Origin: Candidatus Nitrosopumilus limneticus
GTDB taxonomy: Archaea; Thermoproteota; Nitrososphaeria; Nitrososphaerales; Nitrosopumilaceae
Reading direction: 5' to 3'
Assembly: GCA_022117465.1 (NCBI GenBank)
Contig: JAHCGZ010000004.1
Span: forward strand, 79,355 to 143,354
DNA length: 64,000 nucleotides
The notes beneath the pieces are model-generated. The model saw only the letters and a list, made by a program, of their open reading frames with translations. It was not told the DNA's origin and did no database searches. Of this stretch, positions 1 through 64,000 are shown piece after piece. Each line of letters starts with the position of its first letter. Positions within the stretch are counted from its first letter, which is position 1. A program made the position numbers and the translations under genes.

Positions 1-30
1 AAATATCAACCAGTGGAGAGAAAATATTAG

Positions 31-462
31 ATGACTAAAGATGAAAATCGGGGGGGCATAAAAGGAATGGTTAATCCTAGACGTTATGGAATTGAACGTA
101 TTGCATACTTGTTAATGCGATTTAGTGGATTGGGATTGTTAGGTTACTTTATTGCACATGTTTATGAAACAAGTAATATTTTACGAGGTCGAATGGGATG
201 GGATGAATTTCTTGCATTAACTCAAACCACCGAAGGTCATATTTTTTTAGCACTTGTAATTGGAATGTGTGTTTTTCATACTGGAAATGGAATCAGAATT
301 ATGTTGGGTCATGGTGGTGTTGGTGTAGGAAAACCTGCTAGACCAGATTATCCTTATGATCCAGCTTCTCAAAATTATAGACATAAAATAGGAATCTACT
401 CTTCCATTCTTCTTGCAGCTGTGGCAATGATGTATGGATTAGCAGTAATGTTTGGTGAATGA
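31..462 (+). CDS. sdhC: Succinate dehydrogenase cytochrome b / membrane anchor subunit (SdhC-like)
   Basis: Multi-TM small protein directly upstream of a second TM protein and an SdhB-type Fe-S subunit. Confidence 0.8.
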   Translation: MTKDENRGGIKGMVNPRRYGIERIAYLLMRFSGLGLLGYFIAHVYETSNILRGRMGWDEFLALTQTTEGHIFLALVIGMCVFHTGNGIRIMLGHGGVGVGKPARPDYPYDPASQNYRHKIGIYSSILLAAVAMMYGLAVMFGE

Positions 463-808
463 TATGAAAGAAAGTACAATAATGAAAATTCATTATGGAA
501 CTGCTTTAGCATCAGTTGGTTTAGTTGCTGTTCATATTTTGATGCGCCTTACTACAGGATTTGCGGATTCTTTAGAATATGAAAACGTTATAGCCAATTA
601 TAGATCTGTTCCATATGTTATAATGCTTGAATTAATTTTGATACTACTTTCAGTACATGGATTTAATGGATTAAGAGTTATCATGTTAGAATTAAAACAA
701 GGTAGGGTATATGAGAAAGCCGTATCATACGGCTGTGTGGTTGCAATGATTGGTTTGATCGGATATGGTTCAAGAACAATTATTATTACAAATATGGGAA
801 TGGTATAG
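452..808 (+). CDS. sdhD: Succinate dehydrogenase membrane anchor subunit (SdhD-like)
   Basis: Small TM protein between sdhC and sdhB; likely start is an internal ATG. Confidence 0.72.
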   Translation: MVNDMKESTIMKIHYGTALASVGLVAVHILMRLTTGFADSLEYENVIANYRSVPYVIMLELILILLSVHGFNGLRVIMLELKQGRVYEKAVSYGCVVAMIGLIGYGSRTIIITNMGMV

Positions 809-811
809 AAG

Positions 812-1579
812 ATGGCTCAAGTATCTAGTATTCCAGAGGAACAAGCATCATTACCATTATCTGCATCAAAATCTATTCTTTTAAGAATTTCAAAATTTAA
901 TCCAGAATATGACAAATCAAGTAAATTTATGGAATTTACAATTACTTATAAAAAATGGACTACTGTATTAGAAGCAATACTTGATGTCAAAAAACATTTT
1001 GATCATTCAGTAGCTGTTCGTTATTCTTGTAGACAAGCCTCATGTGGTTCTTGTGGTATGTTGATTAATGGAAAACCTAGATTAGCATGCTTTACTAAAA
1101 TTAGTGAATTAGATTCTGATGTTGTTACTGTTGAACCTATGAATAATTTTCCCATAATTCGTGATTTAACCGTTAGATTTGAAAAATTATTTGAGTCACA
1201 TCAAAAAATTAAACCCTATTTGATTCGTAATGACACTGAACTAGAATCTGATGAAAGAGAATTTTTACAATCTCCTAAAGAATTAGAACAATACATACAA
1301 TTTGCAAATTGTATTAAATGTGGTTTATGTAATTCTGCATGTCCAACTATGGCTACTGATTCCTCGTTTGTAGGACCTCAGGCATTAGCACAGGCATATC
1401 GCTATGTTGCAGATAGTAGAGATAAAGGAAAAGATACTAGACTAAACATAGTTGATGATTCTCACGGTATTTGGAGATGTCATTTTGCTGGTTCATGCAG
1501 TCAGGTATGTCCAAAAGGAGTTGATCCTGCTATGGGAATTCAATTCCTTAGAGGATATTTGTTAGGATTTAGAAGTTAA
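812..1579 (+). CDS. sdhB: Succinate dehydrogenase/fumarate reductase iron-sulfur subunit
   Basis: YSCRQASCGSCGM (2Fe-2S) and CIKCGLCNSACP / CSQVCPKGVDP motifs. Confidence 0.95.
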   Translation: MAQVSSIPEEQASLPLSASKSILLRISKFNPEYDKSSKFMEFTITYKKWTTVLEAILDVKKHFDHSVAVRYSCRQASCGSCGMLINGKPRLACFTKISELDSDVVTVEPMNNFPIIRDLTVRFEKLFESHQKIKPYLIRNDTELESDEREFLQSPKELEQYIQFANCIKCGLCNSACPTMATDSSFVGPQALAQAYRYVADSRDKGKDTRLNIVDDSHGIWRCHFAGSCSQVCPKGVDPAMGIQFLRGYLLGFRS

Positions 1580-1920
1580 TCCGTTTTTTTTGGGAGTTGA
1601 CTTATTTTTTTAGGATTTGGACTTTTGTTAACTTGATTGTTAATTTGTTCTGCCATAAAATGATTTGATACATTTACTTTGACATCATCTACACCATCCA
1701 CTTTTAAAAGATTATCATGTACATCTTGACAAATTTTGAAACCAAATACCGCTGGACAAAAAGGACTAGTTAGATGCAAATCTACCTTGACATTACTATC
1801 ATTAATGTCAACTTCATCAATTAACTCCAATTCCACAATTGATGTATTGATTTCAGGATCTACTATCTTTGATAATTCATCAAAAATTTTGACCCTAAGT
1901 AATTTGATATCTTGACTCAT
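1576..1920 (-). CDS. MIP18/DUF59-family iron-sulfur assembly-type protein
   Basis: DPEINTSIVELELIDEV and LTSPFCPA motifs typical of DUF59 proteins. Confidence 0.8.
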   Translation of the reverse strand: MSQDIKLLRVKIFDELSKIVDPEINTSIVELELIDEVDINDSNVKVDLHLTSPFCPAVFGFKICQDVHDNLLKVDGVDDVKVNVSNHFMAEQINNQVNKSPNPKKISQLPKKTD

Positions 1921-1965
1921 GTCGAAAAATCATTTATGCTATATATAACCATTTTAGAATTATAG

Positions 1966-3426
1966 GTGATGTATCGTTCACGACTTGGTAATGATTTAAA
2001 CAATATCACTTTGGATTATATTTCATCAATAGATGATGATTCTGAAATTGCTTTGTATGATATCATAGGAAGTCAGGCTCATACAGTAATGTTACTTGAA
2101 AATAAAATTATAAATAGAAATGATGCAAAAAAAATTCTATCCTCTTTAGAAAGTCTAAAAAATGAAAAATTTAATTCTTCATCTGGAGCAGAAGATATTC
2201 ATGAATTAATTGAATCACTTGTAATTAAAAAATCTGGTATGACAAGTGGTGGAAAAATGCACACCGCAAGATCTCGAAATGATCAAGTTGTTTTAGATAT
2301 GAGAATGAAAATTAGAGATGACATTAATATTATTTGTAATTGTCTTTTAGATACCATTGAATCATTTGTATCTGTTTCAAAAAATCATCAAAAAACAATA
2401 ATGCCCTTTTACACTCATCTTCAACAAGCTCAAGCCGGTTTGTTTTCTCATTATCTTTTAGCTCAAGCCGATACCCTGTCTAGAGACTTTCAACGCTTGT
2501 TTGATACTTTTAAAAGAATTAACTTAAGCCCTCTTGGAGCTGGACCTGTTGGAGGAACAAGTATCTCTATTGATAGACATAGTACTGCAAAAATGTTGGG
2601 CTTTGATGGACTTGTTGAAAATTCTCTTGATGCAACAAGTACACGTGATTTTGTCGCAGAATATGTTGCAATGATTTCAATTTTAATGACAAATCTAAGT
2701 AGAATTTCTGAAGATTTTATAATTTGGTCTACATCTGAATTTTCTTTTATTGAATTATCGGATGAATTTACATCACCATCAAGTGTAATGCCTCAAAAAA
2801 AGAATCCGGATATTTTAGAATTAACTAGAGGTAAAACTGCAGAAATCATTGGCAATCTAACTGCAATTTTAACTACTATCAAAGGATTGGCTTCAGGTTA
2901 CGGCCGTGATTTGCAACAAATTAAATCATCTATTTGGTCAACATCAAAAATATCTATCAGTGCATTATTAATTATAAAATCAATTGTTCTAACTATGAAA
3001 GTAAATGAAAAACAAATGAAAAAAATAACTGAATCCAGTAATCTAATTGCATTGGATATTGCCGAGAAATTAGTAAAAGAAGAAATTCCATTTCGAGTGA
3101 CTCACAAAATTGCAGGAGTTTTAGTTCAATTAGCACATAATTCTAAAAAACCAATTTCCAAACTCACTGCTTTGGAAATCAAAAAATCTGTAGTTGGAAC
3201 TAATGTGGATCCTAAAATTGTCTCAAAAATTATCTCTACTACTAGTATTATTTCATCTCTTGAGGATAGAAAATCATTTGGTTCTTCTGGATATGCTGAA
3301 CAAAAAAGAATGATATCTGATAGAATTCAAAAAATCAATACTTGGAGATCTGATATGTCTCAAAGAGAAAATCAAATCAAATCATCTCTTAATGAACTCC
3401 AGAAAACAGTTAATCAGATTATCTGA
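1966..3426 (+). CDS. argH: Argininosuccinate lyase
   Basis: Fumarase/lyase signature SSVMPQKKNPD; HTARSRNDQV. Confidence 0.95.
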   Translation: MMYRSRLGNDLNNITLDYISSIDDDSEIALYDIIGSQAHTVMLLENKIINRNDAKKILSSLESLKNEKFNSSSGAEDIHELIESLVIKKSGMTSGGKMHTARSRNDQVVLDMRMKIRDDINIICNCLLDTIESFVSVSKNHQKTIMPFYTHLQQAQAGLFSHYLLAQADTLSRDFQRLFDTFKRINLSPLGAGPVGGTSISIDRHSTAKMLGFDGLVENSLDATSTRDFVAEYVAMISILMTNLSRISEDFIIWSTSEFSFIELSDEFTSPSSVMPQKKNPDILELTRGKTAEIIGNLTAILTTIKGLASGYGRDLQQIKSSIWSTSKISISALLIIKSIVLTMKVNEKQMKKITESSNLIALDIAEKLVKEEIPFRVTHKIAGVLVQLAHNSKKPISKLTALEIKKSVVGTNVDPKIVSKIISTTSIISSLEDRKSFGSSGYAEQKRMISDRIQKINTWRSDMSQRENQIKSSLNELQKTVNQII

Positions 3427-3438
3427 CTAATACAAAAG

Positions 3439-3515
3439 TGGCGGGTCTAGAGGGATTCGAACCCTCGACAACCGGATTAAAAGTCCGGTGCGCTACCTGG
3501 CTGCGCCATAGACCC
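3439..3515 (-). tRNA. tRNA-Lys (TTT), CCA encoded
   Basis: Reverse complement GGGTCTA...CCGGACTTTTAATCCGG...GGTTCGAATCC...TAGACCCGCCA folds as a cloverleaf with anticodon TTT. Confidence 0.95.
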
Positions 3516-3611
3516 ACAAAAAAAATTATTCTCGTGTATAATTTAGTCTTTTACAAATTCATATTTTATGTCAGAAACTTTTAATCTAGGATTTTGATTC
3601 ATAGTACTAGT

Positions 3612-3689
3612 GCCCTTGTAGTATAGTCCGGTCTAGAATTCGACCCTGTCACGGTTGAGACGCGTGTTCAAATCCCGCCGAGGGCGCCA
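3612..3689 (+). tRNA. tRNA-Asp (GTC), CCA encoded
   Basis: GCCCTTG...CGACCCTGTCACGGTTG...GTTCAAATCC...CGAGGGCGCCA; anticodon GTC. Confidence 0.95.
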
Positions 3690-3793
3690 TTATTTCTAAT
3701 TATTTTAGTAGATCATATTTATTTGAATTTTAAATTATTTTTAAGATATTTCTTACACGAATATTAAAATTCAGGGAATTTTAGATAAATTTA

Positions 3794-4510
3794 TTGTCTA
3801 AAGAGGAAAAAGAATATGAAATAGACGCAAAAACTATAGAAGAAACTAAATCTGAAGAACCATCAACTGAAGAAATTAAAAAAGTTGATCAAGTAAAAAT
3901 TGAAGCAGAATCAAAATCTGCTCAAGAAGCAGCAGCTAAAGTAGAGATGAATCTAAAAGCAGTTGCTGAGGCAGAAGCTGCGCTAAAACTTGCCCTTGAA
4001 AAAGCAAATGCAGCAAGAGCAGAATTAGAGAAAGCAGCAGAACAGGAATACAAAATAATTGCTGCTGAAGTTAAAGCAGATACTGCAAAAAAAGCAGATT
4101 TTACATTCAACCGAGGGGGTGAAGAAATTTTTAGAAGAGATATGAGTGAGCCTGAATTTTGGTTAGATAAGAAAGATAGATTCCCAAGACCTATACTTTC
4201 AGCAGAAGAACAAGAATTTATTACAAGAAAAGCTGAGACGCCTCAGGATCAAACTCCACAATATAATCCACAACATGTTCTTAGTCCAGAATATGGGGGT
4301 GTTTCAAATTATGAACGTGGTGTAGATTCTTTCTTAGATGAATTAAAAGATAAACTTGCTAAATTAAAAAAAGATCCTGAATCAACTAAAAAGCAAATAC
4401 ATGCAATAGAAAATGAAATTACTTATTTGGAATCGATACATGAAAATTATTATATTGGAATGAATGTTTTTCGAACTGCAAAAGGCGGAAGGAATAAAAT
4501 TAATGCATAG
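3794..4510 (+). CDS. Hypothetical Ala/Glu/Lys-rich coiled-coil protein
   Basis: Long ORF with TTG start; AAAKVEMNLKAVAEAEAALKLALEKANAARAELEKAAEQE heptad-like helix. Confidence 0.75.
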   Translation: MSKEEKEYEIDAKTIEETKSEEPSTEEIKKVDQVKIEAESKSAQEAAAKVEMNLKAVAEAEAALKLALEKANAARAELEKAAEQEYKIIAAEVKADTAKKADFTFNRGGEEIFRRDMSEPEFWLDKKDRFPRPILSAEEQEFITRKAETPQDQTPQYNPQHVLSPEYGGVSNYERGVDSFLDELKDKLAKLKKDPESTKKQIHAIENEITYLESIHENYYIGMNVFRTAKGGRNKINA

Positions 4511-4525
4511 GTTTGGTATGATTAA

Positions 4526-5602
4526 ATGAATCATGTAATTTTTGATGTAATGAATGCTAGAGTAACTTACAAAAACGTTCCAATTCATGAATTATCTAAA
4601 TTTGCTTTCAAAAATGTTGAAGAAGCAGCCAAGACATTTAAAAAAATTCCTGGTGTTGATGAATGTATAATTATTCAAACTGCAAGTAGAGTTGAAATTT
4701 TTACTGTTAGTAATACTGAAACTATTGATTCTCCTGATGCAAGAAGAATTGAAGGTAAAACTCTCATTTTAAATCAAGTTAAAAATACTTGGATTTCTTT
4801 AACTGGATTAAAACAAATTGATATTGATCACTTTGATCAAACGATTGAAGTTTACAAAAGTGATGATGTTTATCTTAATCTTTTAAGATTAGGGTCTGGC
4901 ATTGATTCATTTGTTATTGGTAAACCTGAAGTATTTGATGAAATTGTTCAATCATTATCTCATGCAAAATCCGTAGGTACATCAGGTACAGTTCTCAATA
5001 AATTATTTGAAAACGTAATTCGATTATCTACTATAATGAGAGATACTACTGGAATTGCAAAAAATATTGTATCTCTTGGTGATACTGCAGTAAAATTAGT
5101 TGAAGAAAAAGCAGGTTTGGATCCAAAGAAAAAAGTATTGTTAATTGGTACTGGTAATCCTGCTGCTTTAGTTGCCAAATCTCTAAACAAAAAAGGAATC
5201 TTTTATGATGTAGCAAGTAGAAGTATTGAGCGTGCAACAGGATTCACTGTTATTGTAGGTGGAACTCCTGTATCTTTTGATGATGTATTGTCGACATTTG
5301 ATAAATATGATATAATTTTTGTCGCAACAACATCTGATTATTTTTTAATTACATTTGATAGAATTAGAATCGTAATGGAAGAAAAGAAAAAAGGTACATT
5401 GATTTTAGATTTATCTGATCCTAGAACTGTAGATGAGAGTATAACTGCTCTTCCTGGAATCAAATTACTATTTAGAGATCAAATTACTGAAATTTATGAA
5501 GAAAGTGTAAAAGATAGATCTACTATTGTTCCTGCAATAGAAAAAATTATTGAAAAAGAATTACCTATATTATCTGCTAGAATGAGAAGATTAGATGCTT
5601 AG
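4526..5602 (+). CDS. Glutamyl-tRNA reductase-like protein (catalytic Cys motif not conserved)
   Basis: Overall HemA architecture (N-domain, RVEIF motif, GTGNPAALVAKSL Rossmann, C-terminal helix), but TASR replaces TCNR. Confidence 0.8.
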   Translation: MNHVIFDVMNARVTYKNVPIHELSKFAFKNVEEAAKTFKKIPGVDECIIIQTASRVEIFTVSNTETIDSPDARRIEGKTLILNQVKNTWISLTGLKQIDIDHFDQTIEVYKSDDVYLNLLRLGSGIDSFVIGKPEVFDEIVQSLSHAKSVGTSGTVLNKLFENVIRLSTIMRDTTGIAKNIVSLGDTAVKLVEEKAGLDPKKKVLLIGTGNPAALVAKSLNKKGIFYDVASRSIERATGFTVIVGGTPVSFDDVLSTFDKYDIIFVATTSDYFLITFDRIRIVMEEKKKGTLILDLSDPRTVDESITALPGIKLLFRDQITEIYEESVKDRSTIVPAIEKIIEKELPILSARMRRLDA

Positions 5603-5606
5603 TATT

Positions 5607-5771
5607 TTATTTTTGTTTTCTTATTAGAAACTGAATTAACGCTTCTTTTGAATAATCAATTCCGTGAACTTCTTCAGTATGAATTCTAAAATCTTGTATC
5701 ACTTTTTCTTGTTCCCCCTCTGCTTTAAAATTACACTCAAAACCATAATCATTGCACTTTAGTATCGGCAT
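5607..5771 (-). CDS. DUF1059-like small protein (54 aa), absent from the ORF track
   Basis: Hand translation MPILKCNDYGFECNFKAEGEQEKVIQDFRIHTEEVHGIDYSKEALIQFLIRKQK; C-D-x-G-x-x-C and H-x-x-E-x-H-G-I pattern of DUF1059. Confidence 0.75.
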   Translation of the reverse strand: MPILKCNDYGFECNFKAEGEQEKVIQDFRIHTEEVHGIDYSKEALIQFLIRKQK

Positions 5772-5847
5772 ATTTTTGTGAAAATTATATCCGTATAAAA
5801 ATTAAGATATTTTTAATTTTATGATACTATTATAAAAAAAATAAATT

Positions 5848-6690
5848 TTATCCGTAAGATTCGTATTTAATTCCAAAACTACCGTCAGATTTCTTTTCAT
5901 GTTCTGTGACAAAACCTTGCGGACCTAAATGATCAATTACGCCGTCAATTGTACCTTGATAGCCACAAATGTAGATAATTGTATTTTCTGGAGTCAATTT
6001 CTCGCCAACCATCTCTTCAATTGGTGATAAGCCTGTTTTTTTATCTGGTTTAAAAAATGATTCAACTCTACCTACATGACCGTTCCAAGATCTGTTAAAG
6101 AATTCTTTTGGTCTACTTATTGCTGCCCTATATCTAAAATTCCATTTATCTTTTCCTTTTTTCTCACTTTCTAATTCCATATCTGTTAAGAGACGTTTGT
6201 AGCTTAATTCATCAATATAACTTGCACCATGCAAAATTATAATTTCTCTGGTATCATTAGTATCGTGGAAATGTTTTGCAAATGCAATAAATGGCGCTAA
6301 ACCAGTTCCTCCACCTACACAAATTACTCTTCTATTATCTTTTTGACCGTTATGTAATTTATCGCTAATCAGTAATGCTGCTCCTGTTGGATCCCCCAGC
6401 ATAACCTCATCACCAACACTTAGATAAAATAATTCAGTTGTTACTCGTCCAGGAAGTGGTTTTCTAACCCATCGAATTACAAATTCAAAATAATCTCTAT
6501 TTTCAGCATGTGATGCAATTGAATATGCTCTTCTAACTATTTTTTTTTCTGCTGGAATTGGAAGACCAATTGTTAAAAATTGCCCAGTTCTGTATTCTGG
6601 CATTCCATTTTCTGGAACCAATCGTATAATAACAAGATCCTCTTTTATTAATTCTCTGTAGACAACCTTTGCCTTCATTTCAGTAACCAT
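5848..6690 (-). CDS. Ferredoxin-NADP reductase family oxidoreductase (FAD/NAD-binding)
   Basis: RRAYSIAS FAD motif, GGGTGLAPFIA NAD(P) motif, C-terminal IYICGYQGTIDGV. Confidence 0.85.
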   Translation of the reverse strand: MVTEMKAKVVYRELIKEDLVIIRLVPENGMPEYRTGQFLTIGLPIPAEKKIVRRAYSIASHAENRDYFEFVIRWVRKPLPGRVTTELFYLSVGDEVMLGDPTGAALLISDKLHNGQKDNRRVICVGGGTGLAPFIAFAKHFHDTNDTREIIILHGASYIDELSYKRLLTDMELESEKKGKDKWNFRYRAAISRPKEFFNRSWNGHVGRVESFFKPDKKTGLSPIEEMVGEKLTPENTIIYICGYQGTIDGVIDHLGPQGFVTEHEKKSDGSFGIKYESYG

Positions 6691-6769
6691 ACAACGATGT
6701 TTCCCGTTACTTTGGTTAAATATATTTCTCTTATAAAATAATCCTAATATTGATTTAATTACTAAAATT

Positions 6770-7567
6770 CTAATTAATTTGAGACATTATTTCATCAAGA
6801 ATTTTTTGATTTGCTGCAGCAATGAATGAAACTCTTGTTTCATAACTTAAATCTGCATCTAGTTGATTCAAATTTGCATCTAATAGTAAGCCTCCTGCCT
6901 CTTTCACAATGATACATCCTGCGGCAATATCTTGAATTCTAATTTTATCTCTAAAGTCAATAAAAACATCCATTAAACCTCTTGCAAACAACGCCATTTC
7001 TAATGCATTAGCTCCAAAATGTCTTGTATGATTATGATTTTGAAATATTCGAGTCATTCTTTGCATTAATTCATTAGATGCACCAGATGTGTTTATCCCA
7101 ATGATTTTGTAGATTGGTTCTTTTTGTTGAACTTTAATTTGTTTTTTATTTAAAAATGCACCTTTGTTTTTTGAAGCCCAGTACATATCTCCATTTGTTA
7201 AATCTGTTATTACACCATCTGTAATTGAACTAAGTTTATTTTCTGTTGCAAATGCCAATGAACTACAAAAAAATGGTACTCCACGTACTGCATTAGCAGA
7301 ACCATCAATTGCATCCATTATGATGTATCCTTTCGGGTTATCTGATAATTCAACTCTACCACATTCTTCACCTAACACAACACATTGAAAATTAATTTCT
7401 TTTAGATAATCTAAAACAGTTTTTTCAGCAATTATGTCGATATTTCTTGAGATATCTCCTCCTGCACCTCTTCCAAAATCTCCTGCAGCATCATCTGTTC
7501 CTGCAAGATCTTTTACATTTTTATAAATTTGATTTGAAGCTTCACGAAGAATTTCTATAATTTCCAT
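6770..7567 (-). CDS. Inositol monophosphatase family protein
   Basis: LGEECG, MDAIDGSANAVRGVPFFCSSLA and AGGLLLD motifs. Confidence 0.88.
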   Translation of the reverse strand: MEIIEILREASNQIYKNVKDLAGTDDAAGDFGRGAGGDISRNIDIIAEKTVLDYLKEINFQCVVLGEECGRVELSDNPKGYIIMDAIDGSANAVRGVPFFCSSLAFATENKLSSITDGVITDLTNGDMYWASKNKGAFLNKKQIKVQQKEPIYKIIGINTSGASNELMQRMTRIFQNHNHTRHFGANALEMALFARGLMDVFIDFRDKIRIQDIAAGCIIVKEAGGLLLDANLNQLDADLSYETRVSFIAAANQKILDEIMSQIN

Positions 7568-7644
7568 AAAAAAATAATTTTTCTTTCGTAATTTAAGTGA
7601 AGAAACTTTTTATTTTGAAAGCATAAATAACAACAAATTGGATT

Positions 7645-8772
7645 GTGTTCATGAGTGGAAAGGATGAATCAATTTTTAGTAAAAGTGCATTAATGGGAAC
7701 TAAACCTGGAAAACAAATCATAAAACAAGGTTTGTTTAAATCAAAAGGTTTCCAACAATTTAATCATTATAAACAGGAAGCAGAAGATGAATTTCCTGCA
7801 TTTGCTCAAAGATTTGCAAAAAATCTTTTTGATCAAATTAATTCAGATGATTCTCCAAATACAACTCAACAACAATTTGCAGAAGAAGTTGGTTCTGCAG
7901 AAATTATTTTAAATTCTTCTGAAATTGAGCCTATAAAATCTAAATTGCAAGACTTTGACACTTTACATGATAGGGTTCTTAGAATTTTAAATTCAAATTT
8001 TGTCAAAATGACATTTCCTGTATTTAATGGTCTTTTTGATGCATCCACAGATTATTTTAATGATGACAAAAATACTACAATGAGACAAGATATTGTTGAT
8101 GGTCATATTATTGCAATTGATCTTAGTGAACCAATGGATAGAATTGTAGACAAAGATGAAGATTTAGAATATTTGGATGATTACAAATTGATGAATCCAT
8201 ATATTTTGAAACTTGCTAGAGAAAAAATCTCAAAGGGTGGAGATGATGTCCTTAAACAATTTGAAGAAGGTTTCAAGCAAGCAAGAATTGGACAATATCT
8301 TGATACAAAATTAAAGGATAAACCTACAGAAATTACAAAAGAAGAATTAGTTGAAAGTTACAAAAAATATCGTTCGGTAATGGGTACTGCTGGTAGAAAT
8401 ATGGCATTGAATCGTGCACCACTAGCTGATATTTTTTACACTGGAATGGCAAAAGCAGCTGAATCTGTTGGATGTGGAAATGAAATTGAAGATAGTATTA
8501 GAGATAGAGCAGCAAAAATTCCTTCTTGGCCATTATTTTATTCATTAAAAATGAATGATGTAAAAAGTGGATTTGAAGAAACAATGCATCACAGTCAATC
8601 ATATTTACGTGAAGCAAGAGATGCTCTTGAGAAACTACCTGAAAAATTTTCACATACAAAGTTCTTAGAATTTTTATTTCTAACCGTTGAACATTATAAT
8701 GAATTTTGGTATAAAAAATTACAAGAAAAAAACATCTGGTCAGATTTGAACAAAAATCTTCCAACTAAGTGA
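7645..8772 (+). CDS. Conserved-looking hypothetical protein upstream of rfcL
   Basis: 375-aa ORF with consistent codon usage; no family recognised. Confidence 0.8.
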   Translation: MFMSGKDESIFSKSALMGTKPGKQIIKQGLFKSKGFQQFNHYKQEAEDEFPAFAQRFAKNLFDQINSDDSPNTTQQQFAEEVGSAEIILNSSEIEPIKSKLQDFDTLHDRVLRILNSNFVKMTFPVFNGLFDASTDYFNDDKNTTMRQDIVDGHIIAIDLSEPMDRIVDKDEDLEYLDDYKLMNPYILKLAREKISKGGDDVLKQFEEGFKQARIGQYLDTKLKDKPTEITKEELVESYKKYRSVMGTAGRNMALNRAPLADIFYTGMAKAAESVGCGNEIEDSIRDRAAKIPSWPLFYSLKMNDVKSGFEETMHHSQSYLREARDALEKLPEKFSHTKFLEFLFLTVEHYNEFWYKKLQEKNIWSDLNKNLPTK

Positions 8773-8780
8773 TAAAATTG

Positions 8781-9938
8781 ATGTGGTCTGAAAAATATCG
8801 ACCTCAGAAGATTTCTGATATGTTGGGTAATGAGGAACCACGGGAAACAATTATCCAATGGTTTGCAAAATGGAAAAAAGGAACAAAACCTCTTTTGATT
8901 GTTGGACCTCCTGGGATTGGGAAAACTACTATTGCATATCTTTTAGCAAAACAATTTGGTTATGACATGATTGGACTTAATGCCAGTGATGTCAGAAGTA
9001 AATCTAGAATTAATGAAATTCTTACACCTGTTTTAGGAAATGTCAGTGTTCTAGGAACTCCTATGATCTTTATTGATGAAGTTGATGGAATCCATGGTCG
9101 GGGAGATTATGGTGGTGCATCCGCACTTGTTGATATTTTAAACAAACCTAATGTGCCTATTTTACTTGCAGCTAATTATGATGATTCAGATAAAATGCAA
9201 AGTATCAAAAAAGCAGTAACAACAATATCATTTAAAAAAATTCCACCAAGATTATTGCGTGTTTATTTAGATAATATATTAAAAAAAGAAAATGAAAAAC
9301 TTAGTCCTGGTTCTTTAATCAAAGTAATTGATAAATCAAGAGGAGATATTCGTTCTATGATCAATCTCACTCAATCTCTGATAACAGGATTTAATCCTCA
9401 AACAGAAAATTTGTTTGAGATTCTAAATATTGAAAATGGAGTTAATGCATTTTTCAAAGCAAACTCCATTGAGGAAGCTAGAGGTGTTTTATATTCAATA
9501 CAAATTGATCCTAGAGAAAAAATTAATGCGTTTTATTCTAGTATCGTGACTAGTGATTTAGATAATGTTTCACTTGCAAAATATTTAGAAATTATTTCTA
9601 ATGCCGATATGTTATTTGGAAAAATTATGAAAACACAAAATTGGAGATTGTTGCGCTATCTTAATGATATTTTAATTAATTTATATCAAAAGGATGATAG
9701 AGTACGATATTCTAAATATAATTTGTCATGGCATTTACTTAATAGAATTCGTTGGGACAGTGCAAAAATTCAATTATTATCTTCTCTAATGGCAAAAAAA
9801 TTACATCAATCTTCAAGCTCATTTGTAACATTATGTATGCCATATCTTTTATTTTGTATTAAAAATAAAACTTTGGAATTAGAATTAGAAGAAACATTTG
9901 GTGATATTATTGATAAGGAAATTGAATTGATACAATGA
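8781..9938 (+). CDS. rfcL: Replication factor C large subunit
   Basis: WSEKYRPQKISDMLGN, GPPGIGKTT Walker A, FIDEVDGI Walker B; ATG at 8781 preferred over GTG at 8769. Confidence 0.92.
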   Translation: MWSEKYRPQKISDMLGNEEPRETIIQWFAKWKKGTKPLLIVGPPGIGKTTIAYLLAKQFGYDMIGLNASDVRSKSRINEILTPVLGNVSVLGTPMIFIDEVDGIHGRGDYGGASALVDILNKPNVPILLAANYDDSDKMQSIKKAVTTISFKKIPPRLLRVYLDNILKKENEKLSPGSLIKVIDKSRGDIRSMINLTQSLITGFNPQTENLFEILNIENGVNAFFKANSIEEARGVLYSIQIDPREKINAFYSSIVTSDLDNVSLAKYLEIISNADMLFGKIMKTQNWRLLRYLNDILINLYQKDDRVRYSKYNLSWHLLNRIRWDSAKIQLLSSLMAKKLHQSSSSFVTLCMPYLLFCIKNKTLELELEETFGDIIDKEIELIQ

Positions 9939-10246
9939 GCTGGATAAAAATTCCAATGAAGTTTACTGGAATTTGTATTGTTTGTAATGATAAAATTGAA
10001 ATCAATGAAATTGGATTATGGTCAAAAGGTATTGGTGTAAAACATGAAAAATGCGCTCAAATCAATGAATTGCAATGTATTGTGTGTGGTTCTCCAGCTG
10101 GATGTTCCCAATGTGAATTTCAAGATATTTGTGATATACCAAATGTATCTCAATTATGTATGTGCAAGAAATGTAGTGATGAGAAGGATTCTTTTAATTC
10201 ATATCAAAATTCATCTAATAAGAAATTTCCTATTTTAAATTCATAA
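9935..10246 (+). CDS. Small Cys-rich (putative zinc-binding) protein
   Basis: CIVC, CIVCG, CSQC, CMCKKC pairs. Confidence 0.75.
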   Translation: MSWIKIPMKFTGICIVCNDKIEINEIGLWSKGIGVKHEKCAQINELQCIVCGSPAGCSQCEFQDICDIPNVSQLCMCKKCSDEKDSFNSYQNSSNKKFPILNS

Positions 10247-10345
10247 TTTTGCTAAAATTAGTATTTTTTAATTTATCTCATTATCTGAAATTAAATTTAT
10301 TCAATCTAGATTAATATATGAAATCTAATTTGGTTAGATCACATT

Positions 10346-11893
10346 ATGCATTATGAAAAGATTGATAAATATACTAAAAATAATGATATCGCATTACAAG
10401 GCGGTGGCCAGGATAAAATTGCTGACCAACACGAGAAAGGTAAACTAACTGCCCGTGAAAGAATAGATCTTTTACTTGATGAGGGTACATTTGTAGAAAT
10501 TGATCCATTAACGACTCATCATTATTATGAATATGATATGCAAAAAAAGAAATTTTTTACTGATGGTGTAGTTGGTGGATATGGTAATGTCTCAGGACGT
10601 CAAATTTTTATTTTTGCATATGATTTCACTGTACTAGGTGGAACTCTTAGTCATATGGGAGCTAAAAAAATTACCAAATTAATGGATCATGCATTAAAAA
10701 CAGGATGTCCGATAATTGGAATTATGGATTCTGGTGGTGCTAGAATTCAAGAAGGAATTATGAGCTTAGATGGATTTGCTGACATTTTTTATCACAATCA
10801 ACTAGCTTCTGGCGTAATTCCACAAATTACTGCTAGTGTTGGTCCTTCTGCAGGCGGTTCTGTATATTCACCTGCTATGACTGATTTTGTCATAATGGTT
10901 GAAAAAATTGGAAGTATGTTTGTAACCGGACCTGATGTTGTTAAAACTGTTTTAGGTGAAGAAATTTCATTTGAAGAACTTGGTGGAGCAAATACACACG
11001 GTTCAAAAAGTGGTGTTGCACATTTTGTTGCTGAAAATGAATACCAATGTATGGATTATATTAAAAAATTAATTTCATTCTTACCTCAAAATAATACTGA
11101 ACAACCACCTAAACTTACAACTGATGATGATCCAAATAGATTAGATCATAATTTAATTAACATAATGCCAGAAAATCCTTTGCAACCATATGATATTAAA
11201 GAAATTATAAATTCAATTGTTGATAATCATGAATTCTTTGAAGTACATGAATTATTTGCACCAAATATTGTAATTGGATATGCCAGGTTAAATGGTAATG
11301 TTGTTGGAATTGTAGCCAATCAACCAATGCATCTTGCAGGTGCATTAGATATTGATTCATCAAACAAAGCATCACGTTTCATTAGATTCTGTGATTCATT
11401 TAATATTCCATTAATTACTTTAGTTGATACACCTGGTTACATGCCAGGTTCTAATCAGGAACATAACGGAATTATTCGACATGGAAGTAAATTGCTTTAT
11501 GCATATTGTGAAGCCACTGTTCCAAGAATTACTTTAGTTATTGGTAAGGCATATGGTGGTGCATACATTGCAATGGGAAGTAAAAATCTTAGAACTGATA
11601 TTAATTATGCATGGCCAACTGCAAAATGTGCTGTTTTAGGTGGCGAAGCAGCTGTAAAAATAATGAATAAAAAAGAACTTAATGCTTCGAAAGATCCTGA
11701 ATCTCTTAAAAAACAACTCATAGATGAATTTGCAGAAAAATTTGAAAATCCATATGTTGCTGCATCTCATGGAAGTATTGATAATGTAATTGATCCTGCT
11801 GAAACAAGACCTATGTTGATTAAAGCATTAGAAATGCTTGCAAATAAACGAGAAAAACAATTACCTCGAAAACATGGAAATATCAATTTGTGA
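10346..11893 (+). CDS. Acetyl-CoA/propionyl-CoA carboxylase carboxyltransferase subunit
   Basis: Carboxyltransferase motifs GGARIQEG, GPSAGGSVYSPA, DTPGYMPG, GKAYGGAYIAMGSK. Confidence 0.94.
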   Translation: MHYEKIDKYTKNNDIALQGGGQDKIADQHEKGKLTARERIDLLLDEGTFVEIDPLTTHHYYEYDMQKKKFFTDGVVGGYGNVSGRQIFIFAYDFTVLGGTLSHMGAKKITKLMDHALKTGCPIIGIMDSGGARIQEGIMSLDGFADIFYHNQLASGVIPQITASVGPSAGGSVYSPAMTDFVIMVEKIGSMFVTGPDVVKTVLGEEISFEELGGANTHGSKSGVAHFVAENEYQCMDYIKKLISFLPQNNTEQPPKLTTDDDPNRLDHNLINIMPENPLQPYDIKEIINSIVDNHEFFEVHELFAPNIVIGYARLNGNVVGIVANQPMHLAGALDIDSSNKASRFIRFCDSFNIPLITLVDTPGYMPGSNQEHNGIIRHGSKLLYAYCEATVPRITLVIGKAYGGAYIAMGSKNLRTDINYAWPTAKCAVLGGEAAVKIMNKKELNASKDPESLKKQLIDEFAEKFENPYVAASHGSIDNVIDPAETRPMLIKALEMLANKREKQLPRKHGNINL

Positions 11894-11899
11894 TTAAAG

Positions 11900-13387
11900 A
11901 TGATTGAGAAAGTACTTATCGCTAATCGGGGAGAAATTGCTTTACGTGTAATTAGAACTTGTAAAGCACTTGGAATTAAAACAGTTGCAGTATATTCTGA
12001 TGAAGATACAAATTCAATGCATGTAAAACAAGCAACTGAAGCATATCATATAGGTAAGGCAACTCCTGCAGAATCATATCTTAATCAGGAAAAAATTTTA
12101 GATGTAATGTTATCATCTGGTTCAGATTCAGTTCATCCAGGTTATGGTTTTCTTTCTGAAAATGATGATTTTGCAGCACTCTGTGAAAAAAATAAAATTA
12201 TTTTTATTGGTCCTTCTGCAGATTCTATGAATCTTTGTGGTGATAAAATGAAATGTAAAGATGCAATGTTAAAAGCTAAAGTTCCAACTGTACCTGGAAG
12301 TCCAGGTTTAGTCAAAGATGTAAATGATGCAGAAAAAATTGCCAATAAAATTGGTTATCCTGTAATGTTAAAATCTGTTTTTGGTGGAGGCGGTCGTGGA
12401 ATTAGAATTGTAACTAATGATAAAGAATTACGTACTGGTTATGAATCTGTAACTGGTGAATCTATTGCGGCAGTAGGTAAATCTGCAATCTTAGTTGAAA
12501 AATTCTTAGAAAAAACAAGACATATTGAATATCAATTTGCTAGAGATACACAAGGTAATGCTGTTCACATTTTTGAAAGAGAATGTTCTATTCAAAGACG
12601 AAATCAAAAATTAATTGAACAAACTCCATCTCCAATTGTTGATGAAGAAACTAGATCACGTATCGGTCAATTAGTTGTTAATGCTGCACATGCAGTTGGT
12701 TATACTAATTTAGGTACTGCTGAATTCTTAAGAGCAGATAATGGTGAATTTTATTTTATAGAAATTAATGCTAGATTACAAGTTGAACATCCAATAACTG
12801 AATTTGTATCTGGCTTAGACTTAGTAAAATTACAATTAGACATAGCAAATGGGGAACCAATTCCATTCAAACAAAGTGATCTAAAAATGAATGGATATGC
12901 AATAGAATGTAGAATAAATGCTGAAGATACATTCATGGATTTTGCTCCTTCCACTGGACCTGTTCCAGATGTAACTATTCCTGCAGGACCAAGTGTTAGG
13001 TGTGACACTTATCTTTATCCTGGATGCACAGTTTCACCCTATTATGATTCACTTATGGCAAAACTTGTGACGTGGGGTCAAACATTTGAAGAATCTAGGA
13101 CTAGAATGATTTCTGCATTAAATGACTTTTACATTCAAGGTGTCGAAACATCAATTCCTTTGTATAAAACAATCTTAAATTCTGACGAATACAAAAATGG
13201 TGAACTATCTACTGATTTCTTAAAACGTCATGATATGATTAATAGATTAAAAAAAGATCTTCAAACTGAAAAAGAAAATAAAACTGATGCAGCTTTGGCT
13301 GCTGCAATAATTCATTCTGAATATTTTAAGAGTCGTATACAAAATACTAATACTCATAATTCTCACTGGAAAAATAAATTGGATTGA
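11900..13387 (+). CDS. accC: Acyl-CoA carboxylase, biotin carboxylase subunit
   Basis: KVLIANRGEIALRVIRTCK, GGGGRGIRIV, EINARLQVEHPITE. Confidence 0.95.
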   Translation: MIEKVLIANRGEIALRVIRTCKALGIKTVAVYSDEDTNSMHVKQATEAYHIGKATPAESYLNQEKILDVMLSSGSDSVHPGYGFLSENDDFAALCEKNKIIFIGPSADSMNLCGDKMKCKDAMLKAKVPTVPGSPGLVKDVNDAEKIANKIGYPVMLKSVFGGGGRGIRIVTNDKELRTGYESVTGESIAAVGKSAILVEKFLEKTRHIEYQFARDTQGNAVHIFERECSIQRRNQKLIEQTPSPIVDEETRSRIGQLVVNAAHAVGYTNLGTAEFLRADNGEFYFIEINARLQVEHPITEFVSGLDLVKLQLDIANGEPIPFKQSDLKMNGYAIECRINAEDTFMDFAPSTGPVPDVTIPAGPSVRCDTYLYPGCTVSPYYDSLMAKLVTWGQTFEESRTRMISALNDFYIQGVETSIPLYKTILNSDEYKNGELSTDFLKRHDMINRLKKDLQTEKENKTDAALAAAIIHSEYFKSRIQNTNTHNSHWKNKLD

Positions 13388-13391
13388 TAAT

Positions 13392-13907
13392 ATGGCAAAT
13401 TATAAAATAAAAGATATTAAAAAATTATTTAATGGAAAAATTATACAAAAACTTGGAAATAATGATTATCTAATTAAAATTAATGATAATGAGCATAAAT
13501 TAAAAATAATTAGTATGAATTCAAATGAGATTGAATTTATTTTAGATCAACAATATCATAAAGCAAAATATCTTGAACAATCAACAAATGAAATGAATAT
13601 TGTAATTGATAATGTTCCAATTACTATCAATTTACATACTCATTATGATGAAATTGTTTACAAAAATTCTGGTGGCGGTGGTTCTGGCATAATACAAAAA
13701 TCACTAAAAAGTCAAATTCCTGGAAAAGTAGTTTCAATTTCGGTTGCACATGGAGATTCTGTTAAGAAAGGTGATGTTGTTTGCACTTTAGAATCTATGA
13801 AAATGCAAGTTACGGTTAAAGCACACAAAGATGGAATTGTAAAAAATATCAAAGCTAAAGAAACAGGAACTGTTGCTAAAGGCGATATAATTGCTGATAT
13901 AGAATAA
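13392..13907 (+). CDS. Biotin carboxyl carrier protein
   Basis: Biotinylation motif ESMKMQ near the C-terminus; downstream of accC. Confidence 0.92.
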   Translation: MANYKIKDIKKLFNGKIIQKLGNNDYLIKINDNEHKLKIISMNSNEIEFILDQQYHKAKYLEQSTNEMNIVIDNVPITINLHTHYDEIVYKNSGGGGSGIIQKSLKSQIPGKVVSISVAHGDSVKKGDVVCTLESMKMQVTVKAHKDGIVKNIKAKETGTVAKGDIIADIE

Positions 13908-13917
13908 AAAAAATTAT

Positions 13918-14382
13918 TTATTTTAAAAAGTTTTTAATTTCATCATAATTTGGTTCTTTTAATGGATTCTCTGATACCCATTTGTAACCAATTTTTCCAT
14001 CTTCCATAATTATGAATACAGAACGTTTTGCTGCATTGTAATCTTTGATGTGTAATAGATCTTTTAACAGAATATCATATTCTTTGATAGTTTTACTTGT
14101 ATAATCACCTAATAGTGGAAAATTGAAGTTATTTTTTTCTGCAAATGCTTTGTTTGCAAAAGGACCATCATTGCTAATTGCAATTATTTGTGCCCCCATA
14201 TCTGAAATTTCTTTCCATGAATCTCTAAAAGTACATAATTCTGCTTCACATACTGGCGAACTGGCTGCAACTATGAAAGATAATACAATTTTTTTACCCT
14301 TAAATTCATCTAAAGTTCTCATTTTTAATTCTGTGTCAGGAAGTTCAAAATTTGGTGCAAAATCGCCTACATTTATTGTCAT
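13918..14382 (-). CDS. Peroxiredoxin (AhpC/TSA, PrxQ/Bcp-like)
   Basis: GDFAPNFELPD start and SSPVCEAELCTFRD peroxidatic Cys context. Confidence 0.88.
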   Translation of the reverse strand: MTINVGDFAPNFELPDTELKMRTLDEFKGKKIVLSFIVAASSPVCEAELCTFRDSWKEISDMGAQIIAISNDGPFANKAFAEKNNFNFPLLGDYTSKTIKEYDILLKDLLHIKDYNAAKRSVFIIMEDGKIGYKWVSENPLKEPNYDEIKNFLK

Positions 14383-14495
14383 AATCTGTGCTGTACAATT
14401 ATCCTATTAATTACTTTACAACAATTATTTTTAAAAACACTTGATCGAAAAAACGAGGTAACCTTATTATACAAAACTTAGGGATCAAAGCTAAA

Positions 14496-14870
14496 TTGGT
14501 CGGAGAAATAGCGGGCAATTACAGTACCGTAGTATTGATGTTTGGATTTGCAGTAGCTGCAATGGCACCCACATTATTAATTTCACGAATGATATCACCT
14601 CGTAAAAAAAGTAATCCTGTAAAATTTTTGCCAATGGAATGTGGACAAGTACCAAGCGGTGAAGGAAGAACTCATTTTATGATGCAGTATTATCCGTATA
14701 TTTTGATGTTTGTCATTTTTGATGTTGTAGCAATTTTCTTATATGCTTGGGGCAGTTCTCTTTTGGAACTTCCAAAAAATGCAACTTTGCCAATGATGGG
14801 ATTTTTGGGAATTATATTTGGAGCAATGTCATTTGCACTGTATCAATCAGGGAGACGAAGAATATGGTAG
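14496..14870 (+). CDS. nuoA: NADH dehydrogenase-like complex subunit A
   Basis: PMECGQVPSGEGRTHFMMQYYPYILMFVIFDVVAIFLYAW. Confidence 0.92.
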   Translation: MVGEIAGNYSTVVLMFGFAVAAMAPTLLISRMISPRKKSNPVKFLPMECGQVPSGEGRTHFMMQYYPYILMFVIFDVVAIFLYAWGSSLLELPKNATLPMMGFLGIIFGAMSFALYQSGRRRIW

Positions 14871-14898
14871 TTATTTATAGAATTAATGTTAATGGTGG

Positions 14899-15435
14899 AT
14901 GGGAATAAAATTGCTTAAAGATTTAGTAACACCAGAAAATGCAAATGTCTTCATAGGAAAACTGGGTGATATTTTAGAAAAAGCAATTGACAAACCATTG
15001 GGCTATGCTATCAATTGGGGTAGAATTTGGTCACTTTGGCCTGTGCATATTGAAACAGCTTGTTGTAGTGTTGAGTTTGGAGCAGCATCTAGTCCTAGAT
15101 ATGATGTTGAAAGATTTGGTATCATTGAAGCATTTGGTTCACTTAGACAATGTGATCTAATTGTTGTTCAAGGAACTATCACACGAAAAATGGCTCCACG
15201 TCTTAGATTAGTTTATGATCAAATGCCAGAACCAAAATATGTGATTGCTATGGGTGCTTGCGCAATTACTGGAGGATTGTATTTTGATTCATACAATGTA
15301 CTTCCAGGAATTGATGGAGTTCTTCCAGTTGATGTTTATGTTCCAGGTTGTCCGCCTAGACCTGAAACTCTTATCCAAGGTTGTATTTTGTTACAAGAAA
15401 AAATTAAGAGAATGAAGGCTAGGAAGTTTGTATAA
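14899..15435 (+). CDS. nuoB: NADH dehydrogenase-like complex subunit B
   Basis: TACCSVEFGA, GACAITGG, VPGCPPRPE. Confidence 0.96.
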   Translation: MGIKLLKDLVTPENANVFIGKLGDILEKAIDKPLGYAINWGRIWSLWPVHIETACCSVEFGAASSPRYDVERFGIIEAFGSLRQCDLIVVQGTITRKMAPRLRLVYDQMPEPKYVIAMGACAITGGLYFDSYNVLPGIDGVLPVDVYVPGCPPRPETLIQGCILLQEKIKRMKARKFV

Positions 15436-16016
15436 TGAGTACTGATGCAGAGCAAATTACTACTGAAGAAAAATCAGCCGATGAAAAACCAGTAGCAAAA
15501 CCAGTGGTAAAATCTGTACAAGTTCCTGCATTTGAAAAGAGTATTTCTGATAAAGTGGTTGAAAAATTTGGTGATAAAATTAAAGTTGAATTTATTAAAG
15601 AAAATAGAGTTGGAATTAAAGTTAGCAGAGAAGACGTTCATGATGTAGCTGAATTTATTCGAGATGGGCTGAATTATGATCACGTAGAATCTGTTTCTGG
15701 TGTAGATTATCCACAGGATAAAGAAATTGAAGTTGTTTATCATATTGGTTCTTATTCAGATTCATCTTTGGCTAAGCAAATTCTTGTTTTAGCAACTAGA
15801 GCACAAAGAGAAGAAAACCCAATTCCTGGAAAAGATGCAACAAAATTGCCATCTCTTAGAGATATATTCTACAGTGTAGAATTCCATGAAAGAGAAGTTT
15901 TTGAAATGTTTGGAGTTTACTTTACTGGTCATCCTGATAATAGACGATTACTTTTGCCAGAAGATTGGGCAGATTTACCACCTCTCAGAAAAGACTTTGC
16001 AATAAAAGGGCGATAG
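15435..16016 (+). CDS. nuoC: NADH dehydrogenase-like complex subunit C
   Basis: FHEREVFEMFGVYFTGHPDNRRLLLPEDW. Confidence 0.94.
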   Translation: MSTDAEQITTEEKSADEKPVAKPVVKSVQVPAFEKSISDKVVEKFGDKIKVEFIKENRVGIKVSREDVHDVAEFIRDGLNYDHVESVSGVDYPQDKEIEVVYHIGSYSDSSLAKQILVLATRAQREENPIPGKDATKLPSLRDIFYSVEFHEREVFEMFGVYFTGHPDNRRLLLPEDWADLPPLRKDFAIKGR

Positions 16017-16018
16017 AT

Positions 16019-17155
16019 ATGACAGTAGAATTACCTCCTGGATTAGCACTCCAAAAAGTTGACGAGAGAATTATGACTCTTAATGTAGGACCTCAACATC
16101 CTGGTTCCGGACATATGAGAATCATTGTACAAATTGATGGCGATTACATTGTTGCATGTGATCCTGATCCAGGTTATGTACATCGTGGAGAAGAAAAAAT
16201 GGCTGAATATAGAAATTATATAACAAACATTCCTCATTTAGAAAGACCTGTAATTCACGATTCTTGTAATGCTCTTTATCCTTATGTCTTGGGTGTTGAG
16301 GATCTACTTGGTATTGAAGTTACTGAACGTGCAAAATATGTTCGAGTAATTTGTTCTGAACTAAATCGTTGTATCTATACAATGTACTGGCTTGCTATCT
16401 ATGGAATATTCTTAGGTCATTCTACAATGTTTATGTGGCCCGCAGGTGATCGTGAACTCTTAATTGATCTTATGGAAAAAATTAGTGGTGCAAGAGTAAC
16501 ACATTCACATTTTGTTCCAGGTGGAGTTAGAAATGATTTACCTCCAAACTTTGAAGAAGTATGTTTACGTCAAGTAAATTATTTTGAAAAACGTATCAAA
16601 GAATATGCTGCAGTATTTTATGATAACCCAATTTTAATTTCAAGAACTCAAGATACTGGTGTACTTTCTCGTGAAGATGCAATTAGACTTGGAACAACTG
16701 GTTCCGTATTGCGTGCAAGTGGAGTTGATTATGATCTTAGACAAAAAGAACCATATGATGTTTATGAAGAATTGGATGTTCACACTAATGTAATGAAAGA
16801 AGGTGACTCTTATGCAAGATCTAAAGTTCCATGGCTTGATATGATGGAGAGTTGCAATATAATTCGACAAGCATTACAAAAAATGCCAAAATCAGGTTCT
16901 GTTAGAGTTAAACTAAAGCCAAACCCAAAAGGTAAAGGACTTGACTCCGTATACAAGCGTGTAGAATCCGGTAGAGGTTCTTTAGGATGCTATATTGTTT
17001 CTGATGGAAAAGTTGAACCATATAGACTAAAACTTAGTGTTGGTTCATTTAGAAATCTAATTGCATTACCATATCTTCTAAAAGGTGAAAAACTAGGTAA
17101 CATGCCATCTGTTTATTGGAGTCTTAATTATTGGCCAGTAGAGGCAGACCGATAA
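16019..17155 (+). CDS. nuoD: NADH dehydrogenase-like complex subunit D
   Basis: NVGPQHPGSGHMR; ATG at 16019 after the nuoC stop. Confidence 0.95.
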   Translation: MTVELPPGLALQKVDERIMTLNVGPQHPGSGHMRIIVQIDGDYIVACDPDPGYVHRGEEKMAEYRNYITNIPHLERPVIHDSCNALYPYVLGVEDLLGIEVTERAKYVRVICSELNRCIYTMYWLAIYGIFLGHSTMFMWPAGDRELLIDLMEKISGARVTHSHFVPGGVRNDLPPNFEEVCLRQVNYFEKRIKEYAAVFYDNPILISRTQDTGVLSREDAIRLGTTGSVLRASGVDYDLRQKEPYDVYEELDVHTNVMKEGDSYARSKVPWLDMMESCNIIRQALQKMPKSGSVRVKLKPNPKGKGLDSVYKRVESGRGSLGCYIVSDGKVEPYRLKLSVGSFRNLIALPYLLKGEKLGNMPSVYWSLNYWPVEADR

Positions 17156-18454
17156 ATGTCTGTTATTGCACCAAATTTCAAACTTAGTGGATTTATCAAG
17201 GCTATAATTAATGATGCCGTATGGTTCCTTTTGATATTTTCATTAATTGGTTTTCCACTTGTTATGATGGTTTTATTTGTAATTCCAATGCCAGTTATTG
17301 ATGGAGAATTGCTTACACCATTTCTTGCATTTACTTACTTGGCGGATCCATCACGTACTCTTCCAATTGTTCAAGCCTTTATGACAACTGACATGTTTAA
17401 AATAATGGCATTTCCGGGATTTGGTTTTGCTGCATTGTTAGCTGCTGGAACAATTTTCCTTGAAAGAAAACTGCTTGCAAAATTACAACTAAGAGTCGGT
17501 CCTTTTTACTGTGGAAAAGTTGAAGGTATTTTACAATTATTGGGTGATGGTCTAAAATTAATTTCTAAAGAAATTATTATTCCTGCAAAAGCTGACAAGC
17601 CTATTTTCTGGGCAGCACCTGTTCTATTTGTTGCATCTGCAGCAGCGTTTGTTGCATTAATTCCAGTTGCACCAGGTTGGGTTGTCGCAGATGTAGATAT
17701 GGGATTACTTGCTGTCTTTGCAGTAATTGGATTTTTCCCAATTGTAACAATTCTTTCTGCATGGTCTGCAAACAGTAAATTTCCATTCATTGGAGGAATT
17801 CGTGCTCTATTTCAAATGGTTTCATTTGAAATTCCATTAATTCTATCTCTGTTGGGAGTTGTAATGGTTACTGGTACTCTTAATTTATCTGAAATTGCTG
17901 CTAGTCAATCTAGTTTCCCTTGGATTCTCTTTTTACCCGTTGGTGCAATTGTATTTTTTATTACGATGTTAGCTGAATTAGAAAGAATTCCATTTGATTT
18001 ACCCGAGGCAGAGAGTGAAATTGTAGCTGGATGGTTAACTGAATTATCTGGAATGATGTATGGACTTGTTCAATTGGGAACATATCTCAAACTTTATGCA
18101 TTTGCAGCATTGTTTGTTGTTTTATTCCTTGGTGGATGGAATGGCCCAATGGTTGTACCACCATTCCCTATGGAGATTGCTACTGAAGGAATAGAAATTG
18201 GTCCTATAACTGCAAAGATTGCTGGATTACCATTATTTGATCAAGAAATGCTTAATGGAATATTTTGGTTTGTTTTAAAGACTGTAGCTGTTATAATTTT
18301 CATATTATTGCCAAGAGGTGTTTTCCCAAGAGTTAGAGTTGATATATTACTAAATCTTGGTTGGACTAAATTGATCGGTCTTGCATTTGTTAACATCTTT
18401 ATTGCACTAGCTTTGGTTTACGCTGGAGTGCTAGGACCAGGAGGCTTACAATGA
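17156..18454 (+). CDS. nuoH: NADH dehydrogenase-like complex subunit H
   Basis: ERKLLAKLQLRVGPFYCGKVEGILQLLGDGLKLISKE; ERIPFDLPEAESEIVAG. Confidence 0.96.
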   Translation: MSVIAPNFKLSGFIKAIINDAVWFLLIFSLIGFPLVMMVLFVIPMPVIDGELLTPFLAFTYLADPSRTLPIVQAFMTTDMFKIMAFPGFGFAALLAAGTIFLERKLLAKLQLRVGPFYCGKVEGILQLLGDGLKLISKEIIIPAKADKPIFWAAPVLFVASAAAFVALIPVAPGWVVADVDMGLLAVFAVIGFFPIVTILSAWSANSKFPFIGGIRALFQMVSFEIPLILSLLGVVMVTGTLNLSEIAASQSSFPWILFLPVGAIVFFITMLAELERIPFDLPEAESEIVAGWLTELSGMMYGLVQLGTYLKLYAFAALFVVLFLGGWNGPMVVPPFPMEIATEGIEIGPITAKIAGLPLFDQEMLNGIFWFVLKTVAVIIFILLPRGVFPRVRVDILLNLGWTKLIGLAFVNIFIALALVYAGVLGPGGLQ

Positions 18455-18951
18455 CAAATACTGCTACAGGCATAATTCGTGCATTAAATTCTGGAATTAA
18501 ACATATTGCGACAAAAAGATTTACTCTTCGTTATCCTGAAGAAAAACTAAAGTTTGTAGGCGATGGTTATCAATTTGATCCTTCTACTGGTGTTGGTATT
18601 GCTGGATTAAAGGGTCGTCATATGTTATTTCATGATCACTGTACTGGATGTCAATTATGTTCTATTGCATGTGAAGGAGTTGCTGAAGCAATTGCTATGG
18701 TTAAAGTTCCAGATCAACAACAACAAAATAAAAAATCCATCATGCCACAAATTGATTATGGCAAATGTGTTTTTTGTGGTTTATGTGTTGACGCATGTCC
18801 ATTTTATGCACTTTACATGACTAATGATTATGAATTATCTTCATTTAGTAAAGAAGGTTTGATCTATACACCTGCACAACTTGCAGTTAAACCATATGTT
18901 GAACAAGATAGTGAAATTATAATTACAAAGTGGGGAGCAACTCATGGCTGA
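18451..18951 (+). CDS. nuoI: NADH dehydrogenase-like complex subunit I (2x4Fe-4S)
   Basis: CTGCQLCSIAC and CVFCGLCVDACP clusters. Confidence 0.94.
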   Translation: MTNTATGIIRALNSGIKHIATKRFTLRYPEEKLKFVGDGYQFDPSTGVGIAGLKGRHMLFHDHCTGCQLCSIACEGVAEAIAMVKVPDQQQQNKKSIMPQIDYGKCVFCGLCVDACPFYALYMTNDYELSSFSKEGLIYTPAQLAVKPYVEQDSEIIITKWGATHG

Positions 18952-19456
18952 TGCTGCATTTCTTGCATTAACTGTAATTACAATTGGTTCTTCAATTGCA
19001 GCACTTGAAATGAGATCATTAATTTATGGTTCAATTGCATTAATGGGAACTCTTGGAGGTATTGCTGGATTCTTCTTTTTGCTTGATGCACCATTTGTTG
19101 CATTGTTTCAATTAGCAGTTTATGTTGGTTCAATTGCTGTCTTAATTCTATTTACTGTTATGCTTGTAAAGAGAGAACTCATCTTTAAAAAAATTGAAGA
19201 TAAAAGAAGAAAATTTGCAGGAATTGGTTTAATGTTAGTTATCATGGTATCACTTGGTGCTGTATTCTTAGATTCTGGAATTAAAACAATAACTACTGAT
19301 GAATCTCCAGTTGATTTTAGAGATATTGGTATAGACTTTGTAACATATTATTGGCCAGCATTAATTTTGATGGGTTTAATTTTAGCAGGCTCCGTAACTG
19401 GTGCATTAATTTTAGCAAGAAGAGAGGATGTAGAAAATGACCAACGAATTAGTTGA
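18944..19456 (+). CDS. nuoJ: NADH dehydrogenase-like complex subunit J
   Basis: TM protein with FQLAVYVGSIAVLILFTVMLVKRE between nuoI and nuoK. Confidence 0.92.
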   Translation: MADAAFLALTVITIGSSIAALEMRSLIYGSIALMGTLGGIAGFFFLLDAPFVALFQLAVYVGSIAVLILFTVMLVKRELIFKKIEDKRRKFAGIGLMLVIMVSLGAVFLDSGIKTITTDESPVDFRDIGIDFVTYYWPALILMGLILAGSVTGALILARREDVENDQRIS

Positions 19457-19742
19457 TTTTACATTAGTTTCTGTTGCTTTATTGGCAATAGGAATTTACG
19501 GCCTTGCAGTAAAACGTAATTTCATTAGAATGTTATTTGCAGTTGAAATTATTATTAATGCAGCAAATCTTAATCTTGTAGCATTTGGTAGATTTCTACC
19601 TCATAGTGGAGGTCAAACTTTAGCTCTATTTTCTATAGCAATTGCAGCAGCCGAAGTAGCTGTAGGACTATCCTTGATTATTGTAGCATACCGTATGTAT
19701 CAAAATGTTGATATCGCTGACTTCAGGAGTTTGAGAGGATAA
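19437..19742 (+). CDS. nuoK: NADH dehydrogenase-like complex subunit K
   Basis: GLAVKRNFIRMLFAVEIIINAANLNLVAFG; AEVAVGLSLI. Confidence 0.93.
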   Translation: MTNELVDFTLVSVALLAIGIYGLAVKRNFIRMLFAVEIIINAANLNLVAFGRFLPHSGGQTLALFSIAIAAAEVAVGLSLIIVAYRMYQNVDIADFRSLRG

Positions 19743-21295
19743 TGGAATATGCATTATTACAGGCAGTTTTCTTGCCCTTACTATTATCTCCAGTAGCATA
19801 CATTCTTGGAAAAAAAGTTGGTCCTACTCCTGCAATGTGGTTTACATTTGCAATTTTACTATACACCACACTTCTAGTAATTAACGCAGCACTTTCTGGA
19901 ACTGTTGAAGAACATTATCCATGGACAGAACAATTTGGAGAATTTGGTTTCTTGTTAGATGGACTTGCATCACCATTTGCAATTATGATTTATGTTTTGT
20001 CTACAATACTGGCAATTTACTCTAAACCATACATGATTCATAAATTCCATGAACAATTTGAAGAAGAACAAAAAATTAACACATCTGAAAGCGGTCAAAC
20101 ATCTATTGTTGAATCAACTGCTCTTTCAAATTATGTAAATGCAAAATCTGGTCTTTACTTTGCACTTTATCTTGTATTTGCAATGGGAATGCTTGGAACA
20201 GTTCTATCAACTAATTTGATTGAATTTTATATTTTCTTTGAGGTAATGTTGATTCCGGGTTTCTTTTTAGTTGCCATATGGGGTGATGGACCAAGAAGAA
20301 AAATTGGTTTAATGTTCTTTTTTTGGACTCATGCAGGTGCCGTTGTTTTACTATTGGGATTTTTGATGATAGGACTTACTCTTGGCAGCTTTGACTTTGC
20401 AGATATTAAAGAATCTGAACTTCCTGCAGATATTGCAATGTATTCTGCTGTTGCAATTTCTATAGGTCTTGGTGTTAAATTAGCAGTTTTCATGTATCAC
20501 ATTTGGCTACCATATGTTCACGGTGCAGCACCTACACCAATTAGTGCATTATTGTCTCCAGCAATGATTGGAATTGGAGCTTATGGTCTCTTTAGATTAG
20601 TTGTTGAATTCTTACCTGTAACATATTCAGAACTTGCAATTTGGTTCCACATTTGGGGCCTTGTCACTATGATCTATGGCGGTGCAATGGCATTAATGCA
20701 AGATGACTTGAAACGTTTCCTTGCTTATTCTAGTATTAGTCAGATGGGATATCTGTTATTTGGTATAGGATCAATGTCTGCATACGGTCTTGCAGGTGCT
20801 GAAATGATGTATGTTACTCACGCTATTGGTAAAGGCATTCTCTTCATGATGGCTGGAATTATTATTGTTAAAGTTGGAACTAGAAGCTTCTCTAAACTTG
20901 GAGGACTTGCAGGTAAGATGCCAATCACTTCAGTATGTGCAGTTATTGGTGCCTTAACAATAATGGGCGTACCACCAACCAGTGGATTTATGGGTGAATG
21001 GATTTTGTTTTATGGTGCATTAGAAACTGCAATTACAGAAGGTTCTACAATTAGAGCAGTAGCATTTGGATTAGGTCTTGTTGCAACAGCACTTACAATG
21101 TCTTACATGCTTTGGATGTTAAAACGTGTATTCTTTGGAAAACTCCCTGAAAATCTACAACATGTCAAAGAAGGAAGTTGGTACATGACAATACCAATGA
21201 TGATTCTTGCAGGATTCTCAATTGTAGTTGGAATTTATCCTGACATTTTCTTAAAAACAATTATTCCATACATGAACGGAGTGATGGGGATTTAG
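19742..21295 (+). CDS. nuoM: NADH dehydrogenase-like complex subunit M
   Basis: Antiporter-like subunit; HIWLPYVHGAAPTPISALLSPAMIGIGAYGLFR. Confidence 0.93.
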   Translation: MEYALLQAVFLPLLLSPVAYILGKKVGPTPAMWFTFAILLYTTLLVINAALSGTVEEHYPWTEQFGEFGFLLDGLASPFAIMIYVLSTILAIYSKPYMIHKFHEQFEEEQKINTSESGQTSIVESTALSNYVNAKSGLYFALYLVFAMGMLGTVLSTNLIEFYIFFEVMLIPGFFLVAIWGDGPRRKIGLMFFFWTHAGAVVLLLGFLMIGLTLGSFDFADIKESELPADIAMYSAVAISIGLGVKLAVFMYHIWLPYVHGAAPTPISALLSPAMIGIGAYGLFRLVVEFLPVTYSELAIWFHIWGLVTMIYGGAMALMQDDLKRFLAYSSISQMGYLLFGIGSMSAYGLAGAEMMYVTHAIGKGILFMMAGIIIVKVGTRSFSKLGGLAGKMPITSVCAVIGALTIMGVPPTSGFMGEWILFYGALETAITEGSTIRAVAFGLGLVATALTMSYMLWMLKRVFFGKLPENLQHVKEGSWYMTIPMMILAGFSIVVGIYPDIFLKTIIPYMNGVMGI

Positions 21296-21298
21296 ATT

Positions 21299-23371
21299 AT
21301 GGCAACTGAAGTTTTAGAACCAACATTTGAAGTAACAAGTGCATGGCTAATCTGGATGCTTCCATTTGCTGCAGCATTAATTATGCCAGGAATTGGAAAA
21401 TTATCTAAAAAATCAACTGGTTACGTTGCAGTTGGATTTGCTTTAATGAGTGCATTATCTGCAGCATCCTTAATTCCTCTTGCATTAGAAGCAGGTGAAG
21501 TTCATAATCAAATAATGTGGATTGAATCTCTTGGTCTTAAAGCCGGTGTACTAGCAGATCCACTTTCAATAATTATGGCAAATGTTGTTGGTTGGATTTC
21601 ATTCTTGATTATGATTTACAGTACAGGATACATGAAAGGTGATAAAGATATTACAAGATTTTGGTTCTGGATGTTGTTCTTCATTGGTTCAATGCAGTTA
21701 ATTGTATTATCTGATAATTTACTTCAAGTATTCTTTGGTTGGGAAGGTGTAGGACTCGCATCATATGCATTAATCAGCTTTTGGTATCGTGATAAAAAGA
21801 AAGATCATGTTGGTGTTGAAGGACGTACTGTTCTTGGAATGTTAGATTACTATTCACCAACACACGCTGGTATGAAGGCATTCATCATGACAAAAGTTGG
21901 TGATGTAATGATGATTGCTGGCATGCTTCTGATATTCTTGTTTGCAGGTACTTTTGGATTTAGAGAATTAATGGGTAATACTGATTGGGCAACTTCTATG
22001 GCAGCTCAAGGATTACTAGTTCCTGCATTTGTTTTACTATTTGGTGGTGCAATGGGTAAATCTGCACAATTCCCATTAAACGAATGGTTGTTAGAAGCAA
22101 TGACTGGACCAACTGCAGTATCTGCATTAATTCATGCAGCAACAATGGTCAAAGCAGGTGTGTTTTTGGTAGCAAGAATTGGTCCACTTGTATTTGCATT
22201 AGGCGCAGCAGGAATTTTAGCTGATCAATTCTTTGAAATTGTTGCTTGGACAGGTGCAATTACTGCGTTATTACTTGCAACACAAGGTATGGTTAATCCT
22301 GAAATTAAGAAAGTTTTAGCATATTCTACTGGTTCTCAAATTGGTTATATGATGATGGCATTAGGTGTTGCAGGATTATCTCAACAATATGTTGATGGTT
22401 ATACTGCAGGATTTTTCCACTTAATTTCTCACGCAATGTTTAAAGCTTCATTATTCATGGCAGCAGGATCACTATTGCATATTGTTGGTTCTCGATTTAT
22501 GACCGATATGGGAGGTCTGAGAAAACATATGAAAAAAACTTATGCTTTCATGTGGGCTGCCGGTCTTGGTTTAATGGGAGCACCATTTATCACAACAGGT
22601 TTCTGGAGTAAAGATGCAATCTTTGCTTCAGTATATGAATCTGGAAATGAATGGGCATTACCGTTATTCCTTATCGCTGTTTTGACTGCTATAATTACTG
22701 CATTCTATACCACAAGAATGATTGGTATGGTATTCTTTGGAAAGAAAAGTAAGCATATAGAAAAAATGGAAGAAGAAGGACATCACATTCATGAAGCATC
22801 AGCATCAATGTGGATTCCATATGGAATACTTGCAGTACTTACAATTGGTATTGGTATAATTGGATTATCTGCTGAAGAAGGAATTCATCATTTGTTTACT
22901 GAATATCTTGAACACTCATTTGGTATTCATAGTGAATATGTTACAGCAGAAACATCCATCCTACCTGAATTCTTACAAGGACTTAATCCAGTTGCACTTG
23001 GTTCATCATTAGTGGCATTTGCTACAGGTATTGGATTAGGATACATATTTTACATTGGTAGATGGGTTGATCCTATTAAGTTTGTAAATTCAAATATTCT
23101 CTTTTACTCAATTCACAAACTTTTCTTAAACAGATGGTATCTTAACGCCTTGGTATACTGGTGTTTTGTTACAACACCCTTATGGTTAGCAAGAGGTGTT
23201 TCTAGATACTTTGAGAAGACAGTAATTGATTATGGTATGAATAATGGAGTTCAAAAAGCCGTTAGTTGGAGTGCTAAAGTAATTCAAGGAACTCAAACTG
23301 GTGTCTCACAATCTTATCTATTTGTATTTGGAGCAGGATTATTATTTGTAGTTCTGATATTATTGTTGTAG
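21299..23371 (+). CDS. nuoL: NADH dehydrogenase-like complex subunit L
   Basis: QFPLNEWLLEAMTGPTAVSALIHAATMVKAGVFLVAR; long C-terminal TM. Confidence 0.94.
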   Translation: MATEVLEPTFEVTSAWLIWMLPFAAALIMPGIGKLSKKSTGYVAVGFALMSALSAASLIPLALEAGEVHNQIMWIESLGLKAGVLADPLSIIMANVVGWISFLIMIYSTGYMKGDKDITRFWFWMLFFIGSMQLIVLSDNLLQVFFGWEGVGLASYALISFWYRDKKKDHVGVEGRTVLGMLDYYSPTHAGMKAFIMTKVGDVMMIAGMLLIFLFAGTFGFRELMGNTDWATSMAAQGLLVPAFVLLFGGAMGKSAQFPLNEWLLEAMTGPTAVSALIHAATMVKAGVFLVARIGPLVFALGAAGILADQFFEIVAWTGAITALLLATQGMVNPEIKKVLAYSTGSQIGYMMMALGVAGLSQQYVDGYTAGFFHLISHAMFKASLFMAAGSLLHIVGSRFMTDMGGLRKHMKKTYAFMWAAGLGLMGAPFITTGFWSKDAIFASVYESGNEWALPLFLIAVLTAIITAFYTTRMIGMVFFGKKSKHIEKMEEEGHHIHEASASMWIPYGILAVLTIGIGIIGLSAEEGIHHLFTEYLEHSFGIHSEYVTAETSILPEFLQGLNPVALGSSLVAFATGIGLGYIFYIGRWVDPIKFVNSNILFYSIHKLFLNRWYLNALVYWCFVTTPLWLARGVSRYFEKTVIDYGMNNGVQKAVSWSAKVIQGTQTGVSQSYLFVFGAGLLFVVLILLL

Positions 23372-23384
23372 GAGTTATGAAAGC

Positions 23385-24869
23385 ATGTTAGAAATTACTT
23401 CAACTCCTTTGGTGATAATTGCAATATTGGGCACTGTTGGTGTACTTCTTCCAATCATTAGTATTGCAAGAAAAGAAAAGGGTTCAAATTCATTTTATGC
23501 TATAATTGCATTTTCTGCATTAATCGTATCTATGGGATATGTTGTATACCAATTCATTGGAGATAATATTTCTCCATCTGCATTATTTTCTGAAGATGTT
23601 GTAGTAGACGATGCATTTGGTGGGTTCTTTGCAATAGCAATGTTAATTGTTGCTTTGTTCACAACTGTTGGTTCTTTTAATTATATGAGAAAACATAATT
23701 CTCCTGCTGTTTACTATTCTCTAATTCTACTTGCAACTATTGGAATGATACTAGTTGCATATTCTACTGATCTTGTAATGCTATTTGTTGCATGGGAACT
23801 CATGAGTATTCCAACGTACGTTTTAGTAGGCTTTATGAAAAAGAATCCAAGCTCAAATGAAGCAGCTTTAAAATATTTCTTGTTTGGCGCATTATCTTCA
23901 GCAATTATTGTTTATGGTATTTCACTTTCATACGGATTAACTGGTTCTACAAATATTGGTGAAGTAATTCAAGGTTATTCTACACTTGATCCATCTTTGC
24001 TTCCACTTGCACTGCTATCTGTTGGATTATTTATAGCAGGATTCGGATTTAAGATGGGACTTGTTCCATTTCATCAATGGCTTCCTGATACCTATGAAGG
24101 TGCTCCTACACCAATCACTGCTCTTCTTGCAGCTGCAACTAAAAAAGCTGGATTCGCTGCAACGATTAGAATTGTAGTTTTAGGAATGGTAGTATTACAT
24201 CTTGATTGGACTCTGGCTCTTGGTATTATTGCAGTAATGACAATGACTATTGGAAATATTGCAGCAATTATGCAAAAAAATATTTCTAGAATGTTAGCTT
24301 ATTCTAGTATTGCACATGCAGGCTACATACTAATTGGAGTTGCAGTTGCACCATACAGTTCTCTAGGTTTACAAGGTTCTTTGTATCAAATTATGAATCA
24401 CGCAGTAATGAAAGGTGCTGCATTTATTGCAATTGCAGGAATTGTAACCACTCTTGCAGTAACTCATATTGATAAATTAAAGGGACTTGGAAGACGAATG
24501 CCTGTCACTGCTCTAGGTTTGGTAATAGCATTGTTTGCATTAGCTGGTATTCCACCACTTTCTGGATTCTGGAGTAAATTGATGTTATTTGGAGGTGCAT
24601 TAGATGCAGGTTCTACATTATGGTGGGCTCCATGGCTTGCAATTGCCGGCGTATTAAACAGTGCATTATCTCTTGCTTATTATGGTTGGTTAACTAGAAA
24701 GATGTACTTTGAAGGTGAAACTGAAAAGAGAGTTATCGAACCAAAATCTGTAATGGCAATTATGATATTTTCAACAATCTTCTTGGTAGGATTTGGTGTT
24801 TATCCAGAACCATTGATTAAATTTGTAGAACTTGCAGCTCCAGTAATCAGTTTAACTACTATGCCTTAA
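23385..24869 (+). CDS. nuoN: NADH dehydrogenase-like complex subunit N
   Basis: VPFHQWLPDTYEGAPTPITALLAAATKKAGFAATIR. Confidence 0.94.
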   Translation: MLEITSTPLVIIAILGTVGVLLPIISIARKEKGSNSFYAIIAFSALIVSMGYVVYQFIGDNISPSALFSEDVVVDDAFGGFFAIAMLIVALFTTVGSFNYMRKHNSPAVYYSLILLATIGMILVAYSTDLVMLFVAWELMSIPTYVLVGFMKKNPSSNEAALKYFLFGALSSAIIVYGISLSYGLTGSTNIGEVIQGYSTLDPSLLPLALLSVGLFIAGFGFKMGLVPFHQWLPDTYEGAPTPITALLAAATKKAGFAATIRIVVLGMVVLHLDWTLALGIIAVMTMTIGNIAAIMQKNISRMLAYSSIAHAGYILIGVAVAPYSSLGLQGSLYQIMNHAVMKGAAFIAIAGIVTTLAVTHIDKLKGLGRRMPVTALGLVIALFALAGIPPLSGFWSKLMLFGGALDAGSTLWWAPWLAIAGVLNSALSLAYYGWLTRKMYFEGETEKRVIEPKSVMAIMIFSTIFLVGFGVYPEPLIKFVELAAPVISLTTMP

Positions 24870-25710
24870 ACGAAGTAAATTTTATTAATTTTTCTAAGTT
24901 TATTTTTGCATCGTTATCTGGAATTTTTCTCAAAAATGATCTTGCTTTCTCAGAATATTCTTTTAGCAATTCTTCCATTTTATTAAAGCCATCCCTAGGA
25001 TCTATACTTTTCTTAATTAGTAAATTAAATAATTTTCCTTCATTTTTCCAATCTAACAAATCATCTCTGATTTGATATGCAATTCCAAGATTTTTTCCAT
25101 ATCCTGTTAATGCTTCAATTTGTTCTTCTGTCCCATTTGCAATAATTCCTCCAGTTCTAGCTGCAACTTCAAATGCAATTGCAGTTTTATATTCAATAAC
25201 TTTTAGGTAGTCATCAAATGTAATGTCTCCACTATCTTCTAACCTTCCTTCAATCATTTCTCCCTCACTCATTAGCATTGCAGTTGTAGCCAAATCTTTT
25301 GTAATTCTAGCATTATCTAATCTTGATGATATTGCAAGGATTAATCCTAAAACAAAATCTCCTGTTAGAACACTAGTATTATATCCATATTTTACATGAA
25401 ATGGATCCTTTTGTCTTCTCATAGTTTCCTTATCAATAATATCATCATGGATGATTGATTCCATATGTAAAAACTCAACAGCACACGAAGCTGACAAGAC
25501 ATTATCATCTATCTTTCCAATACTTTCTGCAGCTAAACTCAAAATAATTGGTCTAATTCTTTTTCCACCTTCTAATGAATATTTTAGTGGTTCAATAAAT
25601 TCTGATTCTGAATATAATGCAAGTTCTTTTTCTAATGCACGATCAATTTTTTTGATATATTCCCCATATGTCTCAAGTAAGGGATTAATTTCGATATTTT
25701 TCCTATTCAA
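24859..25710 (-). CDS. Polyprenyl (geranylgeranyl-type) diphosphate synthase
   Basis: GGKRIRPI, IIHDDIIDKETMRR (first Asp-rich), YQIRDDLLD (second Asp-rich). Confidence 0.9.
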   Translation of the reverse strand: MNRKNIEINPLLETYGEYIKKIDRALEKELALYSESEFIEPLKYSLEGGKRIRPIILSLAAESIGKIDDNVLSASCAVEFLHMESIIHDDIIDKETMRRQKDPFHVKYGYNTSVLTGDFVLGLILAISSRLDNARITKDLATTAMLMSEGEMIEGRLEDSGDITFDDYLKVIEYKTAIAFEVAARTGGIIANGTEEQIEALTGYGKNLGIAYQIRDDLLDWKNEGKLFNLLIKKSIDPRDGFNKMEELLKEYSEKARSFLRKIPDNDAKINLEKLIKFTSFKA

Positions 25711-25750
25711 GATTATTGATCAAAAACCTTCACCATTAGTAATTAAATCT

Positions 25751-25829
25751 TGGTGCTCCAGCCGGGATTTGAACCCGGGATCACTGCCTTGAAAGGGCAG
25801 TATGCTTGACCGGTCTACACCACTGGAAC
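25751..25829 (-). tRNA. tRNA-Glu (TTC), CCA encoded
   Basis: Reverse complement GTTCCAG...CTGCCCTTTCAAGGCAG...GGTTCAAATCC...CTGGAGCACCA. Confidence 0.95.
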
Positions 25830-25910
25830 CCATGAAAATTTCACTTTTAGATCATAAAATCTTTTGCTACACAACAAAGATTTTTGTATTGGGAAATTTA
25901 GAGATGAATA

Positions 25911-26543
25911 ATGAATTATATTCAAAAAATTGATCAAATAATTGAAGAACGAAGCTTATTGAAACACCCATTTTATCAAATGTGGTCAGATGGAAAATTA
26001 ACTCAGGAGTCTTTAGCTGGATATTCAAAAGAATATTTTCAACTTGTAAAAACAGTTCCTGAATTTATGACACCAATTATTCAACAAGCACCTAATTCTG
26101 TAATTACTGAATTAGTTGAAAATCAACAAGAAGAATCTGAACATATTAAACCTTGGATCAACTTTGCAGGTGAACTTGGTATTTCTGAGGATGAATTAAT
26201 TCGATATTCTGGATTAGATAAAACACAAAAAGCAGTTTCTGATTTGTTTGAATTGATGAATACTTTTGATGGTGGTGCATGCGCAATGTATGCATTTGAA
26301 AAAGAAATCCCAAAAATTAGCCAAACAAAATTAGATGGACTATCTGAATTTTATCAAATAACAAATGATAAGGCAACACAATACTTTAAGCTCCATACTG
26401 AAGCTGATATTAGGCATACAGCATCTTGGAGAAATATATTGGAAAAATCAAATGCTGATACAAATGACTTGATTCAAATTGCTGAGAAATCTATTTCAGC
26501 ACAAAATTTGTTACTTGATAGTTGTTATGATGAATACTGTTAA
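25911..26543 (+). CDS. TenA/PqqC-fold CADD-like protein (candidate pABA synthase)
   Basis: HPFYQMWSDGKLTQESLAGYSKEYFQLVKTVP and LHTEADIRHTASW resemble the CADD (CT610) family. Confidence 0.8.
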   Translation: MNYIQKIDQIIEERSLLKHPFYQMWSDGKLTQESLAGYSKEYFQLVKTVPEFMTPIIQQAPNSVITELVENQQEESEHIKPWINFAGELGISEDELIRYSGLDKTQKAVSDLFELMNTFDGGACAMYAFEKEIPKISQTKLDGLSEFYQITNDKATQYFKLHTEADIRHTASWRNILEKSNADTNDLIQIAEKSISAQNLLLDSCYDEYC

Positions 26544-26584
26544 TCTCATAACATTTTATACCTTAGAAAATTTTTACTATTTTA

Positions 26585-26658
26585 GGGCCCGTAACTCAGC
26601 CTGGTAGAGTAACCGGCTCATAACCGGTGAGCCAAGGGATCGAAGCCCTTCGGGCCCA
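26585..26658 (+). tRNA. tRNA with CAT anticodon (elongator Met or Ile2), no CCA encoded
   Basis: GGGCCCG...ACCGGCTCATAACCGGT...AAGGGATCGAAGCCCTT...CGGGCCCA. Confidence 0.93.
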
Positions 26659-26699
26659 TTATTTTCAATTAGTTTTAAAATGAGTCTATGCAAAAATTA

Positions 26700-26768
26700 C
26701 TGGCTGCAATGAAGAATCAGAGTTATATCTGAAATTAATGATTGGAAGGCATTTGTCTGAGCTGCCAG
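26700..26768 (+). ncRNA. Candidate C/D-box guide sRNA
   Basis: Terminal stem CTGGCtGC/GCtGCCAG; C-like ATGAAGA (26709-26715), D' CTGA (26729-26732), C' ATGATTG (26738-26744), D CTGA (26757-26760); 13-nt and 12-nt guide spacers. Confidence 0.6.
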
Positions 26769-26771
26769 ACT

Positions 26772-27377
26772 TTAGTTACTGATTTGTTTTTTTACTTTAT
26801 CTAGAATTACTACGTCAATCATTTTTTGTTCATACAATATTTCTGTAATCTGTAATATGTTTAGAATTGAATGCAATTTTACTCCAAGTTCTGCAAGAGA
26901 TTCATCTGCACCCTCCATTCTATCTACTATTACATATGCATCTTTTACTTTAACATTAACTTCTGTCAGTGATTTTATTGCATTAACAATTGAACCACCA
27001 GTAGTTGCTACATCATCTATCATTACAACTTTCATTCCATTGTGAATTTTTCCTTCAACTGATTTTGAAGTTCCATAATCCTTTGGTTTACTTCTAACAT
27101 AGACTAGAGGTTTTATTACTTCAAATGCTAATGCTGATGCAATTACTAATCCTCCTGTTGGAACTGATACAATACTTTCAAAATTTTCTAATCCAATATC
27201 TTTAGTAATTTGATTTTCTAGATATTTTACCATCATTCTAAATTCATGAGGATAACTTGGAACTAATCTTAAATCTACATAATATGAACTACTTTTTCCA
27301 CTGGCTAGTGTAAAATCTCCAAATTTTATTATCTCTTTTTGATGTAAAAAGGTCACAAATTCTTTCACAAACTCCAT
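26772..27377 (-). CDS. pyrE: Orotate phosphoribosyltransferase
   Basis: PRPP motif VVMIDDVATTGGSI; YYVDLRLVPSYP. Confidence 0.93.
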   Translation of the reverse strand: MEFVKEFVTFLHQKEIIKFGDFTLASGKSSSYYVDLRLVPSYPHEFRMMVKYLENQITKDIGLENFESIVSVPTGGLVIASALAFEVIKPLVYVRSKPKDYGTSKSVEGKIHNGMKVVMIDDVATTGGSIVNAIKSLTEVNVKVKDAYVIVDRMEGADESLAELGVKLHSILNILQITEILYEQKMIDVVILDKVKKQISN

Positions 27378-27409
27378 GTCAATATTAACAACATTGGATT
27401 TATTTTGGT

Positions 27410-28510
27410 TTGTATTTACAATCTATTATGCCTGAAATTTGGTTAAATTATGGAATTACCGATGTAGTTTTGGATATCAAAGCCGAAAATTTAGAACAAA
27501 AAATTGATTCTGATGGTAAAATTATGGATGATTCTGAAATTACTGAAAAACTCAATACTCTTGATTTATCTAAACCTATGGAACTAGTTGTATTACACAA
27601 TTCTAAGTATATTCTTAAAATTATTACTTCTTTATTCACATTATGTGAGCAAAAATCAAAACCATTTCCAAAAATACTAGCGGAGAAAAAAATACTCAAT
27701 TTGGTTAAATCAGGTTTGCCTGAAGGTAGCTCCATTAATGAATTTGATGATGTTGATATTTCTAATTCAAATCTTATATTTATGGGCGAGATGGGCTTTG
27801 ATGGTTTATTTGGTTATGAGACTATTGCAACTCGTCTTATCAAAAAATTTGGTTCTGAATCCATGCTTTCTGCATATGCAAAAAGACAAAGTAATCTTCC
27901 AGCACCTGGACAATATCCTGAAAGTTTAACTGAAGCAAAAAAGTTTGCTGATAATTTTGAAATTCAAGCAATTGAAATAATTGCAAATTCTACAGGAATA
28001 CTTGATTTTACAATTGGCCATCCTTCACAAACACTTTCTACAACTAAAATTTTAGAATCTAATTCGATTAAAGATGTTGGTGCACATAGAACTATGATTA
28101 TGAGTACTGGTAAGGATTCAAGTAATGATACTTTGGGAAATTCCTTATCTTCACTTTGGAATTGTTCAAATGCTATCAAAAAAGATGGTCTTGGAATTTT
28201 AATTGCTGAATGCAAAAATGGCTTAGGTTCTGATGCAATTCAACAATATATTGAAGACAGATTAACTTTAGAACAATTACTAAATCCTACAAAATATATT
28301 AATGGTATGGAAGACTTGTTATTTCTTTCAGAAATACAAAAAAATTTTCAAATTGGGTTGGTATCTATTTTACCAGAATTTTATGCAAAAAAACTTGGCA
28401 TGATTTCATTACCTGGAATAAAATATTCTATGGATTATATTTTAAAAACACAGGGTGCTAGACAAAAAGTTGTAGTCATAACTGATGGTGCAAGACTTTT
28501 TCTAAGGTAA
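27410..28510 (+). CDS. Hypothetical protein, tentatively LarA/DUF2088-like
   Basis: C-terminal DGLGILIAECKNGLGSDAI resembles the LarA-like segment; remainder not recognised. Confidence 0.55.
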   Translation: MYLQSIMPEIWLNYGITDVVLDIKAENLEQKIDSDGKIMDDSEITEKLNTLDLSKPMELVVLHNSKYILKIITSLFTLCEQKSKPFPKILAEKKILNLVKSGLPEGSSINEFDDVDISNSNLIFMGEMGFDGLFGYETIATRLIKKFGSESMLSAYAKRQSNLPAPGQYPESLTEAKKFADNFEIQAIEIIANSTGILDFTIGHPSQTLSTTKILESNSIKDVGAHRTMIMSTGKDSSNDTLGNSLSSLWNCSNAIKKDGLGILIAECKNGLGSDAIQQYIEDRLTLEQLLNPTKYINGMEDLLFLSEIQKNFQIGLVSILPEFYAKKLGMISLPGIKYSMDYILKTQGARQKVVVITDGARLFLR

Positions 28511-29608
28511 AATTCCTGAAAATAATCCTGATGGAAATGGTGCACACAAAACTGCTAATATTACAATTCCAATATATCTCAATTTTCTAGTTCTTGTAAG
28601 TGGAGATATGTCATCAAGTGGAACTGCACTTGGATTCTTGGTTGACATTAATAAAATTAAGATTGCCATTAGCCAGTAATTTAGTAAAACCAGAACTAAC
28701 ATGCTTCCATACGTTGCATATTTATGGATTTTTTGACCCAAAACTGCTCTTACCATATGGCCACCATCAAGTTGCCATGCTGGAAGTAAATTCAAAAATG
28801 TAATCAAAAATCCAATCCACGCTGCAAACATTACTGGTGTCATTATTACTTCATGACCTGGTCCACCTTTACCAAATACTGCTAAACTTGCAGTCATTAG
28901 TATTGGCTCTCCTTGTTCCCATTCTACTAGTACTCGATCTGCAAATAATTTTTCAGCTATTCCTTGATCTAAAATTGGTGCAGTGTATGCCGCATAAAGT
29001 GAAACTATTATTGTTATTACAAGTCCTGCAATAGGCCCTGCAATAGCTACATCAAATAAAATACGGCGATTAATTGTTAATCCTTTTGATTGAATGAATG
29101 CACCAAATGTTGGAATTCCAAGTATTGGTAAACCTGGAATAAAGTAAGGCCAACTTGTTTTAAGTCTATGTGCCTTTGCTGCAATAATATGTCCAAGTTC
29201 ATGCGTTCCTAAAATTCCTAGAAGAGCAAGTGTATAAACAATTGCCATTTGAAACGGATTTCCAATTTCAACAATAGCATTTGTTCCAGATGTTCTATAG
29301 TATCCATCAATCATTACAAATGAAATTACAATTATAAACAACAACCTTGGTGTCCATGTTGCATTTAGAAATCTTCTAGATTTTTTTATTGTAAATTTTT
29401 GAATTTCAATGTAAATATCATCGTCTTTTTTTAATAATTTACAAGCATAACTCAAGGTTTCTAATTCTCTTGCTAAATCTTCAAATTTTGTTTGAAATTC
29501 TAGATCCTTAATTTTAAATTCTAATGTAAATTCTGTTTTTGTAAATTCTCCTACATTAAAAATTGAATTAACTAATGAAATAATGCTTTCTTGAGAATCT
29601 TCCTGCAT
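28502..29608 (-). CDS. Site-2 protease (M50) family membrane metalloprotease
   Basis: GTHELGHIIAAKAH (HExxH) and NLLPAWQLDGGHM motifs within TM segments. Confidence 0.92.
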   Translation of the reverse strand: MQEDSQESIISLVNSIFNVGEFTKTEFTLEFKIKDLEFQTKFEDLARELETLSYACKLLKKDDDIYIEIQKFTIKKSRRFLNATWTPRLLFIIVISFVMIDGYYRTSGTNAIVEIGNPFQMAIVYTLALLGILGTHELGHIIAAKAHRLKTSWPYFIPGLPILGIPTFGAFIQSKGLTINRRILFDVAIAGPIAGLVITIIVSLYAAYTAPILDQGIAEKLFADRVLVEWEQGEPILMTASLAVFGKGGPGHEVIMTPVMFAAWIGFLITFLNLLPAWQLDGGHMVRAVLGQKIHKYATYGSMLVLVLLNYWLMAILILLMSTKNPSAVPLDDISPLTRTRKLRYIGIVILAVLCAPFPSGLFSGILP

Positions 29609-29682
29609 TTAATTCATAATTTTTTATTCCATTAATGATCCTTTTGTTTAAAATTAAATATTGATTGTTTTAACTTATAGTC

Positions 29683-30180
29683 ATGCAAGTGATTTTAAGA
29701 CAATTAGGTAATTGTAGTATACGTAGAGCAGATCAAAGCGATCTAATCTCAGTTATGGAAATTAACCTCAAAACCTTACCTGAACATTATTCGGATTATT
29801 TCTATGAGTCCCTATTGCAGGAATTACCTGAAGCATTTTTGGTTGCAGAAATAGATGGTAAAATAGTTGGATATGAAATGTGTAAAACTGAATTTGGATT
29901 TTCAAATTTTAAAAAATTAGGTTTTGTAAAAAAAGGACATGTAGTTTCTATTGCTGTTCTTGATGAACACAGAAAAAAAGGAATTGGTAAAGCACTTGTT
30001 GAAGAATCTGTAATTGGTGTAAGGGGTAGGAATTGTGATGAATTTCACTTGGAAGTTAGATGTAGTAATACTGATGCTGTTAGTCTTTATGAAAAACTTG
30101 GATTTATAATTAAACAAGAACTTAATGCATATTACCGTGATGGAGAATCTGCATACTTAATGGCAATTGAATTAAATTGA
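29683..30180 (+). CDS. RimI-like N-acetyltransferase (GNAT)
   Basis: VSIAVLDEHRKKGIGKALVEESV acetyl-CoA motif; LEVRCSNTDAVSLYEKLGF. Confidence 0.88.
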   Translation: MQVILRQLGNCSIRRADQSDLISVMEINLKTLPEHYSDYFYESLLQELPEAFLVAEIDGKIVGYEMCKTEFGFSNFKKLGFVKKGHVVSIAVLDEHRKKGIGKALVEESVIGVRGRNCDEFHLEVRCSNTDAVSLYEKLGFIIKQELNAYYRDGESAYLMAIELN

Positions 30181-30923
30181 AAGTTGTAATAATTACTCTA
30201 ATTGCAGTTATCATAATAATTGGTTCATCAGCAAATATTTTTGGTACTGTTCTTGTATTTTTAGACAAGGATGTTTATGAAATCCCTACTCCTGAAAAAC
30301 CATTAACCATTTTTATTGATTCTCCTGGTAAGGTTACAATTTCTGTAAGTAATGGTGAAATTGCAACAGTTTTAGGTGAAACAACTTCTGGCGAATTTAC
30401 AATTTATCATGATGATTATAATTTTATTGAAGGTACAATGTTAATTGCAAATCACATTAATGATTACACTCTAAAAGAATGGACAGATGTTTCAACTTTT
30501 TCTAAAAATGCATCAACTGAATTTGCAAAAGAAATAACTAATGTAAAATCAGGTAATGGTGGAGGTTGTTTAATTGCAACAGCAACTTATGGTAGTGAGT
30601 TAGCTCCACAAGTACAACTGTTACGAGAAATTAGAGATAATCAATTACTAAACACCGAATCAGGTTCTGCATTTATGCAAACATTTAACGATATTTACTA
30701 TACATTTAGTCCAACAATAGCTGATTACGAAAGAGAAAATCCATATCTCAAAGAAGCAGTAAAGATTGCAATCACTCCAATGATTTCCACATTATCTCTA
30801 ATGGAAAATGCAAATTCAGAGTCTGAAGTTTTAGGAATTGGAATTTCTGTAATTGCATTAAATCTTGGAATGTATATTGGAATTCCAGCTATAGTTTTAA
30901 TCAGTATTAAAAAGAAATTTTGA
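30177..30923 (+). CDS. Exported/membrane protein with CFI-box-like C-terminal domain
   Basis: N-terminal hydrophobic signal; GGGCLIATATYGSELAPQVQLLREIRDNQLLNT... domain with terminal TM. Confidence 0.8.
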   Translation: MKVVIITLIAVIIIIGSSANIFGTVLVFLDKDVYEIPTPEKPLTIFIDSPGKVTISVSNGEIATVLGETTSGEFTIYHDDYNFIEGTMLIANHINDYTLKEWTDVSTFSKNASTEFAKEITNVKSGNGGGCLIATATYGSELAPQVQLLREIRDNQLLNTESGSAFMQTFNDIYYTFSPTIADYERENPYLKEAVKIAITPMISTLSLMENANSESEVLGIGISVIALNLGMYIGIPAIVLISIKKKF

Positions 30924-30962
30924 AAAGATAAACGATAAATAACTCACAAAAAGTTTTTTGAC

Positions 30963-31193
30963 ATGGACAAGCGTAAAGGTATGGGAACTTTAATTTTCAT
31001 ACTTTGTATTGGTGGATTCTTTGTTTATGCATACTTACTCATGTTATCTGAGTGGTCTCCAATTGTTTTACAACTATCTGTATTGATGGCAGTCGGAGGT
31101 ATTCTTGGAATTATTGCATGGATTGGATATGTAATGGCGACAACAAAACCCACATCCTCAACAATAACATCAGATGATGATTCATCTACTTAG
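30963..31193 (+). CDS. Small two-TM membrane protein
   Basis: 76-aa ORF with two hydrophobic segments. Confidence 0.7.
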   Translation: MDKRKGMGTLIFILCIGGFFVYAYLLMLSEWSPIVLQLSVLMAVGGILGIIAWIGYVMATTKPTSSTITSDDDSST

Positions 31194-32022
31194 TAATTTT
31201 AACATCTACAACTGTTTGATAATATCTAGGACCTACTGCTCTTACAATTTTTGAACTAAGAATTTCTGATTTGACTGTTGTAATTTTTTTATAATGTTCT
31301 TCAGTTAATTTTCCAGCTTGTAATTTTTTATCCGCATGAATGTGAGAATAATAATGAATTATTCCACCACTCTTTGTTGTATTTATTGCAGAATCTAAAA
31401 ATTCATCTGATCTTTCTGGTAATAGTGTCAATGTTCTATCTGATTTATTAATTAATTGTTCTTGAATAATTTTTGTTGCATCGCCATTAATTGAAATTAC
31501 TTTTCCTGCTAATTTGTTTAATGCAATATTTCTTTCACAAAGTTTTGATGCTACTGGATTTAAATCAAGACTATAAACAGTGCATTTTTTCTTTTTTGCA
31601 GCCATTATTGAAAACATTCCTACACCAGCAAACATGTTTACCATTGTTTCTCCATCTTGAGTTAATGTTGCAATTCTTTCTCTTTCTGTTGAAAGACGTG
31701 GTGAAAAAAATGCATTTGCAACGTCTACTATAAATTTACAGTTAAATTCTTTGTATTCTGTTTCAGTATTATCTTCGCCTGCAAGAATCTCAAGATTTCT
31801 TGTGCGAAAATCACCTTCTACAGGTGATGATTGATAAAATACACTTCTGACAATTTTAACTTCATTTAGTAATGTTTCACCAATAATTTTTTTCTTGGAT
31901 AACAATGAATCTGGTATTCTAACAATAATGATACTTCCTATTTGATCAAATGCTGAAAACAATTGATCACTTTCTTTTGATGTTAATACATTTTCTAGTG
32001 ATTTTTTTAACATTCGGGTCAA
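31186..32022 (-). CDS. Trm5/Tyw2-family tRNA methyltransferase
   Basis: VEGDFRTRNLEILAGED..., VNMFAGVGMFSIMAAKK SAM motif, SLDLNPVASKLCERNIALN. Confidence 0.85.
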   Translation of the reverse strand: MTRMLKKSLENVLTSKESDQLFSAFDQIGSIIIVRIPDSLLSKKKIIGETLLNEVKIVRSVFYQSSPVEGDFRTRNLEILAGEDNTETEYKEFNCKFIVDVANAFFSPRLSTERERIATLTQDGETMVNMFAGVGMFSIMAAKKKKCTVYSLDLNPVASKLCERNIALNKLAGKVISINGDATKIIQEQLINKSDRTLTLLPERSDEFLDSAINTTKSGGIIHYYSHIHADKKLQAGKLTEEHYKKITTVKSEILSSKIVRAVGPRYYQTVVDVKITK

Positions 32023-33806
32023 TGCTTGTAGTAAAAGTTTCCTGATGCTTTTTGATCCTTATCTAATCTACTCTCTATTTTGTTTACTCTTGGTCTTAGA
32101 CTTTTTTCATCTCTTCTAAATGACATGTCTAATGATTTTAGAAATCTATTCATTGCTTGTGATTTTGGCATAGGTGATGTAGCAGTTCCTGCTTTTCCTG
32201 ATTCTCCTTCAAATATCATCATTGAATCTGACACCAAATCCATTAATTGTAAATCATGATCAATTATTATTGCTGATTTGCCAAACGAACGAACAAATCT
32301 CTGTAAAAATTTTGCAACTGCAATTCTTTCCTCGATATCTAAAAATGCTGAAGGTTCATCTAATGCATATAAATCCACTTTTTGAATTAAACATGAAGCA
32401 ACGGCAATTTTTTGCAGTTCACCTCCTGAAAGATTTTTTACAGATTTATTGTATAGTTTTCTAATTTTTAGCGGTTCTAGAATTTGTTCTTCTTCTTGAC
32501 TTCCTTCAATAGGTCCACCGTTTGCTTTTTCTAAAAGTGCTATTACTTCTAAATCAATATCATTTTCTAGATATTGTGGTTTGTATGCTATTTTGATTTT
32601 TTTATCAATTGAACCAACATCTGGTTTTTGAATACCTGCAATCATTTTCATCATTGTAGTTTTTCCTAAAGCATTAGCTCCCATTATGCCTAAAACTTCT
32701 CCTTTTCTTATTTTTCCAGGCTCAATTGTTAATGTAAAAGAATCAAATTTCTTTTCTAGTTTTGGATAATTTACAATATCTGTACCTTCTTGGAAGATAT
32801 CTGTAGATGATGACGATACATCCATGGAAAACTTTTTCTCCCTAAATCTGACATTTTCATTTGGTAGATATCCATCAAGAAATACATTGATTCCAATTTT
32901 AGTTGATAAAATATTTGAAACAATTCCATATGCTGTTGATTCACCATATAATACTTCAATATAGTCACTAAGAAAATCAAGTAATGTTAGATCATGTTCT
33001 ACAACCATCACACTTTTTCCAATTTTTGCTAATCCTTGAATTACTCTTGCAACACCTATTCTTTGAAATACATCATTATATGAAGAGGGTTCATCAAAAA
33101 AGTAAAACTCTGTATCTTTTGATGCAGTTGCAGCTACTGCAATTCTTTGTAATTCTCCTCCACTAAGTTCTTTCAAATTTTGCTCCATGGAATTTTGTAA
33201 TCCTAATTCTCTAACTAATTCTCGAGTCATACCTCTTTCATCATATTTATCAAGTAATTCATTACCTGTACCGTCAAATGCTTCTGCAAGATGATGAATT
33301 TGTTGTGGTTTTATTGATGCACGTATTTGATTTTGTTCAATTTTTTGAAAATGTTGTTTTAATTCTGTTCCACTATAATGTTTAAAAATTTCGTCCCATT
33401 CTGGTGGATTTTCATATCTACCGAGATTTGGTTTAAGTTTTCCTGACAATATATTGACTACGGTACTTTTCCCCATTCCATTTCTTCCAAGTAATCCCAC
33501 AACCTCTCCTTTTCTTGGAGTTGGTAATTTGTATAATCTAAAAGAGTTAATTCCATATTGATGAATTTTGTCAGTGGCTAATTCACTTGCTAAATTTACA
33601 ATTGTAATAGCATCAAAAGGACATACTTTAACACATATTCCACATCCATTACAAACATTCTCATCAATTTGGGCTTTTTTTGACTCTTCATTAATTGTAA
33701 CACATTCTGCACCTGATTTGTTAACTGGACAATATTTTATACACTCTAATCCGCATTTTTGTGGCTGACATAGATCTTGATCCAATACCGCAACTCTATG
33801 TGTCAT
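32019..33806 (-). CDS. ABCE1/Rli1 ribosome-recycling ATPase
   Basis: N-terminal Fe-S cysteines CNGCGICVKVCPFDAI plus two ABC domains (GRNGMGKST, LSGGELQRIAVAA; LSGGELQKIAVAS). Confidence 0.96.
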   Translation of the reverse strand: MTHRVAVLDQDLCQPQKCGLECIKYCPVNKSGAECVTINEESKKAQIDENVCNGCGICVKVCPFDAITIVNLASELATDKIHQYGINSFRLYKLPTPRKGEVVGLLGRNGMGKSTVVNILSGKLKPNLGRYENPPEWDEIFKHYSGTELKQHFQKIEQNQIRASIKPQQIHHLAEAFDGTGNELLDKYDERGMTRELVRELGLQNSMEQNLKELSGGELQRIAVAATASKDTEFYFFDEPSSYNDVFQRIGVARVIQGLAKIGKSVMVVEHDLTLLDFLSDYIEVLYGESTAYGIVSNILSTKIGINVFLDGYLPNENVRFREKKFSMDVSSSSTDIFQEGTDIVNYPKLEKKFDSFTLTIEPGKIRKGEVLGIMGANALGKTTMMKMIAGIQKPDVGSIDKKIKIAYKPQYLENDIDLEVIALLEKANGGPIEGSQEEEQILEPLKIRKLYNKSVKNLSGGELQKIAVASCLIQKVDLYALDEPSAFLDIEERIAVAKFLQRFVRSFGKSAIIIDHDLQLMDLVSDSMMIFEGESGKAGTATSPMPKSQAMNRFLKSLDMSFRRDEKSLRPRVNKIESRLDKDQKASGNFYYKH

Positions 33807-33901
33807 AGAGTTAATCGATAGTTTCTTTGCTTTATACCTATTTTGAGAAGATTTTCAATCTGTCGTTACGTTAATACATTAGAATTATGGAATGATTTAC
33901 A

Positions 33902-34018
33902 AGCCGGCCATAGCGTCAGGGTGCGACCTAATCCCATTCCGAACTTAGAAGTCAAACCTGATGTCGCTGTTGTGGTACTAAGATGCGAGAGCTCTTGGGA
34001 AGCAACAGTGCTGGCATT
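33902..34018 (+). rRNA. rrf: 5S ribosomal RNA
   Basis: gccggccatagcg...gggtgcgacctaatcccattccgaacttagaagtcaa...gctggc, with complementary ends. Confidence 0.9.
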
Positions 34019-34072
34019 TTAAATTTTAAAAAAATCTTTTAATACCTATTTTATTTGATTGAATTGATTTTA

Positions 34073-34201
34073 ATGCCAAATTGTAGTGTTTGTGGAGAAA
34101 AATGTGACAATGATATTAGATTGCTAAATCACATGATGGAAAAACATGGATGGAGAAATCCAAATGTTGGAACACCTGATAGAAATAGCAGGGGTTACTA
34201 A
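34073..34201 (+). CDS. Small C2H2-like zinc-finger protein (42 aa), absent from the ORF track
   Basis: Hand translation MPNCSVCGEKCDNDIRLLNHMMEKHGWRNPNVGTPDRNSRGY. Confidence 0.75.
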   Translation: MPNCSVCGEKCDNDIRLLNHMMEKHGWRNPNVGTPDRNSRGY

Positions 34202-34203
34202 TT

Positions 34204-35679
34204 TTATAATTTTTGTAAATAATCTAAAATTAATCTTACACCAAAACCTGTAGCACCATTTGGATTGTATGGTTTTGTTTTTGTTGCTGCTCCTTGAGTC
34301 CATGCAACACCTGCGATATCTAGATGTGCCCATGGTGTATCTTCTATTGCACTTTTCAAAAATGCAGCAGCTGTTATAGTTCCTGCTGCTTTTCCAATAC
34401 CTACATTTTTGATATCTGCAACATCTGATTTTATCATATCCATATAGTCTTGTGTTAATGGTAATTCCCAAATTTCTTCTGTTGTTGTTTTGGAAGAGTC
34501 TATAATTTTTTTTGTTAACTGCTGATTGTTTGATATAATTGCAGCTACATTGTTTCCTAATGCAACAATACATGCTCCTGTTAAAGTTGCAAAATCAATA
34601 ATTGCTTTTGGTGAATATTGTTTTTCACCATATGCTAAAGCATCTGCTAAAATGAGCCTACCTTCAGCATCCGTATTTAGAATTTCTGCAGTTTTTCCGT
34701 TGTATAATTTTATAATATCTCCTGGCCTATATGCTTCTCCTCCTGGCATGTTTTCTACTGATGGAATGATTCCAACTATGTTAATTGGTAATTTTAATTC
34801 TGAAACTGATTTCATTATTCCTAACACTGTACATCCACCACATTTATCAAATTTCATTTCATCCATACTTTGTCCTGGTTTTAATGAAATTCCACCAGTG
34901 TCAAACGTAACTGCTTTTCCAACTAAAACAATTGGTTTTTGATTTTTGGGTCCATGATTATGTTCTATTACAATCAATTTTGGTTCGTTTTTACTTCCCT
35001 TACCTACCGATGTAATTCCTCCAAAGCCTTTTTTCATTAATTCTGGTTGTGAAATTATAATACATTTCATTTTATTCTTTTTAGAAATGTCTTTAGCAAA
35101 ATTTGCTAATGTTGTAGGTGTGCATTCATTTGGAGGTAAATTTGAAATACTTTTAGTAAATATTGCACCTTCTGCAACTATTTCAGCAATTTTTATTGCT
35201 TTAGAAATTTTATTTGATTTAGAAACTATAATTGTCATGTCTGGTGATTTGTTTGCTTTTTCTGTTTTGAATTTATCAAATTTGTATAATGACATCTTTA
35301 CACCTTCTATAATTTGAGAAACTGATGAGATTGGATCATTTACAAAAGTGGGTGGTACTATAATTGAAAATTCTTTTAATTTTAATTCTCTTGCTTTCTG
35401 TGCAATTTTACCTGAAACAAATCTTATAGTATCTTGTGTTAAATTTTCTTTTTTACCAATACCGGCAACTAGTATTCTTTGAGCCTGCTTTTTATCTGGC
35501 ATTGGAATAATTGTTAATACTCCTAACTTACCATCCATGTCTTTTACAGATTGATTAATTAAATATGATATTTTTGTATCAAATTTTGGTAATCCAAAAA
35601 CTTTGTTAGAATTTTCAAATACAAATCCACATAAAAGTTCCGTTTTTATTTTAATAGAATTTTCAGTTTTAATCTTCAT
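34204..35679 (-). CDS. pepA: Leucyl aminopeptidase (M17)
   Basis: NTDAEGRLILADAL and VGKAVTFDTGGISLKPG motifs. Confidence 0.94.
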   Translation of the reverse strand: MKIKTENSIKIKTELLCGFVFENSNKVFGLPKFDTKISYLINQSVKDMDGKLGVLTIIPMPDKKQAQRILVAGIGKKENLTQDTIRFVSGKIAQKARELKLKEFSIIVPPTFVNDPISSVSQIIEGVKMSLYKFDKFKTEKANKSPDMTIIVSKSNKISKAIKIAEIVAEGAIFTKSISNLPPNECTPTTLANFAKDISKKNKMKCIIISQPELMKKGFGGITSVGKGSKNEPKLIVIEHNHGPKNQKPIVLVGKAVTFDTGGISLKPGQSMDEMKFDKCGGCTVLGIMKSVSELKLPINIVGIIPSVENMPGGEAYRPGDIIKLYNGKTAEILNTDAEGRLILADALAYGEKQYSPKAIIDFATLTGACIVALGNNVAAIISNNQQLTKKIIDSSKTTTEEIWELPLTQDYMDMIKSDVADIKNVGIGKAAGTITAAAFLKSAIEDTPWAHLDIAGVAWTQGAATKTKPYNPNGATGFGVRLILDYLQKL

Positions 35680-35716
35680 GATAAAATCTTGTTTTTTAAA
35701 GTATTATTTAGATTTT

Positions 35717-36094
35717 CTATAAGTCAATTTTTTTACTATTTGTAATGAGTGAAAATGATCTAACAAATACTGCTTTGGCACTCTTACAATCATTACTACA
35801 AATATTATCCATTTGAGTAAATTTTCTCTTTCTTGATTTTGTTGAAAAAATTACTTTGATTACTGGAAATAACGCTGCTCTTCCTCCACTTGCTGTTTTT
35901 TCATTAATAAACCAAAACATCTCTAATGCTGATTCATCCAAAATTTCATTTCTAATTTTTATTCCAAAATTTGAATAGTGTCCAACCATTGTAATTCTAC
36001 CTTTTGCTAAAAAATTTACAATTTTTGCAAATTTTATACAAACATAACATTGATCATCAAAAAGTACAATTGGAATTTCATCCTTAATTTCCAT
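35717..36094 (-). CDS. DCC-family (DUF393) thiol-disulfide oxidoreductase-like protein
   Basis: VLFDDQCYVCIKFAKIVNF (DxxCxxC) N-terminal motif. Confidence 0.7.
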   Translation of the reverse strand: MEIKDEIPIVLFDDQCYVCIKFAKIVNFLAKGRITMVGHYSNFGIKIRNEILDESALEMFWFINEKTASGGRAALFPVIKVIFSTKSRKRKFTQMDNICSNDCKSAKAVFVRSFSLITNSKKIDL

Positions 36095-36169
36095 AATTAT
36101 GTGTGATTGGGATCAAATTAAAATTTTACAGAAGTAGATTTTTATTCGATTTATGGTAATACGTCACAG

Positions 36170-37837
36170 ATGGGTCTAAATTATTATCAAATTAAAAAAA
36201 ATATTCTAAGGGCTCGTAAATTAGTAATCAAGGCAACTAATACCGCCGGTTCTGGTCATCCTGGTGGCTCTTTTTCGATGGCTGAAATTTTAGGGTGTTT
36301 ATTTAACAAACATTTGAAATTTGATGCCCAAAACCCACAATGGGAAGATAGAGATCGTTTGGTGTTATCAAAAGGCCATGCTGCTCCTGGATTATTTTCT
36401 AACATGGCAGTTGCAGGATATTTTCCAGAATCTGAAATTGAAACTTTAAGAAAATTTGGCAGTAGGTTGCAGGGACACCCTGATTTAAAATGTCCTGGAG
36501 TTGAATTTTGTGGAGGCTCATTAGGTACTGGTTTATCTTATTCTGTTGGAATTGCACTAGCTGCAAAAATTGATTCTAAAGATCATCATGTCTATACAAT
36601 TATTGGAGATGGTGAAACAGACGAGGGTCAAGTATGGGAAGCTGCTATGACAGCTTCAAAATACAAAGTTGATAATCTAACAGTTTTTCTTGATAGGAAT
36701 TTTATTCAACAGGATTCTTACACTGAAAAAATAATGCCTCTAGATAAAAAATTAGAAGGTGATGATATTAGCGAAATGTGGAAGGATGCTTCAAGATGGA
36801 AAACTGGAGATAAATGGAGATCGTTTGGTTGGAATGTTCTTGACATTGATGGACACAGAATTGAACAAATTGATGCAGCAATAAGCAAAGCTAATGTTAC
36901 TAAAGGAGTTCCTACAATAATTATTTCAAGAACAATCAAAGGTAAGTCTTTGGAACATATGGAAGATAATCCTGAGTGGCATGGCAAGGCACCTGATTCT
37001 GATATTTTACCTATCATTAATTTTGAATTAGATTCTCAATTTTTGATTGCCCCATCTATTATTGCAGGTAATATGTCTAATTTAGAAAATGAAGTTAAAC
37101 GATGCGCAACTGGCAGATCTGATTTAATTCATCTTGATGTAATGGATGGTCAATTTGTTCCAACTAAAACTTTTGATCACAATAAAATCAAAGAACTAAG
37201 ACCACTTACTGTTATTCCATTTGATACTCATCTTATGATTAATGAACCTGAGAAACATGTTAAAGATTACATCGATGCAGGAAGTGATATTGTAACAGTT
37301 CATGCTGAAGTAACTAATGAATCTAGTTTTGGAGAAATTCATGATATTTTAAAACAACATCAAGTAGGAATTGGATTTGCAGTTAATCCTGATACTGAAT
37401 TACCTGAATGGTCTTACAAATTTTTGTCTACATTAGATCAGCTAATAGTAATGTCTGTAGTTCCTGGAAAATCTGGTCAGAAATACATTGAAGAAACTCA
37501 TGCTAAAATGGTTAGACTCAATTCTATTCTTAGCGAACATAATTTTTCAGGATGTATTGAGGCTGATGGAGGTATAAATATTGAAAATATTGGATCTGTT
37601 TTTGCAGACGGTGCGCGTGTCTTTGTTGGAGGTGGAGCTATTGTTGGACAACAAGATGTTAGAGGAGCAATCAAAGATTTTAGAAACGCAGTTTTAAAAT
37701 CAAGAAGACATATGTTGCTTGATAAAGCAAATCAATTGGGAGGTTCTGATTTAGTCAATAAATGGATTGGATTGCATATTATTGGTGAAAAACAAGAAGA
37801 AATTAAAAAAATCGCACAGGAGGCAGGATATCTTTGA
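36170..37837 (+). CDS. Transketolase N-terminal domain fused to ribulose-phosphate 3-epimerase
   Basis: TK: GSGHPGGSFSMAEI, GDGETDEGQVWEAAM; Rpe: IAPSIIAGNMSNL, HLDVMDGQFVPTKTF, SVVPGKSGQKYI, EADGGINIENI. Confidence 0.92.
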   Translation: MGLNYYQIKKNILRARKLVIKATNTAGSGHPGGSFSMAEILGCLFNKHLKFDAQNPQWEDRDRLVLSKGHAAPGLFSNMAVAGYFPESEIETLRKFGSRLQGHPDLKCPGVEFCGGSLGTGLSYSVGIALAAKIDSKDHHVYTIIGDGETDEGQVWEAAMTASKYKVDNLTVFLDRNFIQQDSYTEKIMPLDKKLEGDDISEMWKDASRWKTGDKWRSFGWNVLDIDGHRIEQIDAAISKANVTKGVPTIIISRTIKGKSLEHMEDNPEWHGKAPDSDILPIINFELDSQFLIAPSIIAGNMSNLENEVKRCATGRSDLIHLDVMDGQFVPTKTFDHNKIKELRPLTVIPFDTHLMINEPEKHVKDYIDAGSDIVTVHAEVTNESSFGEIHDILKQHQVGIGFAVNPDTELPEWSYKFLSTLDQLIVMSVVPGKSGQKYIEETHAKMVRLNSILSEHNFSGCIEADGGINIENIGSVFADGARVFVGGGAIVGQQDVRGAIKDFRNAVLKSRRHMLLDKANQLGGSDLVNKWIGLHIIGEKQEEIKKIAQEAGYL

Positions 37838-38808
37838 ATGAACCAATCATGACCGACATGCGTTCAGAATATTCAAAGACATTAATTCAAGTTGGACTTG
37901 ATAATCCTAACGTTGTAGTTTTAGGTGCTGATACAACTGATTCATTAAAGACTTCTGAATTTGGTAAAAAATTTCCTGACAGATTTTTCAATGTAGGTAT
38001 AGCTGAGGCAAATCTTGTAACTATTTCTGCTGGATTAGCTGCATCTGGAAAAATTTCTTTTGCAAGTACTTATGCGATATTTTTACCTGGAAGAGCAGTT
38101 GATCAAATTCGAAACAACATTGCATATCCTTCACCTCCTGGAAAAAAAGGACTAAATGTAAAATTGGTTACATCGCATGGCGGATTATCTGTTGGACCTG
38201 ATGGTGGTTCACATCAACAAATTGAAGACATTGCAATTATGAGGGTAATTCCAAATTTCCGAGTTTTTATTCCCGCTGATACTATTTCTGTTTCAAAATT
38301 AACCCATTTGATGGCATCTGAATATGGACCATTTTACATGAGAATGGCAAGATCAAAAACACCTATTGTACATTCAGAATCTCAAGAATTTAAAATTGGT
38401 AAAGGAATTACCTTAAGAGATGGTTCTGATTGTACTATTGCTGCATGTGGAATTACAGTTAGAATGGCATTAGAGGCAGCAGAGATGTTGCAACAAGATG
38501 GTATTTCTTGTAGAGTTTTAGATATATTTTCAATCAAACCTATTGATAATGAAATTTTAGAAAAGGCTGCACGAGAAACTGGTTGTATTGTTACCACTGA
38601 GGAGCATAATATTCTTGGAGGTATGGGCTCAGCAGTAGCAGAATCTGTATCTGAATCATATCCTGTACCTATCAATAGAATTGGAGCCCAAGATATGTTT
38701 GGAGAATCTGCACGAGATTCTGAAATTCCTTTACTTTTAGAGAAGCACGGAATTACATCTTTTAATATGGCAAAACAAGCAAAAGAATTAAGGAGTAAAA
38801 AATTATGA
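37834..38808 (+). CDS. Transketolase C-terminal subunit
   Basis: RFFNVGIAEANLVTISAGLAASGK; TTEEHNILGGMGSAVAE. Confidence 0.93.
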   Translation: MNEPIMTDMRSEYSKTLIQVGLDNPNVVVLGADTTDSLKTSEFGKKFPDRFFNVGIAEANLVTISAGLAASGKISFASTYAIFLPGRAVDQIRNNIAYPSPPGKKGLNVKLVTSHGGLSVGPDGGSHQQIEDIAIMRVIPNFRVFIPADTISVSKLTHLMASEYGPFYMRMARSKTPIVHSESQEFKIGKGITLRDGSDCTIAACGITVRMALEAAEMLQQDGISCRVLDIFSIKPIDNEILEKAARETGCIVTTEEHNILGGMGSAVAESVSESYPVPINRIGAQDMFGESARDSEIPLLLEKHGITSFNMAKQAKELRSKKL

Positions 38809-39470
38809 AAATTTTTCTTGATACTGCTAATTTAGAATCTATAAAAAAATTTAATGATATGGGTTTGTTAGATGGTATTACAACAAATCCTTCTTTGTTG
38901 TCAAAAGAAGGTGGTGATCCAAAAAATGCCATGAAAGAAATTACAAAAATTATTCACGGTGATGTAAGTTTAGAAGTTGTTAGTACTGAATATTCTGGAA
39001 TGATGGAAGAAGGTAAGCGTCTTCGTGCATATGGTGAGAACGTTGTTGTTAAAGTTCCAATGACTCCTGACGGTCTTAAAGCATGTAAATCTTTTTCATC
39101 TCAGGGAATTCCTGTAAATGTTACTTTGATATTTTCTGCAAATCAAGCTTTACTTGCTGCAAAATCTGGAGCAAAATATGTTAGTCCATTTATTGGAAGA
39201 TTAGATGATATTGGTCAAGATGGAATGAATTTGATTAAAGAAATTAAAGAAATTTTTTCAAATTATGCTTTTAAAACTCAAATTCTTGTTGCAAGTGTTC
39301 GTCATCCGTTACATGTAATTGATGCAGCAAAGATTGGTGCTGATGTAGTTACATTACCTCCAGACGTTTTAGATAAAATGCTTCAACATCCTTTGACAAA
39401 AATTGGGTTAGATAATTTTCTTGCAGATTGGGAAAAACTAAAACAAAAAAATCTTGATACTAAGATATAA
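38805..39470 (+). CDS. tal: Transaldolase / fructose-6-phosphate aldolase family
   Basis: MKIFLDTANLESIKKFNDMGLLDGITTNPSLL; VNVTLIFSANQA. Confidence 0.94.
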   Translation: MKIFLDTANLESIKKFNDMGLLDGITTNPSLLSKEGGDPKNAMKEITKIIHGDVSLEVVSTEYSGMMEEGKRLRAYGENVVVKVPMTPDGLKACKSFSSQGIPVNVTLIFSANQALLAAKSGAKYVSPFIGRLDDIGQDGMNLIKEIKEIFSNYAFKTQILVASVRHPLHVIDAAKIGADVVTLPPDVLDKMLQHPLTKIGLDNFLADWEKLKQKNLDTKI

Positions 39471-39517
39471 CGAATGTTATAAAAATATAAGAAAAATAAA
39501 ATCCAAAAAGGAGTTTA

Positions 39518-39775
39518 TTAAGATGATTTTCTTGAACCGGTACCTCTACCAGTAGATGTCGTTGAACCTTTTGTTGAAGGTCTTTCCTTAGGTTCTGGTA
39601 TATCTGAAATTTTTACTCTACCTGTTCCTCTACCTGTTGAAACCATTCGATTGCCTGCGGCTTTTTTCCTTTCAGCTTGAATTTTTTTGAATTCATCACC
39701 TGAGAATTTGAGATCGTCTACATCAACTTCTATACTACCTGTTCCTCTACCTGTTCTAATTTTTACTTTAACCAT
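39518..39775 (-). CDS. Small basic protein with three TGRGTG motifs
   Basis: RTGRGTGSIEVDV, STGRGTGRVKISD, STGRGTGSRKSS. Confidence 0.8.
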   Translation of the reverse strand: MVKVKIRTGRGTGSIEVDVDDLKFSGDEFKKIQAERKKAAGNRMVSTGRGTGRVKISDIPEPKERPSTKGSTTSTGRGTGSRKSS

Positions 39776-40040
39776 GTTTTTACTAAAATCATCAACGTCC
39801 TTTTATAAGATATGTCTATAATTTTCTTCTAAAAACAAAGTATCCTAATTTCAATTTTTTGTGATACTATTCAAGTTATAATTATTTTGATATATTCCAT
39901 TAACATCAAATTACAAAATTCATTAAATGACGTCAGTCTCATATTCCCCAAAAACCTGATTTTCAGGATGGTCTACGTATTCAGGAATTAATCCAAATAA
40001 TAAGAAATTCAAATGTAGATAAATTTTAAAATTTATTTTA

Positions 40041-41087
40041 TTATTTACTAATCCAGCCTAATTTTTTGAAATAAATAAGCATAATAATTGCTGGAATTGC
40101 CGATGTAATAATTATGACTACAAATGTGGTAAATGGACCTAAAATCATTGGATTCTCTTCAATTCCTCCTGGCAGATTTACATTCATTCCATAAAATGTT
40201 CCAATTATTGTTGATGGTATGGCTAATGTAAAAATCATAGTTAGAACAGCTAATACTTTATTTGTTTTCTCAGTACTTAATACAAAATCTGTATCTTTGT
40301 AAATTTCCATAGTCTCTTTTGATTCATCTAATGTTTCAATAACCTTGTCAATATGATCAATTACATCATCAAAGTATAGACCGAGATCATCATCTGAATT
40401 ACCTGAAATTTTTTTAACATCTTTTGCAATTTCTAATACAAATTTCTTTAATGGTATTGATATTCTTCTTAATCTGTTAATTTCTCTTCTAAGTAATGCA
40501 ATACTTTTAGCAGTATTTTTTGATTCATCAAAAACATTGTCTTCCATTTCATCTAAATTTGCAATAATTTTTCTTGATGTATGTAAAAGGTCATCCACTA
40601 AGGTATCAACAATTTCATGAAGTAAATCTCCGGATGATTCTCCTAGTAATTTCTTTTTTGATTTATCATTTAATTCTAGGATACATGCTTGTATTAATTG
40701 AACTAATGACTCAAGTTCTCCTTGATGAACTGTGACTAGAAAATTTTTTCCCATAAATATTGATAATTGACTATTTTTTAATATTCCAACCTTTTGTGTA
40801 GGTGGTGGAAAATGTAAAATTACAAAGAAATGATCATCATAACTATCTAATTTTGGAAGTTCAAATTTTGTCATACAATCCTCTACATTTAATTCATTGA
40901 AATTGTATTTTTCAGCTAATTTTTCAACATCATTTCTATCTGGATTTTGTAAATCTATCCATTGAAAATTATTACCGTCAATAGTTTGAATTTTTCTCTC
41001 AAGGGGTACATTTGACAATTTCTTTCCTCCGTGTAACCTGTTGCTAATGAATCCTCGTTTCATGTTCAAAAATACCCGAGTTAACAA
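40041..41087 (-). CDS. corA: CorA-family Mg2+/Co2+ transporter
   Basis: C-terminal FYGMNV (GMN motif) and two TM segments. Confidence 0.92.
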   Translation of the reverse strand: MLTRVFLNMKRGFISNRLHGGKKLSNVPLERKIQTIDGNNFQWIDLQNPDRNDVEKLAEKYNFNELNVEDCMTKFELPKLDSYDDHFFVILHFPPPTQKVGILKNSQLSIFMGKNFLVTVHQGELESLVQLIQACILELNDKSKKKLLGESSGDLLHEIVDTLVDDLLHTSRKIIANLDEMEDNVFDESKNTAKSIALLRREINRLRRISIPLKKFVLEIAKDVKKISGNSDDDLGLYFDDVIDHIDKVIETLDESKETMEIYKDTDFVLSTEKTNKVLAVLTMIFTLAIPSTIIGTFYGMNVNLPGGIEENPMILGPFTTFVVIIITSAIPAIIMLIYFKKLGWISK

Positions 41088-41235
41088 ATTTAAAGCGATC
41101 GTTATTGATTTATTGAAATTATTCAGAAGAAAAATTGTCTTTTATTCATGATTTGAGGCTAATTGATTTAATTATTTTTTTAAACAATTATAGAATCTTA
41201 AAGATTATTACTGGAAAAAAATTTAATTTCTTTGT

Positions 41236-41308
41236 GGCCTTCGTAGTACAGTGGTTAGTATAGAGGATTGTGGATCCTCGGACAGGAGTTCGATTCCCCT
41301 CGAGGGCC
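41236..41308 (+). tRNA. tRNA-His (GTG), no CCA encoded
   Basis: 8-bp acceptor GGCCTTCG/CGAGGGCC with G-1:C73; anticodon loop TTGTGGA. Confidence 0.94.
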
Positions 41309-41316
41309 CTCTATTT

Positions 41317-41664
41317 TTAAAATATTCCAAATTTACTTGATTCCATCTCTTCCTTTATGGCAATTTTAAATCTTGGCGATTTTTTTTCCACCTTGTTTGT
41401 TAACCATGTAAGAAATTTTTTGTCAGTTGATTTTCCTTTTAATTTTTGAAAATCTTCACCCATCATTGATTCCAATTTTTGAATTAATGTTCTATTAACA
41501 CTTAACACAAAAAAATGCCATCCAAAAGCGAATTCCGAGTCTGTCATAACAAAATCATTTTGACCATGTACCATTTCTTCTAAAAATCTTAGTTGTACTG
41601 AAAATGCTTTACTCGTTTTATCATAATCTATGGCAGACACATTAATGTTTAATCTACTTTCCAT
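41317..41664 (-). CDS. Hypothetical protein
   Basis: 115-aa ORF; no family recognised. Confidence 0.65.
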   Translation of the reverse strand: MESRLNINVSAIDYDKTSKAFSVQLRFLEEMVHGQNDFVMTDSEFAFGWHFFVLSVNRTLIQKLESMMGEDFQKLKGKSTDKKFLTWLTNKVEKKSPRFKIAIKEEMESSKFGIF

Positions 41665-41704
41665 GACCTCTTAACGCATATACAAAATAAAAGGATTACA
41701 CCTA

Positions 41705-42463
41705 TTATTTTAACAAATATTCGAAATCAATATCAAAATGCATTTTCATTATGCTAATGTATGTTTTAATTGATTCTGGAATTTCTTCTGTGCATACTAC
41801 CCCCAATTTTTTTGCATTAATCCAAATAATCAATGTCTGAATGATTGTAAGAAATCTATCATTTTTGACTTCCGATCCTGAAATCGATTTTGTATATCTT
41901 TCTGCAAATTCCCATGCTGTAACAAAATCTATACATTTTACTCCAAAAACTGATAATAACTGCGCTTGTAAATTTTCTGCTTTTTTAAATGGTACTTTGT
42001 TAATAATATATGGGAAATTTACTTTATCTGGTAAACAATTTGGGAGCGGACCCCATATTGTAATTATTTTTGTTTCTGGTTTTAAATTCTCAAATTTTTC
42101 CATCATAGTATCAATGATGTTTTCATCTGTAAACCAAAATAAGATTATTGTTGCATCTGATATATCTGATTTTTCTATATTCTGATGAATAAATTTTGCA
42201 TTGATATTTTTCCCTTCCATATTTTTTTGTGCATTTTGAATTTTTTCTAAATTATTATCGATTCCTATTGCTTTTTGTACTTTAAATTCATTAATTGCAA
42301 TTTCTATTCCTTTTTCATTATTACATCCTAGATGAAAAAATATATCATCTTTTCCTAAATTTGAAAATTTGAAAATTTCTCTAAGTGATTTTTCAGATAA
42401 TTGTACGTCTTCACCACTAAGCAAATTTTTTGGGAGTGTATCTAAAAATTCTTCAAATTTCAA
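41705..42463 (-). CDS. Putative class I SAM-dependent methyltransferase
   Basis: DIFFHLGCNNEKGIEIAINEF...AIGIDNNLEKIQNA resembles SAM motif I/II. Confidence 0.65.
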   Translation of the reverse strand: MKFEEFLDTLPKNLLSGEDVQLSEKSLREIFKFSNLGKDDIFFHLGCNNEKGIEIAINEFKVQKAIGIDNNLEKIQNAQKNMEGKNINAKFIHQNIEKSDISDATIILFWFTDENIIDTMMEKFENLKPETKIITIWGPLPNCLPDKVNFPYIINKVPFKKAENLQAQLLSVFGVKCIDFVTAWEFAERYTKSISGSEVKNDRFLTIIQTLIIWINAKKLGVVCTEEIPESIKTYISIMKMHFDIDFEYLLK

Positions 42464-42488
42464 TAATCATATTATTTTAAGCAAGAAT

Positions 42489-42758
42489 TTATTCTCTTAT
42501 GCTTTCTAATTTTGATACTGCTTGCCATAATTGAGTTCTGACATATGATGGCATGTTTGCATCCTGTGTTATATCGTCTAGTAGACTAATTGTATTTGCT
42601 GCTCTAACAGATAGCGAGTATTCTTCTTTAATTAAATCTGTAACAAGATCATTTACTGTTTTTCTAACTGGCTTTGGAGTTGAATTTGTAGATGCAATTT
42701 GGTTTAGTGTGTCAATTGCTTCCTTCATTGCTTGTTTGTTTTGAGAATCGTCTGCCAT
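42489..42758 (-). CDS. UPF0147-family protein
   Basis: LLDDITQDANMPSYVRTQLWQAVSKLESI, typical of the family. Confidence 0.85.
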   Translation of the reverse strand: MADDSQNKQAMKEAIDTLNQIASTNSTPKPVRKTVNDLVTDLIKEEYSLSVRAANTISLLDDITQDANMPSYVRTQLWQAVSKLESIRE

Positions 42759-42793
42759 GATTACATGTTTTGTTAAAAATCAGCACTATATAG

Positions 42794-43102
42794 TTACATC
42801 TCTACAAAAACATTATCTGATTCAACTGTTACATTGTATGATGTTAAATCCCTTAATTTAATTGGAAATTTTAAAAATTTTCCTGTTTCACAATCAAATT
42901 CTGCTGCATGCCATCCACAGGTAATTGTACATCCATCTAATTTACCTTCAGATAAACTTGAACCTGAATGAGTACATGAATCATCTATTGCACTGTATTT
43001 TCCATCTATATTTGCAACTAGAATATCTCTTCCATCAATTGAAACTTTGATCATTTTTCCAGGAGGAATTTCTGCTGTTTTTCCTGCTATTATTTTTCCC
43101 AT
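42794..43102 (-). CDS. Rieske-type [2Fe-2S] protein
   Basis: CTHSGSSLSEGKLDGCTITCGWHAAEFD. Confidence 0.9.
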   Translation of the reverse strand: MGKIIAGKTAEIPPGKMIKVSIDGRDILVANIDGKYSAIDDSCTHSGSSLSEGKLDGCTITCGWHAAEFDCETGKFLKFPIKLRDLTSYNVTVESDNVFVEM

Positions 43103-43141
43103 AACAATTCTTATTTGTTAATTATTATTATTTTTTTGCAT

Positions 43142-43919
43142 ATGGAAATTAGAGAAGCAACCTCTTTTGATAAAAATTTGGTTATGGAGTTTTGTAAACA
43201 TACGTTTTCTTGGGGAGATTATATCGATAAAGTTTGGTCTTCGTGGCTAAATGAGGGAAATTTATTTTTATTTGAAAAAGAACTCCCTGTTGGACTTTGT
43301 CACGCATTTTATTTTGAAAATCAAATATGGATAGAGGGTGTACGTGTTGATCCAAACTTTCGTAGACAACAGGTAGCATCAAAACTTGTAATGCATGCTG
43401 AATTAATTGGGAAAAATAATAATGCCTTATTTTCTTACATGTTGATAGATACTGAAAATAAAAATTCAATTTCTATGGCAAATTCTTTAAATTATGAGAT
43501 ATTTCAAAAATGGAATTATTATTCATTAATACCTACAAAAAATTAAATTTTAAAATTGAATTTGAGAAATCAATTGATTCTGATATTTTTCCTTTTTTTG
43601 TAGATTCATGGAGATGGATTAAAACTACAAAGAATATTTTACTTAATTTATCCGCACAAAATAAAATTATAAAATCTAATTTGAACCACAAACCTCTTTT
43701 GCCATAATTGGTGATTACAAACATCTTGCTAAAACATTAATTGTTACCTTATTTTCAGATTCATTTGATACATTATCTGAAATTCTATCTTATTTACAAA
43801 ATTATGCATTCGAAAAAAATTATGATCGAATTCAAATTTTTACTAAAAATGAATTACAAGAGTTTAATTCTTTAGAATATAAAATTTCATTTAATTTAAT
43901 GAAAAAATCTTTAATTTGA
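43142..43919 (+). pseudogene. Two-domain GNAT acetyltransferase-like gene interrupted by two frameshifts
   Basis: Frame 1 ends ...IPTKN*; reading continues as KLNFKIEFEKSID...NLNHKPLLP* and then AIIGDYKHLAKTLIVTLF...MKKSLI*; restoring 1 nt at each junction gives one 259-aa ORF. Confidence 0.7.
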
Positions 43920-44780
43920 TTTAACAACTTTTATTGTATTCTTTAATATTCCTAAACCTTCAATTTCCATTTCTATTTCATCTCCATCTTTAAGAAATAC
44001 TGCATTTGGTTTGTTTAACATTACACCTGCAGGTGTTCCAGTTGAAATTATGTCTCCTTTCTCTAATGTCATTACTTTTGTAATTTTTGATACTATTTCT
44101 GGAATTTTAATAAACATATTACTGGTTGAGGAATTTTGTCTTATCTCTCCGTTAACTTTTGTTGTCATTTTTAGATTCTGAGGATTTTGTATTTCATCTA
44201 TTGTTGTTATCCACGGTCCACATGGTGCAAATGAATCAAATCCTTTTCCTCTAGTGAATTGTTTATCTTTATTTTGTACATCTCTTGCAGAAACATCATT
44301 AAAAATCATATATCCAAAAATCATTTCTGATGCTTTCTCTACACTAACATTTTTACAATCTTTGCCAATTATTAAGGCCAATTCAATTTCATAATCTAAT
44401 TGTGTAACAAAATCTGGACATACAATATCTGATTTTGTATGATTTAGTGCTGTTCTTGGTTTCATTACTAATGCTGGTTCATCAGGTGCTTCTAATCCTT
44501 GTTCTTTAGCATGATCTATGTAGTTAAATGCAAGACAGATTATTTTATTTGGATTTGGAATCGGTGCTAATAATTTATATTTTGAAATATCTTCTCTGTA
44601 CTCTAATTCATGTGTTTTATTTTTTATTTCATTGTACCACCCATCAAACAAAAAATCTTTAATATTGATGGGAATTGGTACGCCTGTTAATTCTGTAATC
44701 TCACTTTTTATGGCAATTTTGTTGTCTTTAAGAAAACCATATGTTTCACTAATGCCGTCTGTTATTCTAACTATTTTCAT
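43911..44780 (-). CDS. Fumarylacetoacetate hydrolase family protein
   Basis: IICLAFNYIDHAKEQG, DYEIELALIIGKDCKNV, GYMIFNDVSARDVQ. Confidence 0.92.
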   Translation of the reverse strand: MKIVRITDGISETYGFLKDNKIAIKSEITELTGVPIPINIKDFLFDGWYNEIKNKTHELEYREDISKYKLLAPIPNPNKIICLAFNYIDHAKEQGLEAPDEPALVMKPRTALNHTKSDIVCPDFVTQLDYEIELALIIGKDCKNVSVEKASEMIFGYMIFNDVSARDVQNKDKQFTRGKGFDSFAPCGPWITTIDEIQNPQNLKMTTKVNGEIRQNSSTSNMFIKIPEIVSKITKVMTLEKGDIISTGTPAGVMLNKPNAVFLKDGDEIEMEIEGLGILKNTIKVVKSN

Positions 44781-44786
44781 ATTTCA

Positions 44787-46496
44787 TCACTTATGTGTAA
44801 AAATTGCTTGATTTTGTGAATCCTTTCTACAATATCCAAATCTAACAAATTGTATTTCATCTCCTTCTTTTATTTGTAAGTAATGCGGTTCACAATAAAC
44901 ATCTAACTCCTCTAAGCTATCTTCATTAAATTTTTCATCAATAAATAATATTTTTGGAATAATAATTTTAATTTTATGTGCTGTTGTTTGTGAAACCCAT
45001 TGTATCTTTGGAATATTTTTAATATTTCCGTCTTTTACATATTCTCCTTCTAATTCTTCCCCATTCTTTGTAATCAAAATATTTCCTAATTCTAAAAGTC
45101 TAATTTGTTCCCCCTTTTTGATATATTGTGCATCATCTCCAGAAATATAGAAACTTCCATTAACATCAATTTTTCTTTTACCCATATTATTTACTGGATG
45201 ATTTGAAACCTCTATTGATTTTATTAGTAAATTTTTTACTAAAAGTTTTTTTGGATTATTCACCATATACAATCGAATACTACTTTCATCAACAAATTTT
45301 CTGTTAAATGCTTCAAGAGATTCAAAAGGTGCAAGAGTATTTGCTTTCGTTAAACCCAATGACATGATGAATTTTCTTATTGCTTCTGGCTTGATTCCTC
45401 GCTTTTTTAATGCCTCTAAAGTTGGTAATCTAGGATCATCATACCATGAAACTTTACGTTCTTCAATTAGTGGTTTGATTATTCTTTTTGAAATTGGCAT
45501 TCCCTTGAATTCTAATCTTGAGAAAAAACCTTGTTGTGGTTTTCTCATATTTAACGAATCTAAAATTGCCTCAATCAACTCTTCTCTTAATTCAAATTCT
45601 TTTGAACGAAAAGCATGTGTAACTCCATCAATACTATCCTCAATTGCAACTGCAAAATCATAACTTGGCCAAATTCTATATTTATCAGCTAATGTGTAGT
45701 GTTTTTCTTCTATTATTCTGAATAATACTGGATCTCTCATTACTGCATTATCTGCTTTCATATCTCCACGAAATCTAACGATTGCCTCACCTGGCTTGAA
45801 TTTGGTTTGCATTTTTTCCCAATTATTGATATTTTTATCCAGATTTTCATTACTACATTTGCATGCTTTTCTTTCTCGTCTATTTTTACTAATGTCGTCT
45901 CTTTTACATTTACAAATGTAGGCTTTTCCAGATTTAATTAACTCCATTCCTTTTTCATAAAATACTTCCATGTCATCTGAAGTATTTTTTACTATGTCAA
46001 ATTCTATGCCTAGCCATTCTAATCCAACTTTTATTGCTGCATGATACTCCATTCTTTCAGCTTCCGGATTTGTATCATCCATTCTTAGAATAAATTTTCC
46101 TCCATACATTTTTGCATATTCTGAATTAATGATAGCTGCCTTAGCATGTCCTATATGGGGATACCCATTAGGTTCTGGTGGGAATCTTGTAACAACATTT
46201 CCTTGTTGCGCATTTTTTAATTCAGGTAATCCTTCTCTTTCTTTTATTTTTTCTTTAGGTGTTAAAATCTCTGGATAGTTTTCATCAATTTCTTTTTTTT
46301 GTTCATCAATTGATAATTGATTTACACTAGATACAATTTTAGATATTTCAATTGAAATTTCTTTCACTTTGGTTCTAAATTCTGGTTTAGTTCCAAGAAT
46401 CTTTCCTAGAATTATTTTATCTCGAGTTTCTCCCTCATGTTCAAATGCATTTTGAAGAGTCATTTTTCTAATTTCTTTTATAATTTCTTCATTCAT
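44787..46496 (-). CDS. gltX: Glutamyl-tRNA synthetase (archaeal type)
   Basis: RFPPEPNGYPHIGHAKAAI; MRDPVLFRI; SKRIIKPLI (KMSKS equivalent). Confidence 0.94.
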   Translation of the reverse strand: MNEEIIKEIRKMTLQNAFEHEGETRDKIILGKILGTKPEFRTKVKEISIEISKIVSSVNQLSIDEQKKEIDENYPEILTPKEKIKEREGLPELKNAQQGNVVTRFPPEPNGYPHIGHAKAAIINSEYAKMYGGKFILRMDDTNPEAERMEYHAAIKVGLEWLGIEFDIVKNTSDDMEVFYEKGMELIKSGKAYICKCKRDDISKNRRERKACKCSNENLDKNINNWEKMQTKFKPGEAIVRFRGDMKADNAVMRDPVLFRIIEEKHYTLADKYRIWPSYDFAVAIEDSIDGVTHAFRSKEFELREELIEAILDSLNMRKPQQGFFSRLEFKGMPISKRIIKPLIEERKVSWYDDPRLPTLEALKKRGIKPEAIRKFIMSLGLTKANTLAPFESLEAFNRKFVDESSIRLYMVNNPKKLLVKNLLIKSIEVSNHPVNNMGKRKIDVNGSFYISGDDAQYIKKGEQIRLLELGNILITKNGEELEGEYVKDGNIKNIPKIQWVSQTTAHKIKIIIPKILFIDEKFNEDSLEELDVYCEPHYLQIKEGDEIQFVRFGYCRKDSQNQAIFTHK

Positions 46497-46516
46497 GATA
46501 GTTCCTTTTATTGTAA

Positions 46517-47497
46517 TTACACACTTCGCTTAACTACGAAATCTAATAATGCTATTAATTCTACTTTAGGAGTGCCTTTGTATTTTATCAATGATTTTTC
46601 AGATTTTTCAGCATATTTTAGAGCCTGATTTCTAACTTTCTCCTCAATACCTAAGGAACGAATTATTTCTACAGCCTTGTTTAGATCGTTTTTTGAAACT
46701 TTAGTATTTCCAAATGCTTTTAAAATTATTTTTTTCTCATTACCTTTTGCTAATTTTATTGACATTAAAATTGGAAGAGATTTCTTACCTTCTCTTAAAT
46801 CATTTCCTACTGGTTTTTTCGTAACTTTGGGATCTCCCATAACGCCTATCAAGTCATCTGTAATTTGAAACGCAATTCCTAAATTTCTTCCAAATGCTGA
46901 AAGATTTGAAATATCTTTAGGTTTGTTTGTTGCACAAATTGCTCCCATTGCACAAGATACATCAAATAACGCTGCTGTCTTTTTACCTATCATTGTAATG
47001 TATTCCGCTTCAGTTGGAATTCTTTTTTCATCCGCCATTTTAATATCCAATAGTTGACCTTCACAAACATCTACACAAGCTTTTGCAAGTCTTGATATTA
47101 GATGTGCAGTTGAATTAGGTGATAATTTTGATTCTGAAATAATTTGAAATGCTTTTGAAAATAATACATCCCCTGCCAGAATTGCAACTGGCATACCAAA
47201 TTTTTTGTGTACTGTTGGAACACCATGACGCATTTCATCATTGTCCATTATGTCATCGTGTACCAGAGTAAAGTTATGTACCATTTCTACAGCACTTGCA
47301 GATATCATTGCATTAGATGACTTACCGCCTAAAATTTGACAACTTTTAATTACCATGTATGGTCTAAGTCTTTTTCCACCGTTAACAATAAGGTGTCCTG
47401 CTGCATCATAAAGTTTTTTTGGATTTCCTTTCAATTTTGAATTAAGAAACTTGTTTACAATTTTAGCATTATTTTCAATCTGTTTAGTTTTTTTCAT
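46517..47497 (-). CDS. Geranylgeranyl/polyprenyl diphosphate synthase
   Basis: GGKRLRPYMV, LVHDDIMDNDEMRHG, FQITDDLIGV. Confidence 0.93.
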   Translation of the reverse strand: MKKTKQIENNAKIVNKFLNSKLKGNPKKLYDAAGHLIVNGGKRLRPYMVIKSCQILGGKSSNAMISASAVEMVHNFTLVHDDIMDNDEMRHGVPTVHKKFGMPVAILAGDVLFSKAFQIISESKLSPNSTAHLISRLAKACVDVCEGQLLDIKMADEKRIPTEAEYITMIGKKTAALFDVSCAMGAICATNKPKDISNLSAFGRNLGIAFQITDDLIGVMGDPKVTKKPVGNDLREGKKSLPILMSIKLAKGNEKKIILKAFGNTKVSKNDLNKAVEIIRSLGIEEKVRNQALKYAEKSEKSLIKYKGTPKVELIALLDFVVKRSV

Positions 47498-48134
47498 TTA
47501 ATAATCTCCATTCCCCTGTTGGAATATGTATCTTAATTGCTTCTTGTAATACCATATGAATTTCAGTACTCATCCATGTGGATAATACATTTTCATGTTT
47601 TTTGAGCACAGTTTCTTCTGATTTATCAAGTAATTCTAGTGCAATTAACATCCATGGACAATAAATCTCAGGATTTATTTTTATTTCAGTAATCAATTCT
47701 TTAGCTGAAATCCATTTAATTTCTTCAATTTCTCCTTCGATTTCTTTTAATTCTATATTTTTATCAATTATTCCTACTAAAGTTCCACAAATTTCATTTT
47801 CAGAACCTATGTCCTTGTATGGTACATGATATTCAAATTTATGAAAATAATCTAGTTTTCCTGAAATTCCTAATTCTTCAGGCATTCTTCTTTCACCTGA
47901 TGAAACATATCCTTCTGATTTCCTTGGATGACTTGCAAATGTTCCATCCCAGTCTCCTGGCCATAACATTTTCTCTTTTGCTCGTTTTGTTAGTACCAAT
48001 CTTCCATCAATATCAAACAACAGTGCAGTAAATGCCCTATGCAACTTTCCATTTGGTAAATGACATTTTACTTTCTCTTCTTTTCCAATTGGATTATCAT
48101 TTTTATCTACTAAAATTAAAAATTCTTCAGGCAT
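47484..48134 (-). CDS. idi: Isopentenyl-diphosphate delta-isomerase (type I, Nudix)
   Basis: LHRAFTALLFDIDGRLVLTKRAKEKMLWPGDWDGTFASHPRKSE; start at MPEEF preferred (ORF extends to 48173). Confidence 0.92.
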   Translation of the reverse strand: MPEEFLILVDKNDNPIGKEEKVKCHLPNGKLHRAFTALLFDIDGRLVLTKRAKEKMLWPGDWDGTFASHPRKSEGYVSSGERRMPEELGISGKLDYFHKFEYHVPYKDIGSENEICGTLVGIIDKNIELKEIEGEIEEIKWISAKELITEIKINPEIYCPWMLIALELLDKSEETVLKKHENVLSTWMSTEIHMVLQEAIKIHIPTGEWRLLNEKN

Positions 48135-48879
48135 TTCTTTTTCCCCTAAACATGGTTCCTTTAAATTCTCCATTTTTAATGGACGCTACAATTCTCTCGG
48201 GTTTTTTTCCATTAACAAAAAATACATTCATACCCATTTTGGAAATTTTAATTGCTTCTTCCACTTTTCTTGTCATTCCTCCTGTTACATCCATTTTATT
48301 TTCTGACATTAATGGAATATTTCCTTCTAATTCAGAAATCAATTTTTTTGATTTAAGATCTGAATATAGTCCATCTTCATTTAATGCAAAAATACACAAT
48401 CTTGGTTTTAGAACTTTTGCAAAATAAGTCATTATTTTATCTCCTGATAGAATGTATGTTTTATTTTGACCAAACCATAATGCATCTCCATATGTCACTG
48501 GAATTAAGCCTGATTTTGCTATTTTTTCAACTTCCTTAATTTTATTTACAATTGGTCTATTGCCTGACATAAAATCAGTTGGGGGTAAAGCGTATGGATT
48601 TAGATTATTTTTTAATAGTGAATCTAAAATAATTTTGTTTAATTCAATCATTGAGTTTTTAATAATTGAAACCCCTCTAATGTCATATTTTCTTTCTTGT
48701 GTATGCATGTCGTATTTTACCGACCAATAATGTCCATACGATCCTCCACCGTGAACAATTATTATTGGTTCTTTAATTTTTTTCAAACTTTTTGTAATAT
48801 TATTTATTGTGCTTCTCCTTGCTGATAATGGTTTTTCTTTATCTGTAATAATTGATCCGCCTAATTTTATCAGAATCAT
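48127..48879 (-). CDS. Isopentenyl phosphate kinase
   Basis: MILIKLGGSIITDKEKPLS, IIVHGGGSYGH amino-acid-kinase fold; isoprenoid cluster context. Confidence 0.92.
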   Translation of the reverse strand: MILIKLGGSIITDKEKPLSARRSTINNITKSLKKIKEPIIIVHGGGSYGHYWSVKYDMHTQERKYDIRGVSIIKNSMIELNKIILDSLLKNNLNPYALPPTDFMSGNRPIVNKIKEVEKIAKSGLIPVTYGDALWFGQNKTYILSGDKIMTYFAKVLKPRLCIFALNEDGLYSDLKSKKLISELEGNIPLMSENKMDVTGGMTRKVEEAIKISKMGMNVFFVNGKKPERIVASIKNGEFKGTMFRGKRNA

Positions 48880-48902
48880 GTTGTACCAAACTATTTAGTT
48901 AA

Positions 48903-49844
48903 TTAAAAAGTATTTACTCCTTGAAAATCAATTTTAGTTGAAAAACATTCGTAATTACTATCTTTGAATTCTTTTAGTATATTTTGTAAATTTGATTCAT
49001 TTGTTAACAGAAAAATACATCCTCCTCCACCTGAACCTGTAATTTTAGCTCCAAAAGATGATTTTTGCCCTATTTTTATCATCTTTGTTAATTCATTATT
49101 GGAAATTCCTAAAGTTTCTAAATATTTTTGATTTTGATTAATTTTTTCTCCTATTTCTTTTGTTTTCTTTTCTTTAACTAATTTCAACACTTCTTCTACT
49201 AATTTTGATTCTAAATTTGCTAATTTAGAAAATTCTTCTTTATTTTCATTTTTAAATTGTTGGACTTTTGAAACCATGGATTGAGTGGAATGCTGTATGT
49301 TTGAGTTTACAATTACTAATTGAAAATTGGGTTCATCTTCAATTTTTTTAAAACCATTAATCTTATCATATTCCATTATTCCTCCATACGTACAAACTGT
49401 ACAATCTGCACCTGATGTATTTTCAAAAATTGTTTTTTCAGCTTCTATTGCTAATTCTAGTATTTTTTCTTTAGATATTTCTCCAAATAATTTAAAAATT
49501 GCTGCTGCTCCTGCCACACAACACGCTGATGATGAACCTAATCCTGCTCCTAATGGAATTTCTGAATCAATTTCAATATGTAATCCTATATCCTTATTTT
49601 TTATTGCTTTATTTGCTAAATAATAAAATGGCTTTAATGGCGAATCAATTTCTGCAATTGATTTATCCGGCTCTAAAACTAATTTTCCTATTTTAGAATT
49701 TATAAAAATTTTTCTTTCACTAGTTTTTTCTACAGTTACTGTAACTCTTTTATTAATAGAACATAAAATTGCTTTAACACCGTATACCACAAAATGTTCT
49801 CCAAAAAGAATAACTTTTGCTGGAGCTGATGCTTTAGATTTCAA
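48903..49844 (-). CDS. mvk: Mevalonate kinase
   Basis: PAKVILFGEHFVVYG, IPLGAGLGSSSACCVAGAAA, KITGSGGGGCIF GHMP motifs. Confidence 0.94.
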   Translation of the reverse strand: MKSKASAPAKVILFGEHFVVYGVKAILCSINKRVTVTVEKTSERKIFINSKIGKLVLEPDKSIAEIDSPLKPFYYLANKAIKNKDIGLHIEIDSEIPLGAGLGSSSACCVAGAAAIFKLFGEISKEKILELAIEAEKTIFENTSGADCTVCTYGGIMEYDKINGFKKIEDEPNFQLVIVNSNIQHSTQSMVSKVQQFKNENKEEFSKLANLESKLVEEVLKLVKEKKTKEIGEKINQNQKYLETLGISNNELTKMIKIGQKSSFGAKITGSGGGGCIFLLTNESNLQNILKEFKDSNYECFSTKIDFQGVNTF

Positions 49845-49862
49845 TTAAGCACTAGAAATTAT

Positions 49863-50486
49863 TTATTCGATTTCCTCTTCGGTTATCTTTGATTCAAAGT
49901 CCTCAATTTCATACTTCATTGATTCGTTTTCTTTTAATTCTCCATTTTCAATGAGAATTTGTCTAGATAGTAACCAGTAAATTGTTGCAAGTGCTCTTCT
50001 TCCTCTATTATTTGCTGGAATAATAATATCTAATTTTGATGTAATATTATCTGTATTTGCTAGTCCGATTACTGGAACTCCTGCATTAGTTGCTTCAATT
50101 AATGCTTGTCCATCTATGTCTGGATCTGAAATAAAAACTATTTTTGGTTCAATGTAATATGGCAATGATGGATTTGTTAATGTTCCTGGCATGAATCTTC
50201 CAAGAAGTGGTTTAGACCCTGTTATCTCACAGAATTTTTCAATTGGCATTTCTGCATATCGTCTACTTGAACATACTATGATATTTTTTGCTCCTATTCT
50301 GTTGATAAATTTAGCAGATGTTTTGATTTTTTCTATTGTCATATCTCCATCTAGCATGTAAAGTCCTTCATCAGTTGTTTTTGTGATAAATGATCTCATG
50401 AATTTTGTTTTGACATTAGTTCCTACTCTAATTCCTGATCTTTCTACTAACTTACTCATATCTAATGTTTCAGTTTGTTCACTCAT
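49863..50486 (-). CDS. rpsB: 30S ribosomal protein S2
   Basis: IIVCSSRRYAE, FMPGTLTNPSLP, IGLANTDNITSKLDIIIPANNRGRRA; start at MSEQTET. Confidence 0.94.
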   Translation of the reverse strand: MSEQTETLDMSKLVERSGIRVGTNVKTKFMRSFITKTTDEGLYMLDGDMTIEKIKTSAKFINRIGAKNIIVCSSRRYAEMPIEKFCEITGSKPLLGRFMPGTLTNPSLPYYIEPKIVFISDPDIDGQALIEATNAGVPVIGLANTDNITSKLDIIIPANNRGRRALATIYWLLSRQILIENGELKENESMKYEIEDFESKITEEEIE

Positions 50487-50493
50487 GTCGATT

Positions 50494-51732
50494 TTAAATC
50501 TCCGCCATGCCACATATAAAATCATGCCCCGATAAACGTAATAATTCATTTAATTTTGCCACTCTTTCACCTCCTACCACACCTACTTTGAGCATTTTTG
50601 ATTTGGTTGCTATACCTATGTGTGAAATATGAGAATCTGTAGATTCACCAGATCGATGTGATGTAATTAATTTAATATTGTTTTGATTTGCAACATTTGC
50701 AAATTCAAGAGCATCATACAGACTACCTGCTTGATTGACTTTCAAAATTGCTGCATTACATGCTTTTACATTAATTGCTTTTGTTAGAATATCTTTACTT
50801 GTGACCGTTAAATCATCTCCTGTAATCAGTGTATTTGGAAATTTCGCTGTTAACTCTGCCATGTCTTCAAATGCTTCTTCATGAACTGCATCTTCAGCAT
50901 AAATTAATTTAAATTTATCAATAATATCTGCTACAAAATCAATTTGTTCTCCTCTTGAATTCTCAAATCCAGCTCTGTCATACAGATACTTTTCTTTTTT
51001 CTCATTCCATTGAGTTGACGATGCAAAGTCTACTCCTAATGAAACTTCTTTACCTAAAGTAAATCCTAAATTTTCACAGGCTTTTGCTGAAACTTCTAAT
51101 GCCTTTTGATTTTCCATTTTTGGTGCCCATCCGCCTTCATCTCCTCTTCCGTTTGTAAAGTTAGAATCCTCCTTTTCTAAAACTTTACGCAATTCTTTAT
51201 GAACTGCTAAATTTGTTTCAATTGCATTCTCGATAGTTTTTGAACCTGTTGCACAAATTAAAATTTCTTGAATATCTGGAGTACCAGGACCTGCATGTGC
51301 GCCACCACCTAAAATATTTCCTAGTGGATATGGACATTTCACATCTGAGTCTTGTGATAATGTTTTAAACAATGGTTGCTCTAATGATTTTGATGCTGAT
51401 TCCATTGATGCAATTGTCACTGCAAATGCAAGTGCACCGCCAATAACTGAATAATTATTTGTATTATCCAAACTTTTCAATGTATCGTGAATTATTTTTA
51501 AATTTGATGAATCTAGACCAATAAATTTTTCAGAGTTTTGTATTAAAATTTTGAGACTTTCTTCTGGACCTCCATTTGGAAAACTAATTGCTTCATATTT
51601 TCCTACACTTGCACCTGATGGCGCACAAACTCTTCCAAGAAATTTTTTATCTGATTTTATGTCAACCTCAATTGTTTTACTACCTCGACTATTGAATAAT
51701 ACACGACCTTCAATTGAAGTGATTTTAGGCAA
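50494..51732 (-). CDS. eno: Enolase
   Basis: IEGRVLFNSRGSKTIEV, ITGDDLTVT, LKVNQAGSL, SHRSGESTD. Confidence 0.96.
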   Translation of the reverse strand: MPKITSIEGRVLFNSRGSKTIEVDIKSDKKFLGRVCAPSGASVGKYEAISFPNGGPEESLKILIQNSEKFIGLDSSNLKIIHDTLKSLDNTNNYSVIGGALAFAVTIASMESASKSLEQPLFKTLSQDSDVKCPYPLGNILGGGAHAGPGTPDIQEILICATGSKTIENAIETNLAVHKELRKVLEKEDSNFTNGRGDEGGWAPKMENQKALEVSAKACENLGFTLGKEVSLGVDFASSTQWNEKKEKYLYDRAGFENSRGEQIDFVADIIDKFKLIYAEDAVHEEAFEDMAELTAKFPNTLITGDDLTVTSKDILTKAINVKACNAAILKVNQAGSLYDALEFANVANQNNIKLITSHRSGESTDSHISHIGIATKSKMLKVGVVGGERVAKLNELLRLSGHDFICGMAEI

Positions 51733-51733
51733 G

Positions 51734-51970
51734 CTAATCTAATTCAGCTTGAACTTCTTGTTTTCTTTTATTAATTGACTCATAGAATGGAATTATTTGT
51801 TGAATTGTTTCAGAAGCAGTCAAAAGCATTCTTCTACAACAATATCTGTTGATTTGTAATTCATTTAGAACCTTTTCAGCATTTTCTCCTGTCTTGAGTT
51901 TATTTTTATAATCCTCATATTTGTCGCCAATTAAATTTCCACAGGTAAAACATCTAACTGGAATTAACAC
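51734..51970 (-). CDS. rpoN: DNA-directed RNA polymerase subunit N (Rpb10-like)
   Basis: (M)LIPVRCFTCGNLIGDKYEDYK...NRYCCRRMLL. Confidence 0.95.
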   Translation of the reverse strand: MLIPVRCFTCGNLIGDKYEDYKNKLKTGENAEKVLNELQINRYCCRRMLLTASETIQQIIPFYESINKRKQEVQAELD

Positions 51971-52020
51971 GATGAAAAAAGTCGTCAAGGATTATAAAAA
52001 CCATACAAGACTCTTTTGTT

Positions 52021-52108
52021 GCGGATGTCGCCCAGCCCGGTCAAAGGCGCTAGCTTGAGGGGTTAGTCTCTTAGGAGTTCGTGGGTTCAAATCCCATCAT
52101 CCGCACCA
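52021..52108 (+). tRNA. tRNA-Leu (GAG), CCA encoded
   Basis: GCGGATG...CTTGAGG loop, long variable arm, GGTTCAAATCC, CATCCGCACCA. Confidence 0.94.
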
Positions 52109-52119
52109 TTTTCCTAAAA

Positions 52120-52743
52120 TTATTTTTCTAGTTTTTTTAATGCTTTAATTAATTCTGTTCGTCTTTTTTCTTCTGTAATTGCAGATCTAACATCCTCTAC
52201 TAATATTCTATTTACATCAATTTTCCTTCTTGCTTCTTTTACAACTTTATCATATAATGAGAAAGTATATAGCTGAAGATATAGGGCTTCCATAATTTCA
52301 AAAAATCTTACTGCCTCCTCAATATTGCCTACTCTCATTTCATCAAAAACTCTTCTTTTCAATTCTCCTATACAATCTAATAATCCCAAAATATATGATT
52401 CGGGCATCACTGCTAATTTTTTATCTGATGGAATATTTTTTTTTTCAACAATTGCAATTAGACATGCTGCCTCAACAAATTCTTGTTCTGGTGTAATGAG
52501 GTAGTTTCTTAATTGTCCTGTTGCTTTTTTCTTGTATTTTTTTAGTAATGTGTCTGCCTGTTTTAAATTATTTTTTGCTATTGTTAATTCTCCTTTATGA
52601 ACTGCAATGATGGATTCACTACACAGAATAATAATTTCTCTAGTATTTTTTAGTAAAAATTCTCTTGAATCTTGAGTTGCTGACAAAGTTTTTGTAATTT
52701 TATCTAATGATAGTTTAACATTTTTTAAGGTCATGTTAGACAA
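52120..52743 (-). CDS. Translin-family protein
   Basis: FLLKNTREIIILCSESI, EFVEAACLIAIVE, GLLDCIGELKRRVFDEMRVGNIEEA. Confidence 0.82.
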   Translation of the reverse strand: MSNMTLKNVKLSLDKITKTLSATQDSREFLLKNTREIIILCSESIIAVHKGELTIAKNNLKQADTLLKKYKKKATGQLRNYLITPEQEFVEAACLIAIVEKKNIPSDKKLAVMPESYILGLLDCIGELKRRVFDEMRVGNIEEAVRFFEIMEALYLQLYTFSLYDKVVKEARRKIDVNRILVEDVRSAITEEKRRTELIKALKKLEK

Positions 52744-52784
52744 TATTTGAAAACTAGGATAAAGCCGTTTGCCAAACTCTTATT

Positions 52785-53456
52785 TTGGTAATCATTTTCA
52801 TGATTAGTATGGAGATTACTGTCGATCAAATGTATCAAATTGAAAACAAAGGCCATGATATGGGTTTTTTAAAAAAATTTATGATGGAAAATGCTGGTGC
52901 TGCAGCAGTTAGGCGGTTACTAACAAAATTTGAAAATATATCTTCAAAAAATATTTTAATTTTTGTAGGTTTGGGAAATAATGGTGGTGATGGATTGGTG
53001 ATGGCTAGACATTTAGCTGGATATGGCTCAAAAGTTACAGTTATGCTTCTTGGAGATCCTCAAAAAATTAAAACTGAAGAAAGTAATTGGAATTGGTCAA
53101 TTTTACAAAAAATGCCTTCTGTAAAGTTGATGTCTGGAAATTCTTTGGATTTTAATTTCAAACCTGATATTATTATTGATGGCATTTTAGGTACTGGAAT
53201 TTCTGGTGAAATTCGTGAACCATATGCCTCTGCAATTAATTATATCAATTCAATTGATTGTTACAAATTTGCGGTGGATGTTCCTTCTGGATTAGATCCT
53301 CAAACTGGAAATACTGCAAATATTTTTACTAAATGTGATATGACTGTCACATTTCATAAAATGAAACAGGGTATTCCAAAAAGAAAGGATTTGACTGGTG
53401 AACTCTATGCAGAAAAAATCGGGATACCTGTTGAAGCTGAGGATGGAATTCTATGA
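52785..53456 (+). CDS. nnrE: NAD(P)H-hydrate epimerase (YjeF N-terminal domain)
   Basis: FVGLGNNGGDGLVMARHL; DVPSGLDPQTG. Confidence 0.92.
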   Translation: MVIIFMISMEITVDQMYQIENKGHDMGFLKKFMMENAGAAAVRRLLTKFENISSKNILIFVGLGNNGGDGLVMARHLAGYGSKVTVMLLGDPQKIKTEESNWNWSILQKMPSVKLMSGNSLDFNFKPDIIIDGILGTGISGEIREPYASAINYINSIDCYKFAVDVPSGLDPQTGNTANIFTKCDMTVTFHKMKQGIPKRKDLTGELYAEKIGIPVEAEDGIL

Positions 53457-54061
53457 TTGTACATCAAATACCCGTTGGTCCAATGCAAAATTTTTCTTAC
53501 ATTGTAGTCGATAAAGATACTAATCAATCTATAATTATTGATCCTTCATGGAATCTAATGGAATTAGAATTAATAATTAAAAATAATAATTTAAAAATAA
53601 AATACATTGTAAACACACATTATCATGATGATCATACACGTGGAAATCAAGAAATGGTTGAATCTACAAAAGCTCCCATTATCCAGCATGAGTTTTCAAC
53701 ATTGAAAAATGATATTACTGTAAAAGATGGTGATTTTATTGAATTTGGTAATTCAAAATTAAAAGTTATTCATACACCTGGACATTCTAATGATAGTATC
53801 TGTTTGGTAGGTGATGGAAATATTTTTTCAGGCGATACATTATTTGTTGGTAATTGTGGAAGGATTGATTTACCTGGAGGTAGCGCATCTAAACTATATC
53901 ATAGTATTTTTGATGTACTTTACACTTTAGATGATGATTTAGTATTGTATTCTGGTCATAACTATGGTCAAACTGTAGTATCGACTCTAGGAAAAGAAAA
54001 AATCACCAATATGATAATGCAAAAACGAACTGAACAGCAGTTTTTAGATATGATGAATTAG
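53453..54061 (+). CDS. MBL-fold metallo-hydrolase (glyoxalase II-like)
   Basis: NTHYHDDHTRGN, HTPGHSNDSICLV, FSGDTLFVGNCGRID. Confidence 0.92.
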   Translation: MIVHQIPVGPMQNFSYIVVDKDTNQSIIIDPSWNLMELELIIKNNNLKIKYIVNTHYHDDHTRGNQEMVESTKAPIIQHEFSTLKNDITVKDGDFIEFGNSKLKVIHTPGHSNDSICLVGDGNIFSGDTLFVGNCGRIDLPGGSASKLYHSIFDVLYTLDDDLVLYSGHNYGQTVVSTLGKEKITNMIMQKRTEQQFLDMMN

Positions 54062-55134
54062 TGATATCTTTGGAACAATTTGAATTATTTGGTAATGTAA
54101 AAAAGGCTCAAAATTATCTTGAATCTGTAAAATCTGGAAGATTTCTTTTTTCTTTTGTAATATCTTATACTGAAACTTGTGAAATTCCTGGAATTACTAT
54201 TGCAGGTGCTGATATCAACTCTATGAAATATACTCCACCAGCTGATGCAGAATATCTTCACTATGGATATTGTAAAACAATTGATGGTATTCCAATGACC
54301 CCTGATGGAAAACCCACTCCAGCTCTATTAACTAAAACTGCTTTAGAATCTGCAAGTATTTCTCATTTAACAATTAATGCTGGAAGTAAAATTACTCCAC
54401 AATTACCTTTTATTGAAACCGGTTTATCTTTTGGAAAAAATATTTCTATTGAATCTGCAATGACTGATTCACAAGTTTTTTCTGCCGTTGAATTTGGTAG
54501 AATTGTTGGAAGAAATATGGCTTCACTAACTGATTGTTTAGTAATTGGTGAAAGTATTCCTGCTGGGACAACAACTGCTTTAGCTGTATTACGAGCTTTT
54601 GATTATGATGCGAAAGTTAGTTCTAGTATTCCTATAAATCCTATAAAACTAAAAAATGAAGTTGTTGATTCTGCACTTCAACGAATTGATTCTGATCATC
54701 CGTATAGCATACTTGCAAAAGTTGGTGATCCTATGATTGCTTTTGTTGCAGGGATGCTAAGTTCAGCATCATCTTTTTCTAAAATAATGTTGGCTGGTGG
54801 AACTCAAATGGCTGCTGTATTGGCATTTGCATCTAAAATTGGATTTAATGAAGAAAATACTGCAATTGGAACTACCTCATACATTACAAATGATCAAAAC
54901 GCCAATTTCGTAAATCTTATTGAACAGATTGTAGACATACCTATAATTTCTGTAAACCCTGGATTACATGATTCAAAATATCCTGGATTAAAGGCATTTT
55001 CTCAAGGATTTGGAAAAGAAGGTGCAGGTGCGGGAGGTACTATTATTTCATCTATGGTTAAAACTGGTAATGATTCTGCAAAATTTTTGAATCTTGCAGA
55101 ACAAGAATATGATAGATTATCTACTTTACAGTAA
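54061..55134 (+). CDS. Archaeal CobT-like (UPF0284) nicotinate-nucleotide phosphoribosyltransferase family protein
   Basis: GESIPAGTTTALAVLRAFDYDAKVSSS and GGTQMAAVLAF motifs. Confidence 0.85.
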   Translation: MISLEQFELFGNVKKAQNYLESVKSGRFLFSFVISYTETCEIPGITIAGADINSMKYTPPADAEYLHYGYCKTIDGIPMTPDGKPTPALLTKTALESASISHLTINAGSKITPQLPFIETGLSFGKNISIESAMTDSQVFSAVEFGRIVGRNMASLTDCLVIGESIPAGTTTALAVLRAFDYDAKVSSSIPINPIKLKNEVVDSALQRIDSDHPYSILAKVGDPMIAFVAGMLSSASSFSKIMLAGGTQMAAVLAFASKIGFNEENTAIGTTSYITNDQNANFVNLIEQIVDIPIISVNPGLHDSKYPGLKAFSQGFGKEGAGAGGTIISSMVKTGNDSAKFLNLAEQEYDRLSTLQ

Positions 55135-56878
55135 CTGATTTTGCTAAATTTCTAGGATAATCCGGATCTGTATCTTTTTCAAGTGCAGAATAATATGCTA
55201 GTAATTGTATTGGAATAATTTCTGAAATTGGATATAATATTTGATTAATTTTTGGAATTTCTATCCAATAATCATAAACATCACTTTCAATATCTGATAC
55301 TCCAATTATTTTTGCTCCACGGGCTTTAATTTCTCGTGCACTTGTTATGGTATCAGTATATGTTGAATCATTTGGATTGATAATAATTACAAAAGTATCT
55401 GTATCCATTAATGCAAGCGGACCATGTTTCAACTCTCCTCCTGGAATTCCTTCTGCATGAATGTATGTTAATTCTTTTAATTTTAATGCTGATTCTATTG
55501 CAATTGGATAATTAATCCCTCTTCCCAAAATGTAGATGTCTGAAATATTCTTCAATTCTTTTGCAATTTTTTTAATTTTAATTGGACTTTCTATCATTTT
55601 TGAAATCGATTGTGAAAATTGTTCAAAATCAATAGTAATAGTTTCATTTAATTTTTGTATAATTTTATACAATATTATTAATTGTGCAGTAAAGCTTTTT
55701 GTTGCAGCAACTCCTATTTCTGGTCCGCAATTCATTCCTAATACAATATCTGATTTACGTGTAAGTGATGATGTTAATGAATTAACAATAGAAATAATTT
55801 TACAATTTAATTTTTTTGCAATTCGTACTGCTTCTAAAACATCTGCACTTTCACCACTTTGAGAAATTGCAATAAATACTGAATTTTCTTCAATAGTGTC
55901 TGGTGCAAATTGTAACTCACTTGCTATGATTGGCTCTGATTTGATTTTAACATATTTTGATAAAATTTGCTTTGCAATAAGTGCAGAATTGTAACTAGTT
56001 CCACTACCTGTAATGTAGATATTTTTTGCATTTTTAATATATTCTACTGCTTTTTCTATTCCTTCTACTAATATTTCTCCTGATTTAAATATCACATCCG
56101 GTTGTTCATAAATTTCTTTTAATGTAAAATGTGCATAATCACCTTTGTATGCATCCCCAAATTCTTTTGAAACTTTTGTAATCTCATATTTGATCTCTTT
56201 GCCATTAAAATCTAAAATTTCAAATTCTTTATTATTTAAAATAATCACACTTTGACTTTCCATGTATATTGCATTATCTGTATATTCAATGAATCCTAAA
56301 ACATCACTTGATAAGAAAACATTATCTTCTCCAACTCCAACAATTAGCGGTTCATGAAATCTAGCTGCTGCAAGTTGACCATTTTCAAACATTGCAACAA
56401 ATGCATAATGACCTCTAATCTCTGAAACTGTTTTCATAATTGTCTTTTTTACATCTTTTGTAATTTCATAATTTTTTTGAAGTAGATTTGCAATTATTTC
56501 ACTATCTGTTTCACTTTTGAAATTATACCCGTCATCTTCTAATTGTTTTTTTAGTTCTTCAAAATTTTCCACTATTCCATTGTGCACAATTGCAATCTTT
56601 CCAGAATTACTTGGATGTGGGTGGGCATTAGATTCTGTAACTTTTCCATGTGTTGCCCATCTTGTATGACCTATTCCTATTTTACCTGGTAAACTATCTA
56701 GTTGAATTTTTGAATTTACTTCATTCACTTTACCAACTCCTTTTTTTAATTCAATTTTATTATCTGATTCTGTTGCTACTCCTACACTATCATATCCCCG
56801 ATACTCCATTCGCTTTAATCCTTTTACAATAATTGGAGATGCATTTTCATTTCCTATGTAGCCAATAATTGAACACAT
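55121..56878 (-). CDS. glmS: Glutamine-fructose-6-phosphate aminotransferase (isomerizing)
   Basis: N-terminal CSIIGYIGNENA, GHTRWATHGKVTESNAHPH; two SIS domains (TGSGTSYNSA, SQSGESADV). Confidence 0.96.
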   Translation of the reverse strand: MCSIIGYIGNENASPIIVKGLKRMEYRGYDSVGVATESDNKIELKKGVGKVNEVNSKIQLDSLPGKIGIGHTRWATHGKVTESNAHPHPSNSGKIAIVHNGIVENFEELKKQLEDDGYNFKSETDSEIIANLLQKNYEITKDVKKTIMKTVSEIRGHYAFVAMFENGQLAAARFHEPLIVGVGEDNVFLSSDVLGFIEYTDNAIYMESQSVIILNNKEFEILDFNGKEIKYEITKVSKEFGDAYKGDYAHFTLKEIYEQPDVIFKSGEILVEGIEKAVEYIKNAKNIYITGSGTSYNSALIAKQILSKYVKIKSEPIIASELQFAPDTIEENSVFIAISQSGESADVLEAVRIAKKLNCKIISIVNSLTSSLTRKSDIVLGMNCGPEIGVAATKSFTAQLIILYKIIQKLNETITIDFEQFSQSISKMIESPIKIKKIAKELKNISDIYILGRGINYPIAIESALKLKELTYIHAEGIPGGELKHGPLALMDTDTFVIIINPNDSTYTDTITSAREIKARGAKIIGVSDIESDVYDYWIEIPKINQILYPISEIIPIQLLAYYSALEKDTDPDYPRNLAKSVTVK

Positions 56879-56921
56879 TGTTATTTTACTTGATAATTAG
56901 GGGTATTTACTGATAATGATA

Positions 56922-57497
56922 CTAAGATAAGTCTGCAGCCGGTTTGTCTTCTTTTACTTCTTCAGTATCTGCTTTAACTTTAGATAATTTTGCTTTGGTT
57001 TTTTCTAAGATTTCAGGAATTTTTGATTTAGGACTAAAATGTACACTATTTTCTTCTGCTACTGTAACTGTGTATGATGGAATGTCGACTTTTCTATCTC
57101 CAATCATTATGTGACCATGAATTACTGCTTGTCTTGCTTGATATGGTGTTTTAAATCCTAATTTATTTGAAACAATAGTTTGTAATCTTCTTGCAAGTAA
57201 ATCAGTTGGTTTTAAATTAAGTACGTCATCTAATGTTGCATTACTTGCTATTAGACCAATTCTTACAAGTGATTTTAATAATATTGGTTCTTTTTTATCT
57301 CTAACTTTTCCTGTTAATGCTAATAATGATCTTGCTTGTTGTCTTACACGAGATAATTCTGTGTGGGCTTTCCATAATTCTCTTTTAGTTCTTAATCCAA
57401 ACGTACCAAGAGTTTGTAATTCATCCATTTTTAATTCATAATTAAGTGGTCGTTTTGGTTTTCGCCAAACTTTACGTGGATATTTTGGATCTCCCAT
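56922..57497 (-). CDS. rps4: 30S ribosomal protein S4
   Basis: MGDPKYPRKVWRKPKRPLN; S4 domain RRLQTIVSNKLGFKTPYQARQAVIHGHIMIGDRKVDIPSY. Confidence 0.95.
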   Translation of the reverse strand: MGDPKYPRKVWRKPKRPLNYELKMDELQTLGTFGLRTKRELWKAHTELSRVRQQARSLLALTGKVRDKKEPILLKSLVRIGLIASNATLDDVLNLKPTDLLARRLQTIVSNKLGFKTPYQARQAVIHGHIMIGDRKVDIPSYTVTVAEENSVHFSPKSKIPEILEKTKAKLSKVKADTEEVKEDKPAADLS

Positions 57498-57506
57498 TCA
57501 AAACAC

Positions 57507-58049
57507 CTATTTTTTTTTCTCCGCTGCTGCTGGTGCTGCTGCTGCTGGTGCTGCTGCTGGTGCTGCTGCACCTGAACTTGATTTTTTTACAGGGGCTACC
57601 ATTCCAGCTTTTGCAACTCCTACTGCTCCACCTCTTCTACCAGATGTTCTAGTTCTTTGTCCTCTAACTTTAAGACCACTTAGATGACGATAACCTCTCC
57701 AACTGACAGTAACTCTTTCTCGTTCAATATCATTTCTTAATGTAAATGGAATATCTGATGTTATCAAATGTAAATTTTTTCCAGTTTCAATATCTCTTTG
57801 TCTGTTAATAAACCATAATGGAAATTTTCCTTCAATTGGATTTAAAATTAATTTCTCAATTGCCTGAACATTTGCATCTGTAAGATGACCAATGTTAGAG
57901 TTTGAATTAATCTTTAAAGTTGCTGCAATCGAATTTGCAAAATTATATCCTATACCTTTGATTTGAGTTAATCCTACGATAAGTTTTCTCTCTCCTGGAA
58001 TGTCGTTTCCTACGATTCTTACAATGTATCTAAATTCTTGGCTACTCAA
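57507..58049 (-). CDS. rps13: 30S ribosomal protein S13 with Ala/Pro-rich C-terminal tail
   Basis: [59 protein letters not shown]. Confidence 0.95.
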
Positions 58050-58175
58050 GTATTCAAAAATTCTAGGAAACCCCGATAAAAACCATTGCTAGGCACCAAT
58101 TTTTTTGGACTGCTGATGCAGTTTTTGAGAGATCAGAACTAACATATGCTTAATTTTGTACTTTTTTGGTTGATT

Positions 58176-58328
58176 TTATCTAAAGTCTTCATCCTTTGTC
58201 CAATCGTTTCCTTGAACATTCCACTGGTTACATCTGCAGCATTTTTTCACTCCTCTTTGTATGTCTATATCTATACAAAAACAATGTACGCCTTTACCTG
58301 ATGGATCTTTACTACAGAGTTTTTGCAT
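58176..58328 (-). CDS. Cys-rich 50-aa protein, absent from the ORF track
   Basis: Hand translation MQKLCSKDPSGKGVHCFCIDIDIQRGVKKCCRCNQWNVQGNDWTKDEDFR; CFC and CCRC. Confidence 0.68.
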   Translation of the reverse strand: MQKLCSKDPSGKGVHCFCIDIDIQRGVKKCCRCNQWNVQGNDWTKDEDFR

Positions 58329-58413
58329 GTATTAGAGCAGTTTTATTTCTTAATTATTCTATTGTCTTGAATTATTCAAAAAGTTATTACTTTCTAATTT
58401 ATTGCATTTAGAT

Positions 58414-58725
58414 ATGACTAAATCCTTTGATAGAGAGAAAGTTATTGATTGTATGTTTGATCCTATAACATCAGAGATATTGGCAGAATTAGAAGATGGA
58501 AAAAAAGAATGCTCTTTTTTATCTAAACAATTTTCTATGTCTGAATCCGATCTTTTGAAAAGACTTAGTTATTTGATAGAATGTGAATTTCTAATTAAAA
58601 CAATTGAGAATGATCAATGTTCTATATCTGCAAATACTGAAAAACTTGGTTCCTTACTTGAAGATAGTGATGCTTTTGATGGTGCAATAAACGGTTTAGA
58701 AAAAATGGATAGTTATCTAAACTGA
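58414..58725 (+). CDS. Winged-helix-like hypothetical protein
   Basis: ITSEILAELEDGKKECSFLSKQFSMSESDLLKRLSYLIECEFL resembles an ArsR-like wHTH. Confidence 0.65.
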   Translation: MTKSFDREKVIDCMFDPITSEILAELEDGKKECSFLSKQFSMSESDLLKRLSYLIECEFLIKTIENDQCSISANTEKLGSLLEDSDAFDGAINGLEKMDSYLN

Positions 58726-59223
58726 TTTTCTTTTATTTCTAATTTCATATATTGCCAATATTACTAATCCTCCCATTCCTATAATTATACAGAATGAAGA
58801 AATAGTTGAAATAATCAATTTTTTATTTCCATCTGGTAGTGGACCAATTGCACCAGCTACATAACTTTCTTTATCATCTGAACTTTTAATAATTAATTCA
58901 TAATTTCCAGAATCAAATACTTTGAATTCTTGTTCTATAGTATCCTCATTAATTTTTTCTGAAATTATTTCAATACCTAAAGGATCTAAAATTTTTGCAG
59001 AAAATGTATTTTCTTTAAACTCCATTACTTGTACTGCAAAAATTCCAACAGGCGTCTCATTTTTGTCTAAATTAACTGATATTGAAACTATTTGTTCTGA
59101 ATTCACTTTTCCGTTTCCTTGACTAATTCCTTCTAACGTAACTTGATTTTCAACTACAGATGTACCAATACCTACAACTATCAATAATCCAAAAATTACT
59201 ATTATCAATCCTGTTTTTTGCAC
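58717..59223 (-). CDS. Membrane-anchored extracytoplasmic hypothetical protein
   Basis: N-terminal signal/TM, beta-rich middle, C-terminal TM followed by KRK. Confidence 0.7.
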   Translation of the reverse strand: MQKTGLIIVIFGLLIVVGIGTSVVENQVTLEGISQGNGKVNSEQIVSISVNLDKNETPVGIFAVQVMEFKENTFSAKILDPLGIEIISEKINEDTIEQEFKVFDSGNYELIIKSSDDKESYVAGAIGPLPDGNKKLIISTISSFCIIIGMGGLVILAIYEIRNKRKSV

Positions 59224-59285
59224 ATGGTTTGTTTTATTTTCTTTATTTTAAACCTAATTTTTGATTTTAAATTTTATATAAAAAA

Positions 59286-59327
59286 TTAGACTGGGGTAAA
59301 AAAGTTAGCTTAGGGTAAATTTAAATA
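59286..59327 (+). promoter_or_regulatory. Candidate MCO promoter: two 15-bp direct repeats next to a TATA-like box
   Basis: TTAGACTGGGGTAAA (59286-59300), TTAGCTTAGGGTAAA (59305-59319), TTTAAATA (59320-59327), ATG at 59352. Confidence 0.45.
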
Positions 59328-59351
59328 CAGAAATTCCCTTTTTTTAAAAGT

Positions 59352-60407
59352 ATGAAAGTCACACATTCCATTCTTATGATCCTATTACTTTCAATAACGA
59401 TTGGAGTTTCAGCTATTGTAGCATTTCCAAATTTTTCTGAAGCTGAGTCTGAACTGAAGACATTTGTTACTCACTCAGGAAAAGTCATTAGAACAACTGG
59501 AGAAGTTATTGATCCACTTTACGCAGTATCTAGTGTAGAATTTGATCCTATGGTATATTTACGTGAATTCAATTATGGAAATGTTTCAAAATTATCTGAT
59601 GGAACAACTGTTAGAGAATACACAATTATTGCTGAGGATGATAAAGTAATGGAAGTTTCACCTGGAGTTTTTTATAATGTTTGGACTTACAATGGAACAG
59701 TACCTGGACCTACAATTAGAGCTACTGAAGGGGATTTACTTAAAATTAATTTTATCAATAATGGTTCAAAAGAACATACTATCCATTTTCATGGAATTCA
59801 TCCAGCTGAAATGGATGGAGTTTTTGAAGCGATAGGTCCTAGTGGCGGAAAATTTGTGTACGAGTTTACAGCTGGACCAGTTGGAGTTCATCCTTATCAT
59901 TGCCATGTTATGCCACTTGAAGAACACATAATTCATGGTCTTTATGGTGTTTTCATAGTTGATCCTAAAGAAGGACGTGAACCAGCTGATGAAATGGTGA
60001 TGGTCTTAAACGGATTCGATACTGACTTTGATACTGAAAATAATTTTTATGCTGCAAATACAATACCATTTTACTATCAACATCATCCAATTCAAATTAA
60101 TTCCAATGAATTAATTCGAGTTTATGTTGTCAATATGGTCGAATTTGATCCAATAAACAACTTTCATCTTCATGGTAATTTATACAACTATTATCCAACA
60201 GGTACTGATTTGGTACCTTCTTTTTACACTGACATGATTACTTTATCTCAAACTGAGCGTGGAATTATGGAATTTGAGTATACGTATCCTGGAAACTATC
60301 TTTTCCATGCACATAAAGTGGAATTTTCCGAAAAAGGTTGGGTTGGAATATTTCTTGTAAATGATAATTCTGAATCTAATGAAAGTGGTAAGGATTATGA
60401 TAGTTAG
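59352..60407 (+). CDS. Two-domain multicopper oxidase, exported
   Basis: Signal peptide; HTIHFHGIHP, HPYHCHVMPLEEH, FHLHGNLYNYY, YLFHAHKVEFSEKGW copper ligands. Confidence 0.9.
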   Translation: MKVTHSILMILLLSITIGVSAIVAFPNFSEAESELKTFVTHSGKVIRTTGEVIDPLYAVSSVEFDPMVYLREFNYGNVSKLSDGTTVREYTIIAEDDKVMEVSPGVFYNVWTYNGTVPGPTIRATEGDLLKINFINNGSKEHTIHFHGIHPAEMDGVFEAIGPSGGKFVYEFTAGPVGVHPYHCHVMPLEEHIIHGLYGVFIVDPKEGREPADEMVMVLNGFDTDFDTENNFYAANTIPFYYQHHPIQINSNELIRVYVVNMVEFDPINNFHLHGNLYNYYPTGTDLVPSFYTDMITLSQTERGIMEFEYTYPGNYLFHAHKVEFSEKGWVGIFLVNDNSESNESGKDYDS

Positions 60408-61572
60408 TAATACTTCAAAATTTAAAATCATAGCAAGTGGTGTTATCCCATTTATTTTTGTTGTAATAATGATGATGTATATTTTTGGTCCTGGTGGCGA
60501 TTTGTTAAATTTTGGAGTTGCTCTTCCTGAAGTGACAATTGAAAAAGTAGATTTCATTGATTCAGAAATTCAAGCTACTGTAAGAAACACTGGTTCAATA
60601 CCTGTTCAAGTTGTGATGGCTGATGTAAATGATAGAATTCAACCAGCTGCTGTAGAGCCAGATGGATTTTTAGAACGATATGAAACAACTTTGGTTAGAA
60701 TTCCGTTTGAATGGAATGAATCTGAACCATATAGAATTGGTATTACAATTGATGATGGAACTCGTTTTGAAAAAGAAATTGAATCTGCTACTTTTAAACT
60801 AGAATTTACACCAAATCTTGCAATATTTTTTGCAATTATTGGAACATATGTTGGTATTATTCCTGTAATGATTGGACTGCTATGGCTTCCATTCATTAAA
60901 AAAATTAGCAAACAGAAATATCATTTCTTTTTGGCATTAACTGCTGGATTATTGTTATTTTTAGCAATTGATTCCATTGAAGAATCTATTGAAGTTTCTA
61001 ATAACAATTTGGCTAATACTTTCAACGGAACATTACTTGTTGTTACTGTTACTGTGTTGTCTTTTCTAGCATTATACTATCTTGGAAATAAAATTGTTGC
61101 AAAAGCTGATTCACTAAATTTCTCAAAACCTGTTGCAATTGGATTAATGATTTCTATTGGAATTGGATTACATAATTTTGGTGAAGGTCTAGCTATTGGT
61201 GCAGCAGTTGGAATTGGCTCCATGGCATTTAGTACATTTTTGATTGTTGGATTTGCTTTACATAATACTACTGAAGGCATTGCCATCGCAGCACCTATGT
61301 CTAGAGGAAAATTAATGCTTGGAAAATTAGCTATTATGGGTATGATTGCAGGCACACCTGCCATCTTTGGTGCCTGGATTGGAGGCTTTGCATATTCTCC
61401 ATTTACTTCTGTAATTTTCTTGGCTATTGGAGCAGGTGCTATTTTTCAAGTAATTTTGGTATTGATGAAATGGATTCAAAAAGAAAATGATGGAAATCTA
61501 TCTAACTTATCTGTTGTATCTGGATTTGCATTAGGAATGTTAGTGATGTATATTACTAGCATTTTGGTTTAG
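60397..61572 (+). CDS. ZIP-family metal transporter with N-terminal extracytoplasmic domain
   Basis: GIGLHNFGEGLAIG and FALHNTTEGIAIAAP motifs; N-terminal beta-rich insert after the first TM; ATG 60397. Confidence 0.88.
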   Translation: MIVSNTSKFKIIASGVIPFIFVVIMMMYIFGPGGDLLNFGVALPEVTIEKVDFIDSEIQATVRNTGSIPVQVVMADVNDRIQPAAVEPDGFLERYETTLVRIPFEWNESEPYRIGITIDDGTRFEKEIESATFKLEFTPNLAIFFAIIGTYVGIIPVMIGLLWLPFIKKISKQKYHFFLALTAGLLLFLAIDSIEESIEVSNNNLANTFNGTLLVVTVTVLSFLALYYLGNKIVAKADSLNFSKPVAIGLMISIGIGLHNFGEGLAIGAAVGIGSMAFSTFLIVGFALHNTTEGIAIAAPMSRGKLMLGKLAIMGMIAGTPAIFGAWIGGFAYSPFTSVIFLAIGAGAIFQVILVLMKWIQKENDGNLSNLSVVSGFALGMLVMYITSILV

Positions 61573-62927
61573 TTCGGTTCAGGATGTATTGTAATTACTG
61601 AATTTTTAATTTCTAATCTAATCGCATGTTCTATTTCTGATGTGACATCATGTACTTTTTCAATTGATAGTTCTTTATCAAAAGAACAATCAATATCAAT
61701 TTTGAGAATATTTTCAAATTTTAATGATAAAATCCTACCAACTTTTTTTACATCTGGGTAGCTTTCAACAATTTTTTTAATTTTTTCTTCAGTAACTGTA
61801 TCTTCCACATTAAAATTCTTTGGAACTTTTAGAAATGGTTCTAAATGAATTGTAGCATGAGTAATTTCAGGTATTTCTTTTTGTATTTTATTTTCTATAA
61901 TTTCAGAAATTTTATGTGCCGAAATTAAATTGATTTCTCTGTCTACCATTACATGTAAATTACAATATAATTTGTCTTTGGTCTTATGTGTAATTACATT
62001 ATGCACTCCTTTGACCCCTTCTACATTTTTTGCAATTTCTAAAATTTTTGCATCTAGTGGAACATTTTTCCAATTTGGTTCAAAATGAATTGTAATTCCT
62101 GAATTAGGAATTTTATTTTTAATATTTTTTTCAACACTATTGCTAATTTCATGTGCCTTTTCAAAACTTGTATCTCCTCTTAATGATATTGTTACATCGG
62201 CAAAAATTGTATCTCCTGATCTTCTCATTAGAATTGAACCTGTTTCCATAACTCCATTTGTTGAATTTGAAATCTCTCTAACATTTTTGACAAGTTCTGG
62301 AGATATTACATCTATCAAATCTAGTGCAGTTTTGGATATCAATTTTATACTAAGAATTGCTAACAATCCTCCTAGAATTAATGCTGCAACAAAATCCCCA
62401 AAATAAATTCCATATGTGACAAGAATTATTCCTATGATTGCAACTAAGGTAGAACCGAGATCCATAAGTGCATGATAGAAATCTGCTTTGAGAGTTGTAC
62501 CTCCAATTGCTTTGATACTTTTTCTAAGTAAGATTATTCTAAAAAAATCAATTCCTATTGTGTATAGTCCTCCAATTATTGCAAATAATCCTGGCAAAAG
62601 ATTTGGTGGTGGACTTTGTAATCTATCAATTGATTCATAAATGAAAAAGCAAGCAATTAGAAAAATTACTATTCCTCCAATTAATCCTCCTAATGATTCA
62701 ATTTTTCCATATCCGTAGGTATGTTCGGCATCTGCTGGCTTCATTGCCCATCTTGCTGCTAAAAGTAAAACTAGTGTTACTACTGCATCTAATAGTGCAT
62801 GAATACTGTCTGTAATTAGAGCAAGACTATTAGAAATTAAACCAAAAATTAATTCTACTACAAAAGCCGAAAGAATAGCAAATAAGGAAATTTGCAAAAC
62901 TTTAGTTCTTTGAGTAAATATTTCCAT
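61569..62927 (-). CDS. Cation diffusion facilitator with three tandem C-terminal dimerisation domains
   Basis: ALITDSIHALLDAVV, DAEHTYGYGKIE, HALMDLGSTLVA; three repeats ending ITIHFEPN / ATIHLEPF / ITIHPEPN. Confidence 0.9.
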   Translation of the reverse strand: MEIFTQRTKVLQISLFAILSAFVVELIFGLISNSLALITDSIHALLDAVVTLVLLLAARWAMKPADAEHTYGYGKIESLGGLIGGIVIFLIACFFIYESIDRLQSPPPNLLPGLFAIIGGLYTIGIDFFRIILLRKSIKAIGGTTLKADFYHALMDLGSTLVAIIGIILVTYGIYFGDFVAALILGGLLAILSIKLISKTALDLIDVISPELVKNVREISNSTNGVMETGSILMRRSGDTIFADVTISLRGDTSFEKAHEISNSVEKNIKNKIPNSGITIHFEPNWKNVPLDAKILEIAKNVEGVKGVHNVITHKTKDKLYCNLHVMVDREINLISAHKISEIIENKIQKEIPEITHATIHLEPFLKVPKNFNVEDTVTEEKIKKIVESYPDVKKVGRILSLKFENILKIDIDCSFDKELSIEKVHDVTSEIEHAIRLEIKNSVITIHPEPN

Positions 62928-63107
62928 TATATTCTATTATTTTATGATGTATTACATGTTTTTCAAATAACTAATAATTTGATAGTAATTCTAATTAATT
63001 GATTTTTAAATGGACCTGAATACTGTACTAGAAAAGCAACAATTAGACCATAAATTAGTCAAATTTTATTTGATTTAAAATATAAATACCATAAGAAACG
63101 ACTGAAA

Positions 63108-64000
63108 ATGAAAATGAAAGTATCTGGATTGCTAGCGTTTGCATTATTATCTATTTCAATTATGTCCTATGGTATGGGTGCTGTTGCTTTTGCAACTAGT
63201 GACCCTAATCCTGCATTATCGATTTCTAGTAATGCTGAAATTTATACAAATGGTGCACCTGTAACTATTTCTGGAACTATTGGCAAGTATGATCCTTTAT
63301 CACTATCTGCCAGTGCAGTTACTTATCTTGTAAAATCTCCAGACAACAGTATTGTAAGTATCGGACAAGTAATGCCAAAATCTGATGGCTCTTTTACATT
63401 TTCATTTCTTGCTTCTGGACCACTTTGGAAAAATAGTGGTGATTACACTATTAATGTAAAATACGGTGCAGATAAATCTGATGTTTCAATAAATTATGCC
63501 GGTGGAGAACCAATAATTTCTACACCAACACCAACTGAACCAACCACTGAACCAACCACTGAACCAACCACTGAACCAACCACTGAACCAACCACTGAAC
63601 CAACCACTGAAGTAGTTGAAGAAATGGTAGACTGTGGACCTGGAACTGAATCAGTAAATGGTGTATGTCAAGTAGTACAAACTACTACTGAAGAGAATGG
63701 CGGCGGTTGTCTAATTGCTACAGCCACATATGGTAGTGAGTTAGCTCCACAAGTACAATTGCTTAGAGAAATTAGAGATAACCAATTACTAAACACAGAA
63801 TCAGGTTCTGCATTTATGGGAACCTTCAATGACATTTACTATTCCTTCTCACCAACAATTGCAGATATGGAACGTCAAAGTCCAATCTTTAAAGAAATTG
63901 TAAAAGCTGGTTTAACTCCAATGCTCTCAACACTATCAATTATGGAAAATGCAAATTCAGAGTCTGAAGTATTGGGTTTGGGACTATCAGTTATTGCATT
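63108..64000 (+). CDS. Secreted protein with PTTE repeat linker and CFI-box-like C-terminal domain (partial, runs off window)
   Basis: Signal peptide MKMKVSGLLAFALLSISIMSYGMGAVAFA; (EPTT)n linker; NGGGCLIATATYGSELAPQVQLLREIRDNQLLNTESGSAFMGTFND. Confidence 0.88.
   Translation, partial: MKMKVSGLLAFALLSISIMSYGMGAVAFATSDPNPALSISSNAEIYTNGAPVTISGTIGKYDPLSLSASAVTYLVKSPDNSIVSIGQVMPKSDGSFTFSFLASGPLWKNSGDYTINVKYGADKSDVSINYAGGEPIISTPTPTEPTTEPTTEPTTEPTTEPTTEPTTEVVEEMVDCGPGTESVNGVCQVVQTTTEENGGGCLIATATYGSELAPQVQLLREIRDNQLLNTESGSAFMGTFNDIYYSFSPTIADMERQSPIFKEIVKAGLTPMLSTLSIMENANSESEVLGLGLSVIA
63540..63611 (+). repeat. 12-bp tandem repeat CCAACCACTGAA, six perfect copies
   Basis: Direct reading; encodes the PTTE linker. 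Confidence 0.95.

Follow-up and report, generated by a model that had tools for sequence, protein, structure and literature searches.

Surveys of archaeal box C/D sRNAs found few methylation sites common to species and none common to all seven studied, and many of the common sites have been suggested to be convergent (PMC7994747, PMC4644070). Helices 69 and 71 (H69 and H71) are archaeal methylation hotspots, with a high predicted methylation density around A1912 in hyperthermophiles (PMC4644070), and a TATA-like motif is said to precede only about 20% of the studied archaeal C/D genes (PMC7994747). In eukaryotes, the corresponding marks are set by separate RNAs. Yeast snR13 and human SNORD15 (U15A/B, RF00067) guide Am2281 and Am3764, respectively, and the human RNA modifies the A homologous to A1938 of E. 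coli (PMC8817022); yeast snR63 and human U46 guide Am2256 and Am3739 in H69. No published catalogue of Nitrosopumilus C/D sRNAs was found in the open-access literature.

The element described here occupies positions 26700–26768 (+) of the window, i.e., the whole 64,000-nucleotide stretch of DNA analysed, and consists of 69 bases in the order C/D′/C′/D inside a terminal stem: CTGGCTGC-A-ATGAAGA-ATCAGAGTTATAT-CTGA-AATTA-ATGATTG-GAAGGCATTTGT-CTGA-GCTGCCAG. It resembles the archaeal double-guide box C/D sRNAs in its compactness (≈69 nt), box order, guides of 12–13 nt, short D′–C′ linker, terminal stem and two rRNA targets within 100 nt of each other, located in the known methylation hotspot H68–71 (PMC4644070). 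Unlike the surveyed archaeal sRNAs, it is kept throughout its class and also in further lineages of the phylum, and it has a TATA box of its own (PMC7994747, PMC4644070). The element is an addition to a known kind of RNA, unusually deeply conserved. Every feature that defines archaeal double-guide C/D sRNAs and can be checked in sequence is present, and there is little doubt that this ammonia-oxidising-type archaeon has a genuine small RNA gene here.

The 5′ strand of the terminal stem, CTGGCTGC (26700–26707), pairs with the 3′ strand, GCTGCCAG (26761–26768), over eight positions. Box C is AUGAAGA (26709–26715), a variant of RUGAUGA, and is followed by the D′ guide region (26716–26728, with its core TCAGAGTTA at 26717–26725) and box D′, CUGA (26729–26732), which is kept as CUGA or a near variant in related loci. 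After a linker of 5 nt comes box C′, AUGAUUG (26738–26744), in whose RUGA core the UG is invariant and the A nearly so, then the D guide region (26745–26756, core AAGGCATTTG at 26746–26755) and box D, CUGA (26757–26760), recognised by motif and alignment. This complete unit, which we take as the mature RNA including its terminal stem, matches the covariance model with 89.3 bits (E = 6e-22) and is present in a single copy in the genome. The initial annotation had proposed a C/D-box guide sRNA here, with one T-T mismatch in the stem, spacings of 13 nt (C–D′), 5 nt (D′–C′) and 12 nt (C′–D) and one C-box mismatch to RUGAUGA; each of these details agrees with the sequence, and the proposal itself is upheld by the motifs, the 23S rRNA targets, conservation and stem covariation.

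Compensatory changes were seen at all eight pairs of the terminal stem among 29 sequences, with a covariation score of 0.499 versus 0.177 after shuffling (slid registers scored no higher than 0.21); the 29-sequence alignment was fitted to the covariance model and so leans towards the stem, and an unfitted alignment of 17 sequences agrees with it. The energy of the RNA folded alone is unremarkable (z = −1.2), which is usual for C/D RNAs. One point that speaks against an sRNA is the C box, which departs from consensus at one position in the family of the host. It proved to be a clade variant: AUGAAGA is constant through the genus and found in the host's family, and RUGAUGA is present in several more distant lineages. 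The change makes the 3b–3n pair of the k-turn A-U instead of U-U, and one sequence has G-C at this place. A Watson–Crick 3b–3n pair is reported to block folding in metal ions alone (PMC4382518); an A-U pair there would fit an RNA that is folded by L7Ae.

Both guides pair with one stretch of 34 nt in the organism's own 23S rRNA, laid out as TAACTCTGA CTCTCTTAAGGTAGC CAAATGCCTT, which corresponds to helix 69 plus the first part of helix 71. The D′ guide TCAGAGTTA forms 9 contiguous Watson–Crick pairs with TAACTCTGA in helix 69 and the D guide AAGGCATTTG forms 10 with CAAATGCCTT in helix 71; the next-best complementarities in 23S rRNA are only 6 and 7 bp, respectively. When the two target cores were searched for in this order, the genome yielded a single match, TAACTCTGACTCTCTTAAGGTAGCCAAATGCCTT, which falls within its only 23S rRNA gene. 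Shuffled guides equalled the real duplex length in 6.0% (D′) and 0.7% (D) of trials, counted before any demand that both sites adjoin, and shuffles of the whole element, with the boxes left free, produced a pair of matches this long, no more than 100 nt apart, in 79 of 20,000 trials. The 5S rRNA and the tRNA loci tested (with flanks, 30 of 44 tRNA genes) offered complementarity no better than that of 23S rRNA. The earlier expectation of a target in rRNA or tRNA is thus narrowed to helices 69 and 71 of 23S rRNA; the target strings predicted at that stage were slightly too long, since the true duplexes are of 9 and 10 bp.

Predicted methylation sites were assigned by the N+5 rule, i.e., the nucleotide opposite the fifth base upstream of a D-type box is the site of 2′-O-methylation, and this nucleotide is Watson–Crick paired for both guides in this genome. 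For the D guide it is the A preceding U in CAAAU of 23S rRNA, and this guide should direct 2′-O-methylation of A1938 (E. coli numbering). We take A1938 to be yeast A2281, and the second A of UAAC to be yeast A2256 and A1913; the mapping among E. coli, yeast and host rRNA was made by counting along the sequence rather than by full alignment. In yeast, Am2256 and Am2281 are 25 nt apart and m5C2278 lies three nucleotides before A2281 (PMC5199042), and both the spacing and the m5C position fit the host 23S rRNA under this assignment. The D′ guide should direct methylation of A1913 in most lineages and of A1912 in the host's own family, because one extra nucleotide precedes box D′ in the latter. 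Counted by eye, 3 nt separate AGTTA from D′ in all 63 same-family genomes matched (mostly TAT-CTGA); among the 21 matches from outside the class, the gap is 2 nt in 20 (e.g., TT-CTGA). An exception is L030, from a genome placed in the same genus and absent from the exact-core matches, which has AC-ATGA with 2 nt. Under strict N+5, the 2-nt form points to A1913 and the 3-nt form, present in this window, to A1912. Since the D′ register varies by 1 nt among lineages, the D′ target nucleotide is uncertain.

The genome encodes fibrillarin, an adjoining Nop5 and two genes of the L7Ae family. With these components, the element very probably acts as an archaeal box C/D sRNA, transcribed independently, that brings fibrillarin to a pair of sites in domain IV of the host's own 23S rRNA, ≈25 nt from each other. 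The BRE/TATA box of the element itself would set the start of transcription at, or close to, the first terminal-stem base. The stem and boxes C and D would then form a k-turn and C′/D′ a k-loop, both bound by L7Ae, and Nop5 and fibrillarin would join the L7Ae-bound RNA. As the D′ guide pairs with TAACTCTGA in helix 69 and the D guide with CAAATGCCTT in helix 71, fibrillarin would 2′-O-methylate A1938 (D) and A1912 (D′, in the host's family; A1913 in most other lineages). The simultaneous hold on both targets may also aid the folding of this subunit-interface region.

Such a folding role could be the main one, i.e., the C/D sRNP would be chiefly an rRNA chaperone for helices 69–71, with methylation at D only, or none at D′. 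Double-guide chaperoning has been proposed for archaeal C/D sRNAs (PMC4644070), and several lineages have a degenerate D′ box (ATGA, CGGA, AGGA), in addition to the variable D′ register. Against this stand the pairing of the N+5 nucleotide in both guides, noted above, and the almost full methylation of the homologous yeast Am2256, Am2280 and Am2281 (PMC5199042), and we consider a predominantly chaperoning RNA unlikely. An RNA that guides methylation at both sites remains our preferred reading, and the element probably brings about ribose methylation of the sort that the two yeast snoRNAs direct at equivalent spots. Unlike snR13 and SNORD15, which act on the D site alone as separate RNAs, one RNA here also covers the H69 site; and unlike snR63 and U46, strict N+5 in the host's family points one nucleotide 5′, to A1912.

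Of the 213 good genomes in the class, 205 carry the element according to a covariance model built from 17 sequences, nearly always in one copy; counted over all 300 class genomes, the model gave matches in 269. More weakly, it matched 202 of the 398 genomes of a phylum sample, where out-of-class matches differ widely in strength, some strong and some weak (E from about 1e-17 to 1e-4). Most of the out-of-class matches inspected (n = 20) keep both guides and some have one exact guide only; in L130, the D′ guide is lacking. The outer limit of the distribution is uncertain because of these outer matches with a single exact guide. A search independent of the model found both exact cores, in the same order, in 90 of the 398 genomes of the phylum sample, including 21 that do not belong to the class; the reversed-pattern control over the same 398 genomes gave no match. 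A stricter pattern run over 84,980 named species genomes returned 18 hits, all archaeal and mostly in Thaumarchaeota/Nitrososphaeria/Aigarchaeota records; the variant guide TCATAGTTA, presumably the one expected for eukaryote-like H69 sequences, had no match in the named genomes. A DNA search of 61 relatives followed the element through the genus and into other families, sometimes apart from the tRNA, and in the alignment there is little or no variation in guides and boxes, in contrast to the linkers and flanks. The initial annotation had named conservation in sister genomes as a check; for boxes, guides and stem it holds there and far beyond.

Some lineages depart from this pattern. At four loci (L127, L128, L135 and L138), the D′ guide reads TCAAAGTTA in place of TCAGAGTTA. 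In the genomes G438, G087 and G272, the 23S rRNA still reads TAACTCTGA, so that a D′ guide of the TCAAAGTTA type retains a mismatch. In L160, L161 and L170 (genomes G087, G272 and G221), unrelated sequence precedes the helix 71 target in 23S rRNA, and two of the three have their helix 69 exon ≈800 nt further upstream, an arrangement that suggests an rRNA intron inserted between the guide targets.

A further-reaching history, which we put forward tentatively and at somewhat less than even chances, would be that of an ancient double guide, inherited vertically since early in the archaeal phylum, in which one RNA makes both the helix 69 and the helix 71 methylation, tasks divided in yeast between snR63 and snR13; a 1-nt insertion before D′ in the host's own family would have moved the helix 69 mark from A1913 to A1912.

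The neighbourhood of the element is that given by the initial annotation, between a CAU tRNA and pyrE. The tRNA with CAU anticodon is at 26585–26658, and the element starts 41 nt after it; the convergent downstream ORF (26772–27377, minus strand) has a phosphoribosyltransferase domain, consistent with pyrE, and its stop is 3 nt past the element. Further upstream, the ORF at 25911–26543 matches the Haem_oxygenas_2 and TENA_THI-4 (PqqC-like) families. This tight spacing, together with a terminator scan that gives one stem-plus-T site at the 3′ end of the element, would suit a by-product of its neighbours, be it a tRNA 3′ trailer, the 3′ UTR or terminator hairpin of pyrE, or an antisense regulator of pyrE. 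However, the genes adjoining the element vary between lineages, several related genomes carry it separate from this tRNA, and in other families the flanks are unrelated, yet guides, boxes and promoter persist. A by-product is contradicted by these independent flanks and is very improbable.

The promoter element, AATTAG TTTTAAAA (26667–26680, +), has its TATA box, TTTTAAAA, at 26673–26680, between the tRNA and the sRNA. The A+T profile upstream of 47 diverse loci shows a common A+T block at −27 to −21 (91–98% at −26 to −23), preceded by an A-rich pair at −31/−30, which together match an archaeal BRE/TATA in both position and form if transcription begins with the first stem base. Motif and conservation suggest that the sRNA has its own promoter, and because a TATA box lies 21–27 nt upstream in diverse lineages, the element would be its own gene and not a by-product of the tRNA or pyrE; the conserved TATA box also lends indirect support to its transcription as a stable small RNA. 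A sigma-70 promoter scan was set aside as irrelevant to archaea.

A chance arrangement of C/D-like motifs, conceivable in AT-rich DNA, where short degenerate boxes abound, is refuted by class-wide conservation with covariation and by a scan of both strands of the whole window for a C-D′-C′-D architecture with stem, in which 26700–26768 was the sole match against 0.04 hits per dinucleotide-shuffled window (100 shuffles) and no shuffled window (0/100) gave a hit in which both guides could pair with rRNA, so that its probability is negligible.

No Rfam family scored above threshold for the element. The sub-threshold matches are all C/D snoRNAs, including SNORD15 (RF00067) over the guide, with 18.8 bits against a gathering score of 75 bits, much too low to place the element in that family; this weak match could come from a common target as readily as from common descent, and no homology is claimed. 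The element would be usable as a new Rfam family. A guide RNA for the subunit interface whose two guides, promoter and covarying stem are retained class-wide, and less fully beyond, offers a concrete and cheap test for an archaeal counterpart of the H69/H71 ribose methylations of yeast and human, and the natural one-nucleotide shift before D′ is a means to test the N+5 rule at this box. As a minor observation from the target side, positions 1–125 of L042, at the start of that locus, hold three tandem copies of a unit of ≈40 bases (about AACAATGCATAGCTTACGCTATGTGTGATTTAAAATGAAATC) flanking the 23S gene.
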